Origin: Lentinus brumalis
Lineage: Eukaryota > Basidiomycota > Agaricomycetes > Polyporales > Polyporaceae
Direction: 5' to 3'
DNA length: 64,000 nt
Assembly: GCA_001792895.1 (NCBI GenBank)
Contig: MARA01000001.1
Span: 2,604,001-2,668,000, forward strand
The first letter of the stretch is position 1. Each line of letters begins with the position of its first letter. The notes below the pieces were generated by a model. The model was not told the origin of the DNA, searched no databases, and saw only the letters and a program-made list of their open reading frames with translations. The translations under genes were made by a program, and so were the position numbers. This document shows positions 1 to 64,000 of the stretch, piece by piece.

Positions 1-2448
1 CTCGCGGATTGTCTTTGTCGGCTTCTCAGCCTGCTTCGTTGGTACGCCTGCAGTGATCGCGGAATGCATGTGCCGCATCTGGCTCGCGAACATTTTCCTG
101 CAATAAGTCAGAGCAAGTTCATATCAGAATAAGCCATGTACGTACTGCGCTAACGTCTGGTCTTGGACGGCATGGGTCAAGTTTTGTAGTTGACCCATGA
201 AGACAGAGGCGATGTCACCGCCCCCAAAGAATCCTGCAGACGGCTGCTGAGATGGTGACCCCGGGCCCTCGGCTTGATGCTGTGCGTGCGGCTGACGCGG
301 CGAGTCAGAGACACCATGGAATGTGAACAACTGTGTACTCACTCGACGGTTCAGAGGTACCTCGGGTGCGCCTGAGCCTCCACTAATCTGGAAGACCTCA
401 TACCTGGGAGCACCCGCTCTGATCGTGTCTGTTGACGGTCCAGCGTGAGCGTTATAGCCAGCATTTGTGAGTTCGTCCAACTCCATAGCGCGGCCCTACA
501 ATTTCACGTGAGCGTCGTTCTACGAGGGCCGAAGTATGTAGATGATCTCACCTTCCCCTTGTCGACGCGTCCAGCGGATTCTTGGGATGGCTACGGACAG
601 CAGTCAGACAGTCGCCAATCGCAGAGTTAGCCACGAATAGCGCACGCACGAGTTCGTCCATGTATGGGAGGATATCAGTGTCGGTCTCGATACGACCGGG
701 ATGCTGCTCCGTGTGGTGCTCGGACTCCTGAGTCAAACGAGCATATTCGGCCTGTTGGGCCATATGTCTAGCCAAAGCCTCGCGGTAAACAGCCACCACA
801 CGAGTCTGCCACTCAACACTGAGCCCACGCCACTCGTCCAAAGCTTGTTGCTCAGTCTGCGAACGACGTCAGCTTGAAGCTCATGCAGTTAGAAAACAAA
901 TGCAGCTGACCAATATGGCGTCCATCCCATTATACACGCAATTGGCGACCCGCATCATTTCGATAACCTCGTCGGCTGAGAATACGACACGGGGTTGGGC
1001 AGTCGTATAGTCCTGCATCAGCGGGTCAGCGTGCTCAGGTGCCTGCATCGGCGCGTATGGCTGCTGCTGAGAAACGGGCTGCATCGGCGGCGGCTGGAGA
1101 CCTTGCATCGGCGGCGGCTGGAGACCTTGCATAGGTGGCTCCGCGTCGAGACGAGGGTGCATCGGCACCGGAGGCTGCTGCTGAGGAATCGGCTGCGGCG
1201 GCTGGAGACCTTGCATCGGGGGCGGCTGGAGACCTTGCATCGGGGGCGGCTGGAGACCTTGCATCGGCGGCGGTTGGAGACCTTGCATCGGCGGCGGCTG
1301 GAGACCTTGCATCGGCGGCGGCTGGAGAGCTTGCATCGGCGGCGGCTGGAGAGCTTGCATCGGCGGCGGTTGGAGACCTTGCATCGGCGGCGGCTGGAGA
1401 CCTTGCATCGGCGGCGGTTGGAGACCTTGCATCGGCGGCGGCTGGAGAGCTTGCATAGGTGGCTCCGCGTCGAGACGAGGGTGCATCGGCAGCACAGGCT
1501 GTTGCGGCGGCGGCTGGAGACCTTGCATCGGTGGCTCCGCGTCGAGACGAGGGTGCATCGGCAGCGGCGGTAGCCGGTGACCCTCCATCGGACGCAGCTG
1601 GAGACCTTGCATCGACAGTTGGAGACCTTGCATCGGTAGCTCCTCGTTGGGTCGAGATGGAGGCCGCTGCTGAGGAACCGGCTGCACCGGCGACTGGAGG
1701 CCGCGCATAGGCAGCTCGAGGTCCTGGCGCAATCGCGCGTACTGAGGACTGGGGTGCATTTGCGGCGACTGATGCTGCTGATGCTCATGAAGGGTGTCTC
1801 TGCGCGTGGTCTGAGGCTCACGTATGGTTCGCTGGAGGGATACGCGAGGAGAGACCGCAGGTGCCGGGAAAACGATTGGTGAGACTGAACGCGGTGGAGG
1901 GAGCTGCAAAGGGGGTATTTGCGGCCGCGGGATCTGCAGAGAACTCAATTAGTTACGTGCGGCGAAAAGTAGAACTACCGGGCTCACGGATTCCGATGCC
2001 ATGATGGAGATAGCCTGCGACGACCGTTCTGGGGAACGCGCTCCCCTCTAGCAGAAGTGGAGATGTTTGTTAGCAGAGAAAGTGACATAAAGTGCAAACA
2101 TACGGTGAGTTCTCGAAGGGGTAAAGGATTGTCCTTGAGTTCGAGCTGCGAAGGAGTGAGACGGGTGTGCAGGGATACGAAAGGATGACGCACCTCATAG
2201 AGACCAGTCAACCGATGACATGTTGGGTTATGTGGACCCTGACTCCTCTTGACGGCCTTTACATTCTCGAGCGTATGCGCATATTCACCTTCGACGGAAC
2301 GTTTCTTCCTCTGCTCCTTGGTGATCCATCGCCGGAGAAAGGGATCGCGAGCGGTTTCCGCCGAGGCAGGAAGCTCCTCTGGATGACCGGGGGGCGGTTG
2401 AGGATACGACGGCTGTTGTTGGGCACCCCGTGCGGAAGGGGAGGACAT
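1..2448 (-). CDS. Gln/Pro-rich repeat protein, 3' end beyond the window
   Basis: Unrecognised protein read on the minus strand from the ATG at 2448. Exons inferred from splice sites are 2448-2104, 2047-1988, 1933-911, 856-552, about 495-146 and 97-1. The first three junctions keep frame, with donors GTATGT, GTGAGC and GTCAGC. The last exon is open to base 1, so the gene continues off the left edge. Exon 1 is basic (a KEQRKKRS stretch). Exon 3 is almost wholly Pro/Gln/Met-rich and contains eleven uninterrupted copies of an eight-residue MQGLQPPP-type unit plus scattered copies. The later exons look globular and helical. The junction between the fourth and fifth exons is unresolved: the best donor (at 551) leaves phase 2, while the most protein-like frame of the next exon needs phase 0. 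No catalytic motif, signal peptide or membrane helix is seen, and no function is assigned. Confidence 0.6.
1197..1455 (-). repeat. 24-bp coding minisatellite
   Basis: About eleven tandem copies of a 24-bp unit encode MQGLQPPP or MQALQPPP. Two more copies lie near 1080-1130 and degenerate copies continue to about 1700. Because the unit is a multiple of three, copy-number change keeps frame, and both strands stay open in several frames. This explains the spurious antisense reading frames here. Confidence 0.9.
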
Positions 2449-2750
2449 GGTGGTAGTGTGGTAGGAGGAATCGTCGCACAGAATGAAGATATACTTATCA
2501 TCGTGACAAAGTGCTTGATCCTTGTGTGTAGAATGGGGTCAGAAGAATGGGAGCAGCGAATGGCGGGCTCACGAGTTCTAGATGTGTTCCTTGACACTGT
2601 TTGTAACCACTTTGATGGGACGAAAGGCCGGATTAAGGCGTCTTTCGACCGCGCGTCAAAAGACACCCGTCGTAGCGCCCTGGCTCGGAGCCTCGGGCTC
2701 GATGTGTAGGGCGCTGCTATTCACTCCAAGCTCGAAGTTACAAGAGATTA
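2449..2750. other. Intergenic, no gene seen
   Basis: Spacer between the start of the repeat protein and the 3' end of the SUN-domain gene. No additional gene or repeat is supported. Confidence 0.5.
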
Positions 2751-3732
2751 TCAAGCTATACGAGGCTCTCCGTGTACACGTACGCGATATAAGCAAGTGC
2801 TATTGCCTCCCCAATTGTCCAGGATTTCCACCACGACTACCCCGAAGTACAGGTCCGAGTCCACGACGTGCCAGTCCAGCGGAAACGTTTGCGTAGGAGC
2901 GCCAGAGCGAATGTCGTATGCGAAGGAGCCTAACAGGATGAACGTCTTACGAGCTGTGACATGCGGTTCCGTCCGCCCGTAGAGGATCGGGGGTGGGGTC
3001 ACTCGCGAGCTCGCAAATGTGCGTCGACGACGGGCCTCATTGACCGAACCATCGATGGCCCCCCATAGGACGACAGTACGAGGAGCTTGGCCAATGTCAG
3101 CAGCGATCTCCAAGGGAATGTGGTCGATTGTAACGTGGGTGGGATATATCATCTCGGAGAGCTGCACGCCAAGCTGTGCACCAGTCCCCGGTATGGACCA
3201 ACACCGACCGATGTGTAAATCATCCGTGAGTGCTTCTTGAGGAGCACTCCCAGACGGAGGTTGAGCCCACCCGGTACCCTTCGCGACTTTGGTGAGTTCG
3301 GGAAGGAACCGACCGCCATCGGCATACAGAGCGAAGTCACGGCGACCAACAGGATCGCGCAGCGCCTTGCTCACAGCACGGTCGATATAAGCCTTCACTG
3401 CAGGACTGATGTCCAAGTCGGATCGTGTCCACATGGTGGATTGGAGGTAGAAGCAGAAGAAGGCGATTGCGAGGAGCACCCCACACGCGAAGACCGACTG
3501 CGACGGACGACGAATGGGATCTTGACGACGGCCCGAACGCGAGGGAGTAGAAGATGAGGCAGCCGTACCCTGCGAGGCGTTGTGTCCATGAAGGCTGACT
3601 CGCTTCTGAGTCATCTCTGGAGCATATGAGCGTTCGGGATCACATTGTCGAGAGAAGGTTGCGGACGGACTGACCCTCTTGCCGCGAATTGTCCCGATAT
3701 ACCCACCGCTTGGGGTCATAGCGTGAGCTCAT
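2751..3732 (-). CDS. SUN-domain protein
   Basis: Predicted inner-nuclear-membrane SUN protein of about 307 aa, coded by exons 3732-3675 and 3616-2751. The 58-bp intron starts GTCAGT, ends CTCCAG and preserves frame. The N-terminus is short, basic and Ser-rich. One membrane helix (FACGVLLAIAFFCFYLQS) lies at about residues 61-79, a short spacer follows, and the C-terminal ~170 residues form a SUN domain. Diagnostic stretches are GRCWSIPG, the central VTIDHIP, the FILLGSFAYD strand and the terminal NWGGNSTCLYRVRVHGEP. SUN proteins bind KASH peptides in the perinuclear space, linking chromatin and nuclear envelope to the cytoskeleton. The luminal coiled coil is very short compared with Sad1-like proteins. 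A shorter start at 3719 in a different frame would skip the intron but fits less well. The 5' end is divergent to the WD40 gene. Confidence 0.85.
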
Positions 3733-3985
3733 GTCAAGAGAGCCGAATGGGAAGACAGCGAGGCTAGGGAGTGGAGTGTAATGGAGTGGCGCAGAGTGGC
3801 AGGGGCGAGATTGGTCGGGAGAGAGAAGCAAGTAAAGGCGCGGGCGCCTTAGTACTCTTGAGCGCTTCAACTTGAAACCAAGTTCGACCTCCCTCATCAT
3901 TTCTTGCGCAGAGTCGCGTACGTACGCCGACAGTTCACGCTCTGGGCATAGCCATTACTGTGACTCTCTGGATACCTGGGTTTCG
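3733..3985. promoter_or_regulatory. Divergent promoter between SUN and WD40 genes
   Basis: A 253-bp spacer separates two divergently oriented start codons. It is pyrimidine/purine-skewed on the SUN side and has no clear TATA box. Shared regulation is an inference from the arrangement. Confidence 0.4.
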
Positions 3986-5475
3986 ATGGCTCGAGCTATG
4001 AAATATGTGAAATCCGGGTACCTCCAAGGCGGGCACACCAGTGGCGTCGCAGCCCTCGCTTTCAGTCCGAACGGGAAGCAAGTTGCCTCAGGTGGCCTGG
4101 ACTCCAACCTGTGCATATGGGACATCGCTGACATGCGTCTTATTCACACCTTCCACGGTGCGAGTGCTGTCCTTTCCCTGGCATGGGTCCCCGAAGAACC
4201 GGCTACTTTGGTCTGCGGGATGGAAGACGGTTCCATCTCATTGATTTACACTTCTGCAGTAAGTTGATGAAGTACATGTGGATTCCTTTCATGACTGAAG
4301 CAGACAAGGATACTCTGCGCGGGAGGACCTTCCCTCGTTCCCACCAATTTCCTGTTGAACATCTTGCCTATAAGGATGGCTTACTAGCATCCGGTGCGCA
4401 CGAAGACGTCGCGATCTGGTCACGGGGACCCGACGGTATGTGTCTCATGTTGGATAGGTTTCATCGGGGCCTTACCCTGCTGCAGGACGCTGGGTGCACT
4501 TGTGTGACCTCGACCTCCCTCCAACCAACTCCAACAACAACGATCGGGATGTGCTTGTCACCAGTCTTCATTGGACGCGGTCGCGCAAACACAAATCTCT
4601 ACTGCTTGTGACGTACCTCCATCACGGTTATATGTAGGCCTGATTGGTACTCAACGCTCCGGGCTTTACTGATTTCGCCGTCTAGCCTTGTGAAGGCTGG
4701 AGCTTGGACTCGGGTGTTGACCGTCCCTCTCAATGGATTGATGTGGGTGCGATCGACTTGGGCGCACACGATTTTTAACCAATGAGCATCGCAGCGGCTC
4801 GGCTAGCGTTACTCCCGACGGCAGGAAACTCATCGTGTCCAACATGATCTCGGGGTTCGACATCTACGAGACAGAAACCGGAGAGTCCTGCGGCACACTA
4901 ACCCACGTTATCTCCAAAGTGTTCACTGTCCCGGTTCTGTTCGCGCACGGAGGGAATGCGGTCATTGGTGGCAGCACGGCGGGCAAAGTCCATGTGTGGG
5001 ATGCCACGGCACTCCGCATGCATCAAGTATTGCAGCACACCAGTATCTTGATCGGTTCAATCCCTACTCGGTGTATGTCTCGCTGATACGCCGAAGATAC
5101 TGACAGGATCCTTGCCCTTGCGGCCCACTATGATCATACTCGTGACTGTTTCATGATCGCCACTGGATGCAGCAACCCCGACGCTCGTAAGGCTATCGCG
5201 CTCTGGAGCGCCGAAGGCTGTAAGTTGCACATGCCGGCCTTGAGCTTCTTTAGACTCACTCGCGAGCAGTGACAGATGGACATGCAAGCCGGTTCAAGGT
5301 ATGGGATGGTGCCCTTGGCATGCCATCTGGTCAGGATTGCCTCGTAAGTCATTCAGCGCTCAGTAGACCAAAATCAAGCTCATCAGCTTGCCAGTTTCTG
5401 CTGTACCTCTTGGGAGGGCTATTCGTTGGTAGTCTCGCAATTCTCCTTCTTCAGCAAGCTCGAATCGTTGCGTGA
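3986..5475 (+). CDS. WD40-repeat protein with C-terminal membrane anchor
   Basis: Eight exons give a 373-aa frame: 3986-4258, 4309-4435, 4486-4626, 4696-4742, 4787-5042, 5097-5219, 5270-5343 and 5395-5475. The protein begins with a clear WD40 repeat (GHTSGVAALAFSPNGKQVASGG, ending LCIWD). Further blades end in VAIWS, VHVWD, IALWS and FKVWD. The last exon encodes one hydrophobic helix (residues about 348-366), so the propeller is probably tethered to a membrane by its tail. WD40 propellers are protein-binding scaffolds. This architecture (short propeller plus tail anchor) recurs in Agaricomycete lineage-specific families, but the partner is unknown. Acceptors for exons 4 and 5 were chosen because they alone keep frame. 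Confidence 0.75.
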
Positions 5476-5635
5476 AGTTACAGTATGATGTGGCGTGAGC
5501 GAATCGGAGATCGAGCGAATCGTAATGGAATGGATCGGAACGTCATGGAGTATACTTAACGCAGTGTGTGGTAGACATTCGTATGGCATTACAACGATAC
5601 TAGTAGCGGGGATATCACATACAACCATATATGCA

Positions 5636-6627
5636 TCAGTCACGGGCTTCGACGACCAAGTCAAAGGTGTCGATCTCGCCGTATACATCGGCCAGAACAT
5701 CGGCCATGTCTTCGAGCTCCGAACTGCCCAAGGACGAAGTATCAGAGTCGCCGTCCGCTTCGTCGGTGCCGTCGTCTGAGGAGGAGGCGTCGTCTGAGAC
5801 ATCGCTGGAGCGGTCGTCCGAAACATTGCTGGAACGGTCGTCCGAGACGATACTGGTGCGGTCCTTGGAGGCAACACTAGAGCCGTCCTCGGAGACAACG
5901 CTGGAGCCGTCTCCGGAGACAACGCTGGTCCCAACGTCGTCTGTATCGCCCTCCATGTCCTTGATGGCAGCACTGTCCAGCCTGCGCTCAGCGCCATGGG
6001 GGCCGGCGGTAAACCCTTCCGTGGCAGCGTCGTCCATAAAGTCGCCGATAATGTTGGGCATCGGTATGATCCCCAAGTCGACGAGGTCATGGAGGGACGG
6101 GGGCGGAAGGACAGGGCGCATTCGACCCGAAACTACGCGGTCACAGCAATCGTCGAAACGGTCGAGAGCGGCCGCCGTCGGGAAGAATAAAAGGAGGCCT
6201 TTGTCCCCGTTCCCGTGACGGTCTCCGTACGCCAATATTGTGGTTCCCTGACGTGGTATGAGGGCCATGAATAGCCACGAAAATAGACCACTCACCCATC
6301 TCCTGTACGTGGACGTGAGATAGATCCTTCCAAAGTTCAGCACCAGGATGTTGCCCCTTCCCTTGATAACCAAGTACACTGGTCATATACGTCAGTGCTC
6401 ACCGACTCATCACACAGCGTGGGGGAGCCTACCTGTGAGATCGCCAGGATGGCTGAGGAGGGAGATCGACGCATGGGAGGCGGCGAACTCATGGCTGACG
6501 CGTTTCGACCATGCCGTTGCGTTCACATCTCCCACGGAATATCTTTGGAGGTCTCAGTTAGTAGTCACTCACAGAACCTGGAGAGCTGCACGTACGCAAT
6601 CTCCCAACCGAGACTCGGAGCGGCCAT
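5636..6627 (-). CDS. Unrecognised protein with acidic Ser/Asp repeat tail
   Basis: Four exons on the minus strand (6627-6573, 6528-6433, 6378-6296 and 6247-5636) give 281 aa, with all introns 44-54 bp and in phase. The N-terminal ~130 residues look like a small globular domain (strands such as VYLVIKGRGNILVLNF, then LLLFFPTAAALDRFDDCCDRV). The C-terminal third is a very acidic Ser/Asp-rich segment built from 24-bp DNA repeats and ending in a hydrophobic/acidic helix. There is no signal peptide or membrane helix. The family is not recognised, and a cytosolic or nuclear scaffold is only a guess. The gene converges with the WD40 gene, leaving 160 bp between stop codons. Confidence 0.6.
5796..5934 (-). 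repeat. 24-bp coding repeat, six copies
   Basis: Six diverged 24-bp units encode acidic Ser/Asp octapeptides in the tail of the gene at 5636-6627. This is a second in-frame 24-bp minisatellite in the window, unrelated in sequence to the one at 1.2 kb. Confidence 0.8.
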
Positions 6628-7192
6628 GGCAGTTGTGAGAGATGTTGATATGATGAAGGAAGGGCGAGGGTGCCACATCCTCCTGCAACAGCGTAAGGCC
6701 TTAGAAGTCGCTACGCCCATTGACGATGCATCCCGACGCTACGTTCAAACGTGTTTGTGTCAGTAACAGACAACACAGTGCGTCACGCGTCGACTTGCCG
6801 GCCGGGCGGTCGGACATCTATGGGCTCTTATAGCGCGTCGGTGTACTGTATAGCTTCGTCCACTAGAGAGGACATGAGAACAGTCAGGCGAAGGTGTAAG
6901 CCTGAGGGGATTCTGTACATCGTCTCGTCGAAGAGGCAAGTCATCGGCAAATTCCGACGTCGTCATGTTGGCGCTTCCCAATCTGCGTTGCTTTGTCTCC
7001 TTAGGCTTCAAAGCTTCAGGCTCCTGCCCGACGATGGACGCGATGTGCCCGCCCCTTCCTCTTACCGCCAAACCGTTTGATGTCAGTCTTCGGCTCGTGG
7101 GCGCATGCGACTATTACTGAATATGAAAGTTTAGGCAGCCTTACGTCGCCTTGTCCACTGTGCGGGTCCAGTATTCGACTGGGCAATCGGGA
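6628..7192. other. Intergenic, no gene established
   Basis: Spacer between divergent start codons. A TATAAG-like motif on the minus strand at about 6826-6832 could serve the acidic-tail gene. Short open stretches on both strands do not join into a convincing gene. Confidence 0.4.
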
Positions 7193-8770
7193 ATGTCGCC
7201 GCCAGAAAACGCTGATAGGTGGACTTCCGTGAGGGTCGTGCTTGGTGAGACTATCGAGGACCATTGTGAGTTGTACTCATTCTCCTGTCTATTCGACGCT
7301 GCTTACATCGCGCACAGACACCCTGATCGTCTACCCCGTGCTGAGTTGCGGCTTGATTGCACATCGCTCTCATCCTCATGTCGAGATGGAACTCTCGGAG
7401 CCTCATATGTACATTGACAGCAACGCAGTGAGTGATTCAAATGCCCGTCGTTGTGTGCCTCGAACAATAAACTCCCCAGTGCACTCAAATTCTCACCGTG
7501 ACGCGTCATGTTTTCGATGGAGCACAGGGAAACGTTTCAGTCTTCCACCTCAAATTCGCCGACTCTATGGACTTCTGGACCTTCATGGAATTAGCATCTC
7601 AGGTGAAAGTTAAGCTCGAGGGTCGCATCGCAGAACACCGGTCCCAGGTATCGATTATCCACCAAGCAATACCTTCCCATTCCCCCGGGCGTTCTGCAGA
7701 GCACCTGTGCGATGATCCAGCCCATTTCATCTCAGGTGCGCTTACGCTCTTCTTACACTTCGCTCGAGACTCAATCCTGCCGTAGCCGAGACCTCGCCCT
7801 CTCCTTGCTCGGGCGAATCAACGACAGCGAGCTCCACCGCGACTTCGGTGATGTAGACAAGGTACTAGGTACGCTGCACGCTCTGTTTATGACTCCATGT
7901 CGGTAGTGAGCATTGGCGGCGTATAGCGAAGAGGACGTCTCTACACGTGACATTCGTTCCCTTTGTCTACGCGGGTATATAGCCATCGAATCTGTACGCC
8001 ACTCTGTTCCCTCATCTTTGTGCTTACTCTTCGACATGAACACTGCGAACTTGTCCTTGTATGTGCGACTCGGTTAAGTCTTCATGATTTTATTAAACTA
8101 CATCCGCCAGTGAGCCTGTAGTGGTGCTGTCCACCCGCGCGGCGACGGTCACGATTGACCACATTACCTCGCTTGGGATACCGGCAAATCAAGAGACTCA
8201 GCCTCGTGACGTTCACATTCTTGTAGTAGAGTTTGCGCCGAGCCTCTGTGAGTGATCTGTTGCCTGCAGTGTCTCCGCAAACTTCTACTTATTCCTGGGC
8301 TTAGACTCGCTCATTGCGTTTCCTCTGGATAATCCGATCGTAGAGCCCTTCGGTCGTCGGCCGCTTCCCTCTCACATCGTGCTGAACTTCTGGAATGTGC
8401 GCATATGCACTTCCCTGTACGAGACGCGCTCCGTCGTGCAGGTCAGTACCCTTTGTGCGATGTTGAGCTGAGTCCGCTCATCTTTGCCCAGTGTCTTCCC
8501 CGGGGCAGGTTCTTTCTCAGCGACCATGATGCCCGCGTTCAGTATACGTTTGCTTTCCAGGAGGCGCACGACTATGCAACCTGTATGCTCTTCTTCTTCG
8601 CGACCAGGCGTGTCGTCTTCGCGCGTGAGTGCGCTATCAGGCGCCTCCAAGCGGATGTCGTCCACCGTGTCTTCGGCCCCGCGCAAGCCGACGGCGCGCG
8701 TGATGATGATCGTGAGTTCTGCTTTAGTGTCGTGCTTTCCCTGACTCAGTTACTTATCACTTTTGCATAG
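7193..8770 (+). CDS. Unrecognised eight-exon protein
   Basis: Start chosen at the first ATG that opens the exon. Exons 7193-7265, 7318-7427, 7480-7647, 7700-7868, 7911-8058, 8111-8247, 8305-8441 and 8492-8770 join in frame to 406 aa. Six of the seven donors are GT followed by a common fungal pattern (GTGAGT, GTATCG, GTACGC, GTATGT, GTGAGT, GTCAGT). The protein alternates beta-rich (VVVLSTRAATVTIDHI) and aromatic stretches and has no obvious signal peptide or membrane helix. Third codon positions are strongly GC-biased, which supports coding. The spacing of short hydrophobic strands would suit a beta-propeller or F-box/LRR-associated domain, but no diagnostic motif is seen, so no function is given. 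The 3' end is the least certain part, since a Ser-rich alternative frame overlaps the last exon. Confidence 0.55.
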
Positions 8771-9139
8771 AGCCCGCCGCATAAGGTGGTACGGCATCGT
8801 GTAGCTTAGAGACTTGTTTCTCTGCTCATTATTTTAGTACAAATGTGAAAGCCCTGTCACGTCGTCGTGAGCCAAAAAGGACATCTGCGACCATGGACGT
8901 ATCATCGTTTGTCTGCAATATGCTTTCGTTGTTCCATTATGTTCCATTCTGCTCCTTGATGTTCCGGTTCCATCCTTGTCGTTCTGCTTTACTCCTCGAT
9001 GTTCTGTTTCTACTGTTGTCTACCGGGTTGTGCTACAACCATATAATATATTATTTGTTGCCATCATTAGGAACCAGACGCGCACATCCTTGTGTGTGCG
9101 ACAAGGCCGCCCCACACCGCTCAACCACATACCACCATC
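8771..9139. other. Intergenic with T/C-rich repeats
   Basis: Contains loosely repeated GTTCCATTCT/GTTCTGC-like pyrimidine motifs at about 8925-9015, resembling the array near 17.53 kb. No gene is seen. Confidence 0.5.
9041..9053 (+). promoter_or_regulatory. TATA-like box
   Basis: An AT-only stretch (ATATAATATATTA) lies about 90 bp upstream of the start codon at 9140 and stands out from the GC-rich background. It is a plausible core promoter, judged from position only. Confidence 0.35.
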
Positions 9140-10368
9140 ATGGATCAGAAGAAGGCAGAAGAAGTAGACGTGCGTGTATAACCATGTTCCCAGTGGTACT
9201 GTTACTTATGGGTTGACCGCTATGTTAGGTCGACCATTTTCGTCGGGTCCATGTACTCGTCGGGCACATGGCGGACGTGGTGACTACATGCCTCATCTTG
9301 CTGAAGTTCCCAGCGGCGCTCTTCTTCGCTCTCACTGTGGTCATCTTCGTAATTATAGGCTCGTGCAGCCTTCTCCTCAGCCTTGTTGAGTCCAACTTGC
9401 CATCCGTCTGCGACGCACCCGCTGTGGCTCGATACCTACCGATGTGTGGCGCCAGTCACGCCTCTGATCAGGGTATGGCGCGCGCGGACTTCCCAGGTCT
9501 GATCAAGGTTCAAGACATCGTTCTAGACGAACTGATGGGCCGCTACGAGAGTGGAACCACACTAGCTCTCGAAGTCAAGCACGCAGAGCTTGCTGTGAGG
9601 GACTTGGTGGCGGTGGTGCGAACAAGCAACCTGACGGTCAAGGCCGCCCTGGCAGACACCCTCAACAACTTCGCCATCGACGCGCGTGCCTCAGGCAGGA
9701 ACCTCGAGCGACTGTCTATGCAGATATACAGTGCTGTCGACCAGTGAGTTGCGCACAGATCTCTCCGCTTGTGGTACCAACTCTGAACCTTGGTCAGGAT
9801 ATCCTCTTTCAACGCTTACGCGATGCGCACAATCCAGGCGGCCACTCCGCGGGAGGTCGATGGAACAGTCCTTCGAACTTTCCACACGTCGATGAATGCG
9901 CTGTCATTCCAAATCACGCGGGTCATCGTGGAGGCCACGACGACGATGAATGGACTCGAGGGACTGGAAGGTCGTCTTCTCGACGTCCATGAACTCTGTG
10001 TCCAAGAGTCTCTCACCACAGCGACGTCTCTCGATGACCTTTTGTGGGAGCTGTGGACGCTTCTCGGAGGAAACAAGGCTCAAGTTCGAGACCTACGTCG
10101 CCGCGAAAGCGTCTTGCGCGAGGTGGAGCGTGAGCGAGCCATCGCGCTCGCCTACGTGTCTGCAGCGATGCAGACCCTTACGAAGGTGGACGCGGGACTG
10201 TCGGAGTTGCGAGATAACCTGTCCGAGTACTCTAGCGACGCCGAGGCTATCCCGCTGGAGGTCCAAATTGCTAGCATCGAGCAGAGCCTCCGTCGCCTGC
10301 AGGTCGGTCGTGCCCGGGCCGCGGAAGCACAGCTACAAGCGCGCCCACTGCTTATCGGTGCGGCGTGA
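9140..10368 (+). CDS. Single-pass membrane protein with long helical domain
   Basis: Exons 9140-9169, 9229-9743 and 9798-10368 give 371 aa. Exon 1 encodes only MDQKKAEEVD. Exon 2 opens with VDHFRRVHVLVGHMADVV followed by a 30-residue hydrophobic segment at about residues 29-58 (one long or two short helices), then a Cys-containing loop. The rest is predicted helical with heptad-like spacing: alternating Leu/Ala/Val, then RRRESVLREVERERA and a basic tail. A membrane-anchored coiled-coil protein is the most that can be said, and the family is not recognised. First of a same-strand run of six lineage-restricted-looking genes ending at 19979. There is no signal-peptide cleavage site, so a type II/N-anchored topology is likely. 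Confidence 0.7.
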
Positions 10369-10793
10369 TCGAGGCGTGCGCCAAGTCCTTCCAGTCTCCT
10401 CCTTCGCCTTCCCGCCTCCCGCCTCCCGCTTCTCCTCTTTTATGTCTGTCTCTCTCTCTGTATACGGTTGCTCTAGACTCTCATGACTCCGCGCGGCATG
10501 TATCCTTAGGAAGCTTTCCAGTAATAGCCATTATCGTCCCTCATTCATCGGTGATGAGCTCGATCCTCCAGATAGGCGCAAGAACTCCATAAGTGAAGCG
10601 TAGCGCATCCGAACAACGGTTTCGCGGACCCAGAGGTAGGTGAGCTCATTCCCTGCAGGAAAGACCTCTGTACGCTGAAGCGCAGCGTCGGTCTAGCCGA
10701 TATATTCACTTTTGTTCGCCCTCCTTTGTCCAAGCACGACTTGATCACACACATGGAACGGCCACCTCGTTAGAACGCAACTTCTTCTCCATC
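10369..10793. other. Intergenic, no gene seen
   Basis: Pyrimidine-rich 3' flank (TCCTCC/CTCTCTC runs at 10395-10460) followed by unremarkable sequence. Confidence 0.5.
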
Positions 10794-11680
10794 ATGAGCA
10801 CTCAAGGATCCATCGACCATCCGAGCGTCGGCGAGCCTCTTGCCCAGGGACGCCCCGAGCATTAGTGAGTCGCTTGGACTCGCGACCGTGTTCCATATAA
10901 TAAACCGCGGTCACTCTTCAGCCCCGCCACTCGGTTCGCCGCAGTCATAGGCGTACAATACGCGATGACCAACGACAAGCAACCTATCGCCACCTTCAGG
11001 GAGGGGGCAGTGATGCTGAATGAGCTGGTTCCAGGCGAAGGTGAGAGATATCCGCCACTATCGTGACGCCGAGGTCGACATTGGCTTCATCTTCCTACAC
11101 AGTTGCAGTCATCATTGTTGGAGGCTCCTACGAGCATACAGTGGAGTCGATGATGGTATCCTACTCTATGGAGATCATCCCAGACAACGTACGTCAGCAT
11201 CGCATCTAGTTGCGCCCTCATGACCGCCAACATCTGCAACAGCCGCGACGGGAGGTTCGCTTCTCTGCGCGTGTCCGTTCCAGCGACGAGCTCAAATCTT
11301 GGACACACCTCCGCTTCGCTGATCCCACGATCTATGCCCGCTTTAACCACATCCTGTGGGCTTCGTACGACAAGGTCACCGCCAAGGAAGTGTTGGTTCA
11401 CACTCGGCTTTCTGAGGTCGCCTACGATCTTCCGTCGAAATTCACCAAGTACTGCCGGCAGTACTTGGGTGAAGACTACTTCGACACGCTTCCCGACGAG
11501 GAGGATAGCGACACTATCGCGGAGCACACTGACGAGGGCCGCGCCGACAACAGGCGCGGAGCAAACGAGGAACAGGAGGAGGAGGAGGAACTCGATGAAG
11601 AGGAGGAACTCGATGAAGAGGAGGAACTCGATGAAGGAGATGAGTTGCTTCCAGTGGTGTACCCGGACGAGATGTACTAG
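10794..11680 (+). CDS. Unrecognised protein with acidic LDEEEE tail
   Basis: Exons 10794-10864, 10922-11040, 11103-11188 and 11243-11680 encode 237 aa in frame. The first acceptor for exon 4 (AG at 11208-11209) would leave a 21-bp intron, so the in-frame acceptor at 11242 was taken. The N-terminal half is beta-rich (YPATRFAAVIGVQYAM, VAVIIVGGSYEHTVESMMV). The middle looks helical (FNHILWASYDKV, SKFTKYCRQYLGEDYF). The last 60 residues are almost all Glu/Asp, with an 18-bp repeat encoding LDEEEE. No motif identifies a family, and there is no membrane helix or signal peptide. The acidic tail would suit a histone/DNA-interacting or chaperone-like role, which is speculation. Confidence 0.65.
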
Positions 11681-12088
11681 GCCTGGATCAATATGACTTG
11701 CGGGTTCGTTCGCCGTTGCCACGTACCGCCAACATCGACTCCGACCATGCTCAGCTGCCGTGAGTCTGCCGGGCTTGGCGGGGCCCGCCGCCGTGCGCTT
11801 TCGACATGTCTGCTGCTATGTCAGCGTTGGAAGTTCACCGATGAAGTCACCTGGCCTGAAATGGTCAACAGTGGAACAGCCCGGAGTGGATCGGCGGGCG
11901 GGCGGGGAACTGGAGGTGAGTACTACATACCATCACATGCGCGACGAGGCCTGACGCGCCGATGTCTCCAGGCTTGATTCCCGCAGTACCCGTGAGTATG
12001 CGCTCGCAACTTCTCAGAGACAAAGGCCTTTGTTTCAAGACGGTGTTTGTGAGCGAGCCACTCAGTGTGCGGGGCGTAGTATCGAACC
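11681..12088. other. Intergenic, no gene seen
   Basis: No supported exon. Short frames on both strands lack splice continuity. Confidence 0.45.
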
Positions 12089-13397
12089 ATGTCTACACAA
12101 GCCGCTGACCTTGATATAACGCTCGAAATTCCACCCGCCGATGCGATTGCATACGTCCAGGGGCTTGAGGCCGAGATTGTCGCCATTGCTGACAATTCTA
12201 GGAAGGAACTCGAACGGTGCGCCTGCCATTTCTTTGAGCTCAGGTAGTCACTCATCGTCGCCGCGGTAGGTTCCTAGCACCCGACGGAGCTGGATTCAAG
12301 ATAGACTCACTAGAACAGGCTGTAGAGGATCGGTTTAGAAAGATCAATGAAGACTATCGTCTTGGGGCGCGTACCGACATTCGACGAGACGCGGGGACGT
12401 TCCGGCGCCGCGTTATAACCTCGCTGACGAACCACATCGTCGACCTCTCCATCCAATATCAGGATTACAAGAACCGTGTCAAAGGGGTAACTGCTCACCC
12501 GGTTCGACGCAGTAGATCTCGGCTGACCATCTCGTCAGGTCAAGATGATCTTCGAGCGCATGGCCGGCTTTGGCGATAATTGTGCGCGAAGTGAGCGTCG
12601 CATCGCAGACTTTCAGGCTTCTCTTGATGGCATGCAAGAGCTATTGCGGAGAGTCACGTCAGTCAACGATTCGTACGGTGACGCCTTGCGAATTATGGCG
12701 CTCGACAGGGTGCGCCACAACAAGCATCTTTACAGACTGAGCTGACCCAGTGTTCCAGACCGATTTCATGTTAGCCACGGAGAGCTTATCCCGCCTGCCC
12801 GCTCTCAAGAAACTTTTGGTCTCGTGTTCTCCTCACGTCGATGTTCTTCGTGAGACCTTCCTCCGCTGCACCTATGTGCTCGAACGCGCTTCAACGATTT
12901 CGGCTTTGGCGATAGAGATGTTCCTTCTATGCGAGACCGCCGACATAAGCGTGTCTCAGGACCTTCTCGATGTCGCCTCGTCAGAGCTGAAGGAGCTCAA
13001 GGGCAGCATTTGCGATCAGGCAGAGCAATCTCACATCGCCTTGGGTGAGCTTAAGGTATGCGATGATCGATCGTCGTTATTGACGAAACACTGACATTGA
13101 CTCGAGGCCATGCAGGATAAGTTTCGCGTACCAGCAAATCTGAATTCTACAAAGCGGTTTCTGCACGGCAGAGCCCTTTCGGTAGACAAGCTGCTGACAT
13201 GTCGCGTCGAATTCCTGGCCACCCTGGAGGCAATCTCTGCAGCTCGCAAGGTAGCGCGTTTAATTAAAACATCTTCGAGCGAATTCTAATGGACAATCAT
13301 CCAGGAATACACGGTGTTTCACGTCGAGCTTGAGGAGACGGAGGAGATGGTCGCCAGTGGGGCAGCGTCAGTAGCTCGGCAACAAATCAGCCAATGA
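12089..13397 (+). CDS. Coiled-coil protein, unrecognised
   Basis: Six exons (12089-12216, 12270-12486, 12539-12709, 12759-13055, 13116-13250 and 13305-13397) give 346 aa with all phases consistent. The product is nearly all alpha-helical and charged. Segments such as EAVEDRFRKINEDYRLGAR, FERMAGFGDNCARSERRIADF and LLDVASSELKELKGSICDQA carry heptad patterns, and there is no hydrophobic membrane segment. In gene neighbourhood and style it resembles the larger coiled-coil gene at 17875-19979, although direct homology is not shown. A slightly earlier acceptor at 13106 would add three residues to exon 5. No function assigned. Confidence 0.7.
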
Positions 13398-14368
13398 TGA
13401 ACAGCTTCGTATCGCACGCTGTTATGTAGTTGCTGCTGTCACATCACTCTGCCATTCACGCGCGACCATGTGTCATGTAGACTGATGTACTTAGTTTGGC
13501 GGAAGGCGAGTCGGGACAGACGCGGCCACGTGACCTCGCCACGGGCGGGGAGCCGCAGATTTAGACTCAGTCATAGTAGCCTACATACTCCGCAAGTCGC
13601 CGCTCGTGCCTATAGTTGTCGCGCCGTCTATTTGCAGCGTTCCTCTCTCTGCTCGCACATCATGCGGCTTACCGCGGCGACGCTCCACACTACGCCGACC
13701 TACAGTACCCATGATAGTCACCTCGTCAAGCGTCAAGGCCCGCTGGTGTCTCTTCTCCGCCGCCTCCCCTGAGTCGAAGACCCGGACTCCTGCCCGCCGC
13801 TTGCCCTCTCAAGCCGTGCCGACGCTCTGAGTATTTGACTCTCATACGCGTGAACTTCGGTGGAGGGTTTGGTGAAGAGATGAGGTTGGCGTGGTAGAAG
13901 ACGCCTTGTAGGGGCGCTCTCGTACCGTACAACCCAGGGTGAGTCACCCTCATTCACTTATTGGACTTCCGTTCTTGAGCACCGTCATTGCTACGACAGT
14001 ACTCCTCAACTTCTACTCAGCTTCTATGTGCGCGTCGTTCGCTCGCTCACGCTCGTCCCCGGTCTCTCCCTCTCGTTTCGCGCTGCTCTCCTCCCCTCTG
14101 CACTGCTCCTCGTGGTGCTCCTCTGCCCTCCGTGCTGCTCCCCTCTTCTTCGTGCTGCTCCCCTCCCACTGTACTGCTTGCCATCACTCCGCGCTGCTCG
14201 CCTGCCTCTTCGTCAAACCATGCCGCCCGCGTGAGGCGCGATTCATCACATGATCGTGTTCCATCACGTTCGTCCGCTGCTCTCTTTGTGCAAGTTATCG
14301 TCTTTGTGCTGCTGAGTGCGATATGAAGCCCTCGAAGGTGCGGGACCTTCCTACATCCTACGTCCATC
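13398..14368. other. Intergenic with degenerate pyrimidine repeat
   Basis: No gene found. From about 14080 to 14215 there is an imperfect tandem of CTGCTCCCCTC/CGTGCTGCTC-type units of 15-25 bp, similar in flavour to the array at 24.39-24.80 kb. Confidence 0.5.
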
Positions 14369-15706
14369 ATGTCCACCCCCGAAGTACTGGTCTACTGCGG
14401 GGTGTTCGCCCTTGCGGCTTTTGCGCTGCATCTCGCCTCATCGCACATCCACCGCGCACGTAATCCAACCCCTCGCCGACGTCGAGCTCGACAAAACCCA
14501 CCTCAGGCTGCGGCCGGGGGTGGCGCACAGCCAGGACCGGTTGTGCAACCCCGCCGCAAGGTTGTCCAACGTACCCTGAGCCGCCTGAATGACTCTGACA
14601 TCGAGTACTTACCGTGAGTTCCACACCATGTCTCTTTCTTTGTGCAAGACCTTCTCATCTTGAAACGCAGGAACGGTCCCGCCCCAGAGCCGGTTACGAT
14701 GGCAGGGCCGTCTCGCGAAGGATTGCATTCTAACGCTCGCGCTTGCTCTCGGTCCTTTGCCCCGCCAGTGGCTGGCCCATCAGGTGTGCGTGGCGGGACA
14801 CCTCCTCGCCACTTCGAAGCTTTGGGACACTTCATCGCGGAAGTTAGTGCCAGAGCTGGATCACCGCTCGCCATGGCTATCGCCTTCGATGTCCCCGCCT
14901 CTTCCGCTGACGTGGCTTTGGCGCAGGATGCTCCCGCCTCCCCCTCGGTCAAGCCATCGAACGCCCTGCCAGACCTTCCCCTCGCTCCGCCGGTGCGCGC
15001 TCCATCAGTGGGCCCATCGTCTGCCGCTAGGGTCATGCATGCTCCTCTACTTCCTGCGGAGCCCAGTGCTCCATCGGACGGTCCTTCGTCTGTCTCCCAA
15101 GCCATCCAGCCTCGTCTCGCCTCGGTGGAGCCCGATGCCCTGTCGGCCGGCCGTTCTTCTGTCGCTGTCGCCGTTCCGCACTCGCGTCCAACGATCGTGG
15201 GTGCTGCCTCCCGTCGTGGCTAGACGCGCACTAACTATGGGTCTTTCTGTTGACAGGAAGGGTCGCCAATCACTAGGACGGAGCGAAAGTTCACTCCAAA
15301 GCCAAAGGCTAACGAATCACCTCAGCAGGTCATCACGCCGTTCTGGTCACCTCAGGTGCCTGGCGAGTATCCCATCCAATCTCCGCCCGACCTGACCGGA
15401 GATGGGGAGCTTGTGCTCGGGGATGTCTTTTTCTACCCGATGGAGCAACGCTATCAACTCTGGCTCTGGACGTCGGACGATGACGGCGCAGTGCGGTGGG
15501 TGGCTGTTCGGTACGGGTACCCCCGCGACGACGGTCGTCGTCTGATCGTCACACCCTGCACGCGCAAGCCCGGGTGGGTTTCGAAAGAAACGTGGAACGG
15601 TATGGACCATCGTGAGTGCACATCCCATTTCTATGTTCAACGTTTTAACATGTCCCCAGGTGCCGCCTTGTGGGACGCGTATGACGACGTGCACGATGTC
15701 GCGTAG
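14369..15706 (+). CDS. Membrane-anchored protein, tandem paralogue A
   Basis: Exons 14369-14613, 14671-15196, 15257-15611 and 15660-15706 encode 390 aa. Residues about 5-25 form one membrane helix (VLVYCGVFALAAFALHLA) followed by a basic Arg-rich patch, so the bulk is probably cytosolic. A long Pro/Ser/Ala-rich linker with repeated PSSxA/PSVG-like phrases fills exon 2. The C-terminal ~110 residues form a compact domain: an acidic start (GDGELVLGDVFFYP), then QLWLWTSDDDGAVRWVAVRYGYP, GRRLIV and TRKPGWVSKETWNG. The same domain pattern ends the next gene (16249-17361), marking the two as tandem duplicates with conserved N-terminal TM, disordered linker and C-terminal module. The module is not a family recognised here. 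Confidence 0.75.
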
Positions 15707-16248
15707 AGGACGATTCGAACTCGTCACGCTTGCTCTTCCCACTCGCTCTTCTCTCACCACCCTGTTCTTCTTCGCTCACTTCCCACTTCCCTGTTCCACT
15801 TCTCTCTCTCCCTGTTTCTCTTATCTCATTGACTATGTCCTACGTACGCATACGATGGCTACAGGTTCGCGTAGCAGTCGGCCTGGCGGGGTACAGCACG
15901 CTTCGGCGCATAGCATCTTAGATTATTATTGTACAGCGGCTCTATCGCCTTAGTCTAAAACATCCTGTCGTTCTATCTCAACTCATCTAAAATCTTCGCG
16001 GCGGTGTGCATCCCACTCGGAGGAGGGCAAGTGCGCTACAGCCCATCATGCATCATGCTCGACTCGGACCGCTCGCCGACCCCGCTTATACTTCTCCTGG
16101 AGCTACTAGCGCCTAATAGGACAACCGCATTTCTGGCAACCAACACAATGCCTTTGGCCGCTGGTGTTCAGACATACGCGTTTGTGTTCCGCTGCACTAT
16201 GGCGGCGGCGGGGTCGCTCGCTCTTCTACATCTTGTCTACATCCTCCC
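15707..16248. other. Intergenic between tandem paralogues
   Basis: Pyrimidine-rich 3' region (CTTCTCTC/CTCACTTCC runs, 15720-15830), then sequence with no supported exon. Confidence 0.5.
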
Positions 16249-17361
16249 ATGTCCGCCACTCAAGGGATCGGTCTTCCGAGCCTGGTCTTGGCCGCCGCCA
16301 TTGCTTGCCTGGTAACGGCTCTACTCTTCAGACGTCGTACCGAGGGCTCTGCAAACACTCGTGTGCGCCGGACGCATACACTTGCGTACTCATACTCCGC
16401 GACCACCACGGCTCAACCGGATCATCCTACGTATCTTCAATTTCCAGCACCGCCGTTACGTCGCGTTGATGCGCGTGTCCGCCCTACCGTTTTGAGGGAC
16501 TTCGGAGATGAGTTAGCGGGATACCCCTCACGGTACGTCTGCATCTGCGCTGTATGCCTTCGAGATTGCCAAAGCAGACAAACATATGTAGCCGTCCGGG
16601 ACGCATCGCCGCGCCCCAAGTGCAGAATCCCCGAGGCCGCCACGTCTTGCAGATTGAGACTGTAGACCGCCGGAGCCATCCACCACTTCAAGCGGCTTTC
16701 GAGACTGCGGAGGCAGGTCCTTCGCGACAACGTCCCCCTCTGCATCCTGCGCGCGCGGAGTCTCCGGACCTCGAATACGCCGACCCGTCCTTCGTCCCGG
16801 AGTCACCGGCAAACACATCGAGCTCCGCCGGTACACGGTCGACTTCGAGAGCCCGCTCACCATCTCTGTCGTCGTTGTCTTCATTGTCGGATGAAGACGG
16901 CCAAGAGCCGGGCCCTCGTCCACTTACCGCATCGCGCAGTGATGCCTCCATTAATGTACGTCATATCTTACTTCAAGTTTGCACCTGGGTATCCTGCTGA
17001 CACGGTGCAGGAGGGCGATTACCTGGAACGGCAAGATCGCACTCAATCAGCGTCTGAGGGCGGACTAATTCTCTACTGGTTTGAGACAGATTCGCTGGAA
17101 GCCCGCCCGCATCCGCCGGACCTCTCGCGCCGTCCAGATCTTGCGGAGAACGATCTTTTCATACATTCGTGGGGTTCACGGCGCGAGCATACTCAATACT
17201 GGGTCTGGGTACCCATCGAGGGTGTCTTACAATGGAAGCGGGTGAAGGTGGGGTTCAGGCGCCCTTCGGACGGACGAGTCCTCACCGAGACTGAGAAAAC
17301 TCGCAAACCCTCCTGGCTGGTGGAGAAGGGCTATAAGAAGCGAAGGCGCCAGAGTGAGTAA
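16249..17361 (+). CDS. Membrane-anchored protein, tandem paralogue B
   Basis: Exons 16249-16532, 16592-16955 and 17011-17361 encode 332 aa. The N-terminal helix (PSLVLAAAIACLVTALLF, residues about 9-27) is followed by Arg residues, then a Ser/Pro/Glu-rich linker (SRARSPSLSSLSSLSDEDG) and a C-terminal module. The module parallels paralogue A: DLAENDLFIHSW, YWVWVPIEGVLQWKRVKVGF, DGRVLTETEKTRKPSWLVEK and a terminal Lys/Arg cluster. Shared features are order, orientation, the TRKPxW motif and aromatic positions, although overall identity is low. This suggests an old tandem duplication. The terminal KKRRRQ could be a nuclear-localisation or membrane-proximal basic signal. Function unknown. Confidence 0.75.
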
Positions 17362-17874
17362 TATGTCGTGCTCAACACGGCCCTGTACTGAATCATACTC
17401 CATCAGACCGCCTCTGAAGACCCAGTCGGCGCTGGACGCGTCGACAGACACTAATAATTGCCAGCCTGCGCCTCAATGTCCCGCGCTGGTCATCGAGGAC
17501 CTTGAGGTCGCAGCGAACATCTCCAGCAGTCTCTTCCGTTCCGTTCCATTCCACTCTCCCACTCTGTTCCATTCCATTCCCCTTTACTCCCTTCTGCTCT
17601 CTTCCGTACCACGTCGAGCTACTGTGAATACTACTTACTTCACTTAACTAATACACACATTGTTGACTCAACCCAAGCTGGCGGAGGGGGAGTTTACCCA
17701 GAACACACGACTGCGAAAAAGGTTCCTAGCGTACGCGCGCCTGCATGCGGTTGGCGCCCAGCCACTCAAAGGCTGTGCTCCCAAGCCCGATCTGACAAAA
17801 GGCTCTTGTCTAACGTCGTCGCAAGCCACAGCGACACAACATGGCTTCCCTCTCTCATCCACACCTCATTCTCG
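17362..17874. other. Intergenic with TTCCATTCC runs
   Basis: At 17535-17600 short TTCCATTCC/CTCTTCC pyrimidine repeats occur. No gene is seen. Confidence 0.5.
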
Positions 17875-19979
17875 ATGGCGTCGCCTCGACTACATGTTCA
17901 GTCCGACGTCGTCACCGACGCTCTCGTGCCGACGGCAAGTGCGAGAGGCATCCTCGTCAATCTACGCCAGGACGAGCTGTCTCCGGAGACATATACCCGG
18001 CTTATGAAGCTTAGGTGTGTATGAAGACGCGACATTACTCTCGTATGGGTTCTGATGGGTGTTCAGAACACTGGACTTATCCAAGGCCGACATCGCACAC
18101 CTGGAGCAAGAGTACGCGGATGCGTTGACCGAGTTGGAACACATTGAGTCAGTTCAGGCGGGGTTCATAAGGTCTATCTTCGACGTCAAGCGTACACAGG
18201 TATGTCGCATCTCAGGTATCTGGAGTACGTGACTACACATCTTTTGTAGAAAGCGCATGATGATCGCATGCAGAGCTTGGAAGAAGAGCTCGGTAAAGTA
18301 CGTGCCGAGATCCAGGATGTGACCCTCCCTATGAAGAAGGGTTATGCCGATGCTGAAGGTCAGAATAATCGTGCAGGCCGCGGCTGTATGAATCTCACAC
18401 ATGGTTGGTACGTCAGGTGCTCTTCGTAACGAGCGCAAGAGTTTGGCGGATTTCAAGGTCCATTGCGTAGAACGCCTAGACGGACTTCAAACTGCCTTGT
18501 CCAAGGTCGAGCGTACGGTTACCGTTCTACATTCGCAATGGAAGCAAGATCGACGGGAACTGGATGTGCTCAGTAAGCAAATTGCCCCAACTGAAGAATT
18601 GTCAGCATCTCTCGCCGTTCGCATGCGGCAGATGGAAGAGAAGGAGGAGAACATATGGGGTCTCATGAAGGGTATGAGGGAAGACTTGCACGAAATCCAG
18701 AGGTGCACGCATTGCGAGGACGGGGGCCACGGTGTGTTACTCGCATATCATACTTGGTCAGGGACCCTGAATGCATATGCAATATAGACCTCAATTCTCT
18801 CGCTGAGGAGCTCTCGGTGAAGTGTCAACTCGAAGACGACAGTTCGTCTCGTCTTACGGTTGCTGCGCTTGACAGAGACAACGCGGGGTGGTGGGACTAT
18901 CGTGGCGAGGGGGAATCTGATCGCGTAAGTCCATCGTGACTATCTCAAGCTGTTGACCCTGTGATTGAGTTGGCGTCAGTCTTCTGTATTGAGCGACAGT
19001 AACCTGCAGCAGTTATCTGACGAGCTGGGTGACCTCAGCGCCACATCATCTGACGTCCATGCTCGTTCGAGTCCCACTCCGCTCCATTCGCCTTTGCTCC
19101 TCTCGGATTTGTTCATGGTCCGATCGCGTGTCGGCGACGAACAGGACCATCCAAAGACCACGGACGTTCAGAATGTGGAGCCTTCGTTTCTGCCACCCTC
19201 CGATCGACCTTCACTCGCCGAAGATTGTGATCTCGCATTGTCGGCCCACGTCCAGCAGCATCCGTGCGCCGGAGACTCGGAAAGCAGCCCCAGAAGGGCG
19301 GCCGTTACCGTACCAAGCTCACAATGTCCACCTTCGGAACAGCGGCAGTCAGACACCGCAGGACGTGATGCGGTCATCTGCATGGACTCGAGGGCGTTGG
19401 ACGTGGATGAGGAACAGCGGCAAGCAGCGGACGCCCAGAATACACGGACTTCATCCCTGCGATCTTCTGGTCACCCTACACCCACCTCAGACCTGCAAGA
19501 ACCCGCGTGTAGCGACGCCGAGCAGGTGCAGCTTGAGCTCCAGATCGAGAGCAAGTTGTTGTCCGACTCGCAGTTGTTGTCCGACTCGCAGCGGCCCGCG
19601 GACTCGCAGCGGCCGGCAGACTCGCACCAGCAGACGTGTACTGTCGTGCGACCGATCATCAGGTGCACGCCCACACGAATTGACCTACGTGTATACCGTG
19701 TCGGCTTGGTACGTCCTCACACTGGCATATATGACCTGTAGTTGCAGAACTGATGGACCCTATATACAGTTTTTCGTTCAGGAACTCGCGACGTCGCTTT
19801 TGCCATTGGTGCGACCCCTTCATAACATTCACCCCTCCCTGCCGCTCATCGTTGGCCTGCTATCTGTCGTCTGCGCCACGTGTCTCGCTGTCCGAGGTTG
19901 GCAATATGCTGTTTCTGTAATTATGCGACCGCCGCCGGAGCATCCAGTCTGGGAGTGGGCTTGCCGCCAGACTCGGTAA
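17875..19979 (+). CDS. Long coiled-coil protein with C-terminal membrane helix
   Basis: Seven exons (17875-18014, 18067-18199, 18250-18358, 18417-18731, 18788-18924, 18980-19708 and 19770-19979) give 590 aa, all phases consistent. The first half is strongly coiled coil (LEQEYADALTELEHIESV, LEEELGKVRAEIQDV, RQMEEKEENIWGLMKGMRE). The middle is Ser/Pro/Gln-rich and disordered, with short repeats of LLSDSQ and RPADSQ. The last exon encodes a hydrophobic helix (PLIVGLLSVVCATCLAVRG) about 40 residues from the C-terminus, implying a tail-anchored protein with a cytosolic coiled coil. Tether or organelle-contact roles are typical of such architecture, but no family is recognised. Ends only 232 bp before the Tnp2 gene. 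Confidence 0.75.
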
Positions 19980-20126
19980 CAGTCTCAGCCGTCTTTCTAT
20001 CATATGTTATCCATCCCTACATAACTTTTATCTATGATGTCTATTGATCTCTCATCAGATGCTGTGATGGTGATGTTTGCCGCGGTGCACCGGAAGTTTT
20101 AGCGTCCAGGGTCTGAACTACCACCG

Positions 20127-20208
20127 CTCGCCCCATCTCGCCCCATCTCCCGCGCCATCTTGCCCCATCTCGCCCCATCTCCCCCGCCCTCTTGCCCCGT
20201 CTCCCTCT
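20127..20208 (+). repeat. GCCCCATCTC tandem repeat
   Basis: About eight imperfect 9-11 bp units of the form CGCCCCATCTC lie immediately upstream of the Tnp2 start codon at 20212. They may be part of the element's 5' subterminal region or promoter. Confidence 0.7.
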
Positions 20209-20211
20209 CTT

Positions 20212-23200
20212 ATGCGACCCAAAGTTCTCTGCACATGCAAGAAATGCTGTCGCCACATCTTTGTCAACGATGGCGAGGAGGTTCAAGGACGGCTGTTGAC
20301 CACGAGGATCAAGAAAAAGCACCTTGAGAGGGAGGGAGGGTTCGACGGCTCCGAAACAGAGTCGGCAGATGACGCGGTGTCGAGTTCGATTTTGCTCAGA
20401 TCTGCTGGCCCACCAGTCTCGCGTCGAGGCTCGACGATACTTCCCGTGCGTCGTGCGGATTCTGAACTTGAGGTTCTTCCCCCGCGTCGACCAGAGGACG
20501 ATACGGTGCGTTGTAGTAGTTCATCTCGCACAGTTTTGAGCTGACCAGCACTCAAGGTCACGCCTGCACCACAACCCGCAAGGCCCACGCAGTTGATGTC
20601 AGATATGCCTAGTGTACGTCCCCTTGTCAATTTGAGCGAAACTTTTGTTCAGCGAGTTACCCAGATCTCCAAAGACCAGTTCGATTATTCCGTGGCCGTC
20701 CGTAAGAAGATACTGGGCGACACGGAAAGCATGGTCGACCGGATGTGTCGCAGTGTACCGCAAGATATGAAGTTGACCTTCGCTTCGAAACCTCGCACAG
20801 TCTCCGAAGAGGCTCCGGAGCCGCGAGAAGGTCCGTTTCTGACTCATTACACCTGGCTCGTCGGGCAGCGGCGTTACTTGGAGCAGCAAATCGAACCTCT
20901 CGGTCATCACGAGATGGATCAACGTCGACTGGCTCTGATACGGAAGATCGACGCAGAAATCGCTCGGCTGGACAGGATGAAGAAGAAGGCGTGGAGCAAA
21001 CGCGTTGCGGAGGAGCTCATACGTGCTCGGATGGGAGGGGATACTGGCCAGGGCCCGGTTGTGGTCAAATGCAGTACGTACTCGCCTTCATCTGTCGAGT
21101 GCGACTACTCACCTCAACCAAGGCGAATCGTTCCTGGAGAACAGAGCACGTTACAAGTCCATGCAGCCCTTCGTCGTCGCCGCCCTCGTCATGACGACGG
21201 TCCTGCACTCCGTAGCTTCCGTCTCTCGTGCATACGGCCAGTACATCCTCGCTACCTTGGAGGCTATTCTCTTCGGAGCGTTCGTCTGGTGCAACGCTCA
21301 GGGTGGTACTGTTCGCCCTGAACTCACGCCTCATCAGACAGGATTGCTCGAGAGTCTGCCCGCGGACGTCAGGACGGCAGTGGCATGGCTAGGGCTCGAA
21401 ACCGACATCGTTCGCCATGCGTGTTGCAATACCTGCTTCGCTACATACGCTCCTGACCCTTCCCGCCCCGACGACCCGTATCCCCACACCTGTACTTTCA
21501 AGGAGACAGACAAGCCAGTATGCGGTACACCTCTCGTTCGCAAGCAAGATCGTATGCCGAGACGCAAGAAGGGCCCCGTCACGTCCACATACGAGCCTAT
21601 CCTTATCTTTCCCTACCGGGCGGTCGAGTCCTATCTCCTTGACATGCTTTCCAGGCCGGGGCTCACAGGAGTTATGAAAGGTGCGTGGAAGAAACCCTCG
21701 AGAGGCCGCTGGAGCGACATCTTCCACGCACCCGCATTCCGCAACTTCCTCGGTCCTGATGGGAAGACTCCCTTCTCCACTCAACCAGACGGTTCCGTCC
21801 ACCTCGTGTTCAGCCTCTTCTTGGACTGGTTCAACCCGTTCAGCAACAAGAAGGCCGGTAAATCGCACTCAGTTGGCGCCATCTATATGGTATGCATGAA
21901 TCTCCCCATCGACATACGCTACAGAATGGAGAACATCTACCTTGTCGCTTTGATTCCGGGTCCCCACGAGCCACAACTGCACCGCATCAATCACTGCCTC
22001 CGACCTCTTATCGACGAGATGCTCGTCTTCTGGCATCGCGGTAAATTGTTCGAGATAGACGACCTCGTCACCGTGGTCCGCTCCGCCATCATACCCCTCG
22101 TCTGCGACCTTCCCGCTCTCCGCAAGGCTGCCGGTTTCGCGGGACACATGGCCAACTGCTTCTGTTCGTTCTGTGAACTTCACAAGAAGAACATCAACAA
22201 TCTGGATCGTTCGACGTGGACCCGTCTTAGCTGGGAAGAGCACCTCCATATCGCCACCCAATGGCGCGACGCTGCGACTGAGGCGGAGCGCGATACGATC
22301 TACAAGAAGCACGGCATTCGATGGAGTGAGCTTCTTCGGCTGCCATATTGGGATCCTTCGCAGTTTGCGGTCGTCGATGCCATGCACAACCTGTTCCTCG
22401 GGGAGCTTCGACATCACTGTAGAGAGGTATGGGGTCTCGACGTCAAAGACAAGAGCAGTGACTCCACCAAGGTGAGACCGCATAGTCCGGAAGAACAGCG
22501 GACCGAGCTCCAGCGTGTCTACGCTGCTCTAATCAAGAAGTCGGAGAGCGCCCTGAAGAAGATCCGGAAGGGCTACGTCGTGGCAGTCGCAGAGGTCAAC
22601 GGGATCCTTCCGCAGACAGGCAACTTCACGAAGGCGGCGTATATGACCGCTCTGATCCAATGGGTGGGTATCTCGCGCTCATCTCTGTTTCAACTTGGCT
22701 GATCGTGCCTGGACAGCGTAAGGCAGTCGCCGAGGGAGTTCCTATTCGTCTCCCCTCAGTGCTGGAAGAGGACACGACCGACTTCCACATAGCCAAGGGG
22801 CCTCACGACATCTCGAAGTATCGGGTTTTGGATCAAGCCACTATCGATCAGGTCCGCGCGGACATCGCTGCGACACACTTCCCGTCTTGGATGGAGCGAC
22901 CACCGAAGAATTTCGGAAGCCCCTCACACGGGAAGCTAAAGGCCGACCAGTGGAGGACGGTGTGCACGGTGAGCTTGGTGATCACTTTGTGTCGCCTGTG
23001 GGGAGGCCCAGGAGTAATCGAGAAGCACCGCCTCCTTCTCGAGAACTTCGTCTGTCTTGTCTGCGCTGTTGATCTCGCCACACGGCGAACCATGGACTCA
23101 AAGCGCATCTGCAAGTTCGACTCTTACATGATGCGATATCTGACTACTTTGCGCGAACTCTTCGGTCATCGTCTGGTTCCCAACCATCACCTGTCGCTCC

Positions 23201-24175
23201 ACTTGTGGGAGTGTCTCTCGTTATTCGGACCTGTCCATGCGTGGTGGGCGTTCCCCTTCGAGCGCTATAACGGAATAATTCAGAATCTGAACACGAACAG
23301 CCAGTCAGGTATGGTTCTCATGCTACATCCCGTGTTCGAATATTGACCTTCACGCGCTCAACAGACAAGATGCCTTTAACATTCATCCGTTACTTCTACA
23401 TAGGCGCAAACATCAGATGGCTAATGAACACCATCAAGTGGGCGACATGGGCGCCCTTCCAACGCATGGTGGCAGCGTACACCGCAGCGGTTTCGAGAAA
23501 GACAGCAGGGGGTATCCGTGTCGCTGACTACGTCCCGTTTGGGTCAGACGAGGAACCGTCTCGTCTCCCAGCCTACAACGAAGACGCCGAGGTGCAGCTC
23601 GCCGACAACGTTTACAACGATCTTTTCGGTCTAGTGACCAGTGCGGGAGCGAGGTTCGCATCTGCACGCGCTCCTGGCCGCCGTTCTTCCCATCCCATCC
23701 TGAACGACCGCGTCAACTTCATTAGAAGTGTCGACCGAGGGCCCATGACTTTTGCAACGCGTGACGCCGGGCTTCGCAACTCGTTTGTTCTCTTCGCGAC
23801 CGCGGGCGACCAAGCCGACGAAGTGTTCCCTCGTGCTGGACAGATATCGCAGATCTTCCTCCACGGACGTACAGTCGATGGCAATGCCGTCCAGGAGGTA
23901 TTCGTCCTCGTCGACGAGTACCAACCTCTTGCGGAGAACGATGCTGCCGCCGACCCCTTTCGACGTTTTCCCGACTTAGATACGAGGCTATTCTACGACT
24001 CTCGACCGTCCTCGCACCTCCTTCGATTGGGAGATATTCGATGTCACTTCGCCGCTCTTTTCTGCTCAATGCCTGGTATTCTGAAGCCCTGTGTCGTCGT
24101 ACGCTCCTTGAACAGAGTAAGCTAATCACACTAAGGCTCATCTGTACTCGAGCTGATGTTCGTCACCAGGATTGA
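20212..24175 (+). CDS. Tnp2-type (CACTA) transposase, intact frame
   Basis: Exons 20212-20505, 20557-21073, 21123-22663, 22717-23308, 23365-24116 and 24170-24175 make an uninterrupted 1,233-aa frame. The N-terminus has a short Cys/His cluster (CTCKKCCRH) followed by a TRIKKKHLER segment, then a helical region with two hydrophobic helices around 21170-21290. The catalytic core carries the Tnp2 landmarks: SVGAIYMVCMNLP, VCDLPALRKAAGF with CFCSFC, and the hallmark VDAMHNLFLGELRHHCR. Later come LHLWECLSLFGPVHAWWAFPFERYNG and a C-terminal domain ending with the two-residue exon Asp-stop. Such enzymes mobilise CACTA/En-Spm elements by cut and paste. The intact frame suggests recent activity or sequence constraint. 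Terminal CACTA repeats could not be found in the flanks. Codon bias matches the neighbouring genes. Confidence 0.85.
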
Positions 24176-24389
24176 CGCTATATCATCACCTGGTCCCTCC
24201 ACTTCGCAACCCGCCCAACTGCTCCCTTTCATTCGATTCCTTCCGTTTCCTTCTGCTACGAACAGGTCTCGCTCATGCCGTTGTCGTCCCATTCACGCCG
24301 TTCCCTCCCTTCTGCGTGTCCTCCATCGTCGTCGTAATCAGATTGAAGCCGCTCATCGCTTATCATCATTCCCATCCATAGTCGCTCCA
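24176..24389. other. Intergenic pyrimidine-rich flank of Tnp2 gene
   Basis: T/C-rich 3' flank, no gene seen. Confidence 0.4.
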
Positions 24390-24800
24390 GTCTGAGCTGT
24401 TCCCGTCTGTGCCCATTCCGTCTGTGCTCTCCTCCGAGCTAAGCTCATCCCGCCTGAGCAGGTCCCGTCCATATGGGTCCCGTCTGCGCTGGTCCCGTCT
24501 GCTCTGGTCCCCTCCCAGCTGGTCCCCCCCCTCCGCGCTGATCCCATCCGCGCTGGTCCCCTCCCAGCTGATCCCCTCCCAGCTAATCCCATCCGAGCTG
24601 GTCCCGTCCGAGTGGTTCCCGTCAGTACTGCTCGCATCCCAGCTGGTCCCGTCCAAGCTGGTCCCTTCCGAGTTGTTCCCGTTCGTGCATGCTCCCCTCC
24701 CTTCCCACATCCTGTCCTCCGAGCGAGTTTCATCCGAACAGCTCCCCTCCAAGCTCCTCCCCTCCAATCTATTCCCCTCCGTGCTGCTTACCGGATGTTT
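24390..24800. repeat. Degenerate GCTGGTCCCNTCC array
   Basis: Dozens of imperfect 10-20 bp units of the type GAGCTGGTCCCGTCC and CAGCTGATCCCCTCC follow one another. Placed 200 bp downstream of the Tnp2 stop codon, they fit the clustered subterminal repeats typical of CACTA elements, although the matching 5' array is not obvious. No coding potential is supported despite long open frames on both strands. Confidence 0.8.
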
Positions 24801-25139
24801 CATATGTGTTGTTCCCTTCCGCGCTGCACAGATCCATGTCGATTAGTTCGGAGCTTCCCGCTGACATACGCTCATTCACGTCCGTTCCTTCGCCGTTCTC
24901 TGATCGCTCCCATAAAACGTCGCCTACGGTCTGTCATCCGTCGCACGGCGGGCATTGATAAGTGTTGCATCCCTTCATCTCCGAGCTGCTACAGTCAATA
25001 TTGTTCCAGTCTCGCACACGTCGCGCCTCCCCCTTACTTTGAAGACCTACGGCCTGCTGCCTAGTACGACAATTCAATTGAGCTACTCGAATTGTCCTGA
25101 TTTAGGTCAGGTCGCTGCTAACCACCCGAGCCGCTATCC
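24801..25139. other. Intergenic, nothing recognised
   Basis: No gene, RNA or clear repeat seen between two repeat arrays. Confidence 0.4.
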
Positions 25140-25690
25140 TGCGCCTTTTCGCCGGTCGGAGAGGATACCTTTCCGCCGATTGTATTTGTCCGGCGAATAG
25201 TAGTGGGCGGGATTCCTTGCTGCGCGGGTATTCGACCGGCGAATATTGGCTGGTCCGTTAGCCGATCATGCGGCCTTTGTGTTGAGCGAAAAGGCGTGCG
25301 CAAAGGTTAGCTGTCTCGCTCCTTTTCGCCCGTCGCTTAGGAGACCGGCCGATCGGCAAGCAGGGTTACCTTTTCGCCGGGAGAAAGGGCTCCCAAAATG
25401 CTGCCAGTTAGTCGGTCTAAAAGGCGCCTGATAGCCGGCCGAGGAGGTTGCCTTTCTGAGGACTTTTCGACCGACGAAAAGTCGCAGGAGCGGTTACCTC
25501 CACATACACATCCTCGCCGAACATTATACAAGCGAAAAGCCACCATCAACAGCGCCCCTTTTCGCCGGTCGAATATTCAAGGAATACCTTACCTTTTCGC
25601 CGGTCGGAAAGCCGGCGGAAAGGCGCCTAAATCGGCATGCACGGGGAGTCGTTATTTAGCGACTTTTCGCTGGTCGAAAACGCCGGTATG
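25140..25690. repeat. Cluster of TTTTCGCCGGTCG motifs in both orientations
   Basis: A 13-16 bp motif with core TTTTCGCCGGTCGAA (and the reverse form TTCGACCGGCGAA) occurs about ten times within 550 bp, spaced 25-110 bp. One copy at about 25467-25488 is a near-perfect palindrome (ACTTTTCGACCGACGAAAAGT). No gene is present. Possible readings are protein-binding sites of a transposon end or a dispersed satellite. Confidence 0.7.
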
Positions 25691-25919
25691 CCCGCCGTGT
25701 GAGAACAGTTGGGCTGTGGAGAGATGTCCGCCGGACACGGCGGACACGGCGGATACCAAGACTTTTTCCGGTGATGGCCGTGATGCGGATAGGCGCCCGG
25801 GAATAGTGGGATGTCCTGACTCCTCCTCCTCCTCAACTCGTTAAGTCCAACCTCCGCTTCTGCAGCAACGCGAAAGATTTACTTGCGCACCGCGGTAGTA
25901 GTTCTCCCCCACCCCCGGT
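25691..25919. other. Spacer between repeat arrays
   Basis: Contains a short CCGCCGGACACGGCGGACACGG direct repeat near 25725-25752, also seen in part at 43128-43141. No gene. Confidence 0.4.
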
Positions 25920-26709
25920 GTCATGCGCGCTTGTCGTCGTCGGTCACGCAGTGCGGCAGTTGTCCGAGAGGAAGTACAGTTGTCTTACGCATCCCTCCGC
26001 AGCTTGCACACTTCTCCACCCATGCGTCACGCCAACGGTACCGACTACGACACCTATCTTCCGCAGGCAGACAGACATCTGTCGCACTCCTCGGTAAGTT
26101 CCTGACTGCTTCAGCTGTGCGACGCATATGCGACACTTACCGCCAGCATACCCAGCGACGTCTTCCGCAGTTCTTCGACAACTGACGCACCACTGTAGCG
26201 ATGCGGCACGGAGTCCGACACTTATCTTCCGCAGGCAGACATACGTCTGTCGCACCCCTCGGTAAGTGTCTGACTGCTTCAGCTGTGCGCCGCATATGCG
26301 ATACTTACCTGCAGGACATCTTCCGCACCCTTTGACGACCGCCGCACTTCTGCAGCGGTGCGATACCGACTGCGACAGTCATGTCTCGCAGCCAGACAGA
26401 CGTCTGTCGCACCCCTCGGTAAGTGTCTGACTGCTTCAGCCGCGAGCCGCATATGTGACACTTACCTTGAGCATACCCAGGCACATCTTCCGCATCCTTG
26501 ACGCACTCCTGCAGTGATGCGGTACCGAGTCCGACACTTATGTTTCGCAGGCAGACAGACATCTGTCGCACCCTTCGGTAAGTGTCGGCCTGCTTCAGCT
26601 GCGCGCCGCATATGCGATACTTAGTACTTACCTTCAGCATACTCCACAGTAAGTTTCTGACTGCTTCAGCAGCGCCCCGCGATACTTCCTCCAGCATACC
26701 CAGGACATC
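25920..26709. repeat. Satellite array, about 160-bp units
   Basis: Landmark GTAAGTGTCTGACTGCTTCAG recurs at about 26094, 26262, 26419 and 26578 (spacings 168, 157 and 159 bp), with a truncated copy at 26649. Each unit also contains GCATATGCGATACTTACC, CATCTTCCGCA and GGCAGACAGACATCTGTCGCAC. The same family resumes at 39788 and 42.0 kb, showing that the element at 26717-39780 lies inside it. Confidence 0.85.
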
Positions 26710-26716
26710 TTCTGCG
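26710..26716. repeat. Left target-site duplication TTCTGCG
   Basis: Seven bases identical to 39781-39787 on the other side of the element. If the terminal C of the left inverted repeat is counted as target, the duplication is eight bases (TTCTGCGC). Confidence 0.8.
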
Positions 26717-27048
26717 CAGCAGGTGTTGTAGTTCTGATATGATACGAATAGGTAGTTTACCCAGCCCTCATTGTAATACGAATAGGCAGGGGACGTGATA
26801 TATCATAACGAATAGCCTGTTTGAGTAGATAGGAATCCAGGGCATAAGCGGGGGCACCGGCACCTCGGCACGCTACCAAATGCGGTAACCTGCAGCATTT
26901 TCGAGCGCCTGCGTGCAGGAAATGCGCGCGCGGGCGCCTCAGCTGCCAAATGCGGCCGGTATACCATCCATCCGGCGCCTGTGCTTGATTGGGCAGTGTA
27001 CCTCCCATATTGGGACGCTTGCGCTCGTCTCTGTGCCCATTGGCTGTA
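26717..27048 (+). repeat. Left terminal inverted repeat
   Basis: Matches the reverse complement of 39448-39780, nearly identically for about 270 bp and then more diverged. Three ATACGAATAGG-like direct copies fall in the first ~100 bp, plausible transposase-binding sites. Confidence 0.9.
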
Positions 27049-27197
27049 TTCCTCGTTTCTGCGGAAGTTAATGACCTTATAGATTGCTTGTCAAGCTTGC
27101 TGCAGTGCAGTCCATAAGAAAACCTAGTTAAATCTGTCATTAACGCGGTAACCATGTGTTATACCCAACATAGGGCGACATATGGACCCAATACAGG

Positions 27198-30100
27198 TCA
27201 CAGAACATCTATTAAATCGTCGGGAGACTCATACATAGAAGCTATCTCCTCCTCAGCCTCAGCAGGCTCCTCGATGACGCCTGCCTCCAAGTCCTCCACC
27301 TTCCTCCACTCCTCGCATTCCTCCCATTTCGCCCCTTTCGTGCTACGGGCTTCGTCAATACATACAAGACGAAACACAGCACGCATGCGACGGCGAATGC
27401 GGGCTTGCTTAAGAGCGTACGCGACCATCCCTTCATAGATGGCCGGATCTTGGTGAGTGCAGGTCTTCGCATGGGCCCTCCACCGCTCCTCGTCGTAAGA
27501 GTGCGTCGCTAGGACACGGCGCATCTCCTCCAGTAGGAGGACGATCTCCTCCTTCCAGCGCATGGTGCGTGCTCGCGACTTGAACCATTCGACCTTCAGC
27601 GAGTCGTTCCTGTCCTCGGAGTCATCCAAGTCGGAGGAACGCCAGATCCACGAGATTTTGCGGCGTCCTTCGGCAGGGATCTCCTTGTCGCTCCTGCTAC
27701 GTTTCCGCTTCTTCTTCTCTGTCTCAGGGTCGTCGTCTTGAATGCCACGGACATCCTCGTCGTTCAGGACACGCAGCTCCTTCTCCCAATCGCCGTGGCC
27801 AGAGAGAGCGAACTTTGCGCGACGCGCAAGACGATACTTGGTAACTGCGCGTCCCTTACGCACGTCCTGCGTCGTGATCTCGCCACGGGCACGTGTGTTC
27901 GGGCCTTGATGTCGAACCTGGGTCTTCTTGTACAAGTAGAGGTGGTCGAGGGTGTGCAGCTTGTTGCGAATGTTTTGCAGGGCGTCGCGACACTGCGACT
28001 CGCGCAACCGAGCCTCAATCTCCTGCAAACGACACGAACAGACCGCGTCTCGGCGTGACGGACTGATCTCGGAGGGCAGTCCAAGGCGGACAGTCTCTAT
28101 GAGCTCGGTGTCCGTCCGGCACGATGGATCTTCTGCGAGAAGGGCAACGGCCCGCGGCATGTAGATCGCTTGAAGATCACGGAACTTCTGCATGCGGCGG
28201 CGCAGCGCAGTGCGGCGTTCAAACAGGCCTGCGATCCTGCTTGAGGTCGCTTTCTTCGCGTCTTCAAGGAGGCGCGTTCTAGGCACATATCAGCCCTGAA
28301 GCCGCGCGAATGTCTCGAATGGGTACGTACTTGACATCCTCTAACTCGAGTCCCATGGCCACGAACCCGACCGGGCTCACATCGTGCAGCGCCATGAAGC
28401 CTGGCAGCGCACTGGCGACCTGCTCCTCTTCTGAGAGAGCGCGCAGCGTCTCGGCTTCCGTCGGACCTAAGGAACATAGCGTAGATGAGCACAAATTAGA
28501 ATGCAGAATATACCCGCACTGGCATACCTTGCGAGAGAACAACATATGGATCGTCATGATTGAATGGGTCTGCTTCCCATACCTTGATTTCTTCTTCCCA
28601 TGCTACGATGTCGTAGTTCTTCTGGAGTGACTTCGTGAGCTCGTCGAAGATGACGCGCTGCTCCGTGTACGCCTCTCGAGCCGCACGAAGCTTCTTGCGA
28701 AGCATCCAGGCTGTGAATGTTAGGCTCAGCATGCTGAACGAAGCGTGGAGCGTTGAATGGATGTCACTTACGCATATTCACCGTCTTACGCCAATTGGTG
28801 AACCCGCATGTATCGTCCATATAGCCTTGTCGCGTTCCTGGTCCCATCTGCTTCGTCGCATTGGCGATGCCTTGCACCTCCCACCAGTTCCTCTCCGGTC
28901 CTTCCCCATCTGTCCGTCCGACCCCGACGCGGTAGTTGAGGGAATAGGGGGAATGTCCTTCGCGCTTGTGGGCGCGGAAATGGAGCTTCGGGATGACGTA
29001 CTTGATAGAGCCTTCTGGGATCTCGATGCGAAGATGCGGCGGGAACTTTGCGATGCGCTCGAGGAGACCCTGGGACCACTGACATGCTATGTCGTAGCTG
29101 ACGAGCTTGTGAAGTACGAGGTACTCTCTGATCGCGCAGACGAATATATAGTCCATATTAACGTACCTGTGAAGAGGGTTAGAGCTTGCGCAGAGATCAA
29201 GGCTGAGCATGGACGTACTTCTCGCCTTTTTGAATATCCCCCATACCCGACGCGAGCCAGAACTCATGTCGGGCACAAGTCACAGCTCCAACTCCGGTGG
29301 CAGCGTAGCCACGAGAGAACTTCGTGTTCGCATGGTCGACAGCTGACAGCCCGGTGCATGACGACATCTGTGGAAGTGGTACGACGCCTGTAAACCTCGC
29401 AGGCATGCTTGATGCTTGATGCGGGCACGCACCTCCTTCTGATCGCCATAGGCAGACAAGAGCTCCCTGTATCCCGTATCTTCGACAAAATATGCCCAAC
29501 CACTGCCCAGGATAGGGTCCTTCTGAACGTCTGAGACGTCGCGACGCTTCAGCCTGAAGCATGCATCAAGCGCGACCGTCATCATGTAGATGTACCTACA
29601 AGAAGAGTATGAGTGTGCAATTATATGTCGAACTTCGTTCGGACTTACTTGAGCTCGTCGGATATTGTCTCCCAGTTGTCAGGCAGATTGACACCCTGGT
29701 GCGGGCAGGCAGGGCATCGGAGGGCGCACTCCCCGGGTCTGGTACCCGCTACACCGCTTGGATCGTGGCCTCGACCGGCGCGCTTCAGTAACTTCATATG
29801 CCGCCATTGGGCTACGATGCGCATGAAGGTCTTGTACCGGTCTTGAGCTTGCGCGGTCCCGGTGTTGTCGGTGAGCCGTTCCAAAGACAAGTAGTAGTCG
29901 TACATCGATATTTTCCCCTGCAAGCTCTGGACATGATAATGTTCCAAGAGCTCGAAGGAGAAGGTGGTGTTGGGCTCGCAATCCGTTGCTGGCCATAGGT
30001 CGTACCGCAGGAGTTGCTGGACAACGTCTCCTGCTTGGCCGGCCTTGTCGCACCCGCAGAAGTCGACTGAGACCACATGACGACCGTTGACGTGGATGAC

Positions 30101-30932
30101 GCTGAAGTCGGAGCGGCAAGGGATAGGATTGGAGCATGCGCTACGGTCATGCGTGTGGCCAAGCTGGATACGCAGGCCGAGATCCTTCAGTGTCGTGTCT
30201 TCAAACGTGAGACCCGTCCATCTCTGAAGTTGAAATGCTTAGAACCCTTGTCAAGATAGTCCGTGGAAGCAGCGCACCTTGATCCGATGATACGGACACT
30301 CTTGATGCTTGCGGACCATGCACGTCTCGCAGCAGAGCGGGCCGGGAGCACACCCTGAGCAACGAAACAGGGCAGGCTTTGCCGTCGCGGGGTCCGGGCA
30401 ATCAAGGCAGCGGTCGTGCGTCGCATAACCTCTTCCATCGCGCCGCAGCATCTCCTGCAGGTACAGGTCGCGCTTCGGGATGAAAAGTTTCATGGGCTCG
30501 TCCTGCAAAGTCGGCAATGAATTAACCATATGAGCGCATTCTAGACTCATCTGATGGACTCACCGAACTCGTGTATCGCTTCGCGCGTTCCCCGTCCTCT
30601 TCTGTGAACTCCCTCACGTTCGCCTCTCCTTCCTCCGCTGCAGGAACCAGGAACGAGTCCCACTCATCATCAAGCCCGAGGTTGGCTGTGGGGCGTGCGT
30701 CGGGGTCAGGCGTTCCAGCAGCGGGTGTGTGGGTGCGAGAGTTACTGGGAAGTGAGAAGGATTCACGCAAAATTCTCCGCCTGTCGTCGGACAGGTTGTC
30801 CACGGAAAACGTTGGCGCATTTCTGTTCGTTGCCGGGCGACCAAGGACCTCCGACGCCGTAACGTTGAAGTCCGCTGTCAGAGTTGGGTCGACGGCGGCG
30901 GCGCGTGCTCGTTTTGTACCGCGTCTTGACAT
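27198..30932 (-). CDS. KDZ (Kyakuja-Dileera-Zisupton) transposase, intact frame
   Basis: Nine exons on the minus strand (30932-30564, 30502-30278, 30223-29649, 29595-29433, 29367-29219, 29166-28772, 28710-28528, 28466-28331 and 28278-27198) give 1,091 aa without stops. After a disordered N-terminus comes a CxC2-type Cys cluster (DRCLDCPDP, CSGCAPGPLCCETCMVRKH), then HVVSVDFCGC with a second Cys region. The transposase core shows the landmarks VALDACFRLKRR, GWAYFVEDTGY, ATGVGAVTCARHEF, LVSYDIACQW and GRTDGEGPERNWW, which supply likely acidic catalytic residues. The long C-terminal domain is helical, charged and basic (KKKRKRSRSDKE). Family members are cut-and-paste transposases of eukaryotes, with large expansions in basidiomycetes. 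The acceptor of exon 5 was chosen to give the usual KE-MSSCTG continuity. The gene shares a 180-bp promoter region with the dioxygenase. Confidence 0.9.
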
Positions 30933-31112
30933 CTTCGCAGATAGAAGCTTGCAGACAGACGCTACTTACCAGACTGGGAGAGAAGCCCGGGGACTGTCAC
31001 CGGTCTCGTGCTTGTGACAGGACGCTCCGTCCTCTATGTATATCTCACCTTCTGCTTCGAACTTGCTCCCCGCTCCTGCGCACACACCCGTGCCGCTGGC
31101 CCTCTCCCCACA
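30933..31112. promoter_or_regulatory. Bidirectional promoter of transposase and dioxygenase
   Basis: The start codons of the two divergent genes are 180 bp apart. A TATATCTCACC stretch lies at about 31037-31047 towards the dioxygenase side. Coupled expression is inferred from spacing. Confidence 0.5.
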
Positions 31113-33111
31113 ATGCCCAAAGGTACGTTTTTCACCCGAGGGAATGCACCGTCGAAGTCCTGCGCGATTCGCCCCTGGACCCCTGGACTGTCACAGGCGC
31201 ATTCCCTCTTAGATGTTTGAGCGCCCACGCCCCTCGCTGACCTACCGCCCTTCCTCTGCCAGGATTCCTCATCCCATCGCTCTCGCCCTTTCGCAAGGTA
31301 CGCAATAGTCTCCTTTCTCTCCGCAACCTTCGCTTGGGTAATCCTGTCGCAATGCTGCAGACTCGGACGGGCCTTGGCTTCTCCCCATGGACCGCCGACA
31401 TCGGCACTCCTATCCATGCCCCAGACGACTTCGACCTCGAGGCCCGCATCAAGTCGATACTCAGTGGCGACCTCGAGGACAAGGCGCTCGATGCCAGTCT
31501 TCCTGCCCAACCTGAAGCTCTGGATCAACCCCGCACCGACGCAACGCAGGCTCACGATCCGGATGAGCCTATCCTCGAGGAGCCTGAGACCATGGACGCT
31601 TCGGTGCCGTCCCTCGACCACCTATTCGACGGGTTCGATCGAGTCGATGATCCCTCGAGGTTGCGTCCCTCGGTCAACGACGGCACTCAGCCTCAGTCGA
31701 CAACCAAGAGGAAGACGCATGCTCGCAAGCACGACCAAGAGCATCGGAAACAGCAGCGCCAGCGCCGCGCGCTTCCTGGGGTCCTTGGAGCATCATCCAA
31801 GCCTCTGAAGCAGGCAGCGCTCAAGAAACTCCTCACCGCTGTCGCGCTTCACACCAACACGGACACCGAGGCTGCAATTGCACGCGACGACGCTGCATTC
31901 CCTGCTCGCCCCGACGTCACCCCTGTCGAGACGCACCTCTCCCTCGACATGAACGATGTCCCAGTCGCGTCGAGTGCGTTCATAGGCCGACACATCAAGC
32001 AGACCCCAGCAGATCGTGCCCGCGTGGACGTGGAGGAATTGAGGAAGGGAACTGGTTGGAGATACAAGGACTGGGACGGCAAGTAAGTTCCAATACCGTG
32101 TTCTCGCCTCCTCGTCACCTGATGACTGACTTCAACGCTGTCAGACAAACCATTCCAGTTCTTGACAAGCACGGCAGGGTCGTTACACTGCTCTCGGGTC
32201 GACCCAACGATCCGCGCTGGCTCGAGGACGTCAACGACGAACTCGATGCTGCGTTTGCTGTTGCACGCGAGGCATATCAGCCTCCGTCGAACCCGAAGGA
32301 GAACAGGCGCGGTGACTTCGAGACGACCAACCGCGGTATCTCGATTGGTGGAGGACAGCCAGTGAGTCACGTCCTTTCTTCCTCTGCTTCAACGTCGTCA
32401 TACTCTATACAGCGCCCTGGCAATCTCGCCCTCAACCCACAGAATCGCGCTCTTTGGGATGCGCTACTCAAGCTCAAGGCCTTACGTCGTGCTGCAAACT
32501 TCGCAAACAGTACGCACTGTCGCTCTCTCTTTGTCGTGGCCTCTTCTCAGTCCGACATAGCGTCCATGCGCGTGTTCGCCCCCGACATGTTCGAGCTTTA
32601 CGATACCACACTGCACGACATATGCAAGCACGACCCCTCTCTGAGACGTAACTACGACGACAACGTATTTGCCTCGGCTTCCATCAATTTCGGCCCACGC
32701 GCGGCGGCATACATACATACCGACCACCTCAACCTTGCGTACGGATGGTGCGCCATTACGGCGATAGGGAAGTTTGATCCCCAGCGTGGAGGGCACCTGA
32801 TCTTGTGGGACCTCCGCTTGATCATCGAGTTCCCGCCTGGAAGCACCATTCTAATTCCCTCCGCGATCCTGCGGCATTCAAACGCCCCTCTTGCTGACGA
32901 GGCCAACGAGAGACGTAGCGCTTTCCTGCAGTACTCCGCAGGAGGACTATTCCGTTGGGTTGAGTGCGAGCATCAGTCGCAGAAATCTTTCTTCGCAGCT
33001 GGTCGCACGTACTCCCAGAGTGGCGAAGAGCGTTGGCGGCGTGGGGTAGGCATGTTCAGCGACTGGAATGAGCTCAAGAGGCGTATACGCCCGCAGGCGT
33101 CGTCTACATAG
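31113..33111 (+). CDS. TET/JBP-like 2-oxoglutarate/Fe(II) dioxygenase
   Basis: Exons 31113-31122, 31263-32082, 32145-32361, 32413-32509 and 32561-33111 give 564 aa. A further in-frame 66-bp intron at 31283-31348 may exist. The N-terminal half is charged and basic (KRKTHARKHDQEHRKQQRQRR), typical of nucleic-acid binding. The C-terminal half is the double-stranded beta-helix fold of the TET/JBP clade: YIHTDHLN gives the HxD iron ligands (His codon 32716, Asp codon 32722), followed by GGHLILWDL and IEFPPGSTILIPSAILRHSN with the distal His (32875). RRSAFLQYSAGGLFRW supplies the Arg (32911-32916) expected to bind 2-oxoglutarate. TET/JBP enzymes oxidise 5-methylcytosine or thymine. Fungal members are lineage-expanded and often linked to KDZ elements. 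All key residues are present, so the enzyme is probably active. The substrate base cannot be told from sequence. Confidence 0.88.
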
Positions 33112-33522
33112 ATACAATTATCCTGTTTTGTATGTGTGTCTGTCTACAGCTCTTGAATGTCATATTATGTTGTCGCATTTGTGCATGCACTCGGATGTGT
33201 AGTGGCATGTGAGCTTGCATGCCACGCATGCGCGCGAGCGCGCACATGCACGAGTAAGACGCGTCTTACGCTAGGCTGCCACAGCTGAGCATAAGACGCT
33301 CTGCCGCAGTCAGACGGCTTTTGCGCCCTCCTCCTTTCCACTACCCACAACTGTCGGACTAGTTTTCGGCTCACCTCACATCCTGTCTCCACCTCTCTGC
33401 TCGCCGCTTACAGTACGACTCTTCTCTTACGAGTGGTCCCTCAGATACTTATCCTCAAGTTCTTTACCGGTGGGCAGATCACACCGGGCCACTCGACGCC
33501 GCGCTGCTCGTCTCGAAGCTCC
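33112..33522. other. Intra-element spacer
   Basis: Holds a short GCATGCACTCGGATG/GCATGTGAGCTTGCATGC palindrome-rich patch at about 33183-33250. No gene. Confidence 0.4.
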
Positions 33523-34266
33523 ATGCCTCGTGCTCCCAGACGTCGCCGAGTGCGTACTCCGCAGGAAGAAGCAAGGGCCAAGCAACTGCGCAAGGAGCGT
33601 AACCATCGGCACTATGTGAAAAAAAAAACGTACGTCCTACCCGTACTCACCCTCGATGAAGACGCATATTCTAATACTGACAGCTGCCAATCTTCCTGAC
33701 CTCAGCAGGGCCACCGGTACTCAGCAATCTGCCATGAGTACTACACAGCAGCCAGGAGAAGACGTCCATGCTGTTAGCAACCCCACTCAGGTCTACTCCG
33801 ACGTTCAAACAGACAATACGACCGTCTCGGCATCCCTTCCCTCGGACTTGTCCTTCAATTGGCAGGCTGTTGGGTGAGTCAAATACCGAATATTACACGC
33901 AGCTAGTCGCTCATCCATATGCTGCGCTGCATTAGGGGTCCTCTCCCAATCCCGTGCACTTCGACACCCTCGCACGCCTCGCGACTTGCCGGCCTCAATG
34001 AGGCATTGCTCGAGTGGGGTTATATGGACGACCGCGCAGCATATTCAAGAAGTTTAGACAAGCAGTTGCGCCGAGCGCGCCGAGCCGACGAAGACACTCG
34101 CACTGCCTGGGTTAACGAGATGGACGAATGGCTTGCTGATGGGGATAGGATGGTGGAGGAACTCCACGACATTGCGCTGCATGACTTGAGTTCTACGACC
34201 TTATCCGTGATTTTCCAGGTACTGTACATGATCGCCGCAGTTGAGGCTCGACTCTACTTTGTGTAA
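33523..34266 (+). CDS. Small element-borne protein with basic N-terminus
   Basis: Exons 33523-33629, 33706-33873 and 33936-34266 encode 201 aa. The first exon is very basic (PRAPRRRRVRTPQEEARAKQ then LRKERNHRHYVKKK) and resembles a DNA-contacting basic region. It ends in a run of ten A residues just before the donor. The middle exon is Gln/Ser/Thr-rich. The last exon is helical, with RARRADEDTRTAWVNEMDEW and a hydrophobic C-terminus. A bZIP-like or accessory DNA-binding role is possible, but leucine spacing is not convincing. The alternative acceptor at 33684 would break frame, so the one at 33705 was used. Same strand as the dioxygenase, 411 bp downstream of it. Confidence 0.6.
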
Positions 34267-35296
34267 ACCAATGCTATCCAATCCACACCGCACGGTGTAT
34301 CAGTGATTATAGAGCATGGTCGCTGTACAATCTCAAAGCCAGAGCCGCAACATGAAGCGAGGTGCAAAGACAATTCGCGAAAAGAACTAGTACAAGACGA
34401 TGTATTCATGCTGCTCATACTACTGATACAGGGCTCGTGAGTTGAAGAGTTATAGATGCATCTCGAATGGCGCACTGTGACCGCGAACGGACAAACCGCC
34501 CTTGAGTCTCGAACAGGCCGACATTATGTCCATGACGACGACGCGACCCACCCATCGGTGTCGGATCGATCTTCCGCATGAATCCGCCATGGGAGCCAAA
34601 CACGTATGCCGCCGCAGCGAATGAGATCTTCTGTATTGCAGTCGACGGCGGATCCGGCCATGTACCGAGACTCAGCCAAGGATCTGAGTATGTAAGTATT
34701 CTGATTCCTGACGCAGCTCGACCACGTTCGCGATGCTGCTGCTCCTGGTTCAAGGCTTGACCTTCAGGAGGCACTGTGGAAGCCACTCGGTCAGTATACG
34801 TGCATTTCGTAGTCTGATGAATCGAAGTGTTGAGCCTGGAACGACGCACCTGCCAGTAGCGCATCGGGCGGACCATGCGGTCACCATATGATCCCTTATG
34901 TTCTGTATTCAATCGGTGTATGCTGGGTCCTACTGCCGGAGCGACAACCTTTACGCACTGAGCCAAGAGGAGGAACCGATCAGCATTTTGTCACATTGCG
35001 ACTGGACAGGACGTCGGGTGGCGAGAATAGCCGGCGCGTGTTCGGAGTCATGGTCGGGATGCCGGCGGACAGGAGCGCGCGAGATTCCCGCCGCCCACTG
35101 TGACTCGTCTTTGAGGTTGAGTGTAGCTTGTTGTATCTGGTCAGCAGGCGAGACGCTAGTACTCTAGTGGTCGTTTGAAGAGGACGGGATGGCGGAGGAC
35201 GGCGGACTGTCGCAGAGCAAGTGCATGCTCTGAAGTAAACATTCTCGGTTACGATCGGCTATTCGTGATGTCACGCGTTCGTCACGCGTTCGTGAC
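34267..35296. other. Intra-element spacer with a possible minus-strand frame
   Basis: About 1 kb without a confident gene. A 183-codon frame on the minus strand (34966-34415) contains protein-like stretches (YVFGSHGGFMRKIDPTPMGG) but lacks supporting splice structure or codon bias. Confidence 0.35.
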
Positions 35297-38200
35297 ATGC
35301 CCGAGGTCACTCCTAAAGGCTTGCCTGAGACTCGTGGGTCCTCCGAACGTCCGCGCATACCTGTGACGCTCCTGATCTCCACTGTCCTCGTCATGCCAGC
35401 CCCCGCAGTCGACCTCGAGTTTATTCAAGTCGAGCCTTCCTTCCCACCGGTCCAGTCCGATGCGGCGCGCAAGCGCAAGAACAAGAAGTCGAAGAAAAAG
35501 AAGAAGGGCGGGAAACCCGGCAAGAAGAGCCATTTCGTTGGGGTGCGCGAAGAATTCCTGCACCGGTTTCTCATCCCCTTCGTCGCACTCAAGGGAGCTG
35601 CTCGAGCCTCTCAAAACACATTCTGGCAACAACTATTCGCTCTCTTCTGGCTCACATTCCCCTACTGGTACGCCCTCGACGAGGACCCGGCTCTGAACCC
35701 TCGTCCCGCCCCCGAGGAGACCCCGGAGGAGCTAGCCGAGAAGGGCAAGATTATAGCTGATACGCAGAAGGTGCGCCATACGACTGCTCACGTCAGAAGT
35801 GTTGTGCTCATTCGTATCCTACAGCGCATCAAGGCCCACCTACGCTACCGTCGTGCGCTCCACATTCGCCAGACGAAGAACCCGTGGGACGGGTTTTTCC
35901 CGGACGTCAACGCTCAATTGAACCCATCTCCTGCACCCCGACAGCTCGCACTATGGCAACTCTACATGTCGAAGAAGACCGACGATATCGACGCAGAGTA
36001 CGAGGCCCGCTGGCCCTCCGCCGGTCTCGATAAAGACCACAAGTTCGCGTTTCGCTGCAAGATAGCCAGAGAGCTCTTGGAGCGCGAGCCGGCGGAGTAC
36101 AAGGCTGAATTGAAGGCAGAAGTCGATCAGATGCACGAGGACGACTTGCAAGTCGAGCAGGACATGCGCGACGCCATGGATGTGCCGGTAGAACTTGACA
36201 TTCAAGTCCAGTACGCTCTTCTGATGCTTCTATGTCTGTGCTATGCTAACACGTCTATTAGGGCTAGAGAAACCATCGCCGGCATCGTGCAACCTCTTCT
36301 GGAGGCTGTGAGGAAGCGCACTGGATTCTATATCACGATGCTTTGCGGCATCCCCTTGGTAGAAGGCTCGCGTGAATTTCAGCTGAAAGTGTAAGTGTTG
36401 CTTCCTCGATCGTCATTCTCCTTTGTTCTTTGTTCCTCGTTCCTCGCTCGTTGATCGCTCTTTGTGCTCGGTGCCAGTCTCCTATCCTTCCCGCTGTCTG
36501 ATACTTACTGTCCATCTCAGTATCACCGCTGGCAAGTCGTCCGGACCCCTACCTTTGCCATGGCATCTAGCCGAGCAGGCGGAGTTCAAAACCGATGTCA
36601 TGGGCTCGTTCACGCGGTTCTTGACATTGACCAAAGGTACGTTTCTCACTCGAAGTTTCTAAGCTTATATGTATCCCTCATGCGACTCCAGAGTACGAGG
36701 AGCGGCTTCAGAAGCTCGGAATCACGCCCAACTCCAACCCCGCCGCTGCGAGCTCTAACGCCACCACGTCCTTGCCCTTGTCCCCTTCCACAACACCCAC
36801 GACAGCCCCATCCCCAACCGAGCAGCCCGCCGGAGGTACCAGCAAGAAGAAGCCAGCACGCTCGAGGAAGGGCCCTGCGGCGACTGTTGCTGCTACGTCC
36901 AAGGCCACCGCGTCGAAGGGCAAGTCCAAGGCTAGGCGCACACGCAAGGACAACACGTCTGGTTCTGAGTACTCAGGGTCCGAATCCGAGTCGGAATCGG
37001 ACTCTGATTCCTCGTCTGAATCGTCCGACTCAGACAGCGACTCCGAGTCTGAGGACGATAGTACCCCTCGGGAGAACCTCATCACCTACGACGATCTCCC
37101 CGAGGATGCTGTCGTCCCTTCTCTAGAGTCCCTCAAACTCAGCGAGCACATCGTCGCCTTCCACAACACGCTGAATCCGGAGGAGCAGCGCATCCGGCGG
37201 TACTGGTGGGGAACGTACGACACGTTCGGCCGTACTCACATGGTGCCCACGCTGGTCGCGAAGGAAGCAGAGCAGAGGGCTAAGCGTGGAGCCACCGGTG
37301 CCGCTCTGCCCTCAACATCGTCGTCACTCCAGCAACCCCGCGTATCCCCTCGGACTTCTCCAGCAGCGTCGCCACTCTCCTCTGCGCAACCCCAGCCTCA
37401 GTCTACAGCCCGATCTGGAACGGCACATGTCCTCGAGGGTTCTGCGTCGCCCGGCAGCCCTGCGCCCTCATCGATGTCCAATGTCACGATGCTGCGCGGT
37501 TCGGGTACCGCACCATTTCCTGAGGCGCCAAACAACATGCTGCCCGACAACACTGCGAACACCACGCTGCCCGACGATGCTGCGACCCGGAGCCCGTCCG
37601 ACGGCGCTGCCAACACGACGCCGTCCGATGCAGCGAGCGCGACGCCGCCTCACTCTGTGGACAAGTCCGCGCGTGGGCCTGTTCGCGTTCCTGCTGGCAG
37701 TCAGGACAACACGTTCGCCGGTCCTCGCCCTGAGGACATCATCATCGTGAACGAGGACGGGTGGCCAGCGTGGCTTCGAGATGGATTCAACTATCTTGAG
37801 GCTCAGCAGCTCGGTCGGATTTTCATGCAAGCTGTCGAGTGGTGGACTGTACTGGAACGTTCGTACAACTGGGAGAAGAATGTGAGTTACTCTTCTGTTA
37901 TCGTGTGCTATCGTCGCAATCGCGCTAACACAGTGTTCACTATCCAGAAGAAGGGCTTCAGCGTTGATCATCGCCCTCCCCAGCTCGAGCATTGGATGCG
38001 CGTCCTGCGACGAAACTACTCAAAGGCTCCTGAGATCAAGAACGACGTCGAGTACGCGAGCTCGTGGTGGAAGTGGTGGGGTGGACTTCAGCCCGAGTGG
38101 CGTGAGCGCGACTCTGAAGGTCGTCCGATCGTCGGAGGCACGGGAGATTGGGAGGGCCTTTGCAAGCCCGGACAGAACGGCTTCATGATGGTCTTGTTGT

Positions 38201-38440
38201 CCCTCAGCTGGTGGAAGGCCGTCGCGTCGGAGGCCACACTGTCTCTCTGGGAGGACGCCGTCAAGGATGTCGCATGGGTGATTATGGAGATGGCGAAGGG
38301 TTCTATGACGCAGGCGAAGGGTTCAAAGTGCGTGCACCCCCTCTCTCATTATCCGCTTTGTCTAACTACCTTCCAGGAAACACGCTCGGTCACAGGAAGA
38401 AGATTCCGATGGCAGATCGAAGCGTGCACGCCGTTCGTGA
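35297..38440 (+). CDS. Large unrecognised element-borne protein with acidic/basic spacer
   Basis: Exons 35297-35770, 35825-36210, 36262-36390, 36521-36636, 36692-37881, 37948-38327 and 38377-38440 join in frame to 912 aa. A Lys-rich block (KRKNKKSKKKKKGGK) is followed by a helical domain with FLHRFLIPFVALKG, FWQQLFALFWLTFPYWY and RIKAHLRYRRALHIRQTKNPW. A central disordered region has Ser/Glu/Asp runs (SESESESDSDSSSESSDSDS) flanked by basic KPARSRKGP stretches. The C-terminal domain is Trp-rich (WPAWLRDGFNYLEAQQLG, WWKWWGGLQPEWRE, WEGLCKPGQNGFMMVLLSLS). It ends in a basic nuclear-localisation-like RSKRARRS. This N-domain/linker/Trp-rich layout is familiar from multicopy hypothetical proteins of Agaricomycetes, which fits transposon cargo, but I know no function. 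The intron at 35771-35824 is in frame and could be retained. Confidence 0.75.
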
Positions 38441-39447
38441 CTACAAAATTGAAGTCCCTAGCGAAGCATGCCCTCTCAAGGCTCAGGTACGCATCCCTAC
38501 GCATACATCGGCCATTGTTCGAGTCTTTCAATATCCGCATCATCCCACCTTGCATCCCGATCACGCCTCAAGCATCCTTCCCCTCCTCATTGTCCCTGCT
38601 CGTTCAATGTTCTCCCCTGGTCGTTCATCTTCGTCCCCTGCTTGCTTCGCATTTGAAGGTCCCTGCTTAGTTGTCCACATCACTCTTCGTACATCTGAAT
38701 CAACACCCCTCATTCCTTCGTCTTCACTACGCATCCCTTCTGCTCCTTCTGCTCCTTCGTCTACGCCGCTACTCGTACATCTGAATCTTCTCCCCCTCCC
38801 CTTCATTTTCGCTGCTCGTTCCTCCTGCTTGGTTGTCTTTCCCGCTACTCGTCATATGAGTGTTCGACCTTCGCCCCTTTTATTGATACATTTGCAATCA
38901 ACATTGCGTGGGCCAGCATGAACAGTCTTCTCGTTGAGACTGTTTCTGTGTTCCCGTTCGTCATCCATGTCCTCGATTTGTTTCGCCTTGATTGTAGTAA
39001 GTAGGATGCTTGTCATCAGTGCACTTGGCTTGAGAGAATGAGTGATGAGACTTGGCAGACCAACAGTGTGACTTTCCGATCTTGAGGGCCTCATTTGTTG
39101 TACTTAAAGACCACTTCTGGCGGTAAGTGTTGTTATCTTATGTAATCAAAGCACTGTAAGTAAAAGGACCACGTATCAAGTGAGTCGTCTAGCATCAAGG
39201 ATAGTGCTCTCTCTCTATATATCTCTCACATTCGAGGCTCTGATTGATACCCTATAATTTGCACAACCAGTCTCTAGTTTCAAGTACAGAGTAAATAGCC
39301 AGGTAGTGCCTTGTAAGCTTCAAAAAAGTCACCTATGTGCTGGCTATTATGATCAGTGCCGCAGCTTGGACAACAAAAATGTTGAGAGCACAAGGACAGC
39401 AATACCCGAGGTACACTTGATGTCTATCTATGCCTCAATTGCGTGGC
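38441..39447. other. Subterminal low-complexity region of the element
   Basis: No gene. 38570-38880 is an imperfect pyrimidine-rich tandem (CATCCCTTCTGCTCCTTC, TCGTACATCTGAATC). 39120-39300 is relatively AT-rich with GTAAGTG-like repeats and a CTCTCTCTATATATCTC tract. Confidence 0.5.
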
Positions 39448-39780
39448 TACAGCCACCTGCAAAGAGACGGCAGTGTGAGCATCCCGATTTGGGAGGTACA
39501 CTGCCCAATCAAGCACAGGCGCCGGATGGATGGTATACCGGCCGCATTTGGCAGCTGAGGCGCCCGCGCGCGCATTTCCTGCACGCTGGCGCTCAAAAAT
39601 GCTGCAGGTTACCGCATTTGGGAGCGTGCCGAGGTGCCGGTGCCCCCGCTTATGCCCTGTATTCCTATCTACTCAAACAGGCTATTCGTTATGATATATC
39701 ACGTCCCCTGCCTATTCGTATTACAATGAGGGCTGGGTAAACTACCTATTCGTATTATATCATGACTGCTACACCTAGTG
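39448..39780 (-). repeat. Right terminal inverted repeat
   Basis: Reverse complement of 26717-27048. The outermost 30 bp align without gaps to the left end at 23 of 30 positions, followed by a much better conserved inner region. Confidence 0.9.
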
Positions 39781-39787
39781 TTCTGCG
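39781..39787. repeat. Right target-site duplication TTCTGCG
   Basis: Copy of 26710-26716, directly abutting the right inverted repeat. Confidence 0.8.
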
Positions 39788-39885
39788 CCCTTCGAAGACT
39801 GTCGCACTCGTGTCGCATTGCGGTACCTAATCCGACACATGTGTTCCGTAGGCAGACAGATGTCTGTCGACTCGGCACTGGAGAG
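39788..39885. repeat. Resumed satellite unit
   Basis: CCCTTCGAAGACTGTCGC, GCGGTACCTAATCCGACAC and GGCAGACAGATGTCTGTCG correspond in order to the second half of a unit in the 25.9-26.7 kb array. This shows where the interrupted unit continues. Confidence 0.75.
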
Positions 39886-40019
39886 TGTCATACGAGTGCC
39901 GTACGACGCCATCAGCACGCACGACTAGAAGATGGCGCCCTCCGCCGTCCCCGTCTTCGCGGTCGCTGCATCACGAAACACGGCATATCGTCCGCAAATT
40001 ACCCCCGTTCGCGACCAAA

Positions 40020-40950
40020 TTGACTCTCCCCGGCCGCACTGCACACTAGCAGTCCGCACAACCTTCCACGCGCTGCCACGGCGAGGTCCAAAAATCGGTC
40101 AACAGACCCGATTTCATTGCACCTCCCGCCCGCCGCTCACTTCGACCCGTTCTCCCGGACGGGCACCGCACCCGGCCGCCGCGCAGCAAGCTGCACCTCA
40201 TCACCCCGGTCCCAGAACATGCGTACGCCCCCGTCCAGGCGCGTTCGAGAATCTGCATTCCTCGCCCATGCCCGGACACCATCCCGTCCATATCTCGGCC
40301 GCCCCTGCACGGATCGGGTTCAAACCACGACACGAGCGACGCACTGAACGCTCCGCACCGACGGCGCCGTGCCTGAGTCGCTCCGCGGAGGTCTCAAAAT
40401 CGCTATGAAGACGCGATTTCATTGCATTTGCGCCTGCCGGCCACTTCCTCCTGCGCTATCGCCCGTGCCCCGCGTCCGGCCGGCGCGCAGCGACTTGCAG
40501 CTCACTAGACCGAACCTCAAGAGTCCACTGCAGCCGGTCACGCGTCCTGAAGACGTGTTTGAAAATCTGCAATCGACCGCCTCCTGCCTGTCTGCCCGGC
40601 TGCACACGAACACTCGACCGGCCATATCTCGGCCATCCCGCCGACGATCCACTTCAAACCAAGTGCGATCGGACGTACTGAACAGTACGCATCGACAGCA
40701 CCATACGGCGTGCCGCCTCGGGCAGGTCGCGAAATCGCTCTCGAGCAGCGACCGGCGGCATCTCACCGACCACCTTCGACCTCCTCTCCTGCGCCCGCCC
40801 TGCCCTCTCCCGGGCCGCGGGCACTCTCAGTACGTCACGACGATCCTCAAGACCCTCCTCGACACCCATTTGCGTCGCTCGGACGCGTTCTGAATACTCG
40901 TTCGGGCAGCAGTCAAGCCCGAGATGGCAGCCTCGCGGACTCGCGGACCG
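40020..40950. repeat. Diverged tandem repeat, about 306-335 bp period
   Basis: Landmark AAAATCG/GAAATCG preceded by a CGC(G)GAGGTC-like phrase occurs near 40090, 40396 and 40731. Each is followed by similar GATTTCATTGC, CCGCCCGC, CGAGAATCTGCA and GGCCATATCTCGGCC segments in the same order. About three old copies are present and no gene is supported. Confidence 0.6.
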
Positions 40951-42004
40951 AGCTCGGGTGCCGACGAAGCGGCCACATGCAGAAGTTCAAAGCTGCCGTC
41001 AGGGAAGAGTGACACAGGCTCTCAGGCAGCCCGGATTGCTCTGACTTGCCGGGATAAACAGGCGGCGCGGGGCCGCCGCCTCGAAGAAGACATCACGCCG
41101 AGCTCAGAGTCCGCCTCCAGACTTCAGAGCCGCGGCACACCAATGGAACGCTGAGAGACGCGTCGAAGTGCATGTGTGACGAGCTGCGCGCAGCGTGGTG
41201 AGTCTCGAATGCACGGCCATGTCTGTTCTGACACTGACACTCCCCGAGTCACAGGCACATCCTGTACCTCCAAGCCGGGCCGACCGTACTCAAGCGCGCC
41301 GCATAGCTGCCCCGACGACTCGACGTCGTGTGGCCCTCTGGTGAACTCGAGAGCCCCGACCACCGGGAACATGTCCCGGTGCAGGGGAACCTCGGGCCGA
41401 CGCTCAGCTCGCTGCACTCGCACGCGGAGATCCAGGCGAGCAGACGCGTGGTCATGAAGGGAACGCAGATGGAATGCGGGCGAGAACTCGGACGCGCATC
41501 GCGAGCGCGAGCGCGAGTATGACGGACTCTCGGGTGAAACACCTGAGGACGTCGTGCTCGCGCGTCGCGGCCGGGAGGCGTCGGGCCTGCGGTGTGCAGT
41601 GTGCAGTGTGTGCCCGCACATAGTATACCACACCTGTGTAGCGTAGTGTCCCTGAAACGCAGCATGTGTCCCGGAACAATCGAGCGTGCTGGAACCCGAG
41701 TGCGGTCAGTACTAAGGAGAACGGCGGCGTCGTATGGTGGTGGTCTCTTGGCCGCTAGGAATGTGTTCGACGCCGGAAAGCGCAGACGATGTCCTAGCGG
41801 CCTGTGCGGGACTTGCGCCCAAAGCAAGACATAGTCAGACTTCATATTAGATCCAGACAGAAAGCGATAGCACTTACATAGATAGATGCGAACCAATTAA
41901 TTGCTTGCTTGCTTGCCATCTACACAGAACGTTCTTGTCAGTGACTTCACCCTCGGGAGATAGACTCGCACTCACTTGAGAGGTCCGGCAGTGCCGCTGC
42001 GAAC
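40951..42004. other. GC-rich gene-free stretch
   Basis: Open frames occur on both strands but none shows splice structure or protein-like composition. I see no gene here. Confidence 0.45.
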
Positions 42005-42900
42005 TACGTAAGTTTCTGACTGCTTCAGCAGCGAGTCAGATATGCGATACTTACCTGGTTCAGCATATTCAGGCACATCTTCCGCCCCCGTCGACGACTG
42101 ACGCACTCCTGCTGCGAGGTTCGTAAGTCCAGTAAATCTATTGTGACAATCCTGTAAGTGCCAGCCTCAAGTGGCATGTTTATGCTACACTTGAGTACAT
42201 GACGAGCGTATGCATAACGCACTCAGGCTGCCGCTTCCGATGACCTTCCGCACATCGACTGTGACATCGTAAGTTATCTCGGGCACGTACAGGTGTATCC
42301 TCTGCACCTTTTGATAAGTAGAGGATATGTTCAGCAGTGCGGCACCTGTGCGGCCCCCTCTAGTAGCAGTCGTGACGGACCCGGGACCACTGCGGCTTCA
42401 TGACACTCATGACAGTCAGACAGAAGCCTTCATTAGAGACACTGGTAGCGCAATTGATGGACAGCTACAGAAGTGCGACACTCAAGATGCGCCTCTGCGG
42501 AACTTATTGGACTGGTCGGTACCTGTCAGTACCACAAGTATCGCGCGGCTGCAGCAGTGCGACACTTGAGACTAGGCGTGCGGAAGTTATCAGGCATGTC
42601 GGTGGCGGATGTTACGCATTGCTACAGCAGCACGACACCAAGGATGTGCCTGTGCGAAAGCTGTTAGACAGGTTGGTACCGCAAGTGTCGCACAGCTGCA
42701 GCAGTACGGCACTCGAGGCCAGGTGTGCGGAAGTTATCAGACACGCTCGCGCTACAAGTGACGGACCACTTCAGCATTGCGACAGTAAATATATGCCTTT
42801 GCGAACTTGTCAGACAGGTCGGTACCGCAAGTGTCGCATGGATGCAGCGGTGCGGCGATGGAGATGGCATGTGCGTAAGATGTGAGAGGTTCTAGCGACC
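42005..42900. repeat. Satellite continuation and 75-bp sub-repeats
   Basis: 42009-42110 matches the 25.9-26.7 kb satellite (GTAAGTTTCTGACTGCTTCAG, ATATGCGATACTTACCTGG, GCACATCTTCCGC). From 42330 to 42860 a CAGCAGTGCGACACT-type motif recurs about every 72-79 bp, with GTGCGGAAGTTATCAG and GGTACCGCAAGTGTCGCA alternating. This suggests a higher-order repeat of about 150 bp. Confidence 0.7.
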
Positions 42901-43226
42901 TATCTCTCGCACTGTGGCAGGGGCCGTTTCTGATGCATACTGCGACAAATTTTGCACTAGTTACACATTACATGTGGGGGAATAAAGCCCGGAGGAGGGC
43001 GAAGATCTACTACCGCACTTCAGAAGTGCGACATGAGTGCTGAAGTTCAGTATGCAATGACGACCGTCCACCAGGCACGGTGGCGCCTCAGGTGCCGGTG
43101 ATCCGATCACCTGCTGGCTTGGCGTCCGCCGGACACGGCGGCCAACTCTCCAGAGCCCGGGCATTCAGATCGGTTTCAGCGACCCCCGACAGACTGTGGA
43201 AATTGAATCAAGCACATAGTCTGACC
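42901..43226. other. Upstream flank of aldolase gene
   Basis: No gene. A CCGCCGGACACGGCGG inverted motif at about 43127-43142 also occurs near 25725. Confidence 0.4.
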
Positions 43227-44410
43227 ATGGGTCCTGAAGACAATCGTACACTAGCAATCCTGCGAAAAGCGGAGGACGAAGGCTATGGCGTCCTAGCACA
43301 GACGTGGTGAGTATATATGCGTATCATATCTCCATCATCCCTGTAGCTGACATTGGGTTCTTTAGCTACGACGCGAACTGCGTAATTGGACTGGTTCGTG
43401 CGGCCGAACGATGTCGCAGCCCTGCTATCATACAGTTCTTCCCGGTCACTCTTGCCTTTGGCAAAGGTCCTTGGCTCCAGTTCTGCCTCAACGCGTAATG
43501 CCGAGAGTCAATTCCTGCGAACAGTGTCTGACACTCTCAATGCAGCGCTCACCAGGCCACCGTCCCTATTGCTGTCAACCTCGATCATGCAACAGATCCA
43601 GAGCACCTCGAGCTCGCGCTGTCACTCGCGGAACAGGGGATTGCGTTCGACAGCATCATGGTAGATGCGAGTCACGCTGAGGTACAGTCATGCACGTGGT
43701 TGTGCTCCATGTATACTTACCTGCGGTTAGACAGACGAAGAGAACATCGCGTTGGCACGGCCCTATGTCGAGCGTGCGGAGAAGTGCGGGGTGGCAGTGG
43801 AAGTCGAGCTCGGACGGCTCGAGGGTGGAGAGGCCGGGCTGAGGATGATATCCGATGCGAAGCTCACCAACCCCGAGAAGGCTCTCACATTCATCGAAGG
43901 GTAATATCAGCTCGCTCTGCGGCTGGACTCCAGTTGCTCACGTATCTCGTAGAACTGGAGCCAAGGTCCTAGCACCGAGTATCGGGAATCTCCATGGGTC
44001 GTACATCAACCCTCCCAACTTTAGGCAAGACATGTCAGTCTCGTGACGACTCCAGCGTGGATTATGCTGACAATTGTTGCACGTGCAGCTTGAAAGACCT
44101 GCAGAAGACGTTCAAAGGCTCAGTTCCGTTGTGTCTCCACGGTACCGATGAGCTACCGGACGAGCTCTTCAAAGAGTGCATCAAGAATGGCATCTCCAAG
44201 GCAAGCCGTCCCACTTGCAGACGTGGCCGGGCGACTCTCATCATGATACAGATCAATATCAACAGCTGGGGCCGCGATGTGTATGCCAAACGCTTGTCAG
44301 AAGCACTGGCTAGCAAGCCGTTCCCTGATGCAGTCGAGGACGCGACGCAGGCATTCGAAGCTGTCTGTGAACGGTTCTTCCACTTGTTTGGGTCAGCTGG
44401 GAAGGCCTAA
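43227..44410 (+). CDS. Class II ketose-bisphosphate aldolase
   Basis: Exons 43227-43306, 43366-43494, 43546-43681, 43731-43900, 43953-44033, 44089-44200 and 44252-44410 give 288 aa, the usual length for the fructose/tagatose-bisphosphate aldolase family. Family features appear in order: a Cys-Tyr-Asp-Ala-Asn loop, PAIIQFFP, NLDHATDPEH (zinc His), IMVDASHAE, EVELGRLEGGE, APSIGNLHGSY (zinc His), LHGTDELPDE (third zinc His) and a KININSWGRD phosphate-loop region. The reaction is reversible zinc-dependent cleavage of a ketose phosphate into two triose-type products. GatY/KbaY-like sub-specificity is more likely than glycolytic Fba, inferred from size and from the adjacent sugar-acid-type dehydrogenase. 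The last intron begins GCAAGC rather than GT, a GC-AG intron. Confidence 0.88.
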
Positions 44411-44783
44411 AGCTTCGCTGAGGAAAGTAGCAGTATCGAGGTGAGCGAGCCTGGCGTACTAGGTCGTTTGGGCTCTTCGTTACTCACTCGCGGACGCAAC
44501 CACAGATTCCGCTTGTACCAATACGACAACTATATGATACCGTTTTCTTGAGCCGTTGGTCTTGCAACCAATCGCGATCTTGACCGCGGTCAGGTTCGGC
44601 CCGTAGCAGAGCTCACGTGTCAGAGGGAGCCCCGTCGGCATCCCTAGGTTGTGTTTGCTTCCTCACGAGGTACTTACTCGCTGACGCAATCAAGGGGTAT
44701 GGCCGTATGGGTGTAGCCGTGTTCTTGATAGCTCCCTCGATACTGTACCTAATCCTCCACTCATCCGCATACCTGACCGCAGT
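44411..44783. other. Spacer between aldolase and epimerase genes
   Basis: Probable promoter of the epimerase gene. No extra gene seen. Confidence 0.45.
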
Positions 44784-46038
44784 ATGTCAGGTAACAACAC
44801 CATCCTGATAACTGGAGCCGGGGGCTTCCTAGGTTCTCTCGTGAGTGACTGCGATCGCATGATCCTACGAACTATTGCTTACAATGGCACTCTTTGCATG
44901 CAGCTGGCTCGAGCTCTACACACAGATCCGCAGACGCCAGATATTCGGCTGATCCTGGTCGACATCGTCGAACCGAAGGCTCCGGCAGGCTCGAGAGCTG
45001 TGACCATCAAGGCAGACTTGACTGATCCCCGCAAGTGGATGCCCTCTTCCAGACCGAATATGGTATTCCGGACACTGCGTATTGCCTCCATGGCATTATG
45101 TCCCGAGGATCCGAGGATAACTTCGACTTCGGAGTGAAGGTCAGTCCCGTTGTTACCCTTCCTACTTAACCTCAAGCTGCTTGTGTTCGCCAGGTGAATG
45201 TCGACTCTGTTCGGACGGTTTTAGATGCAGCACGGAAATATGGAGAGCAGGTCGGCCAGCCCATGAAGTTCATCTTCACCTCCTCGTTGGCCGTGTACGG
45301 CGGACCGTTGGTACGTCTTCAGCGACCCGCTGCCCAAAGAATCATCGGCTGAACATATATGCCATTCGATAGCCAGACATCATCAAGCCAGACACGATCG
45401 CAACCCCTCAAGGCGCGTATGGCATGGGTAAGCTCGTCGACGAGATCTTCATCAACGAGTATACCCGCCGTGGCTTCGTCGACGGCCGCATCCTCCGCCT
45501 GCCCACGATCGCCGTGCGCGCCGGCGCACCCACTGCCGCGGCCTCTTCCTTCATATCTGGTTCGCCAAGTTCCCTGCGCTTATCGCATTCTCGCGAGTGC
45601 TGACTGCGAACACTGACAGGAATCATCCGTGAACCCCTCCAGGGACTGCCCAGCACCTGCCCAATCGGCACATCCGCCGACTCCCCAGAACTTGATCTCG
45701 CGCTGTGGGTAGCAAGCCCCGAGACGACCGTCGCGAACTTCCTACATGCGCGGCGCATCCCGGCGGACAAGTTCTTTCCGCACACGCGCGTGGTCTGCCT
45801 CCCTGGATTCACGACGACCGTGCGCGAGGAGGTCGCCGCGCTCGAGGCTGTCGCAGGCCCGGAGGCTGTCGCACTGATTAGCTTCGAGGACGATGAGACT
45901 AACAAGCGTGTGGTGTCCTCTTGGCCGGCGAAGTTCGATAATGCGTATGCCCTGGGGCTGGGTTTCCAGGTTGACGAGGGCGGGATGGTGCCGATTGTCA
46001 GGCGGTTCCAGGCGCAGCTGCGAGCGGAGGAGATGTGA
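44784..46038 (+). CDS. NAD-dependent epimerase, D-erythronate dehydrogenase-like, with one-base frameshift
   Basis: Exons 44784-44840, 44904-45139, 45194-45310, 45373-45559 and 45620-46038 correspond to an extended short-chain dehydrogenase of about 338 aa. Motifs: ITGAGGFLGSLL (nucleotide-binding GxxGxxG), ADLTD, AYCLHGIMSRGSE.NFDFG, VNVDSVRTVLDAARK, FTSSLAVYGG and the catalytic YGMGK. A long C-terminal substrate domain contains LRLPTIAVRAG and LPGFTTTVREEVAAL. The closest known type is DenD, which oxidises erythronate-type sugar acids. Exon 2 is 236 bp where the flanking phases require 237. The frame visibly switches around the CCCC run at 45027-45030, between the conserved ADLTD and ALFQTEYG segments. 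This is either a sequencing error or a real inactivating indel. Same strand as the aldolase, 373 bp apart. Confidence 0.8.
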
Positions 46039-46561
46039 AGTGCGTCGTATCGGTGGAAACCACTAGTAGTGAACGAATTCCCTGACCCAAAGTTGGCGCA
46101 GTTGTATAGCATGCTTGCGAGCCTAGTACTTAGTGGTATCATAGCTGTACCGCACAGACGGCGCCGGCTCCTCGGGACGGACCTTCCCGTCACCTCCAAA
46201 TACTGAAAGTGACCGAACTACTTACCTTGAACTACCTGGACCTTTTCTTCATCAACCGGTCGTGGCCTTTCCGCAGCCTTGCTATGACGCTCAACATGGT
46301 TTCGACATGGTCCTGGTGTCCTCCTCGACATTCTCACAATGCAGGCCTGGGGGACGTTCTCGTGATTGTTCATCCTACGGAAGGTAAGTGGCACAGCATA
46401 CGGCTGTGCTGCTGTATAGACAGAAGGCACTCACGCCAGGCCGATACAGGTACATGGACAAGCTCTGTGACTGTTCATCTTGCAGAAGCTAGCAGAGCAT
46501 CCGGCCGTGCTGTTATATCGCCCGAGACACTCATGGTTCACGTCAACGTCGTCTTCGCAAA
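46039..46561. other. Intergenic, no gene seen
   Basis: Two short near-duplicates of a GTTC(T)CGTGATTGTTCATCYT-like phrase lie at about 46350 and 46450. Otherwise nothing recognised. Confidence 0.4.
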
Positions 46562-47796
46562 ATGCCTCCGACTGCACCATTCCTTGTCTCGTCCGGCAGT
46601 TTCCCAGACACCCTTGCATTCGAGCGATACTACCTGGCCGGTGACTTTGTTGTAGGGGTAGGATACGGTATGTCACTTCGACCTCGTCGGGTTCACAAGT
46701 ATTGATCACGGCACTGCCTCGATAGGCCTCCAAGTCGTTCTGTGGACCTTGTGCACGTCGTATCTGTGGAAGCAGCGCAACCGCGGGTGGAAGATTGCTC
46801 TGCTTCTCGGACTGCTCGCTGCGCTCCTCGTCGTAAAAACGATGTTCGCAGTCACGCAAGCCAGGATAACCCAGATGATGTATGTCGAGCATCGAGGAGT
46901 TACGGGGGGACCTTGGCAGTACTTCCTCGACGCGCAAAGTTCTCCCATCGCCGTGCTGATGCACGGAAGTCTGTTTGTGCTCACCTTCCTTGGCGACTTG
47001 CTAGTGGTACGCACCGTGTATTCAACCATGACCTTGAAGACTAACACTTATAATAGCTATGGCGTTGCTGGGTCATTTGGTCAGCATTCAGTATCCGGGT
47101 CGCGGTCGTTGTGACCACCATCCCGGCAGTCGTCCTCGCCTCGTTTGGTGAGCATCAAACTGATTCGTTACCATCCAGTATGCTGAGAGACCGTGATTGG
47201 GCAGCCGTTGGAGTTCTGTGGATTGTGCAGACTCAAGAGTCGAAGGGAATCACGGTGCCATCTGGCACGGCCTACTACACGATCTCCCTTTCACTGAACG
47301 TTCTTCTCACCTGTCTCATCACCATCCGCCTCCTATCATACCGCCGGAAGCTACTCGAGCTCCTTCCGGAAGCGCATACGCAACCATATCTCTCGTTGGC
47401 GGCGATTATCATCGAGTCAGCAGTGATTCACACTGCTTTTGCGATCGCATTCGTCACATCGTTCGGGATGGACGCTCCCATCAACCAGGTTTTCGTAGCC
47501 TTTGCGTCTGCTGCGCAGGTATGTTCTACATGTCTGCTCTGGAGTGCACGTATGCTTACGGACCATACGCTCTCCAGCAAATTGCGACTTATTTGATCAT
47601 CTACAGAGTGGCTGATGGGAAAGCATGGGTCAAGCAAACGCCACGAAGTCTACAGACGATGACCTCGGTCAAGTTTGCCTCTAGAATTGCTAGCGTCGCA
47701 GCGAGACAGCATCAGCGCAGTAGTCTCAGTCGGGAGCAATCCTCGTCGGACCTGGACCTGGACCATCAACGCAATCCCACGCTTGATAGGTCGTGA
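46562..47796 (+). CDS. Multipass membrane protein, Agaricomycete type
   Basis: Exons 46562-46667, 46726-47006, 47057-47147, 47205-47518 and 47578-47796 encode 336 aa, all in phase. Hydrophobic segments in order: YLAGDFVVGVGYGLQVVLW; IALLLGLLAALLVVKTMF; PIAVLMHGSLFVLTFLGDLL; VAVVVTTIPAVVLASF; YTISLSLNVLLTCLITIRLL; SLAAIIIESAVIHTAFAIAF; and NQVFVAFASAAQ running into QIATYLIIYRV. About seven helices with an extracellular N-terminus and a cytosolic Ser/Arg-rich tail (VAARQHQRSSLSREQSSSD) resemble the abundant fungal seven-helix orphan membrane proteins with the pattern RRKLLELLPEAH between helices five and six. Receptor-like function is possible but unproven. Confidence 0.8.
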
Positions 47797-48653
47797 TTCA
47801 TGAACCTCAGGACCTCAGGTGAACCTCGAGAACTCAGTTGTGGAAAAATGCCAGACGCACGCTGATCCGCAAAATCATATCATACACACCGCTCGAAATA
47901 CAATTACAAGTGCTGCACTCTTGAGACCCTCCGAGTCTACTCCGAGTCCACTGTCCAGAGTCCAGACTGTGTATGTACCTGGCGGCGGATCAGCGCGAGC
48001 ACTGCCGGCAAACTGCCGGGCACCGCTGGCACCGCCACGACTTGTTCAGTCTGCATTTGCAATGCGGTGTCTCAGATCAATCCATCAGCTTTACGCACTC
48101 CAATCGCACCGCTATGTAGGTAGTACTTACTCAATCTCCTCCACCTTACGCGGCACCGAGCTGAGTATCTGACGGAGCTAGACGAAACGCGTAGGCAGTC
48201 ACTGGAGTGTCGAGTCGTCGACTATGTATGTGAGACTCGAGGAATAATCTTGCTGATCGCAGAGTATTGACGAGGGGTTGACGATTTAGATTTGGATGAA
48301 CAGGTCTCCGACAACGATCGGTGGACTACGTACTATCTCATGCCGACCTTTCGGCCAAGCCCCACCTCGTCGCCAACGTGGCCTGCGACATGCCACAATG
48401 CTATACAGTCAGCTATCAGGCGGGCTCTTCAGCATTGATGCCCTTTTCTCTCTCCCCACCATCACTCGTACCCTTCTGCGCCCGTAGGTGAGTATGCTCG
48501 TACTCAAGCCGTTCAAAAACGCGACTGACGGACCGCCGGTTCTTCTCGTAGGTCGTAGGGGTGTACTCTACGCATTCCCCGGATCTCTCCGTCGAACGTT
48601 GAACGTCCGACACGCGCCCTGCTCCCGCCCTGACGCCCCACACCTCCCACACG
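47797..48653. other. Intergenic, no gene seen
   Basis: About 850 bp with no supported exon. GCCGGCAAACTGCCGGGCACCG at about 48003-48025 is a short local duplication. Confidence 0.45.
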
Positions 48654-50496
48654 ATGTCTCGGTGGCTCAGCACAAGCTTCCTCTATACCCTCCTCGCCCT
48701 CCCGCTGTGGTCTGGATCGATTGGCGTTTGGGCGGATGACAGTCATCTGAAGTGCGCGAGCGCTCAGTTGGATTGGTATACCGACGCAGTGGGCGAGACA
48801 CCTTGTGAGTACCGTCTACCCTTCACGTCCGCGAATTCCAACCCGGGTCCCAGGCGAAACCTATCAGAAATTGAGGAACATCTGCAATCCCAGTTGTGAG
48901 CAGGTTCGTAATGTTCACATTCCACGCGCTCACAGCGCGGCGCACAGATACTGTGCCACAATTCTTTCCAAACACGCCTGGGGACAGCTGCGATGACCAA
49001 GTTTGTGAGTGCCAGATTTCACGTTGGGGGAGTTCTCTTCTTGAACTGCCATGCCTCGCAGCCGCATGTTGTTGCAACACGGTTTCATTCGTGTTGAGCA
49101 TGCTGTGCATGAAGTAAGTCCTATCCCCATTCTCGTATTGCTTGTCATTGACCTGTCGTCCCCCAGCTGTCAGTACGACACCCAGCTCGGAGAGGTTGGC
49201 ATCGACGCTGGTGAGTTCCGATCTTGATCGCGTATCTGCAACTCACTAATTGACCCGCAGGCAAGGGAGCGTATAGCCTCTACGCGGGACACTGTAATCC
49301 AAGAGCAGCGAATCACACGTAAGCGTCGCCCCCGCCGTTGTAGAATCATCATTTTCATGTTGGTACAGGTTACCCAACGACATCCAACAAGCAGTCTGCA
49401 ACAAGGGTATTAAGATCGATCGCAATGTATACAGTCTCTTCTGGGATACCGAGGACTGGTACGTGCATCTCATAACAGAACTTGTGAGAAATTACTGACT
49501 GTAATACGTGTGTGTAGGTTCTAGTGAGCTTTTGGGCTGTCTTCCATCGGAGTCTTGTCGCTCATGGACACCTAGTGTATATTCCAAGGAAACTATGGTC
49601 AAGGACCTCGCCGCGACGAACAACAACACCTTCACGAAGTGCGCATCTACGACGAAGAACGATACTGTGTCAACCACCGAAAGTGTCTCCGACTCTGTGA
49701 CCGCTTACACGTTCGGATCGTCGTCGACTAACGCACCTGATGCCTCAAGTACATCCTCCTCCAAATCCAGCTCAAAGGTTGGACCCGTCATCGGCGGCGT
49801 GGTGGGTGGTGTGGGTGGCGCTATCGCTTTCGGTGTCTTGGGTTTCTTCCTGTGGAGGGCGCGACGCCAGGCACGTGGGCCGAAACCGCTGGACCTGGCG
49901 AACGAATATCGTCAGTCATATCGCGAGAACGAGATGGGCGGGGTGACTCCCTTCACTGCCGCCACAACCGCATTCAGTGAGCTCGCACCGTTTTCTGAGA
50001 CCCATACGCAACCCTTGCTGAGCTAAGTGTCTCATACCGTCCGAACAGGCCCAGGATCGAGGTACGACTCCGAAGCACCTCCGACTCCGATAACCCTGAA
50101 ACGCATGCTTTGCTCTCCAGTCCCTCAGGGCCCTCATCCTCTGGTGGCGTCACGAGCGTGACCGCGTCCAAGTACGGACCGCAATATGGCTGGAGTCAGG
50201 GTGGCTCGTCTGCTGACGGCTACCGGGATGATGACGAGAGGCACGCGGACGGTGGTCCCGTACCCGCCCTTGCGCGGTCCAACTCCGGCAGGCTACCGCC
50301 TGGGTACGGCTCTTGGGAGTCAAGCGCCGGAGCCACCGTCGACGGCTCGGTCGTCGCTTCCAGCTCATCAGGGCCCACGGAGGGCCAGTCTGCCTATGGC
50401 GGCAGCAGCACCAGCGAGCCGCTGCAGTCTCCGCAGCAGCGCCTCCAGCAGCAACGGTATCCTCGGGACCTGAAGCCGCGACCGCCTGGGATGTAA
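48654..50496 (+). CDS. Cys-rich secreted-ectodomain membrane protein, paralogue 1
   Basis: Signal peptide (SFLYTLLALPLWSGSIGVWA), Cys-rich ectodomain, Ser/Thr stalk, one membrane helix (VIGGVVGGVGGAIAFGVLGF) and a disordered tail. Exons: 48654-48804, 48854-48895, 48948-49004, 49062-49113, 49167-49210, 49261-49318, 49369-49458, 49525-about 49976, and a last exon from about 50050 to 50496. Ectodomain landmarks: CASAQLDWYTDAVGETPC, TYQKLRNICNPSC, TPGDSCDDQV, CCCNTVSFVLSMLCMNCQ, GKGAYSLYAGHC, LPNDIQQAVCN and NNNTFTKC. The cysteine pattern is shared with the gene at 58643-60566. The junction between the last two exons is unresolved: acceptor at 50048 gives a frame that stops early, while the tail with SNSGRLPPGYGSW needs a one-base different frame. 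A cell-surface or sensing role is inferred from architecture only. Confidence 0.75.
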
Positions 50497-50686
50497 CGAG
50501 CTGGTTCTCGGACATTGCTCTCGACTGGGTACATTACGCCTCGATGTTTTGTGCACTTCTTCCCGGTTCCCCTGCGCATAACTTCATGATCACATATATT
50601 ACATATATTACCTCCTTATGATTGCCTCCGCAACAAGCAACTGTCCGTTTGCTCACACCACGGAAAACGTAAGAACAACGTCAAGT

Positions 50687-51847
50687 CTAGAACTTGACCT
50701 CGACTGGCGCATGCCTCACCACCATGTCACGCCCGACCATCACGCACTGATTCTTCGGTATCAGCTCCCAATCCTCCTTCCGGAACGTCGTAGGCTCGCT
50801 AGCAATGATGACATGCTCCCCATGCTCGTCCTCACCCTTCAGGTTCTGCACGCCGTTGTCCACGCCCTCCAGGTCCGGGTGCCCGGGAAACTTCCTGTTG
50901 AGTGCAACCCCAGCGCGTGTCGAGAGGTAGAGCGACGGCGGATGCTCCGTGTCGTGGTTCCTGAACCGGATCGCCAGGAGCTGTTCCCCGTCCGTGATCG
51001 CGATATTCAAGCTCGAGGCCTCAGGCGTCCTCCCCGTCCTCCCCAGGATCTCCTTCTGCAGCTGCAGCACCTTCGTCACCGCCCTCTCCAAGCATTCCTT
51101 CATCTCCTCGAGCGGGTGCTGGTCCTCCCAGACATTCGGGCCCTTCTTCTCCTCGAGGTACGTGAAGAACAGGCCGGCGAGCATCTCCGAGTCGGTCGTG
51201 CCCTTGACGCGGACGTGCGCCTCGTCCGAGAGCTCGAGCGCCATCGCGCGCTTGATCTCGTCGTAGTGCGCGACGACGCCGTTGTGCATGAACGCGTGCC
51301 GGCCGAACGTGAACGGGTGGTTGTTGTACGTCGTGATCGCCGTCGCGCCCGAGGCGGCGCGGATGTGCGCGAAGACGCAGTGCGCGGAGGTGTGCGCGGC
51401 GAGGCTCTGGAATACGGGGTCCGCGGTGGGCTGCCGGAGCATCTTGTAGGTCACTGGGCGCGGGCCGGTGCACTCGCCGAAGGCGGCTCGAGCGTCGGTG
51501 TACCTGTACGATGGACGTGTTAGAGGGACGTCGGTGTTTAGGTGCACAGGCATTGAAGGCGTTCATCTGTCACTCACTGAACAGGTCCGTCCGCTCTCGG
51601 GCCACGGACCGCGCAGTCAATGAGCTCCCCAATCTGACGGCACTCACCAGATGACACCGAGCCCGTCCAAATTGAACGGGCTGTTACGGAGACTGATCTC
51701 TCGTTGAGTTGTCCCGGGATCGTAGTGGAATAGGTGGGGTAGGTAGCGGTCATGCACCTGCTTTGCGATTGCGTGGTCCGGGAGGATGAGGACGTCCTCG
51801 AGGAGGCACGGCTCCGTTGTCGATAAGTACGCGAACCACCTGCACAT
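50687..51847 (-). CDS. DUG3: Dug3-type class II glutamine amidotransferase
   Basis: Exons 51847-51648 and 51503-50687 encode 338 aa. The frame starts MCRWFAYLS, so the processed N-terminal nucleophile is Cys2, as in N-terminal-nucleophile glutamine amidotransferases. Further family features: DGLGVIWY, FAHIRAASG, TYNNHPFTFGRHAFMHNG, GTTDSEMLAGLFF, and a C-terminus with VIIASEPTTF and NQCVMVG. In yeast, Dug3 joins Dug2 in the alternative gamma-glutamyl transpeptidase-independent glutathione degradation complex, releasing Glu from glutathione in the cytosol. The length and motifs agree with a complete gene. The 144-bp intron is long for this locus but both ends are strong (GTGAGT, GTACAG). Converges with the Cys-rich gene, leaving 190 bp between stop codons. 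Confidence 0.9.
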
Positions 51848-53652
51848 TGATATTGTTCTTCTGCTTGTGCGATGTCGTGGAAGGTGAGTCGGAGTCAGTC
51901 TGCGATAGGACGATACGCCCGTCTTTATATCGCCAGCAGCCTCGCCGTGTGTGTGTGTACGACGACGTAGATTGGGCGGTGGGTGTGCGGTGTGGAAACA
52001 TACGTCGACGGCTTGCTCCAGGCGTGGTATTTTTATGTCGCTGGCCTCCTGAACATCGGTGTCGCGAGGTCCGTGATGTGAGTGATGTCATACTTCGTTA
52101 GCCTCCGCAGTCTCTGTAGTTCACCGGGCAGGAGGAGGTCCTATGGCAACGGGACGAGCTTGCATTCATGGGGCGATGACTCTGCTGTCCAGATACAGCA
52201 GTTGCGAAATGAGTCTGACGGGTAGGATACGTTTGACGGTAAGAAATAAGTTCAAGTAAAGGTACGAGGAGAAGGTACGGAAGCACGGTCCGGAGTAGCC
52301 GAGCGGCTCAGCTAGAAAGTTGGCTGAGGACGAGGGACCGACTCTTGCGGCCGACGTCTCATGAACAACCTTTCAAGTTCCAAGCATGAAATTGAACCGG
52401 AACTCCTGTTACGAACTCAGATCTCTAACTTTGCCACCCACGCAACTCCACCAGCATAACTTGCATGTAGGTGGCCAGCGGAGCGGCTCAGTGTGTACGA
52501 AGGAGTCGCACGGCGCATTGGAATCCAAGGATCTATGAAGGCGGGAGGCGCAGCCGAAATGACGATGGCAGGCGACCTTGCTCGGTGATCCGCATTCCCA
52601 GGTTCGCACTGAGTAGCCACAGCTCGTTCAGGGTATCATCTGGATCATCAAGCAGTGAAGATCACTCTGGACCTGCCAGTGGGACAGAGGAAGGTGGACG
52701 GACGTCTGATCATCTGTCTGAAGCATAGATTATTAGTCAATTGCATGGTATGAGCGCCGCTGCCTCGATGGACTGGCATTATTCTAGGGTGTAAACACCG
52801 AGGTCATGTAAAGGAAGAATCAAGCTTACCGATAGCGCAGATGAAGCATGACAGATGTCGTCGTTGTGGCTCTCCGCAACGGATGGAGATGCACAACAAC
52901 TCGCTCCGCTAATGGAAGAAGGACTGGCTGACCTCGAAGTGAGTGATCGCGGGTGGCCGAAGCAAGGACTCACTGAGTCACGGCAGAAGACGAAGCCCGT
53001 GGTGCATCCCGTCGGCGATTCAGAGCGTCCATGTCCGCGGTAAATACGACGACGTTCACACTACTTCACAGAGTTATTCCAGCAGGCCCAGGTCCAGATA
53101 TTTGTACGTTTACCGAGGTTTACCGGCGTGTAATACGCGTCTTTCAAACAGGCACAAGACCACCGCCATTTCCGGTGTCACTCTGGATGCCGCGCGGAGG
53201 CACGGGCGCTTGCACGCGCGAGAGTGGTTACCATGACTGCGGGGTTCTTTGCGCAGTCCCCTCCTGCGTCGACAGGATCTGCTGAGCTACTGCTGTATGC
53301 GCGTGAGCCGAAGAGAGCCCAGACCGACGATGCGGAGGAGGAGGAGGAGGGAGGAGGAAAAGCAGAAAAATGATGATCAGAAAGTGATGCTTGGTCGCTG
53401 TACGGGGCATATAAGCGCCAAGCGGGGGCAGAGGGACGGGCGGTGTCCCATCGCTCTCGCTCCGACTCTCGTCGTTCAAAACCTCGATCCGCTGGAGAAG
53501 CCTGTCGGGCTGTACGGCATTCTGTTCTCACCTCCTCCCTCTGCCTCCCATAGCAGCCCCACGCTCCTTGCTCTCCTCCTCCCCCAGGCGGACGCGTCCC
53601 GCCGTCCGGCTCGTCAGCACATCGCCCTCGTCCTCCTCCCAGCAACTCCAAC
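51848..53652. other. 1.8-kb intergenic region, no gene established
   Basis: Contains a TAGCCGAGCGG box at about 52297 that mimics a tRNA A-box, but no partner B-box. A 19-bp word at about 52262-52281 (GGAGAAGGTACGGAAGCAC) recurs at 61619. 53100-53640 is the probable promoter/5' region of the mucin-like gene, with an antisense GGAGGAGGAGG tract. Confidence 0.45.
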
Positions 53653-56600
53653 ATGATCTTCTCCAACGTTCTCCTCGCCTCCCTGCTTACTTCTGCTCTT
53701 CAAACCGATGCTGCACACTCGTCCTTCCAGTCCTCTCATGCTCGTCGCTCTCTTGCAATCAAGCGCGACATGGTCACCGACCTTCTGAGGGCCCGTGATC
53801 TCGGAGACCTCCTCGGTGAGTGTTCTATCATCTTGTTGCGTTGCTTTCGTGCCCCGTTCGTTGTCTGTCTCCTCGTCCTCGGTCTCGCCACCCCCGTCGA
53901 ACTCATCAAGGTGCACCGAGGGCCAGTCTGCCTATGGCGGCAGAAGCACCAGTATGAGCGAGCCGTTGTACCGCCGCCAGCTCTCACCATGTCTCCCCGC
54001 GTTGTTGCCGTTCGCCAGCTGCTCACTCCCGGTCAGTCGCTGAGGGAGCGTTGTGATGGCGATGCGAGACGGGCGACATTGCCTCTGCAGGCTCCGTCAC
54101 TGCGTCTTGCGACCTGCGAGCGACCCAGCGACCGCCCAGAACTGAGCAGCCCCATCACCGCCGTCTTTTCTCGCCTCCTTCTCGCCGCGCAGGGCACGTT
54201 CTCCGCACTCTGTGCGCCCTCTTCCCCATCCCTCGCCCACCCTTCCAGATGCTCCTGCGGCCCCGAACATCCCCAATTGCCAATGCTGTCGATGGCCAAG
54301 CGCTGTCTCCGTGCGCGGCGATGTCGCGTCGCCCGCGTGATGATCACCGAAAATGTTGATGCTCATGCGGGATGACATCCACGGCAGCTGCAGACGAGTA
54401 GACGATGTGCGCGACACATAAGGCCGTCGCCGTCGCTGGACTGCCAAGTCCACGCGGTGAGATTGCTCCGTCGCGCCGCCGCGGCGTAGTTACGCGACTG
54501 GGCGCTTGCGTGTTCGCCACCGATCAGTCTTGTTTGGGGACACGCGCCCCGCGGGGCGACAGCGGCCACACAGCCGTCGCAGCGCACTGCCAGTGTCTGC
54601 TGGCAGCGAATACGGGAGTAATGCGCAGCATCTGACCATCGCCAGTTTACCGAAAATAAACTCGGTTCTGTGATGCATGTACCTTCGTGTCGTTCCCTTC
54701 CCAAGCTCGGACTCTCTTCTCATGTCTTCAGACCTGATGCGTAGTGCGGCATCGCTGACTTGTGCCCATAGGCGATGCCGGCGACCTCCTCGGTTCCGTC
54801 GGCGGGGATCTTGGTGACGTCGTGGGCGACACCACGGGTGGCCTTGGGTCCATCATAGGCGACCTTGGTTCTGACCCGACGACCTCCTTGGTTCCCGCGA
54901 GCTCGACCAGTGCGTCCTCATCGTCGTCGGACTCGATATCGGCGTCGTCAAGCTCCTCGTCTGCATCAACTACGGACTCGGTGTCCGCGTCAACAACAGA
55001 TTCAGTATCCGCATCGACGACCAGCTCCGTATCCGCATCGACGACGGATTCAGCGTCGGCAAGCGTCACCGATACCCCCACGTCGGTCTCCTCCACCGTT
55101 TCGGCGTCCTCGACGAGCTCCTCGAGGGTCGACCCTCTCTCGTCGTTGCTCTCTTCACTCTTCAACCCGCAGCCGACAAGCTCGAGCGCGACGACCACCG
55201 ACGCAGGATCCAGCACTGCGGCTCCCTCCGACCCCACTTCGTCGTCGAGTTCGGCGGTAGATCCTCTCTCGTCGATTCTCTCGTCGATCTTGGACCCGCA
55301 GCCGACGAGCTCAAGTGCCACGACTACGGACGCAGGATCGAGCACTGCGGCACCCTCGGACCCCACTTCGTCCTCGAGCTCGGTGGTAGACCCGCTCTCG
55401 TCCATCCTGTCGTCGATCCTGGACCCGCAGCCGACGTCGAGCGACTCGGCTTCGAGCACGTCGGACTCTGCGGCTCCCTCCGACCCCACGTCGTCCTCGA
55501 GCTCGGCGGTAGATCCTCTGTCGTCGATTCTGTCTTCGATCTTCAATCCGCAGCCCACGTCGAGCGACTCGGCGTCGGCGACGATCACGGACTCGGCCTC
55601 GCAGTCGGTCACTGACTCGGCGTCGTCGTCGAGCACGAGCGTGGACCCGATCTCGTCGTGGTTCTCGTCGGTCTTCAACCCGCACCCGTCGTCGAGCGAC
55701 TCGGCGTCGTCCGCATCGATCACGTCGGCGCCCTCCTCCGCGTCGACGACCACTGACTCCTTCCCGATCTCCCTGCCCTCGATCTCGCTCCCGGGCACGA
55801 ACATCACCTCGTCCGCGTCCGCGTCGATTACGGGTGCGCCTGGGAACTCGAGCTCCGCGTCGGACTCTATTTCTACGAGCGACAGCGCGTCTATTACCTC
55901 GTCGAGCATCAGGTGTGTTTGCAATGCTGGCAGTATGCGTATTAGGGCGTCTGGTTGACCTCTTATAATCCCAGTGCCTCCATCACCGGTGCTCCAGGTA
56001 ACAGCACCACTTTCAGTGACAGCATCACTACCACTATCAGCGGAAACACCACCACGACGATTTCCGATAGCTCGAGCATCACGACCGTGAGCGCGAACGT
56101 CACGTCGTCCGCCTCCGCGAACGGCACGATTATTAGCCTCCCGTCTGTCTCCTCGTCCTCGGTCTCGTTCAACGCCACCTCGACGTCCTTCTCGCTCTCC
56201 GTGACCCCATCCGTCAATTCGCAGTTCACGTTCGTGACGGAGACGTCGCTCGCGGTGGCCTCTCAGCCGTCATCGAGCTCCTCTGTGACGTCGTCACTCA
56301 CGGACCCCGACGAGCCGACGACGACGCTCTCGATTGCCGCGTCTTCTGCGGCGGATACGAAGCCGACGCAGGCCCCGCTCCCGTCAGGCCTCCCGACGCA
56401 GATTTTCCCCGCCGAGGGCTCGAAGCCGTCCGACCCTGATTTGGATGGCTACTCGCTGATCTCGCTCCTCTTCGACTCGGGCCTCAACTGGGACTTCGTG
56501 GTTAACAACGCGAACTCCTCTTCGCAGATCTTCGCGTGGATGTCGCCCATCCTCCAGGCTTCGCTAAGCTTGCCTGGTGGGTCCCCTGAGTCCTTTCATC

Positions 56601-57310
56601 GTATATCTTGTAACTGATCACCTTGCTTCTGTTGCACAGCCGATCAGGTGAAGACCTACCAGCTCCGCGTGCACGTCCCGGATGACTACCACACCGCTGC
56701 TGATGCCGACCTTCTCGAGACGATGTGGCTCGGATGGATCCCGGATCAGTCCGTCGACGTGCTTGCTCAGCAGCTCAAGGTGCTGAGTTCGGCGTTTTAC
56801 AACGCGCTCCAGTCCCCGTACAGCGATCTCGCCAAACACGTCGTCTCGACCTTCCCCGTGACGAGTGTCGGCAGTACCTCTGTGGACAGCGGCTCCGGCT
56901 CCGGTTCCAGCTCGAGCGGCGCGTCGTCCGGTGCGAGCTCGTCGTCGAAGACGCGCGAGGACGCAATTATTGGTGTCGTGTCGTCGCTCGGCGCGATCAC
57001 CCTCCTGATCCTTGGCTTCCTCGTCTTCCGCGCCGTCAAGCAGCGCCGCGAGCTCGCCCACCGCCGCCTCTCGGACCCGCACGAGCAGGAGTTCGTCGGT
57101 GCACCACCTGAAGACCACGAGTTCGACCGCGACTCCGTCGGTGGCCAGCGCCGCCGCTCGTTCTACTTTGCTGCGGATTCGCTGCGTGGCTTCCAGGACC
57201 ACAGTGCGTCGGGCGCCGACGCCGCCGAGGATCCGTTCAACCCGAACATGCGCGAGCGCCGTCCCGTCATCGGCGCGCCCGTCCTGCGTGACAACACGTT
57301 GAACTGGTAG
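53653..57310 (+). CDS. Ser/Thr-rich mucin-like single-pass membrane protein
   Basis: Exons 53653-53815, 54772-55912, 55975-56576 and 56640-57310 give 858 aa. The start gives a signal peptide (MIFSNVLLASLLTSALQTDA). Exon 2 begins DAGDLLGSVGGDLGDVVGD and is otherwise a Ser/Thr/Asp/Pro-rich stalk with five ~41-44-residue repeats of the SSILDPQPTSS...TTTDAGSSTAAPSDPTSSSSS kind. Exons 3-4 add a folded ectodomain (GYSLISLLFDSGLNWDFVVN, TYQLRVHVPDDY), a membrane helix (IIGVVSSLGAITLLILGFLV) and a basic/acidic cytosolic tail. The plan matches cell-wall-spanning mechanosensor or mucin-type sensors (WSC/Msb2-like in architecture only). The first intron is 956 bp, about twenty times the local norm. A heavily O-mannosylated stalk is expected from composition. 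Confidence 0.75.
53816..54771 (+). other. Unusually long intron with captured sequence
   Basis: Starts GTGAGT and ends CCCATAG; exons on both sides join in frame. At about 53905-53985 it contains a diverged copy of the tail-coding sequence of the 48654-50496 gene (GAGGGCCAGTCTGCCTATGG, seen at 50378 and 53920). It also holds a 26-bp word (53850-53880) identical to exon 3 at about 56144. Confidence 0.65.
55126..55650 (+). repeat. Coding repeats of 123-132 bp
   Basis: Units starting GTAGAYCC(T/G)CTCTCGTC recur near 55127, 55256, 55385, 55508 and 55641. They encode the Ser/Thr-rich stalk repeats. All lengths are multiples of three, so copy-number variation would keep frame. Confidence 0.75.
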
Positions 57311-58642
57311 AGGGCGTATTCTCTGTTCGGTTTCGATGGGTTGATCTTGGAGAGGGCTCGGGGCTCGTTCGACACACCCGATGTTTGGCCTTTGGGGTTC
57401 GATAGCCAAAATGATACCACCAGGCCGAACACCCTCCTACCCCCTTTCTCCTGTTTGGTCTCTCTCGTGTCTGTGCTTACTTGTTGTGTGCTTGTGTCTG
57501 TTGGGCTGTTTGATCTTCTTCACGCGTATGGGTGGCACACGGGCGGGCGGTGGGTCGCGCCTCGCGGATGAGCAAGGAGCGCGGCCTCGCCAGCCCACTT
57601 TCTCCAGGCTGCAGGCCGCCCGTCTCTGCATCTCTTTGGCTCCTGCTCTTGGTTAACGTCTCGCACGACCTCTTCCCGCTCCTTTTACGACTTCCCTCTT
57701 TTGGCTCTTCTCCTTCGACGTACCCATACCGTATATTCGTTTTTTTGAATATTTATCTGCTGCTGTTGTCGCCACCCCCCGATACCCCGGTGTCGTTGCG
57801 TTGATGTGTGTGCGCAATGCGCGCCTTCTTATCTTAGACGTGTCGGTGTTGTTGCTTTCTGCATGCAGCTTGCGCCGGCCTTGATCTGGTCCTGGGACGC
57901 GTTGCGTAGTACGTGCTTGTCAGTACTGTCAGACTTTGGCCCCGTTCTCCCGTACGTATGTCGACCGTCGTGCATCATGCTCGTACCCGCCGCGTCGCAC
58001 TGGCTGCCACACATCCATCCTGTTTGTGGATTGCTCACCCCCTGCTTGCTCATCATCACTTATTCGTATTGTCTTAGTTAGAACTTGGCTCCTGGCCTGT
58101 CGTGTCGTGTCTGTGAAATGTCTATATCAATACTTGGATCTCGTCGTCTGTTCCTTGCGTCTATGCAGCGTGCTATTTCCGTGCACATGGGGCCTTCTGG
58201 GCCGAGTGAGTGCTTCGCTGGTGAGAACGCCGTGCCCTGCATGATGCATGATGGGGAGGTAGGTAAGCGGCGCGGGCACTGCTGCACTAATGCTTCCGCT
58301 TGATCCAAGCTTGTACTTCTGTCGGTGTTAGCTGCGAGAAGGTGAACTGCATACAGTACCAGAAGCCTCCGTAGTACTGTCGGAAGTGATTCAGACACAC
58401 AGACTGGGAACCACTCTCGCGCGTCGTGCGGTCGCCGGCTAGCAATCTCGTAGCTTGTTCCCAACAGGCCAATATTATTATAACAATTCGTACCAAGGAA
58501 GCTTCGACGGGCCTTCCCGCTCATATACATTAAACTTTAGTAAAGTGGATGATATACTGCAGCACATGTTCCTGATAGCTAAAGTCCCTGACGGTCCGTG
58601 GTTGCGCTGCCTGAACGCATGGCCCTGCTAGTCGTGCATTCC
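57311..58642. other. 1.3-kb intergenic, no gene seen
   Basis: Shared 3' space between two genes that both end towards it. No supported exon, RNA or repeat. Confidence 0.45.
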
Positions 58643-60566
58643 TCAATACGCTCTAGTCGGCGCTCTTCTGAGCGGGGCGAGCGGCATGTTCCTCACGTAG
58701 TCGTCTGGCATATACGTCCCTGTTGGCGGCGAGGGGATATCACGCACGCTGCAAGCTGCGGGGCTGGCTGAGGACACCAGGGATTCAGAATCTTGCGTCT
58801 CCAGTCCGGGACCGAAGAGGTAGCTCTCGTTGCCGCGTGAGCGATACGCGGGGGGAAGGCGACCTGAGGCGGAGCGGAAGATCTCGAGCAGTCCGGCGTC
58901 CTCGTGGCGGAGCGACTCCATCGAGGCCGCGGTACCAACGTCGGTGTTATAGGAGGACATGCGTCGGGCCCAGGGAGCCGTAGTATGTCCTGACTCTGAG
59001 GAGCCGCCTTCGCAAGAGGGTGAGCTTGGTCGCAAGGAGTGGGTACGGACTGGCTCTATGGTGTGAGTATACAAGAGCTATAGGGACGACTCTGCACATG
59101 CACTCACATGCACCAATGCTTGAAGACGGCATTGCAGAGCTCATCATTGGACTAGAGTAGCTCGTGTCACGGCTCTGTATGACCTGCGCTCGCGACTGGC
59201 GGTTTCGCCGCGCCCTCCAGAACATGAAGAGTCCACCCAGGAGCAGGATGCCGGCTACAGCGCCCAAGCAACCGCCGACGATGGCTCCGGTGTCAGGACT
59301 GCGTTTGTCACTAGCCGTATCGCCGGAGCTGTTCTTCCCAGCAGTGGGAGTTGACGTGTCCTGGACACAGTGAGGGTTGGAAAGTGATACAAATGAGATA
59401 GAAGGTCGGTGTCGCGCACCGACAAATTGATGCTTACGGTCGTCTCGACACCATCGGTTCCTCCGCCAGCGTGGAGAGCTGTCGGAGTAGAGGAGGTGGT
59501 GGTGGAGGAGAAGAAGGAGGAGGACGAGGACTCTTGATTCGGGCAATGGGTAAAGGTATTGTTGTTATTTGCGGCGTGATCTTTCGAAGCATTTTGTTTC
59601 GTGAAGATGCTGGGAAAGGCGGTTCAGTGGTCAGAGTGGACTGGCAGCTTACGAGCATATATACGCACTAGAACCTGCATGCGTGGCTAGAGTGTCAGCC
59701 CTTTGGGAAGACGTGAGGGATGAATTGGTTGACATACCATGAGCCATCATCCCAGCCGCCATACAAGAAGTCATCCAACCGGATGTTCTCATTACATGTG
59801 GCCCTCTGGACGTCCGCCGGGAGTCTGACAGAGAAATTAATCTCTGCGACATTTTTGTATGCACATCACTTACGAGTTGTTTGTACCGGCGCCGCAATTT
59901 CCTTTGTACAAGCTGCACGCGCCAATTCCTGCAGCAGTGGTGTGTTCAAAATAGCATTCGAACTGACATTGGAGTTATCGCTACCTGCGTCGATACCGGA
60001 GCTTATGTCCCCGTCGACAGTGTCGTACTGACAGCTAAGAGAAGGTGAGCTTGAGGAGAAGGACGATATGATCATGTTCTACAGATACTCACTTCATGCA
60101 CAACATACTGAGCTGAAATGCAACAGTATTGCAACAGCACGCCGCTACCAGGACTGTCAGCACTTGCGCGAGCACTCCGCCGCGAATTTGGACAGAACGT
60201 ACAAACTTGATCATCGCATTGATCTCCCGGCGTGTCTGGACGGAAGTTCGGAACTTCATCTATGACAATGGATGGCCGCATGAGGCTTGACCGTTGCCCC
60301 TCCCATGCCTCGACTCACAATCGGGGTTGCAGATTCGTCGCAAGCGTTGATAGGTGTCGCCTGAGCGGAGTATGTTAGAGCTCGCGCATGTGATTCGGTC
60401 GAACACGAGAAGGTCACTTACAAGGAGTCTCTCCGACCACACTTGTGTACCAATCCAACTGATTGCTGGCGCAGGTTGTGTTACCGGCGTACACATCAGG
60501 AATCCAGAGGAAGATAGCCGCAGCGGCTATAGCGAACGCGTACGAAGACCCCGCGGGCAGGACCAT
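58643..60566 (-). CDS. Cys-rich secreted-ectodomain membrane protein, paralogue 2
   Basis: Eleven exons on the minus strand (60566-60422, 60360-60319, 60259-60203, 60144-60093, 60034-59985, 59928-59874, 59824-59738, 59667-59653, 59609-59438, 59360-59114 and 59055-58643) give 444 aa, all in phase. Signal peptide (YAFAIAAAAIFLWIPDVYA), then CASNQLDWYTSVVGETPC, TYQRLRRICNPDC, TPGDQCDDQV, CCCNTVAFQLSMLCMNCQ, GACSLYKGNCG, LPADVQRATCN and NNNTFTHC. A Ser/Thr stalk, membrane helix (AIVGGCLGAVAGILLLGGLF) and disordered tail with SASGRLPPAYRS follow. Exons 2, 3 and 4 are exactly 42, 57 and 52 bp, as in paralogue 1 (48654-50496). One intron in each gene ends in the same GTTCTAG acceptor. Role probably at the cell surface, function unknown. 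Inverted relative to its paralogue about 8 kb away. Confidence 0.85.
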
Positions 60567-62372
60567 GCTGCGTATGTCGAAAGGGGGAAATTACGGGAAG
60601 TGCCCGGGGCTTGAAGATACGGGGTGGGGTTGCGAGCCTGAGATTAATCCGCCATCGCTGGACGCAATAAGAGCGAACGTGAAGGGAGGCAGTGGAACGC
60701 CTCTCTCTGTATCGCATGGTACGGATGTAGAGGCTGCAGTGGAAGCGGCGGTGAACGCACAGGCCCGCCACTAGATCGCAGACACACGCCGTCCTGGCCG
60801 ATGGAAACTCTACCATGTTATGCACCCACGGACGCACCTGTTCAGACACGAATAGCTGAAGCATCGATGACGCTGGTACTGCCTGAAGCGGTGTTGATGT
60901 TCGGTATGATATCCTGGTTAACTCCCCTGTCGGATGCACTGGGATGGCTGCATTCGTTCGTATCGCCGCACTGACTCCTGCTATCATCTGCTATCATACG
61001 ATATACTTTGATCAGCAATCTTGTGTTCCTGAAGCGGAGGAGATGCCTCACCTGTATGATGAAACCAGAGCCCAGTTGCCATGGTATTGGCTAAGACGAG
61101 CCGGGTGTGTCAAGTCAGGGCAGAGCTTTCATCGAACTCTGAAGATGTCAGCAAGTGTGATAGTCGATGAGTGAAGTCACTACTGAGAGTCATTGCAGAC
61201 TGGGCTCGAGCGTGTCTTCACGTCCGTCTGGGACGCGCTGTGATCGGTCACCGTATTTCCATGAGGTGCCGCGGAGCTTGGTGTCTGTTCAGTGTGAGGT
61301 CACGTCCGTTAACGTATGGCGTCTTTCGAACATTTTGGTACATCATGAAGGAGGGTGTACAGCAGTTCCGAGTATGAAGGTGTGTATCTGGCGGTACGCA
61401 GTAGCGAAATCTCAGCGAAGAAGGATGGTGCAATAAGCGGAGGGAAACAGACCGGACACCGCCACAAGCTGCGGTGATTGCCGGATTCTCGGAAACCTCT
61501 GTCGCTTCTTCTCCTTGATTTTCTCTTCCTCCTCCTCGGACTGATACAGTATACGGCTCAGGGTTCTTACACTGGGGTTGCCTGCTTCCCACATTGCTGC
61601 TGGGAGGTCTGCATACAGGAGAAGGTACGGAAGCACTTAGCACGGGCCGTCTCAGTATTGCAGGCCGGCAGCGAGTTGGGTGGCGAGTGTGGCTCGTCTC
61701 TCCGGGGGAGGAGTTTGCGCTGCCAGTGTGAAGGTTTGTTGTGTACTTATGCTGTGGAACTAGCCACAAGAGCTCAGCATTTCTACGCGGGCTGACCGTC
61801 TTGTTTTGGTCCGTCTGCGCGCGATGTCTCAAATAGCGTCAGTATACCCCGACCAACGCGTCATCAATTCATCGCTTGCTAGTTCGCACAGATATCGCCT
61901 GAGCTGGAAATACGTCGACTATGCTACAAGGATGTGCTGCTGCTTCAAAAGTATGCGAAACCCGCCGAACGCTCGCCGGGTCGTATATATGTCCGAGCGG
62001 TGCGGCGGCGGCGGGGAGAAGAACGACACGACGCAAGGCATGGGGGATACAGTACACATGAGGGGAATGCTGAGCTGCTACCGGTATCAGATACGTATAT
62101 GTATAACAGAGACGCAGGAGTTATCGTGTGTGTGGCCTGTCCGTCTTATGTATGTATGTGTGGGGAGTGTTACAGTGTGAAGAAAGTATACATCGTGACG
62201 CCGCGTGGGCCCGAGGATATAGTAAATGCAACGGCGAAACCAAGGAACATTATGTGCACGACTGGGTAAAAGTACGAAACACGACGTCTGGGGATGGCGA
62301 TGGGATATGCGATGACTTTGTGCAGGGGGCATACAGGTCATGAATGCGCGAGAGCCGAGGTATGCAGTACAA
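60567..62372. other. 1.8-kb intergenic, no gene established
   Basis: Short open stretches on both strands have no splice continuity. A 19-bp word shared with 52262 occurs at about 61619. Nothing else recognised. Confidence 0.45.
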
Positions 62373-64000
62373 TCAATTATAATGTTGATCCGGTGTCTTC
62401 GAGTCGGGAAAAGAGAGCCAGCCGCCGATCTCCCAGTTGCAGCCTGGGTGGTAGACGTCCTTCTCGCGTTGGCGCAGATCGATGACCCCACGCAGGATCG
62501 CACGGAGTCGCTTGAAATCGATCGGCTTCAGAATCCAGCCGTCCATCCCGAGTTTGAACAACTCATCGCGCTGGTTCTCGAACAGCGATGCGGACACGGC
62601 GAAGATGGGTATGCGTCCGTTGAGTTTGTGCGAAATGCGGTCCAGAAGCTCCAGGCCTTGTTCAAGACTACGTATCCGTTCGGTTGCCTCGTAGCCATTC
62701 AAGAGAGGCATTCTATGCAGGAATGAGCAATCACATACCAATCGCGCACAAGAAAACATACTGAATATCCATGAGAACACAGTCGAAATTGCGATCTTCT
62801 TCGAGGACCTCAAGACCCTCCTGGCCATTTGAGGTGTTGACGACGACATGCCCGTCAAGCGACAACCGCTTGGCGAGTATCATGCGGTTGATATCATTGT
62901 CCTACATGATCGTCAGGTCCCAGGATTATAACCAGCAATCAAGCACGCGGACCACTGACCTCGACGATGAGTATCCGGAGTTTGGGAGCATCTGCGTCAC
63001 GATGACGTTTGGGCGGAGAGACCTTCGACTTCGACTTCGACTTCCTTACAACCGGCTTGTCAAGGTCGAACTCGTCCACCTTCACCGGCTTGAGCGGATG
63101 CGCAGATCCAGGAATGTCCACGCGGCTCGTGCTACTCGCACGCCCGGTAGAGCCGGGGGACCCGCGCTCGATCTTCCGCGGAGACGGTGCTGGCCCGGTC
63201 TCCAGGTGACTGGACGACAGCGCCTCGACGAGGTTATCAATCTGCGACCCTCTACTGTTCGGCTGGGAGAGCGAGGAGTGAAGCGAGCGCTGCAAGGAGG
63301 ACCGAGACGAACCACCACTGGAACCGATTGTCACGCGCGTCCCGGCACTGCCGCTGCCGCTGAACGCACTCGACGTCTCCGTCGCCAGCGGCAGCAGGAA
63401 CGAGAACCGGCTGCCTTGGCCAAGGGCCGAGTCGACGCGCAGCTGGCCACCAAGCTGCTCAACGATGCGAGCAACGACAGCTAATCCCAGACCTAATCCT
63501 GGAGAATGCGTCCGAGGCGGCGCGCTCTCGACCTGCTCGAACTCCCGGAAGATGCTCTCCAGCTTCTCCGTGGGGATGCCGCATCCAGTGTCAGCCACGA
63601 CCACCTCAACGGCGATGTCTCCAGTATCCCGTAGGCCCATGGGCTCCTCGAAATGGCGGCACGACACGAGGATGCTGCCTTGCGCCGTGTACTTGAGCGC
63701 GTTCGCGGTGAGGTTAGCGACCAGAGTTCTGATTTTCCGCGCGTCGCCGACAACCCGCCGAGGACAGGTCGTGAGGTCGAGATCGAACACAAGCCCTCGC
63801 CGCCTCGCCTCGTTCCGGTAGAGCTGCGTTGCCTCCTCGATTGACTGATGCAAATCGAACGGCTCGTTGAACGAAGTCTCATTTCCGCTCTCCAAACGCG
63901 TGAGGTCGAGCAAATCGTTGATCGTGAACAGCAAGCTCTTGGACGCGGCATGCGACCGACTTAGATTCTCACGGGTCTCCATATCGAGGGGCCCGTTCAT
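62373..64000 (-). CDS. Hybrid histidine kinase, C-terminal part (5' end beyond window)
   Basis: Exons 64000-62960, 62901-62762 and 62712-62373 encode the last 506 aa in frame. The N-terminal edge already lies in the dimerisation helix after the phospho-His (HAASKSLLFTINDLLDLTRLESG), so the sensor region and H-box are off the right edge. The ATPase domain shows NLTANALKYT (N box), DTGCGIP (G1) and GLGLGLAVV (G2). A Ser/Arg-rich linker leads to a receiver domain: ILIVEDNDINR (acidic pocket), DCVLMDIQMP (phospho-acceptor Asp), SASLF and GWILKPID (conserved Lys). These kinases autophosphorylate and relay phosphate to their own receiver, then usually to an Hpt protein such as Ypd1, controlling stress responses. 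Group cannot be assigned without the sensor half. Confidence 0.92.

Follow-up and report, generated by a model that had tools for sequence, protein, structure and literature searches.

The window (the whole stretch of 64,000 nucleotides of Lentinus brumalis contig MARA01000001.1 that was analyzed) contains a 13,064-bp element, which by its 7-bp target duplication and CA..TG ends is a Kyakuja-like DNA transposon of the KDZ superfamily. This element has moved recently, and its lineage appears to have long carried its own dioxygenase of the TET/JBP fold. We consider it most likely, with a probability of about 0.5, that this enzyme oxidizes 5-methylcytosine (5mC) on silenced copies of the element. 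The enzyme is referred to here as D2, our own label; the literature check covered the open-licence part of PubMed Central, and the D2 lineage may have been recorded earlier. Statements attributed below to PMC12730594, PMC11040006 and PMC8889193 refer to excerpts of these papers.

The element occupies positions 26717-39780, a boundary common to its copies, and this is where the earlier note, made from the letters of the window, had placed it. Its inverted repeats (26721-27019 and 39478-39776) match without gaps over 299 nt at 96% identity, and with gaps over approximately 318 nt at 94%; as their likeness declines beyond about 320-330 nt, the length of ~332 bp given in that note was a fair estimate. 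The left repeat contains three WACGAATAG motifs and two CCAAATGCGG motifs. The target duplication that had been claimed is the 7-bp sequence TTCTGCG, found on both sides. Between the repeats lie the KDZ transposase, the dioxygenase, and two genes with presumed accessory roles, g3 and g4; all gene models are predictions by GT-AG splicing from the sequence alone. The features, in window coordinates, are as follows.

26710..26716, no strand: target site duplication, left copy (TTCTGCG), 7 bp
26717..39780, no strand: whole element, 13,064 bp, CA..TG ends; ends common to copies
26717..27034, plus strand: left terminal inverted repeat, about 318 bp, from repeat comparison
27198..30932, minus strand: KDZ transposase, 1,091 aa, 9 exons; Pfam PF18758, PF18803
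31113..33111, plus strand: predicted TET/JBP-fold 2-oxoglutarate dioxygenase (D2), 564 aa, 5 exons; predicted splicing, exon 1 the least certain
33523..34266, plus strand: putative accessory gene g3, 200 aa, 3 exons; open gene, predicted splicing
35393..38440, plus strand: putative accessory gene g4, 915 aa, 5 exons, basic ends; open gene, predicted splicing
39463..39780, minus strand: right terminal inverted repeat, about 318 bp, from repeat comparison
39781..39787, no strand: target site duplication, right copy (TTCTGCG), 7 bp

The transposase, described previously as uninterrupted and so found here, matches the Pfam KDZ model PF18758 with 183.7 bits (cut-off 26.6) over all 217 model positions (1-217; residues 393-618), and the model of the cysteine cluster associated with KDZ, CxC2 (PF18803), with 130.9 bits (cut-off 27; residues 210-320). 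The two further genes that the earlier note had called intact are indeed open frames of 200 aa and 915 aa. The element shares with Kyakuja the 7-bp target duplication, observed at three insertions and in a sister element (CATGATG), and the CA..TG termini, while the 8-bp duplication stated for Zisupton and one Dileera family (PMC12730594) differs from the 7 bp at the three insertions. In the transposase tree (51 KDZ rows, minus L043, L054 and L060 with fewer than 150 columns; rooted at midpoint, with a long-branch warning), the window row falls in one 34-row side together with rows linked to oxidases of the AG type, that is, the type of CcTET from Coprinopsis cinerea.

KDZ transposons carrying TET/JBP genes have already been published (Kojima 2025, PMC12730594), in agreement with the earlier note, which treated the link as established, and the window element is a variant of this kind. 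Like the TET+ Kyakuja of Agaricomycetes described there, it combines a KDZ-type transposase with a TET/JBP gene, a 7-bp duplication and CA..TG termini. The two Laccaria Kyakuja families are described, in the excerpts of that paper, as having no TIRs and as encoding AG-type oxidases that keep Asp337, whereas in the window the TIRs are ~318 bp long, the oxidase is not of the AG type and two additional genes are present. As the absence of TIRs is a description of two families and not a definition of the group, the element is called here Kyakuja-like rather than Kyakuja.

The genome contains at least four insertions of the element, with zero base substitutions across the aligned stretches, and another full-length copy matches the window element at 100% identity over 13,064 bp. 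Besides the window insertion, two others are flanked on both sides by 7-bp duplications, GATGAGC and GACCACC, respectively. Pre-insertion sites are intact for two insertions, and the site of the window insertion is matched at 91%. Since the copies lack substitutions and empty sites exist, the element moved recently, as had been suggested. Segmental duplication was rejected, as none of the copies resembles the window beyond the ends of the element, and the sites occur empty elsewhere. The remaining copies hold the same contents up to the limits of their contigs (for the copy C39, whose contig stops inside the element, the right flank alone is known), so that the unrelated contents between the same ends, for which the earlier note had proposed a search, were not seen over this extent. 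The element is likely autonomous, given its intact reading frames, and presumably moves by cut-and-paste.

The predicted structure of P0001, the closest relative of D2, has CcTET, NgTET1 and TET2 as its best fold matches, with CMD1 matching less well (the VIA comparison in the Foldseek fold search covered the best 1000 chains); judging from this model, D2 is a dioxygenase with the TET/JBP-type fold. The assignment by the earlier note of a TET/JBP-like dioxygenase with HxD, distal His and Arg thus holds, with the fold taken from the model of a relative: the window protein has HxD (as HTD), the distal His and the 2-oxoglutarate-binding Arg, and among 56 D2 relatives His is kept in 56, Asp in 55, the distal His in 56 and Arg in 55. 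The Pfam scan of the oxidase domain of the window protein gave no match at all, not even to PF12851, which is matched by 11 of the 56 relatives at E up to 0.01 and, at 28.4 bits, below the cut-off of 34.9, by one D2 gene of the same genome. A sequence search of the Protein Data Bank with the window protein yielded three matches, all at chance level (E 1.2 to 2.2). The family is large (499 proteins found at an E-value limit of 1e-3), and its pocket is unlike that of CcTET, the only fungal TET of known biochemistry.

In particular, the pocket HxDxxN.....C is found in 55/56 D2 relatives, with Asn at His+5 in all 56 and Cys at His+11 in the window protein and all 56, while the AG-type pocket is HxDxxG.....D in all eight AG loci examined. 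The signature of the AG type in CcTET numbering, Gly or Ser at position 331 with Asp at 337, is absent from the window protein and from all 56 relatives, and the HTD of the window protein differs from the HxE of the PE type. Where CcTET (PDB 8jkk, 7w5p, 7vpn; PMC11040006) has Gly331, Asp337 and Arg393, the window protein has Asn, Cys and Ala, respectively, and the CcTET and D2 lineages align weakly by profiles (E 8.4e-4, probability 24%). Compared with human TET2 and NgTET1, to which it is about 12-13% identical, the window protein has Cys for Thr1393/Ser238 and Ala for His1904/His297. Since D2 has Cys at His+11 and lacks a His/Arg at Arg+8, the residue touching O2 of 5mC in TET2 and CcTET, its recognition of 5mC is not assured. 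A rather unlikely alternative is that D2 has another substrate (thymine, 6mA, or m5C in RNA) or another product, converting 5mC to a different modification in the manner of CMD1. Against this, CMD1 is a poorer match to the modeled fold than the three TET enzymes, and the invariant Asn at His+5 corresponds to Asn1387 of TET2, the conventional contact that holds 5mC; in conventional TETs a side chain at this position is said to clash with 6mA (PMC11040006). Hence a prediction can be made within one genome: AG-type enzymes should handle 5mC and 6mA, and D2-type ones should refuse 6mA. A broader and rather unlikely proposal is that KDZ elements of Agaricomycetes are split by base chemistry into a CcTET-type 5mC/6mA clade and clades with the separate, widespread D2 lineage, whose near-invariant pocket of Asn, Cys and a small residue would give it a substrate or product unlike those of all characterized TETs, under selection to undo a specific host silencing mark.

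In basidiomycetes, KDZ transposases were reportedly linked by Iyer in 2014 with expanded TET/JBP genes and further proteins, a set that may include the D2 lineage. Among the clusters listed in the genome (at least 92 KDZ, 29 PF12851 and 43 D2; adjacent pieces of one gene omitted, and gene C80:180877-181371 counted in both oxidase lists), 23 of 92 KDZ clusters have a D2 gene no more than 8 kb away, a count inflated by near-identical copies, compared with about 2.8% of the genome that lies so close; AG-type genes lie within 8 kb of 17 others, and no cluster has both. With this lineage near 23 KDZ clusters, the dioxygenase is not a stray host gene, a possibility that the earlier note had wished to see checked, here for this genome. 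Plavaka was rejected as a general partner of the PF12851 genes distant from KDZ, as only one of 12 such clusters (C61:499616) has a Plavaka match within 8 kb, at ~7 kb.

The oxidase might also take a direct part in transposition, for instance by producing oxidized bases at the ends or target sites that are read by the transposase. Its stable co-inheritance with the transposase and the divergent layout of the two genes in the clade of the window element are consistent with this, but no oxidase of either type lies within 8 kb of 52 of the 92 KDZ clusters listed (some copies may be dead and some partners missed), so KDZ transposition seemingly needs none in general, and nothing in this analysis ties the oxidase to the element ends; we consider such a role improbable. 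A delimited element, substitution-free copies, empty sites and oxidase-free KDZ elements in one genome form a comparison set, which makes the function of transposon-borne TET enzymes testable.

According to the favored explanation, D2 may be a built-in tool of the element against gene silencing: oxidation of 5mC on silenced copies would allow the element genes to be expressed and the ends to be used by the transposase, whose presumed substrates are the long inverted repeats. Consistent with a 5mC substrate, the nearest fold matches of the P0001 model are all DNA 5mC oxidases. The host genome has two C5-methyltransferase loci, and PMC8889193 reports 5hmC/5fC in transposable elements and at TET genes of Laccaria and Coprinopsis. 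Evidence from the same source counts against anti-silencing, as only 4 of 46 Laccaria TET genes were detectably expressed and oxidized cytosine was mainly in non-expressed genes. CpG depletion, sought as a trace of methylation, was not found in the element (observed/expected 1.058 vs 1.07 and 1.105 in the flanks), and the medians for short KDZ pieces gave no signal (1.07 beside D2, n=11; 0.97 beside AG, n=9; 1.11 beside neither, n=20). That the oxidase acts on the host genome at large, loosening silencing or controlling host genes, and not on its own element, seems to us quite improbable. Oxidized cytosine also at retrotransposons in Coprinopsis and Laccaria (PMC8889193) and the non-target-specific action proposed by Kojima (PMC12730594) speak for it, while conserved gene order within elements and the retention by each clade of its own oxidase fit selection acting on the element itself. 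The D2 exon tree took in 23 of the 43 D2 clusters listed (C35c with the exon end only, two rows with a stop, and C104c marked as unlinked despite a KDZ cluster ~4 kb away).

That the element has captured the oxidase as a passenger with no role for it is very improbable, and a host-gene or passenger origin is largely rejected: although 19 of the 43 D2 clusters listed have no KDZ match within 8 kb (among them C39, the contig-cut copy of the window element), KDZ linkage, kept catalytic residues, low omega and correlated distances all argue against it. Transposase and oxidase distances correlate over 14 loci, L043 included (Mantel r 0.79, p 0.0001). The D2 catalytic exon looks to be under purifying selection, with omega of 0.035-0.22 in the eight computable pairs out of 11 (dS above 1.5 in six of the eight), four of them between KDZ-linked genes (0.048, 0.05, 0.071 and 0.216).

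The element (window 26717-39780) spans 13,064 bp and carries inverted repeats of about 318 bp at both ends, with identity of 96% across 299 nt ungapped and 94% across 318 nt. Its left end begins CAGCAGGTGT, while the right end, in reverse complement, begins CACTAGGTGT, and the flanking target duplication is TTCTGCG (7 bp). Each inverted repeat contains WACGAATAG three times and CCAAATGCGG twice; across the full window the former has 7 matches (vs 0.36 expected) and the latter 4 (vs 0.09), all except one inside the inverted repeats. The motifs could be transposase-binding sites. The gene models were predicted from sequence by GT-AG splicing, the first exon of the oxidase being the least sure part, and in all four genes every frame is open, with ordinary GT-AG introns.

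Genes of the element (D2, our label for the lineage of its TET/JBP-fold dioxygenase)
KDZ transposase: minus strand; 1,091 aa, 9 exons; Pfam KDZ 183.7 bits, CxC2 130.9 bits
D2 dioxygenase: divergent from the transposase; 564 aa
g3: after the dioxygenase; 200 aa
g4: after g3; 915 aa

The 53.4-Mb genome is, judging by its nearest proteins, probably that of a polypore (Polyporus, Lentinus, Trametes). Searched with the inverted repeat, it gave ten matches: seven cover all or almost all of the repeat, and the other three are partial and weak, at 73%. The seven ends resolve into four insertions, including the following (C-numbers are contigs of the same assembly).

Insertions of the element outside the window
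C122: complete; 100% identical across 13,064 bp
C60 and C21: split over two contigs; duplication GACCACC common to both
C39: interrupted by the contig end

The element has moved recently and precisely, since its copies carry no mismatch in any stretch aligned by BLAST and their joined flanks match continuously elsewhere. For the C122 copy such a match is found at four other places (about 100%), for the C60/C21 copy at two (398/400 bases), and for the window copy at one paralog (91% over query 7-280, spanning the junction at 200). The C60 part departs from the window copy over its final 2.4 kb alone, next to the contig end (C60:3008468-3011317), and there solely by small indels, most likely assembly errors. 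The earlier note had taken the transposase and the oxidase to belong to one transposon, and this reading is supported: among the ten inverted-repeat matches, no copy showed these ends around different contents.

The C60/C21 insertion (C21:4334-4540, C60:2999592-2999791) lies within a repeat present on many contigs, and its right flank contains a telomere-like GGTTAGGGTTAGGG stretch, so the site is perhaps subtelomeric. To the left of the window copy, the flank at 26036-26464 belongs to a family of repeats about 105 bp long, and related sequences lie on C43 and C82. Inverted-repeat matches of 97 bp (73%) at C134:13032-13125, C101:56239-56332 and C88:67955-68048 are possibly ends of a related family; D2 genes lie on C88 and C101, 23-27 kb from them. 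At C35:647484-660335 lies a sister element with these four genes, arranged alike; its terminal inverted repeat (TIR) is 150 bp long (80%), its ends are CA..TG and its target duplication is CATGATG. C115 also carries the four genes in identical order.

Within 8 kb of the KDZ clusters, among the KDZ matches listed, D2 is found at 23 of 92 and AG-type (CcTET-clade) oxidases at 17, none having both and 52 neither. Conversely, 24/43 D2 clusters and 17/29 clusters of PF12851 (the Pfam TET/JBP model) are that close to listed KDZ matches, vs about 2.8% of the genome, an excess inflated by near-identical copies. Of the 23 D2-KDZ pairs, 8 are divergent and the rest lie on the same strand, 10 of them upstream and 5 downstream; these layouts track clades wherever both are known.

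In the transposase tree (48 rows) all 9 AG-linked rows form a single clade (100/100), whereas for the 13 rows linked to D2 the tree requires 4 changes; well-supported branches force 3 of these. The oxidase tree has matching groups and a weakly resolved backbone. Pairwise distances of transposases and oxidases are correlated (Mantel r 0.79, p 0.0001, 14 loci; 0.80 with 13 loci and 0.81 with 11). HxD, Asn, Cys and the distal His are retained in 13/14 KDZ-linked D2 rows, the remaining one being a fragment, and Arg in 13/14. D2 omega is 0.035-0.22 (8 computable of 11 pairs), with dS frequently near saturation.

In the proposed mechanism, the transposase would work on the TIRs, and the oxidase would remove or change host-laid 5mC on the element, so that its expression and mobility stay possible. 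Action against 5mC would be the most likely role of the oxidase. Two host C5 DNA methyltransferase (PF00145) loci are above the cut-off (C35:1150390-1150875 and C71:725431-725604); CpG content of the element and KDZ pieces gave no signal bearing on the oxidase role. Kojima 2025 (PMC12730594) proposes an anti-silencing role for transposon-borne TET enzymes and states that it still lacks experimental validation. The same paper describes TET-bearing Kyakuja of Agaricomycetes, whose duplications measure 7 bp and whose ends are CA..TG; the two Laccaria families lack TIRs, and the enzymes are AG-type and retain Asp337. The window element shares the CA..TG ends but, unlike those Laccaria families, has long TIRs and two extra genes, and its oxidase shows neither AG nor PE hallmarks, whereas the Laccaria enzymes are AG-type. 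The combination of KDZ and TET is already published, while the long TIRs, the apparently non-AG, non-PE oxidase and the two predicted extra genes set this element apart from that description.

The 12 relatives of g4 found in the database all belong to Polyporus, Trametes, Lenzites and Cubamyces. The oxidase and g4 each have their closest Polyporus arcularius relative on a contig record 8,874 long, and in Trametes pubescens two relatives from these searches are both on 14,386-long ones, with almost adjacent locus tags, which is consistent with the genes travelling together. Basic stretches suggest that g3 and g4 may be nuclear proteins helping the transposase or the oxidase. For g3, 2 relatives were found in the database; those in its own genome are at KDZ-D2 loci and also next to a TET-like gene at C1:174505 that has no KDZ nearby. 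In that region (C1:171500-178500), and likewise at C13:1037079-1039034, a TET-like dioxygenase gene with a weak PF12851 match and an HxDxxD pocket, resembling NgTET1 Asp234, adjoins a relative of g3 (50-55% to the g3 of the window), none of the listed KDZ matches lying less than 8 kb away. Hence g3 seems common to KDZ-D2 elements and a second TET-bearing setting.
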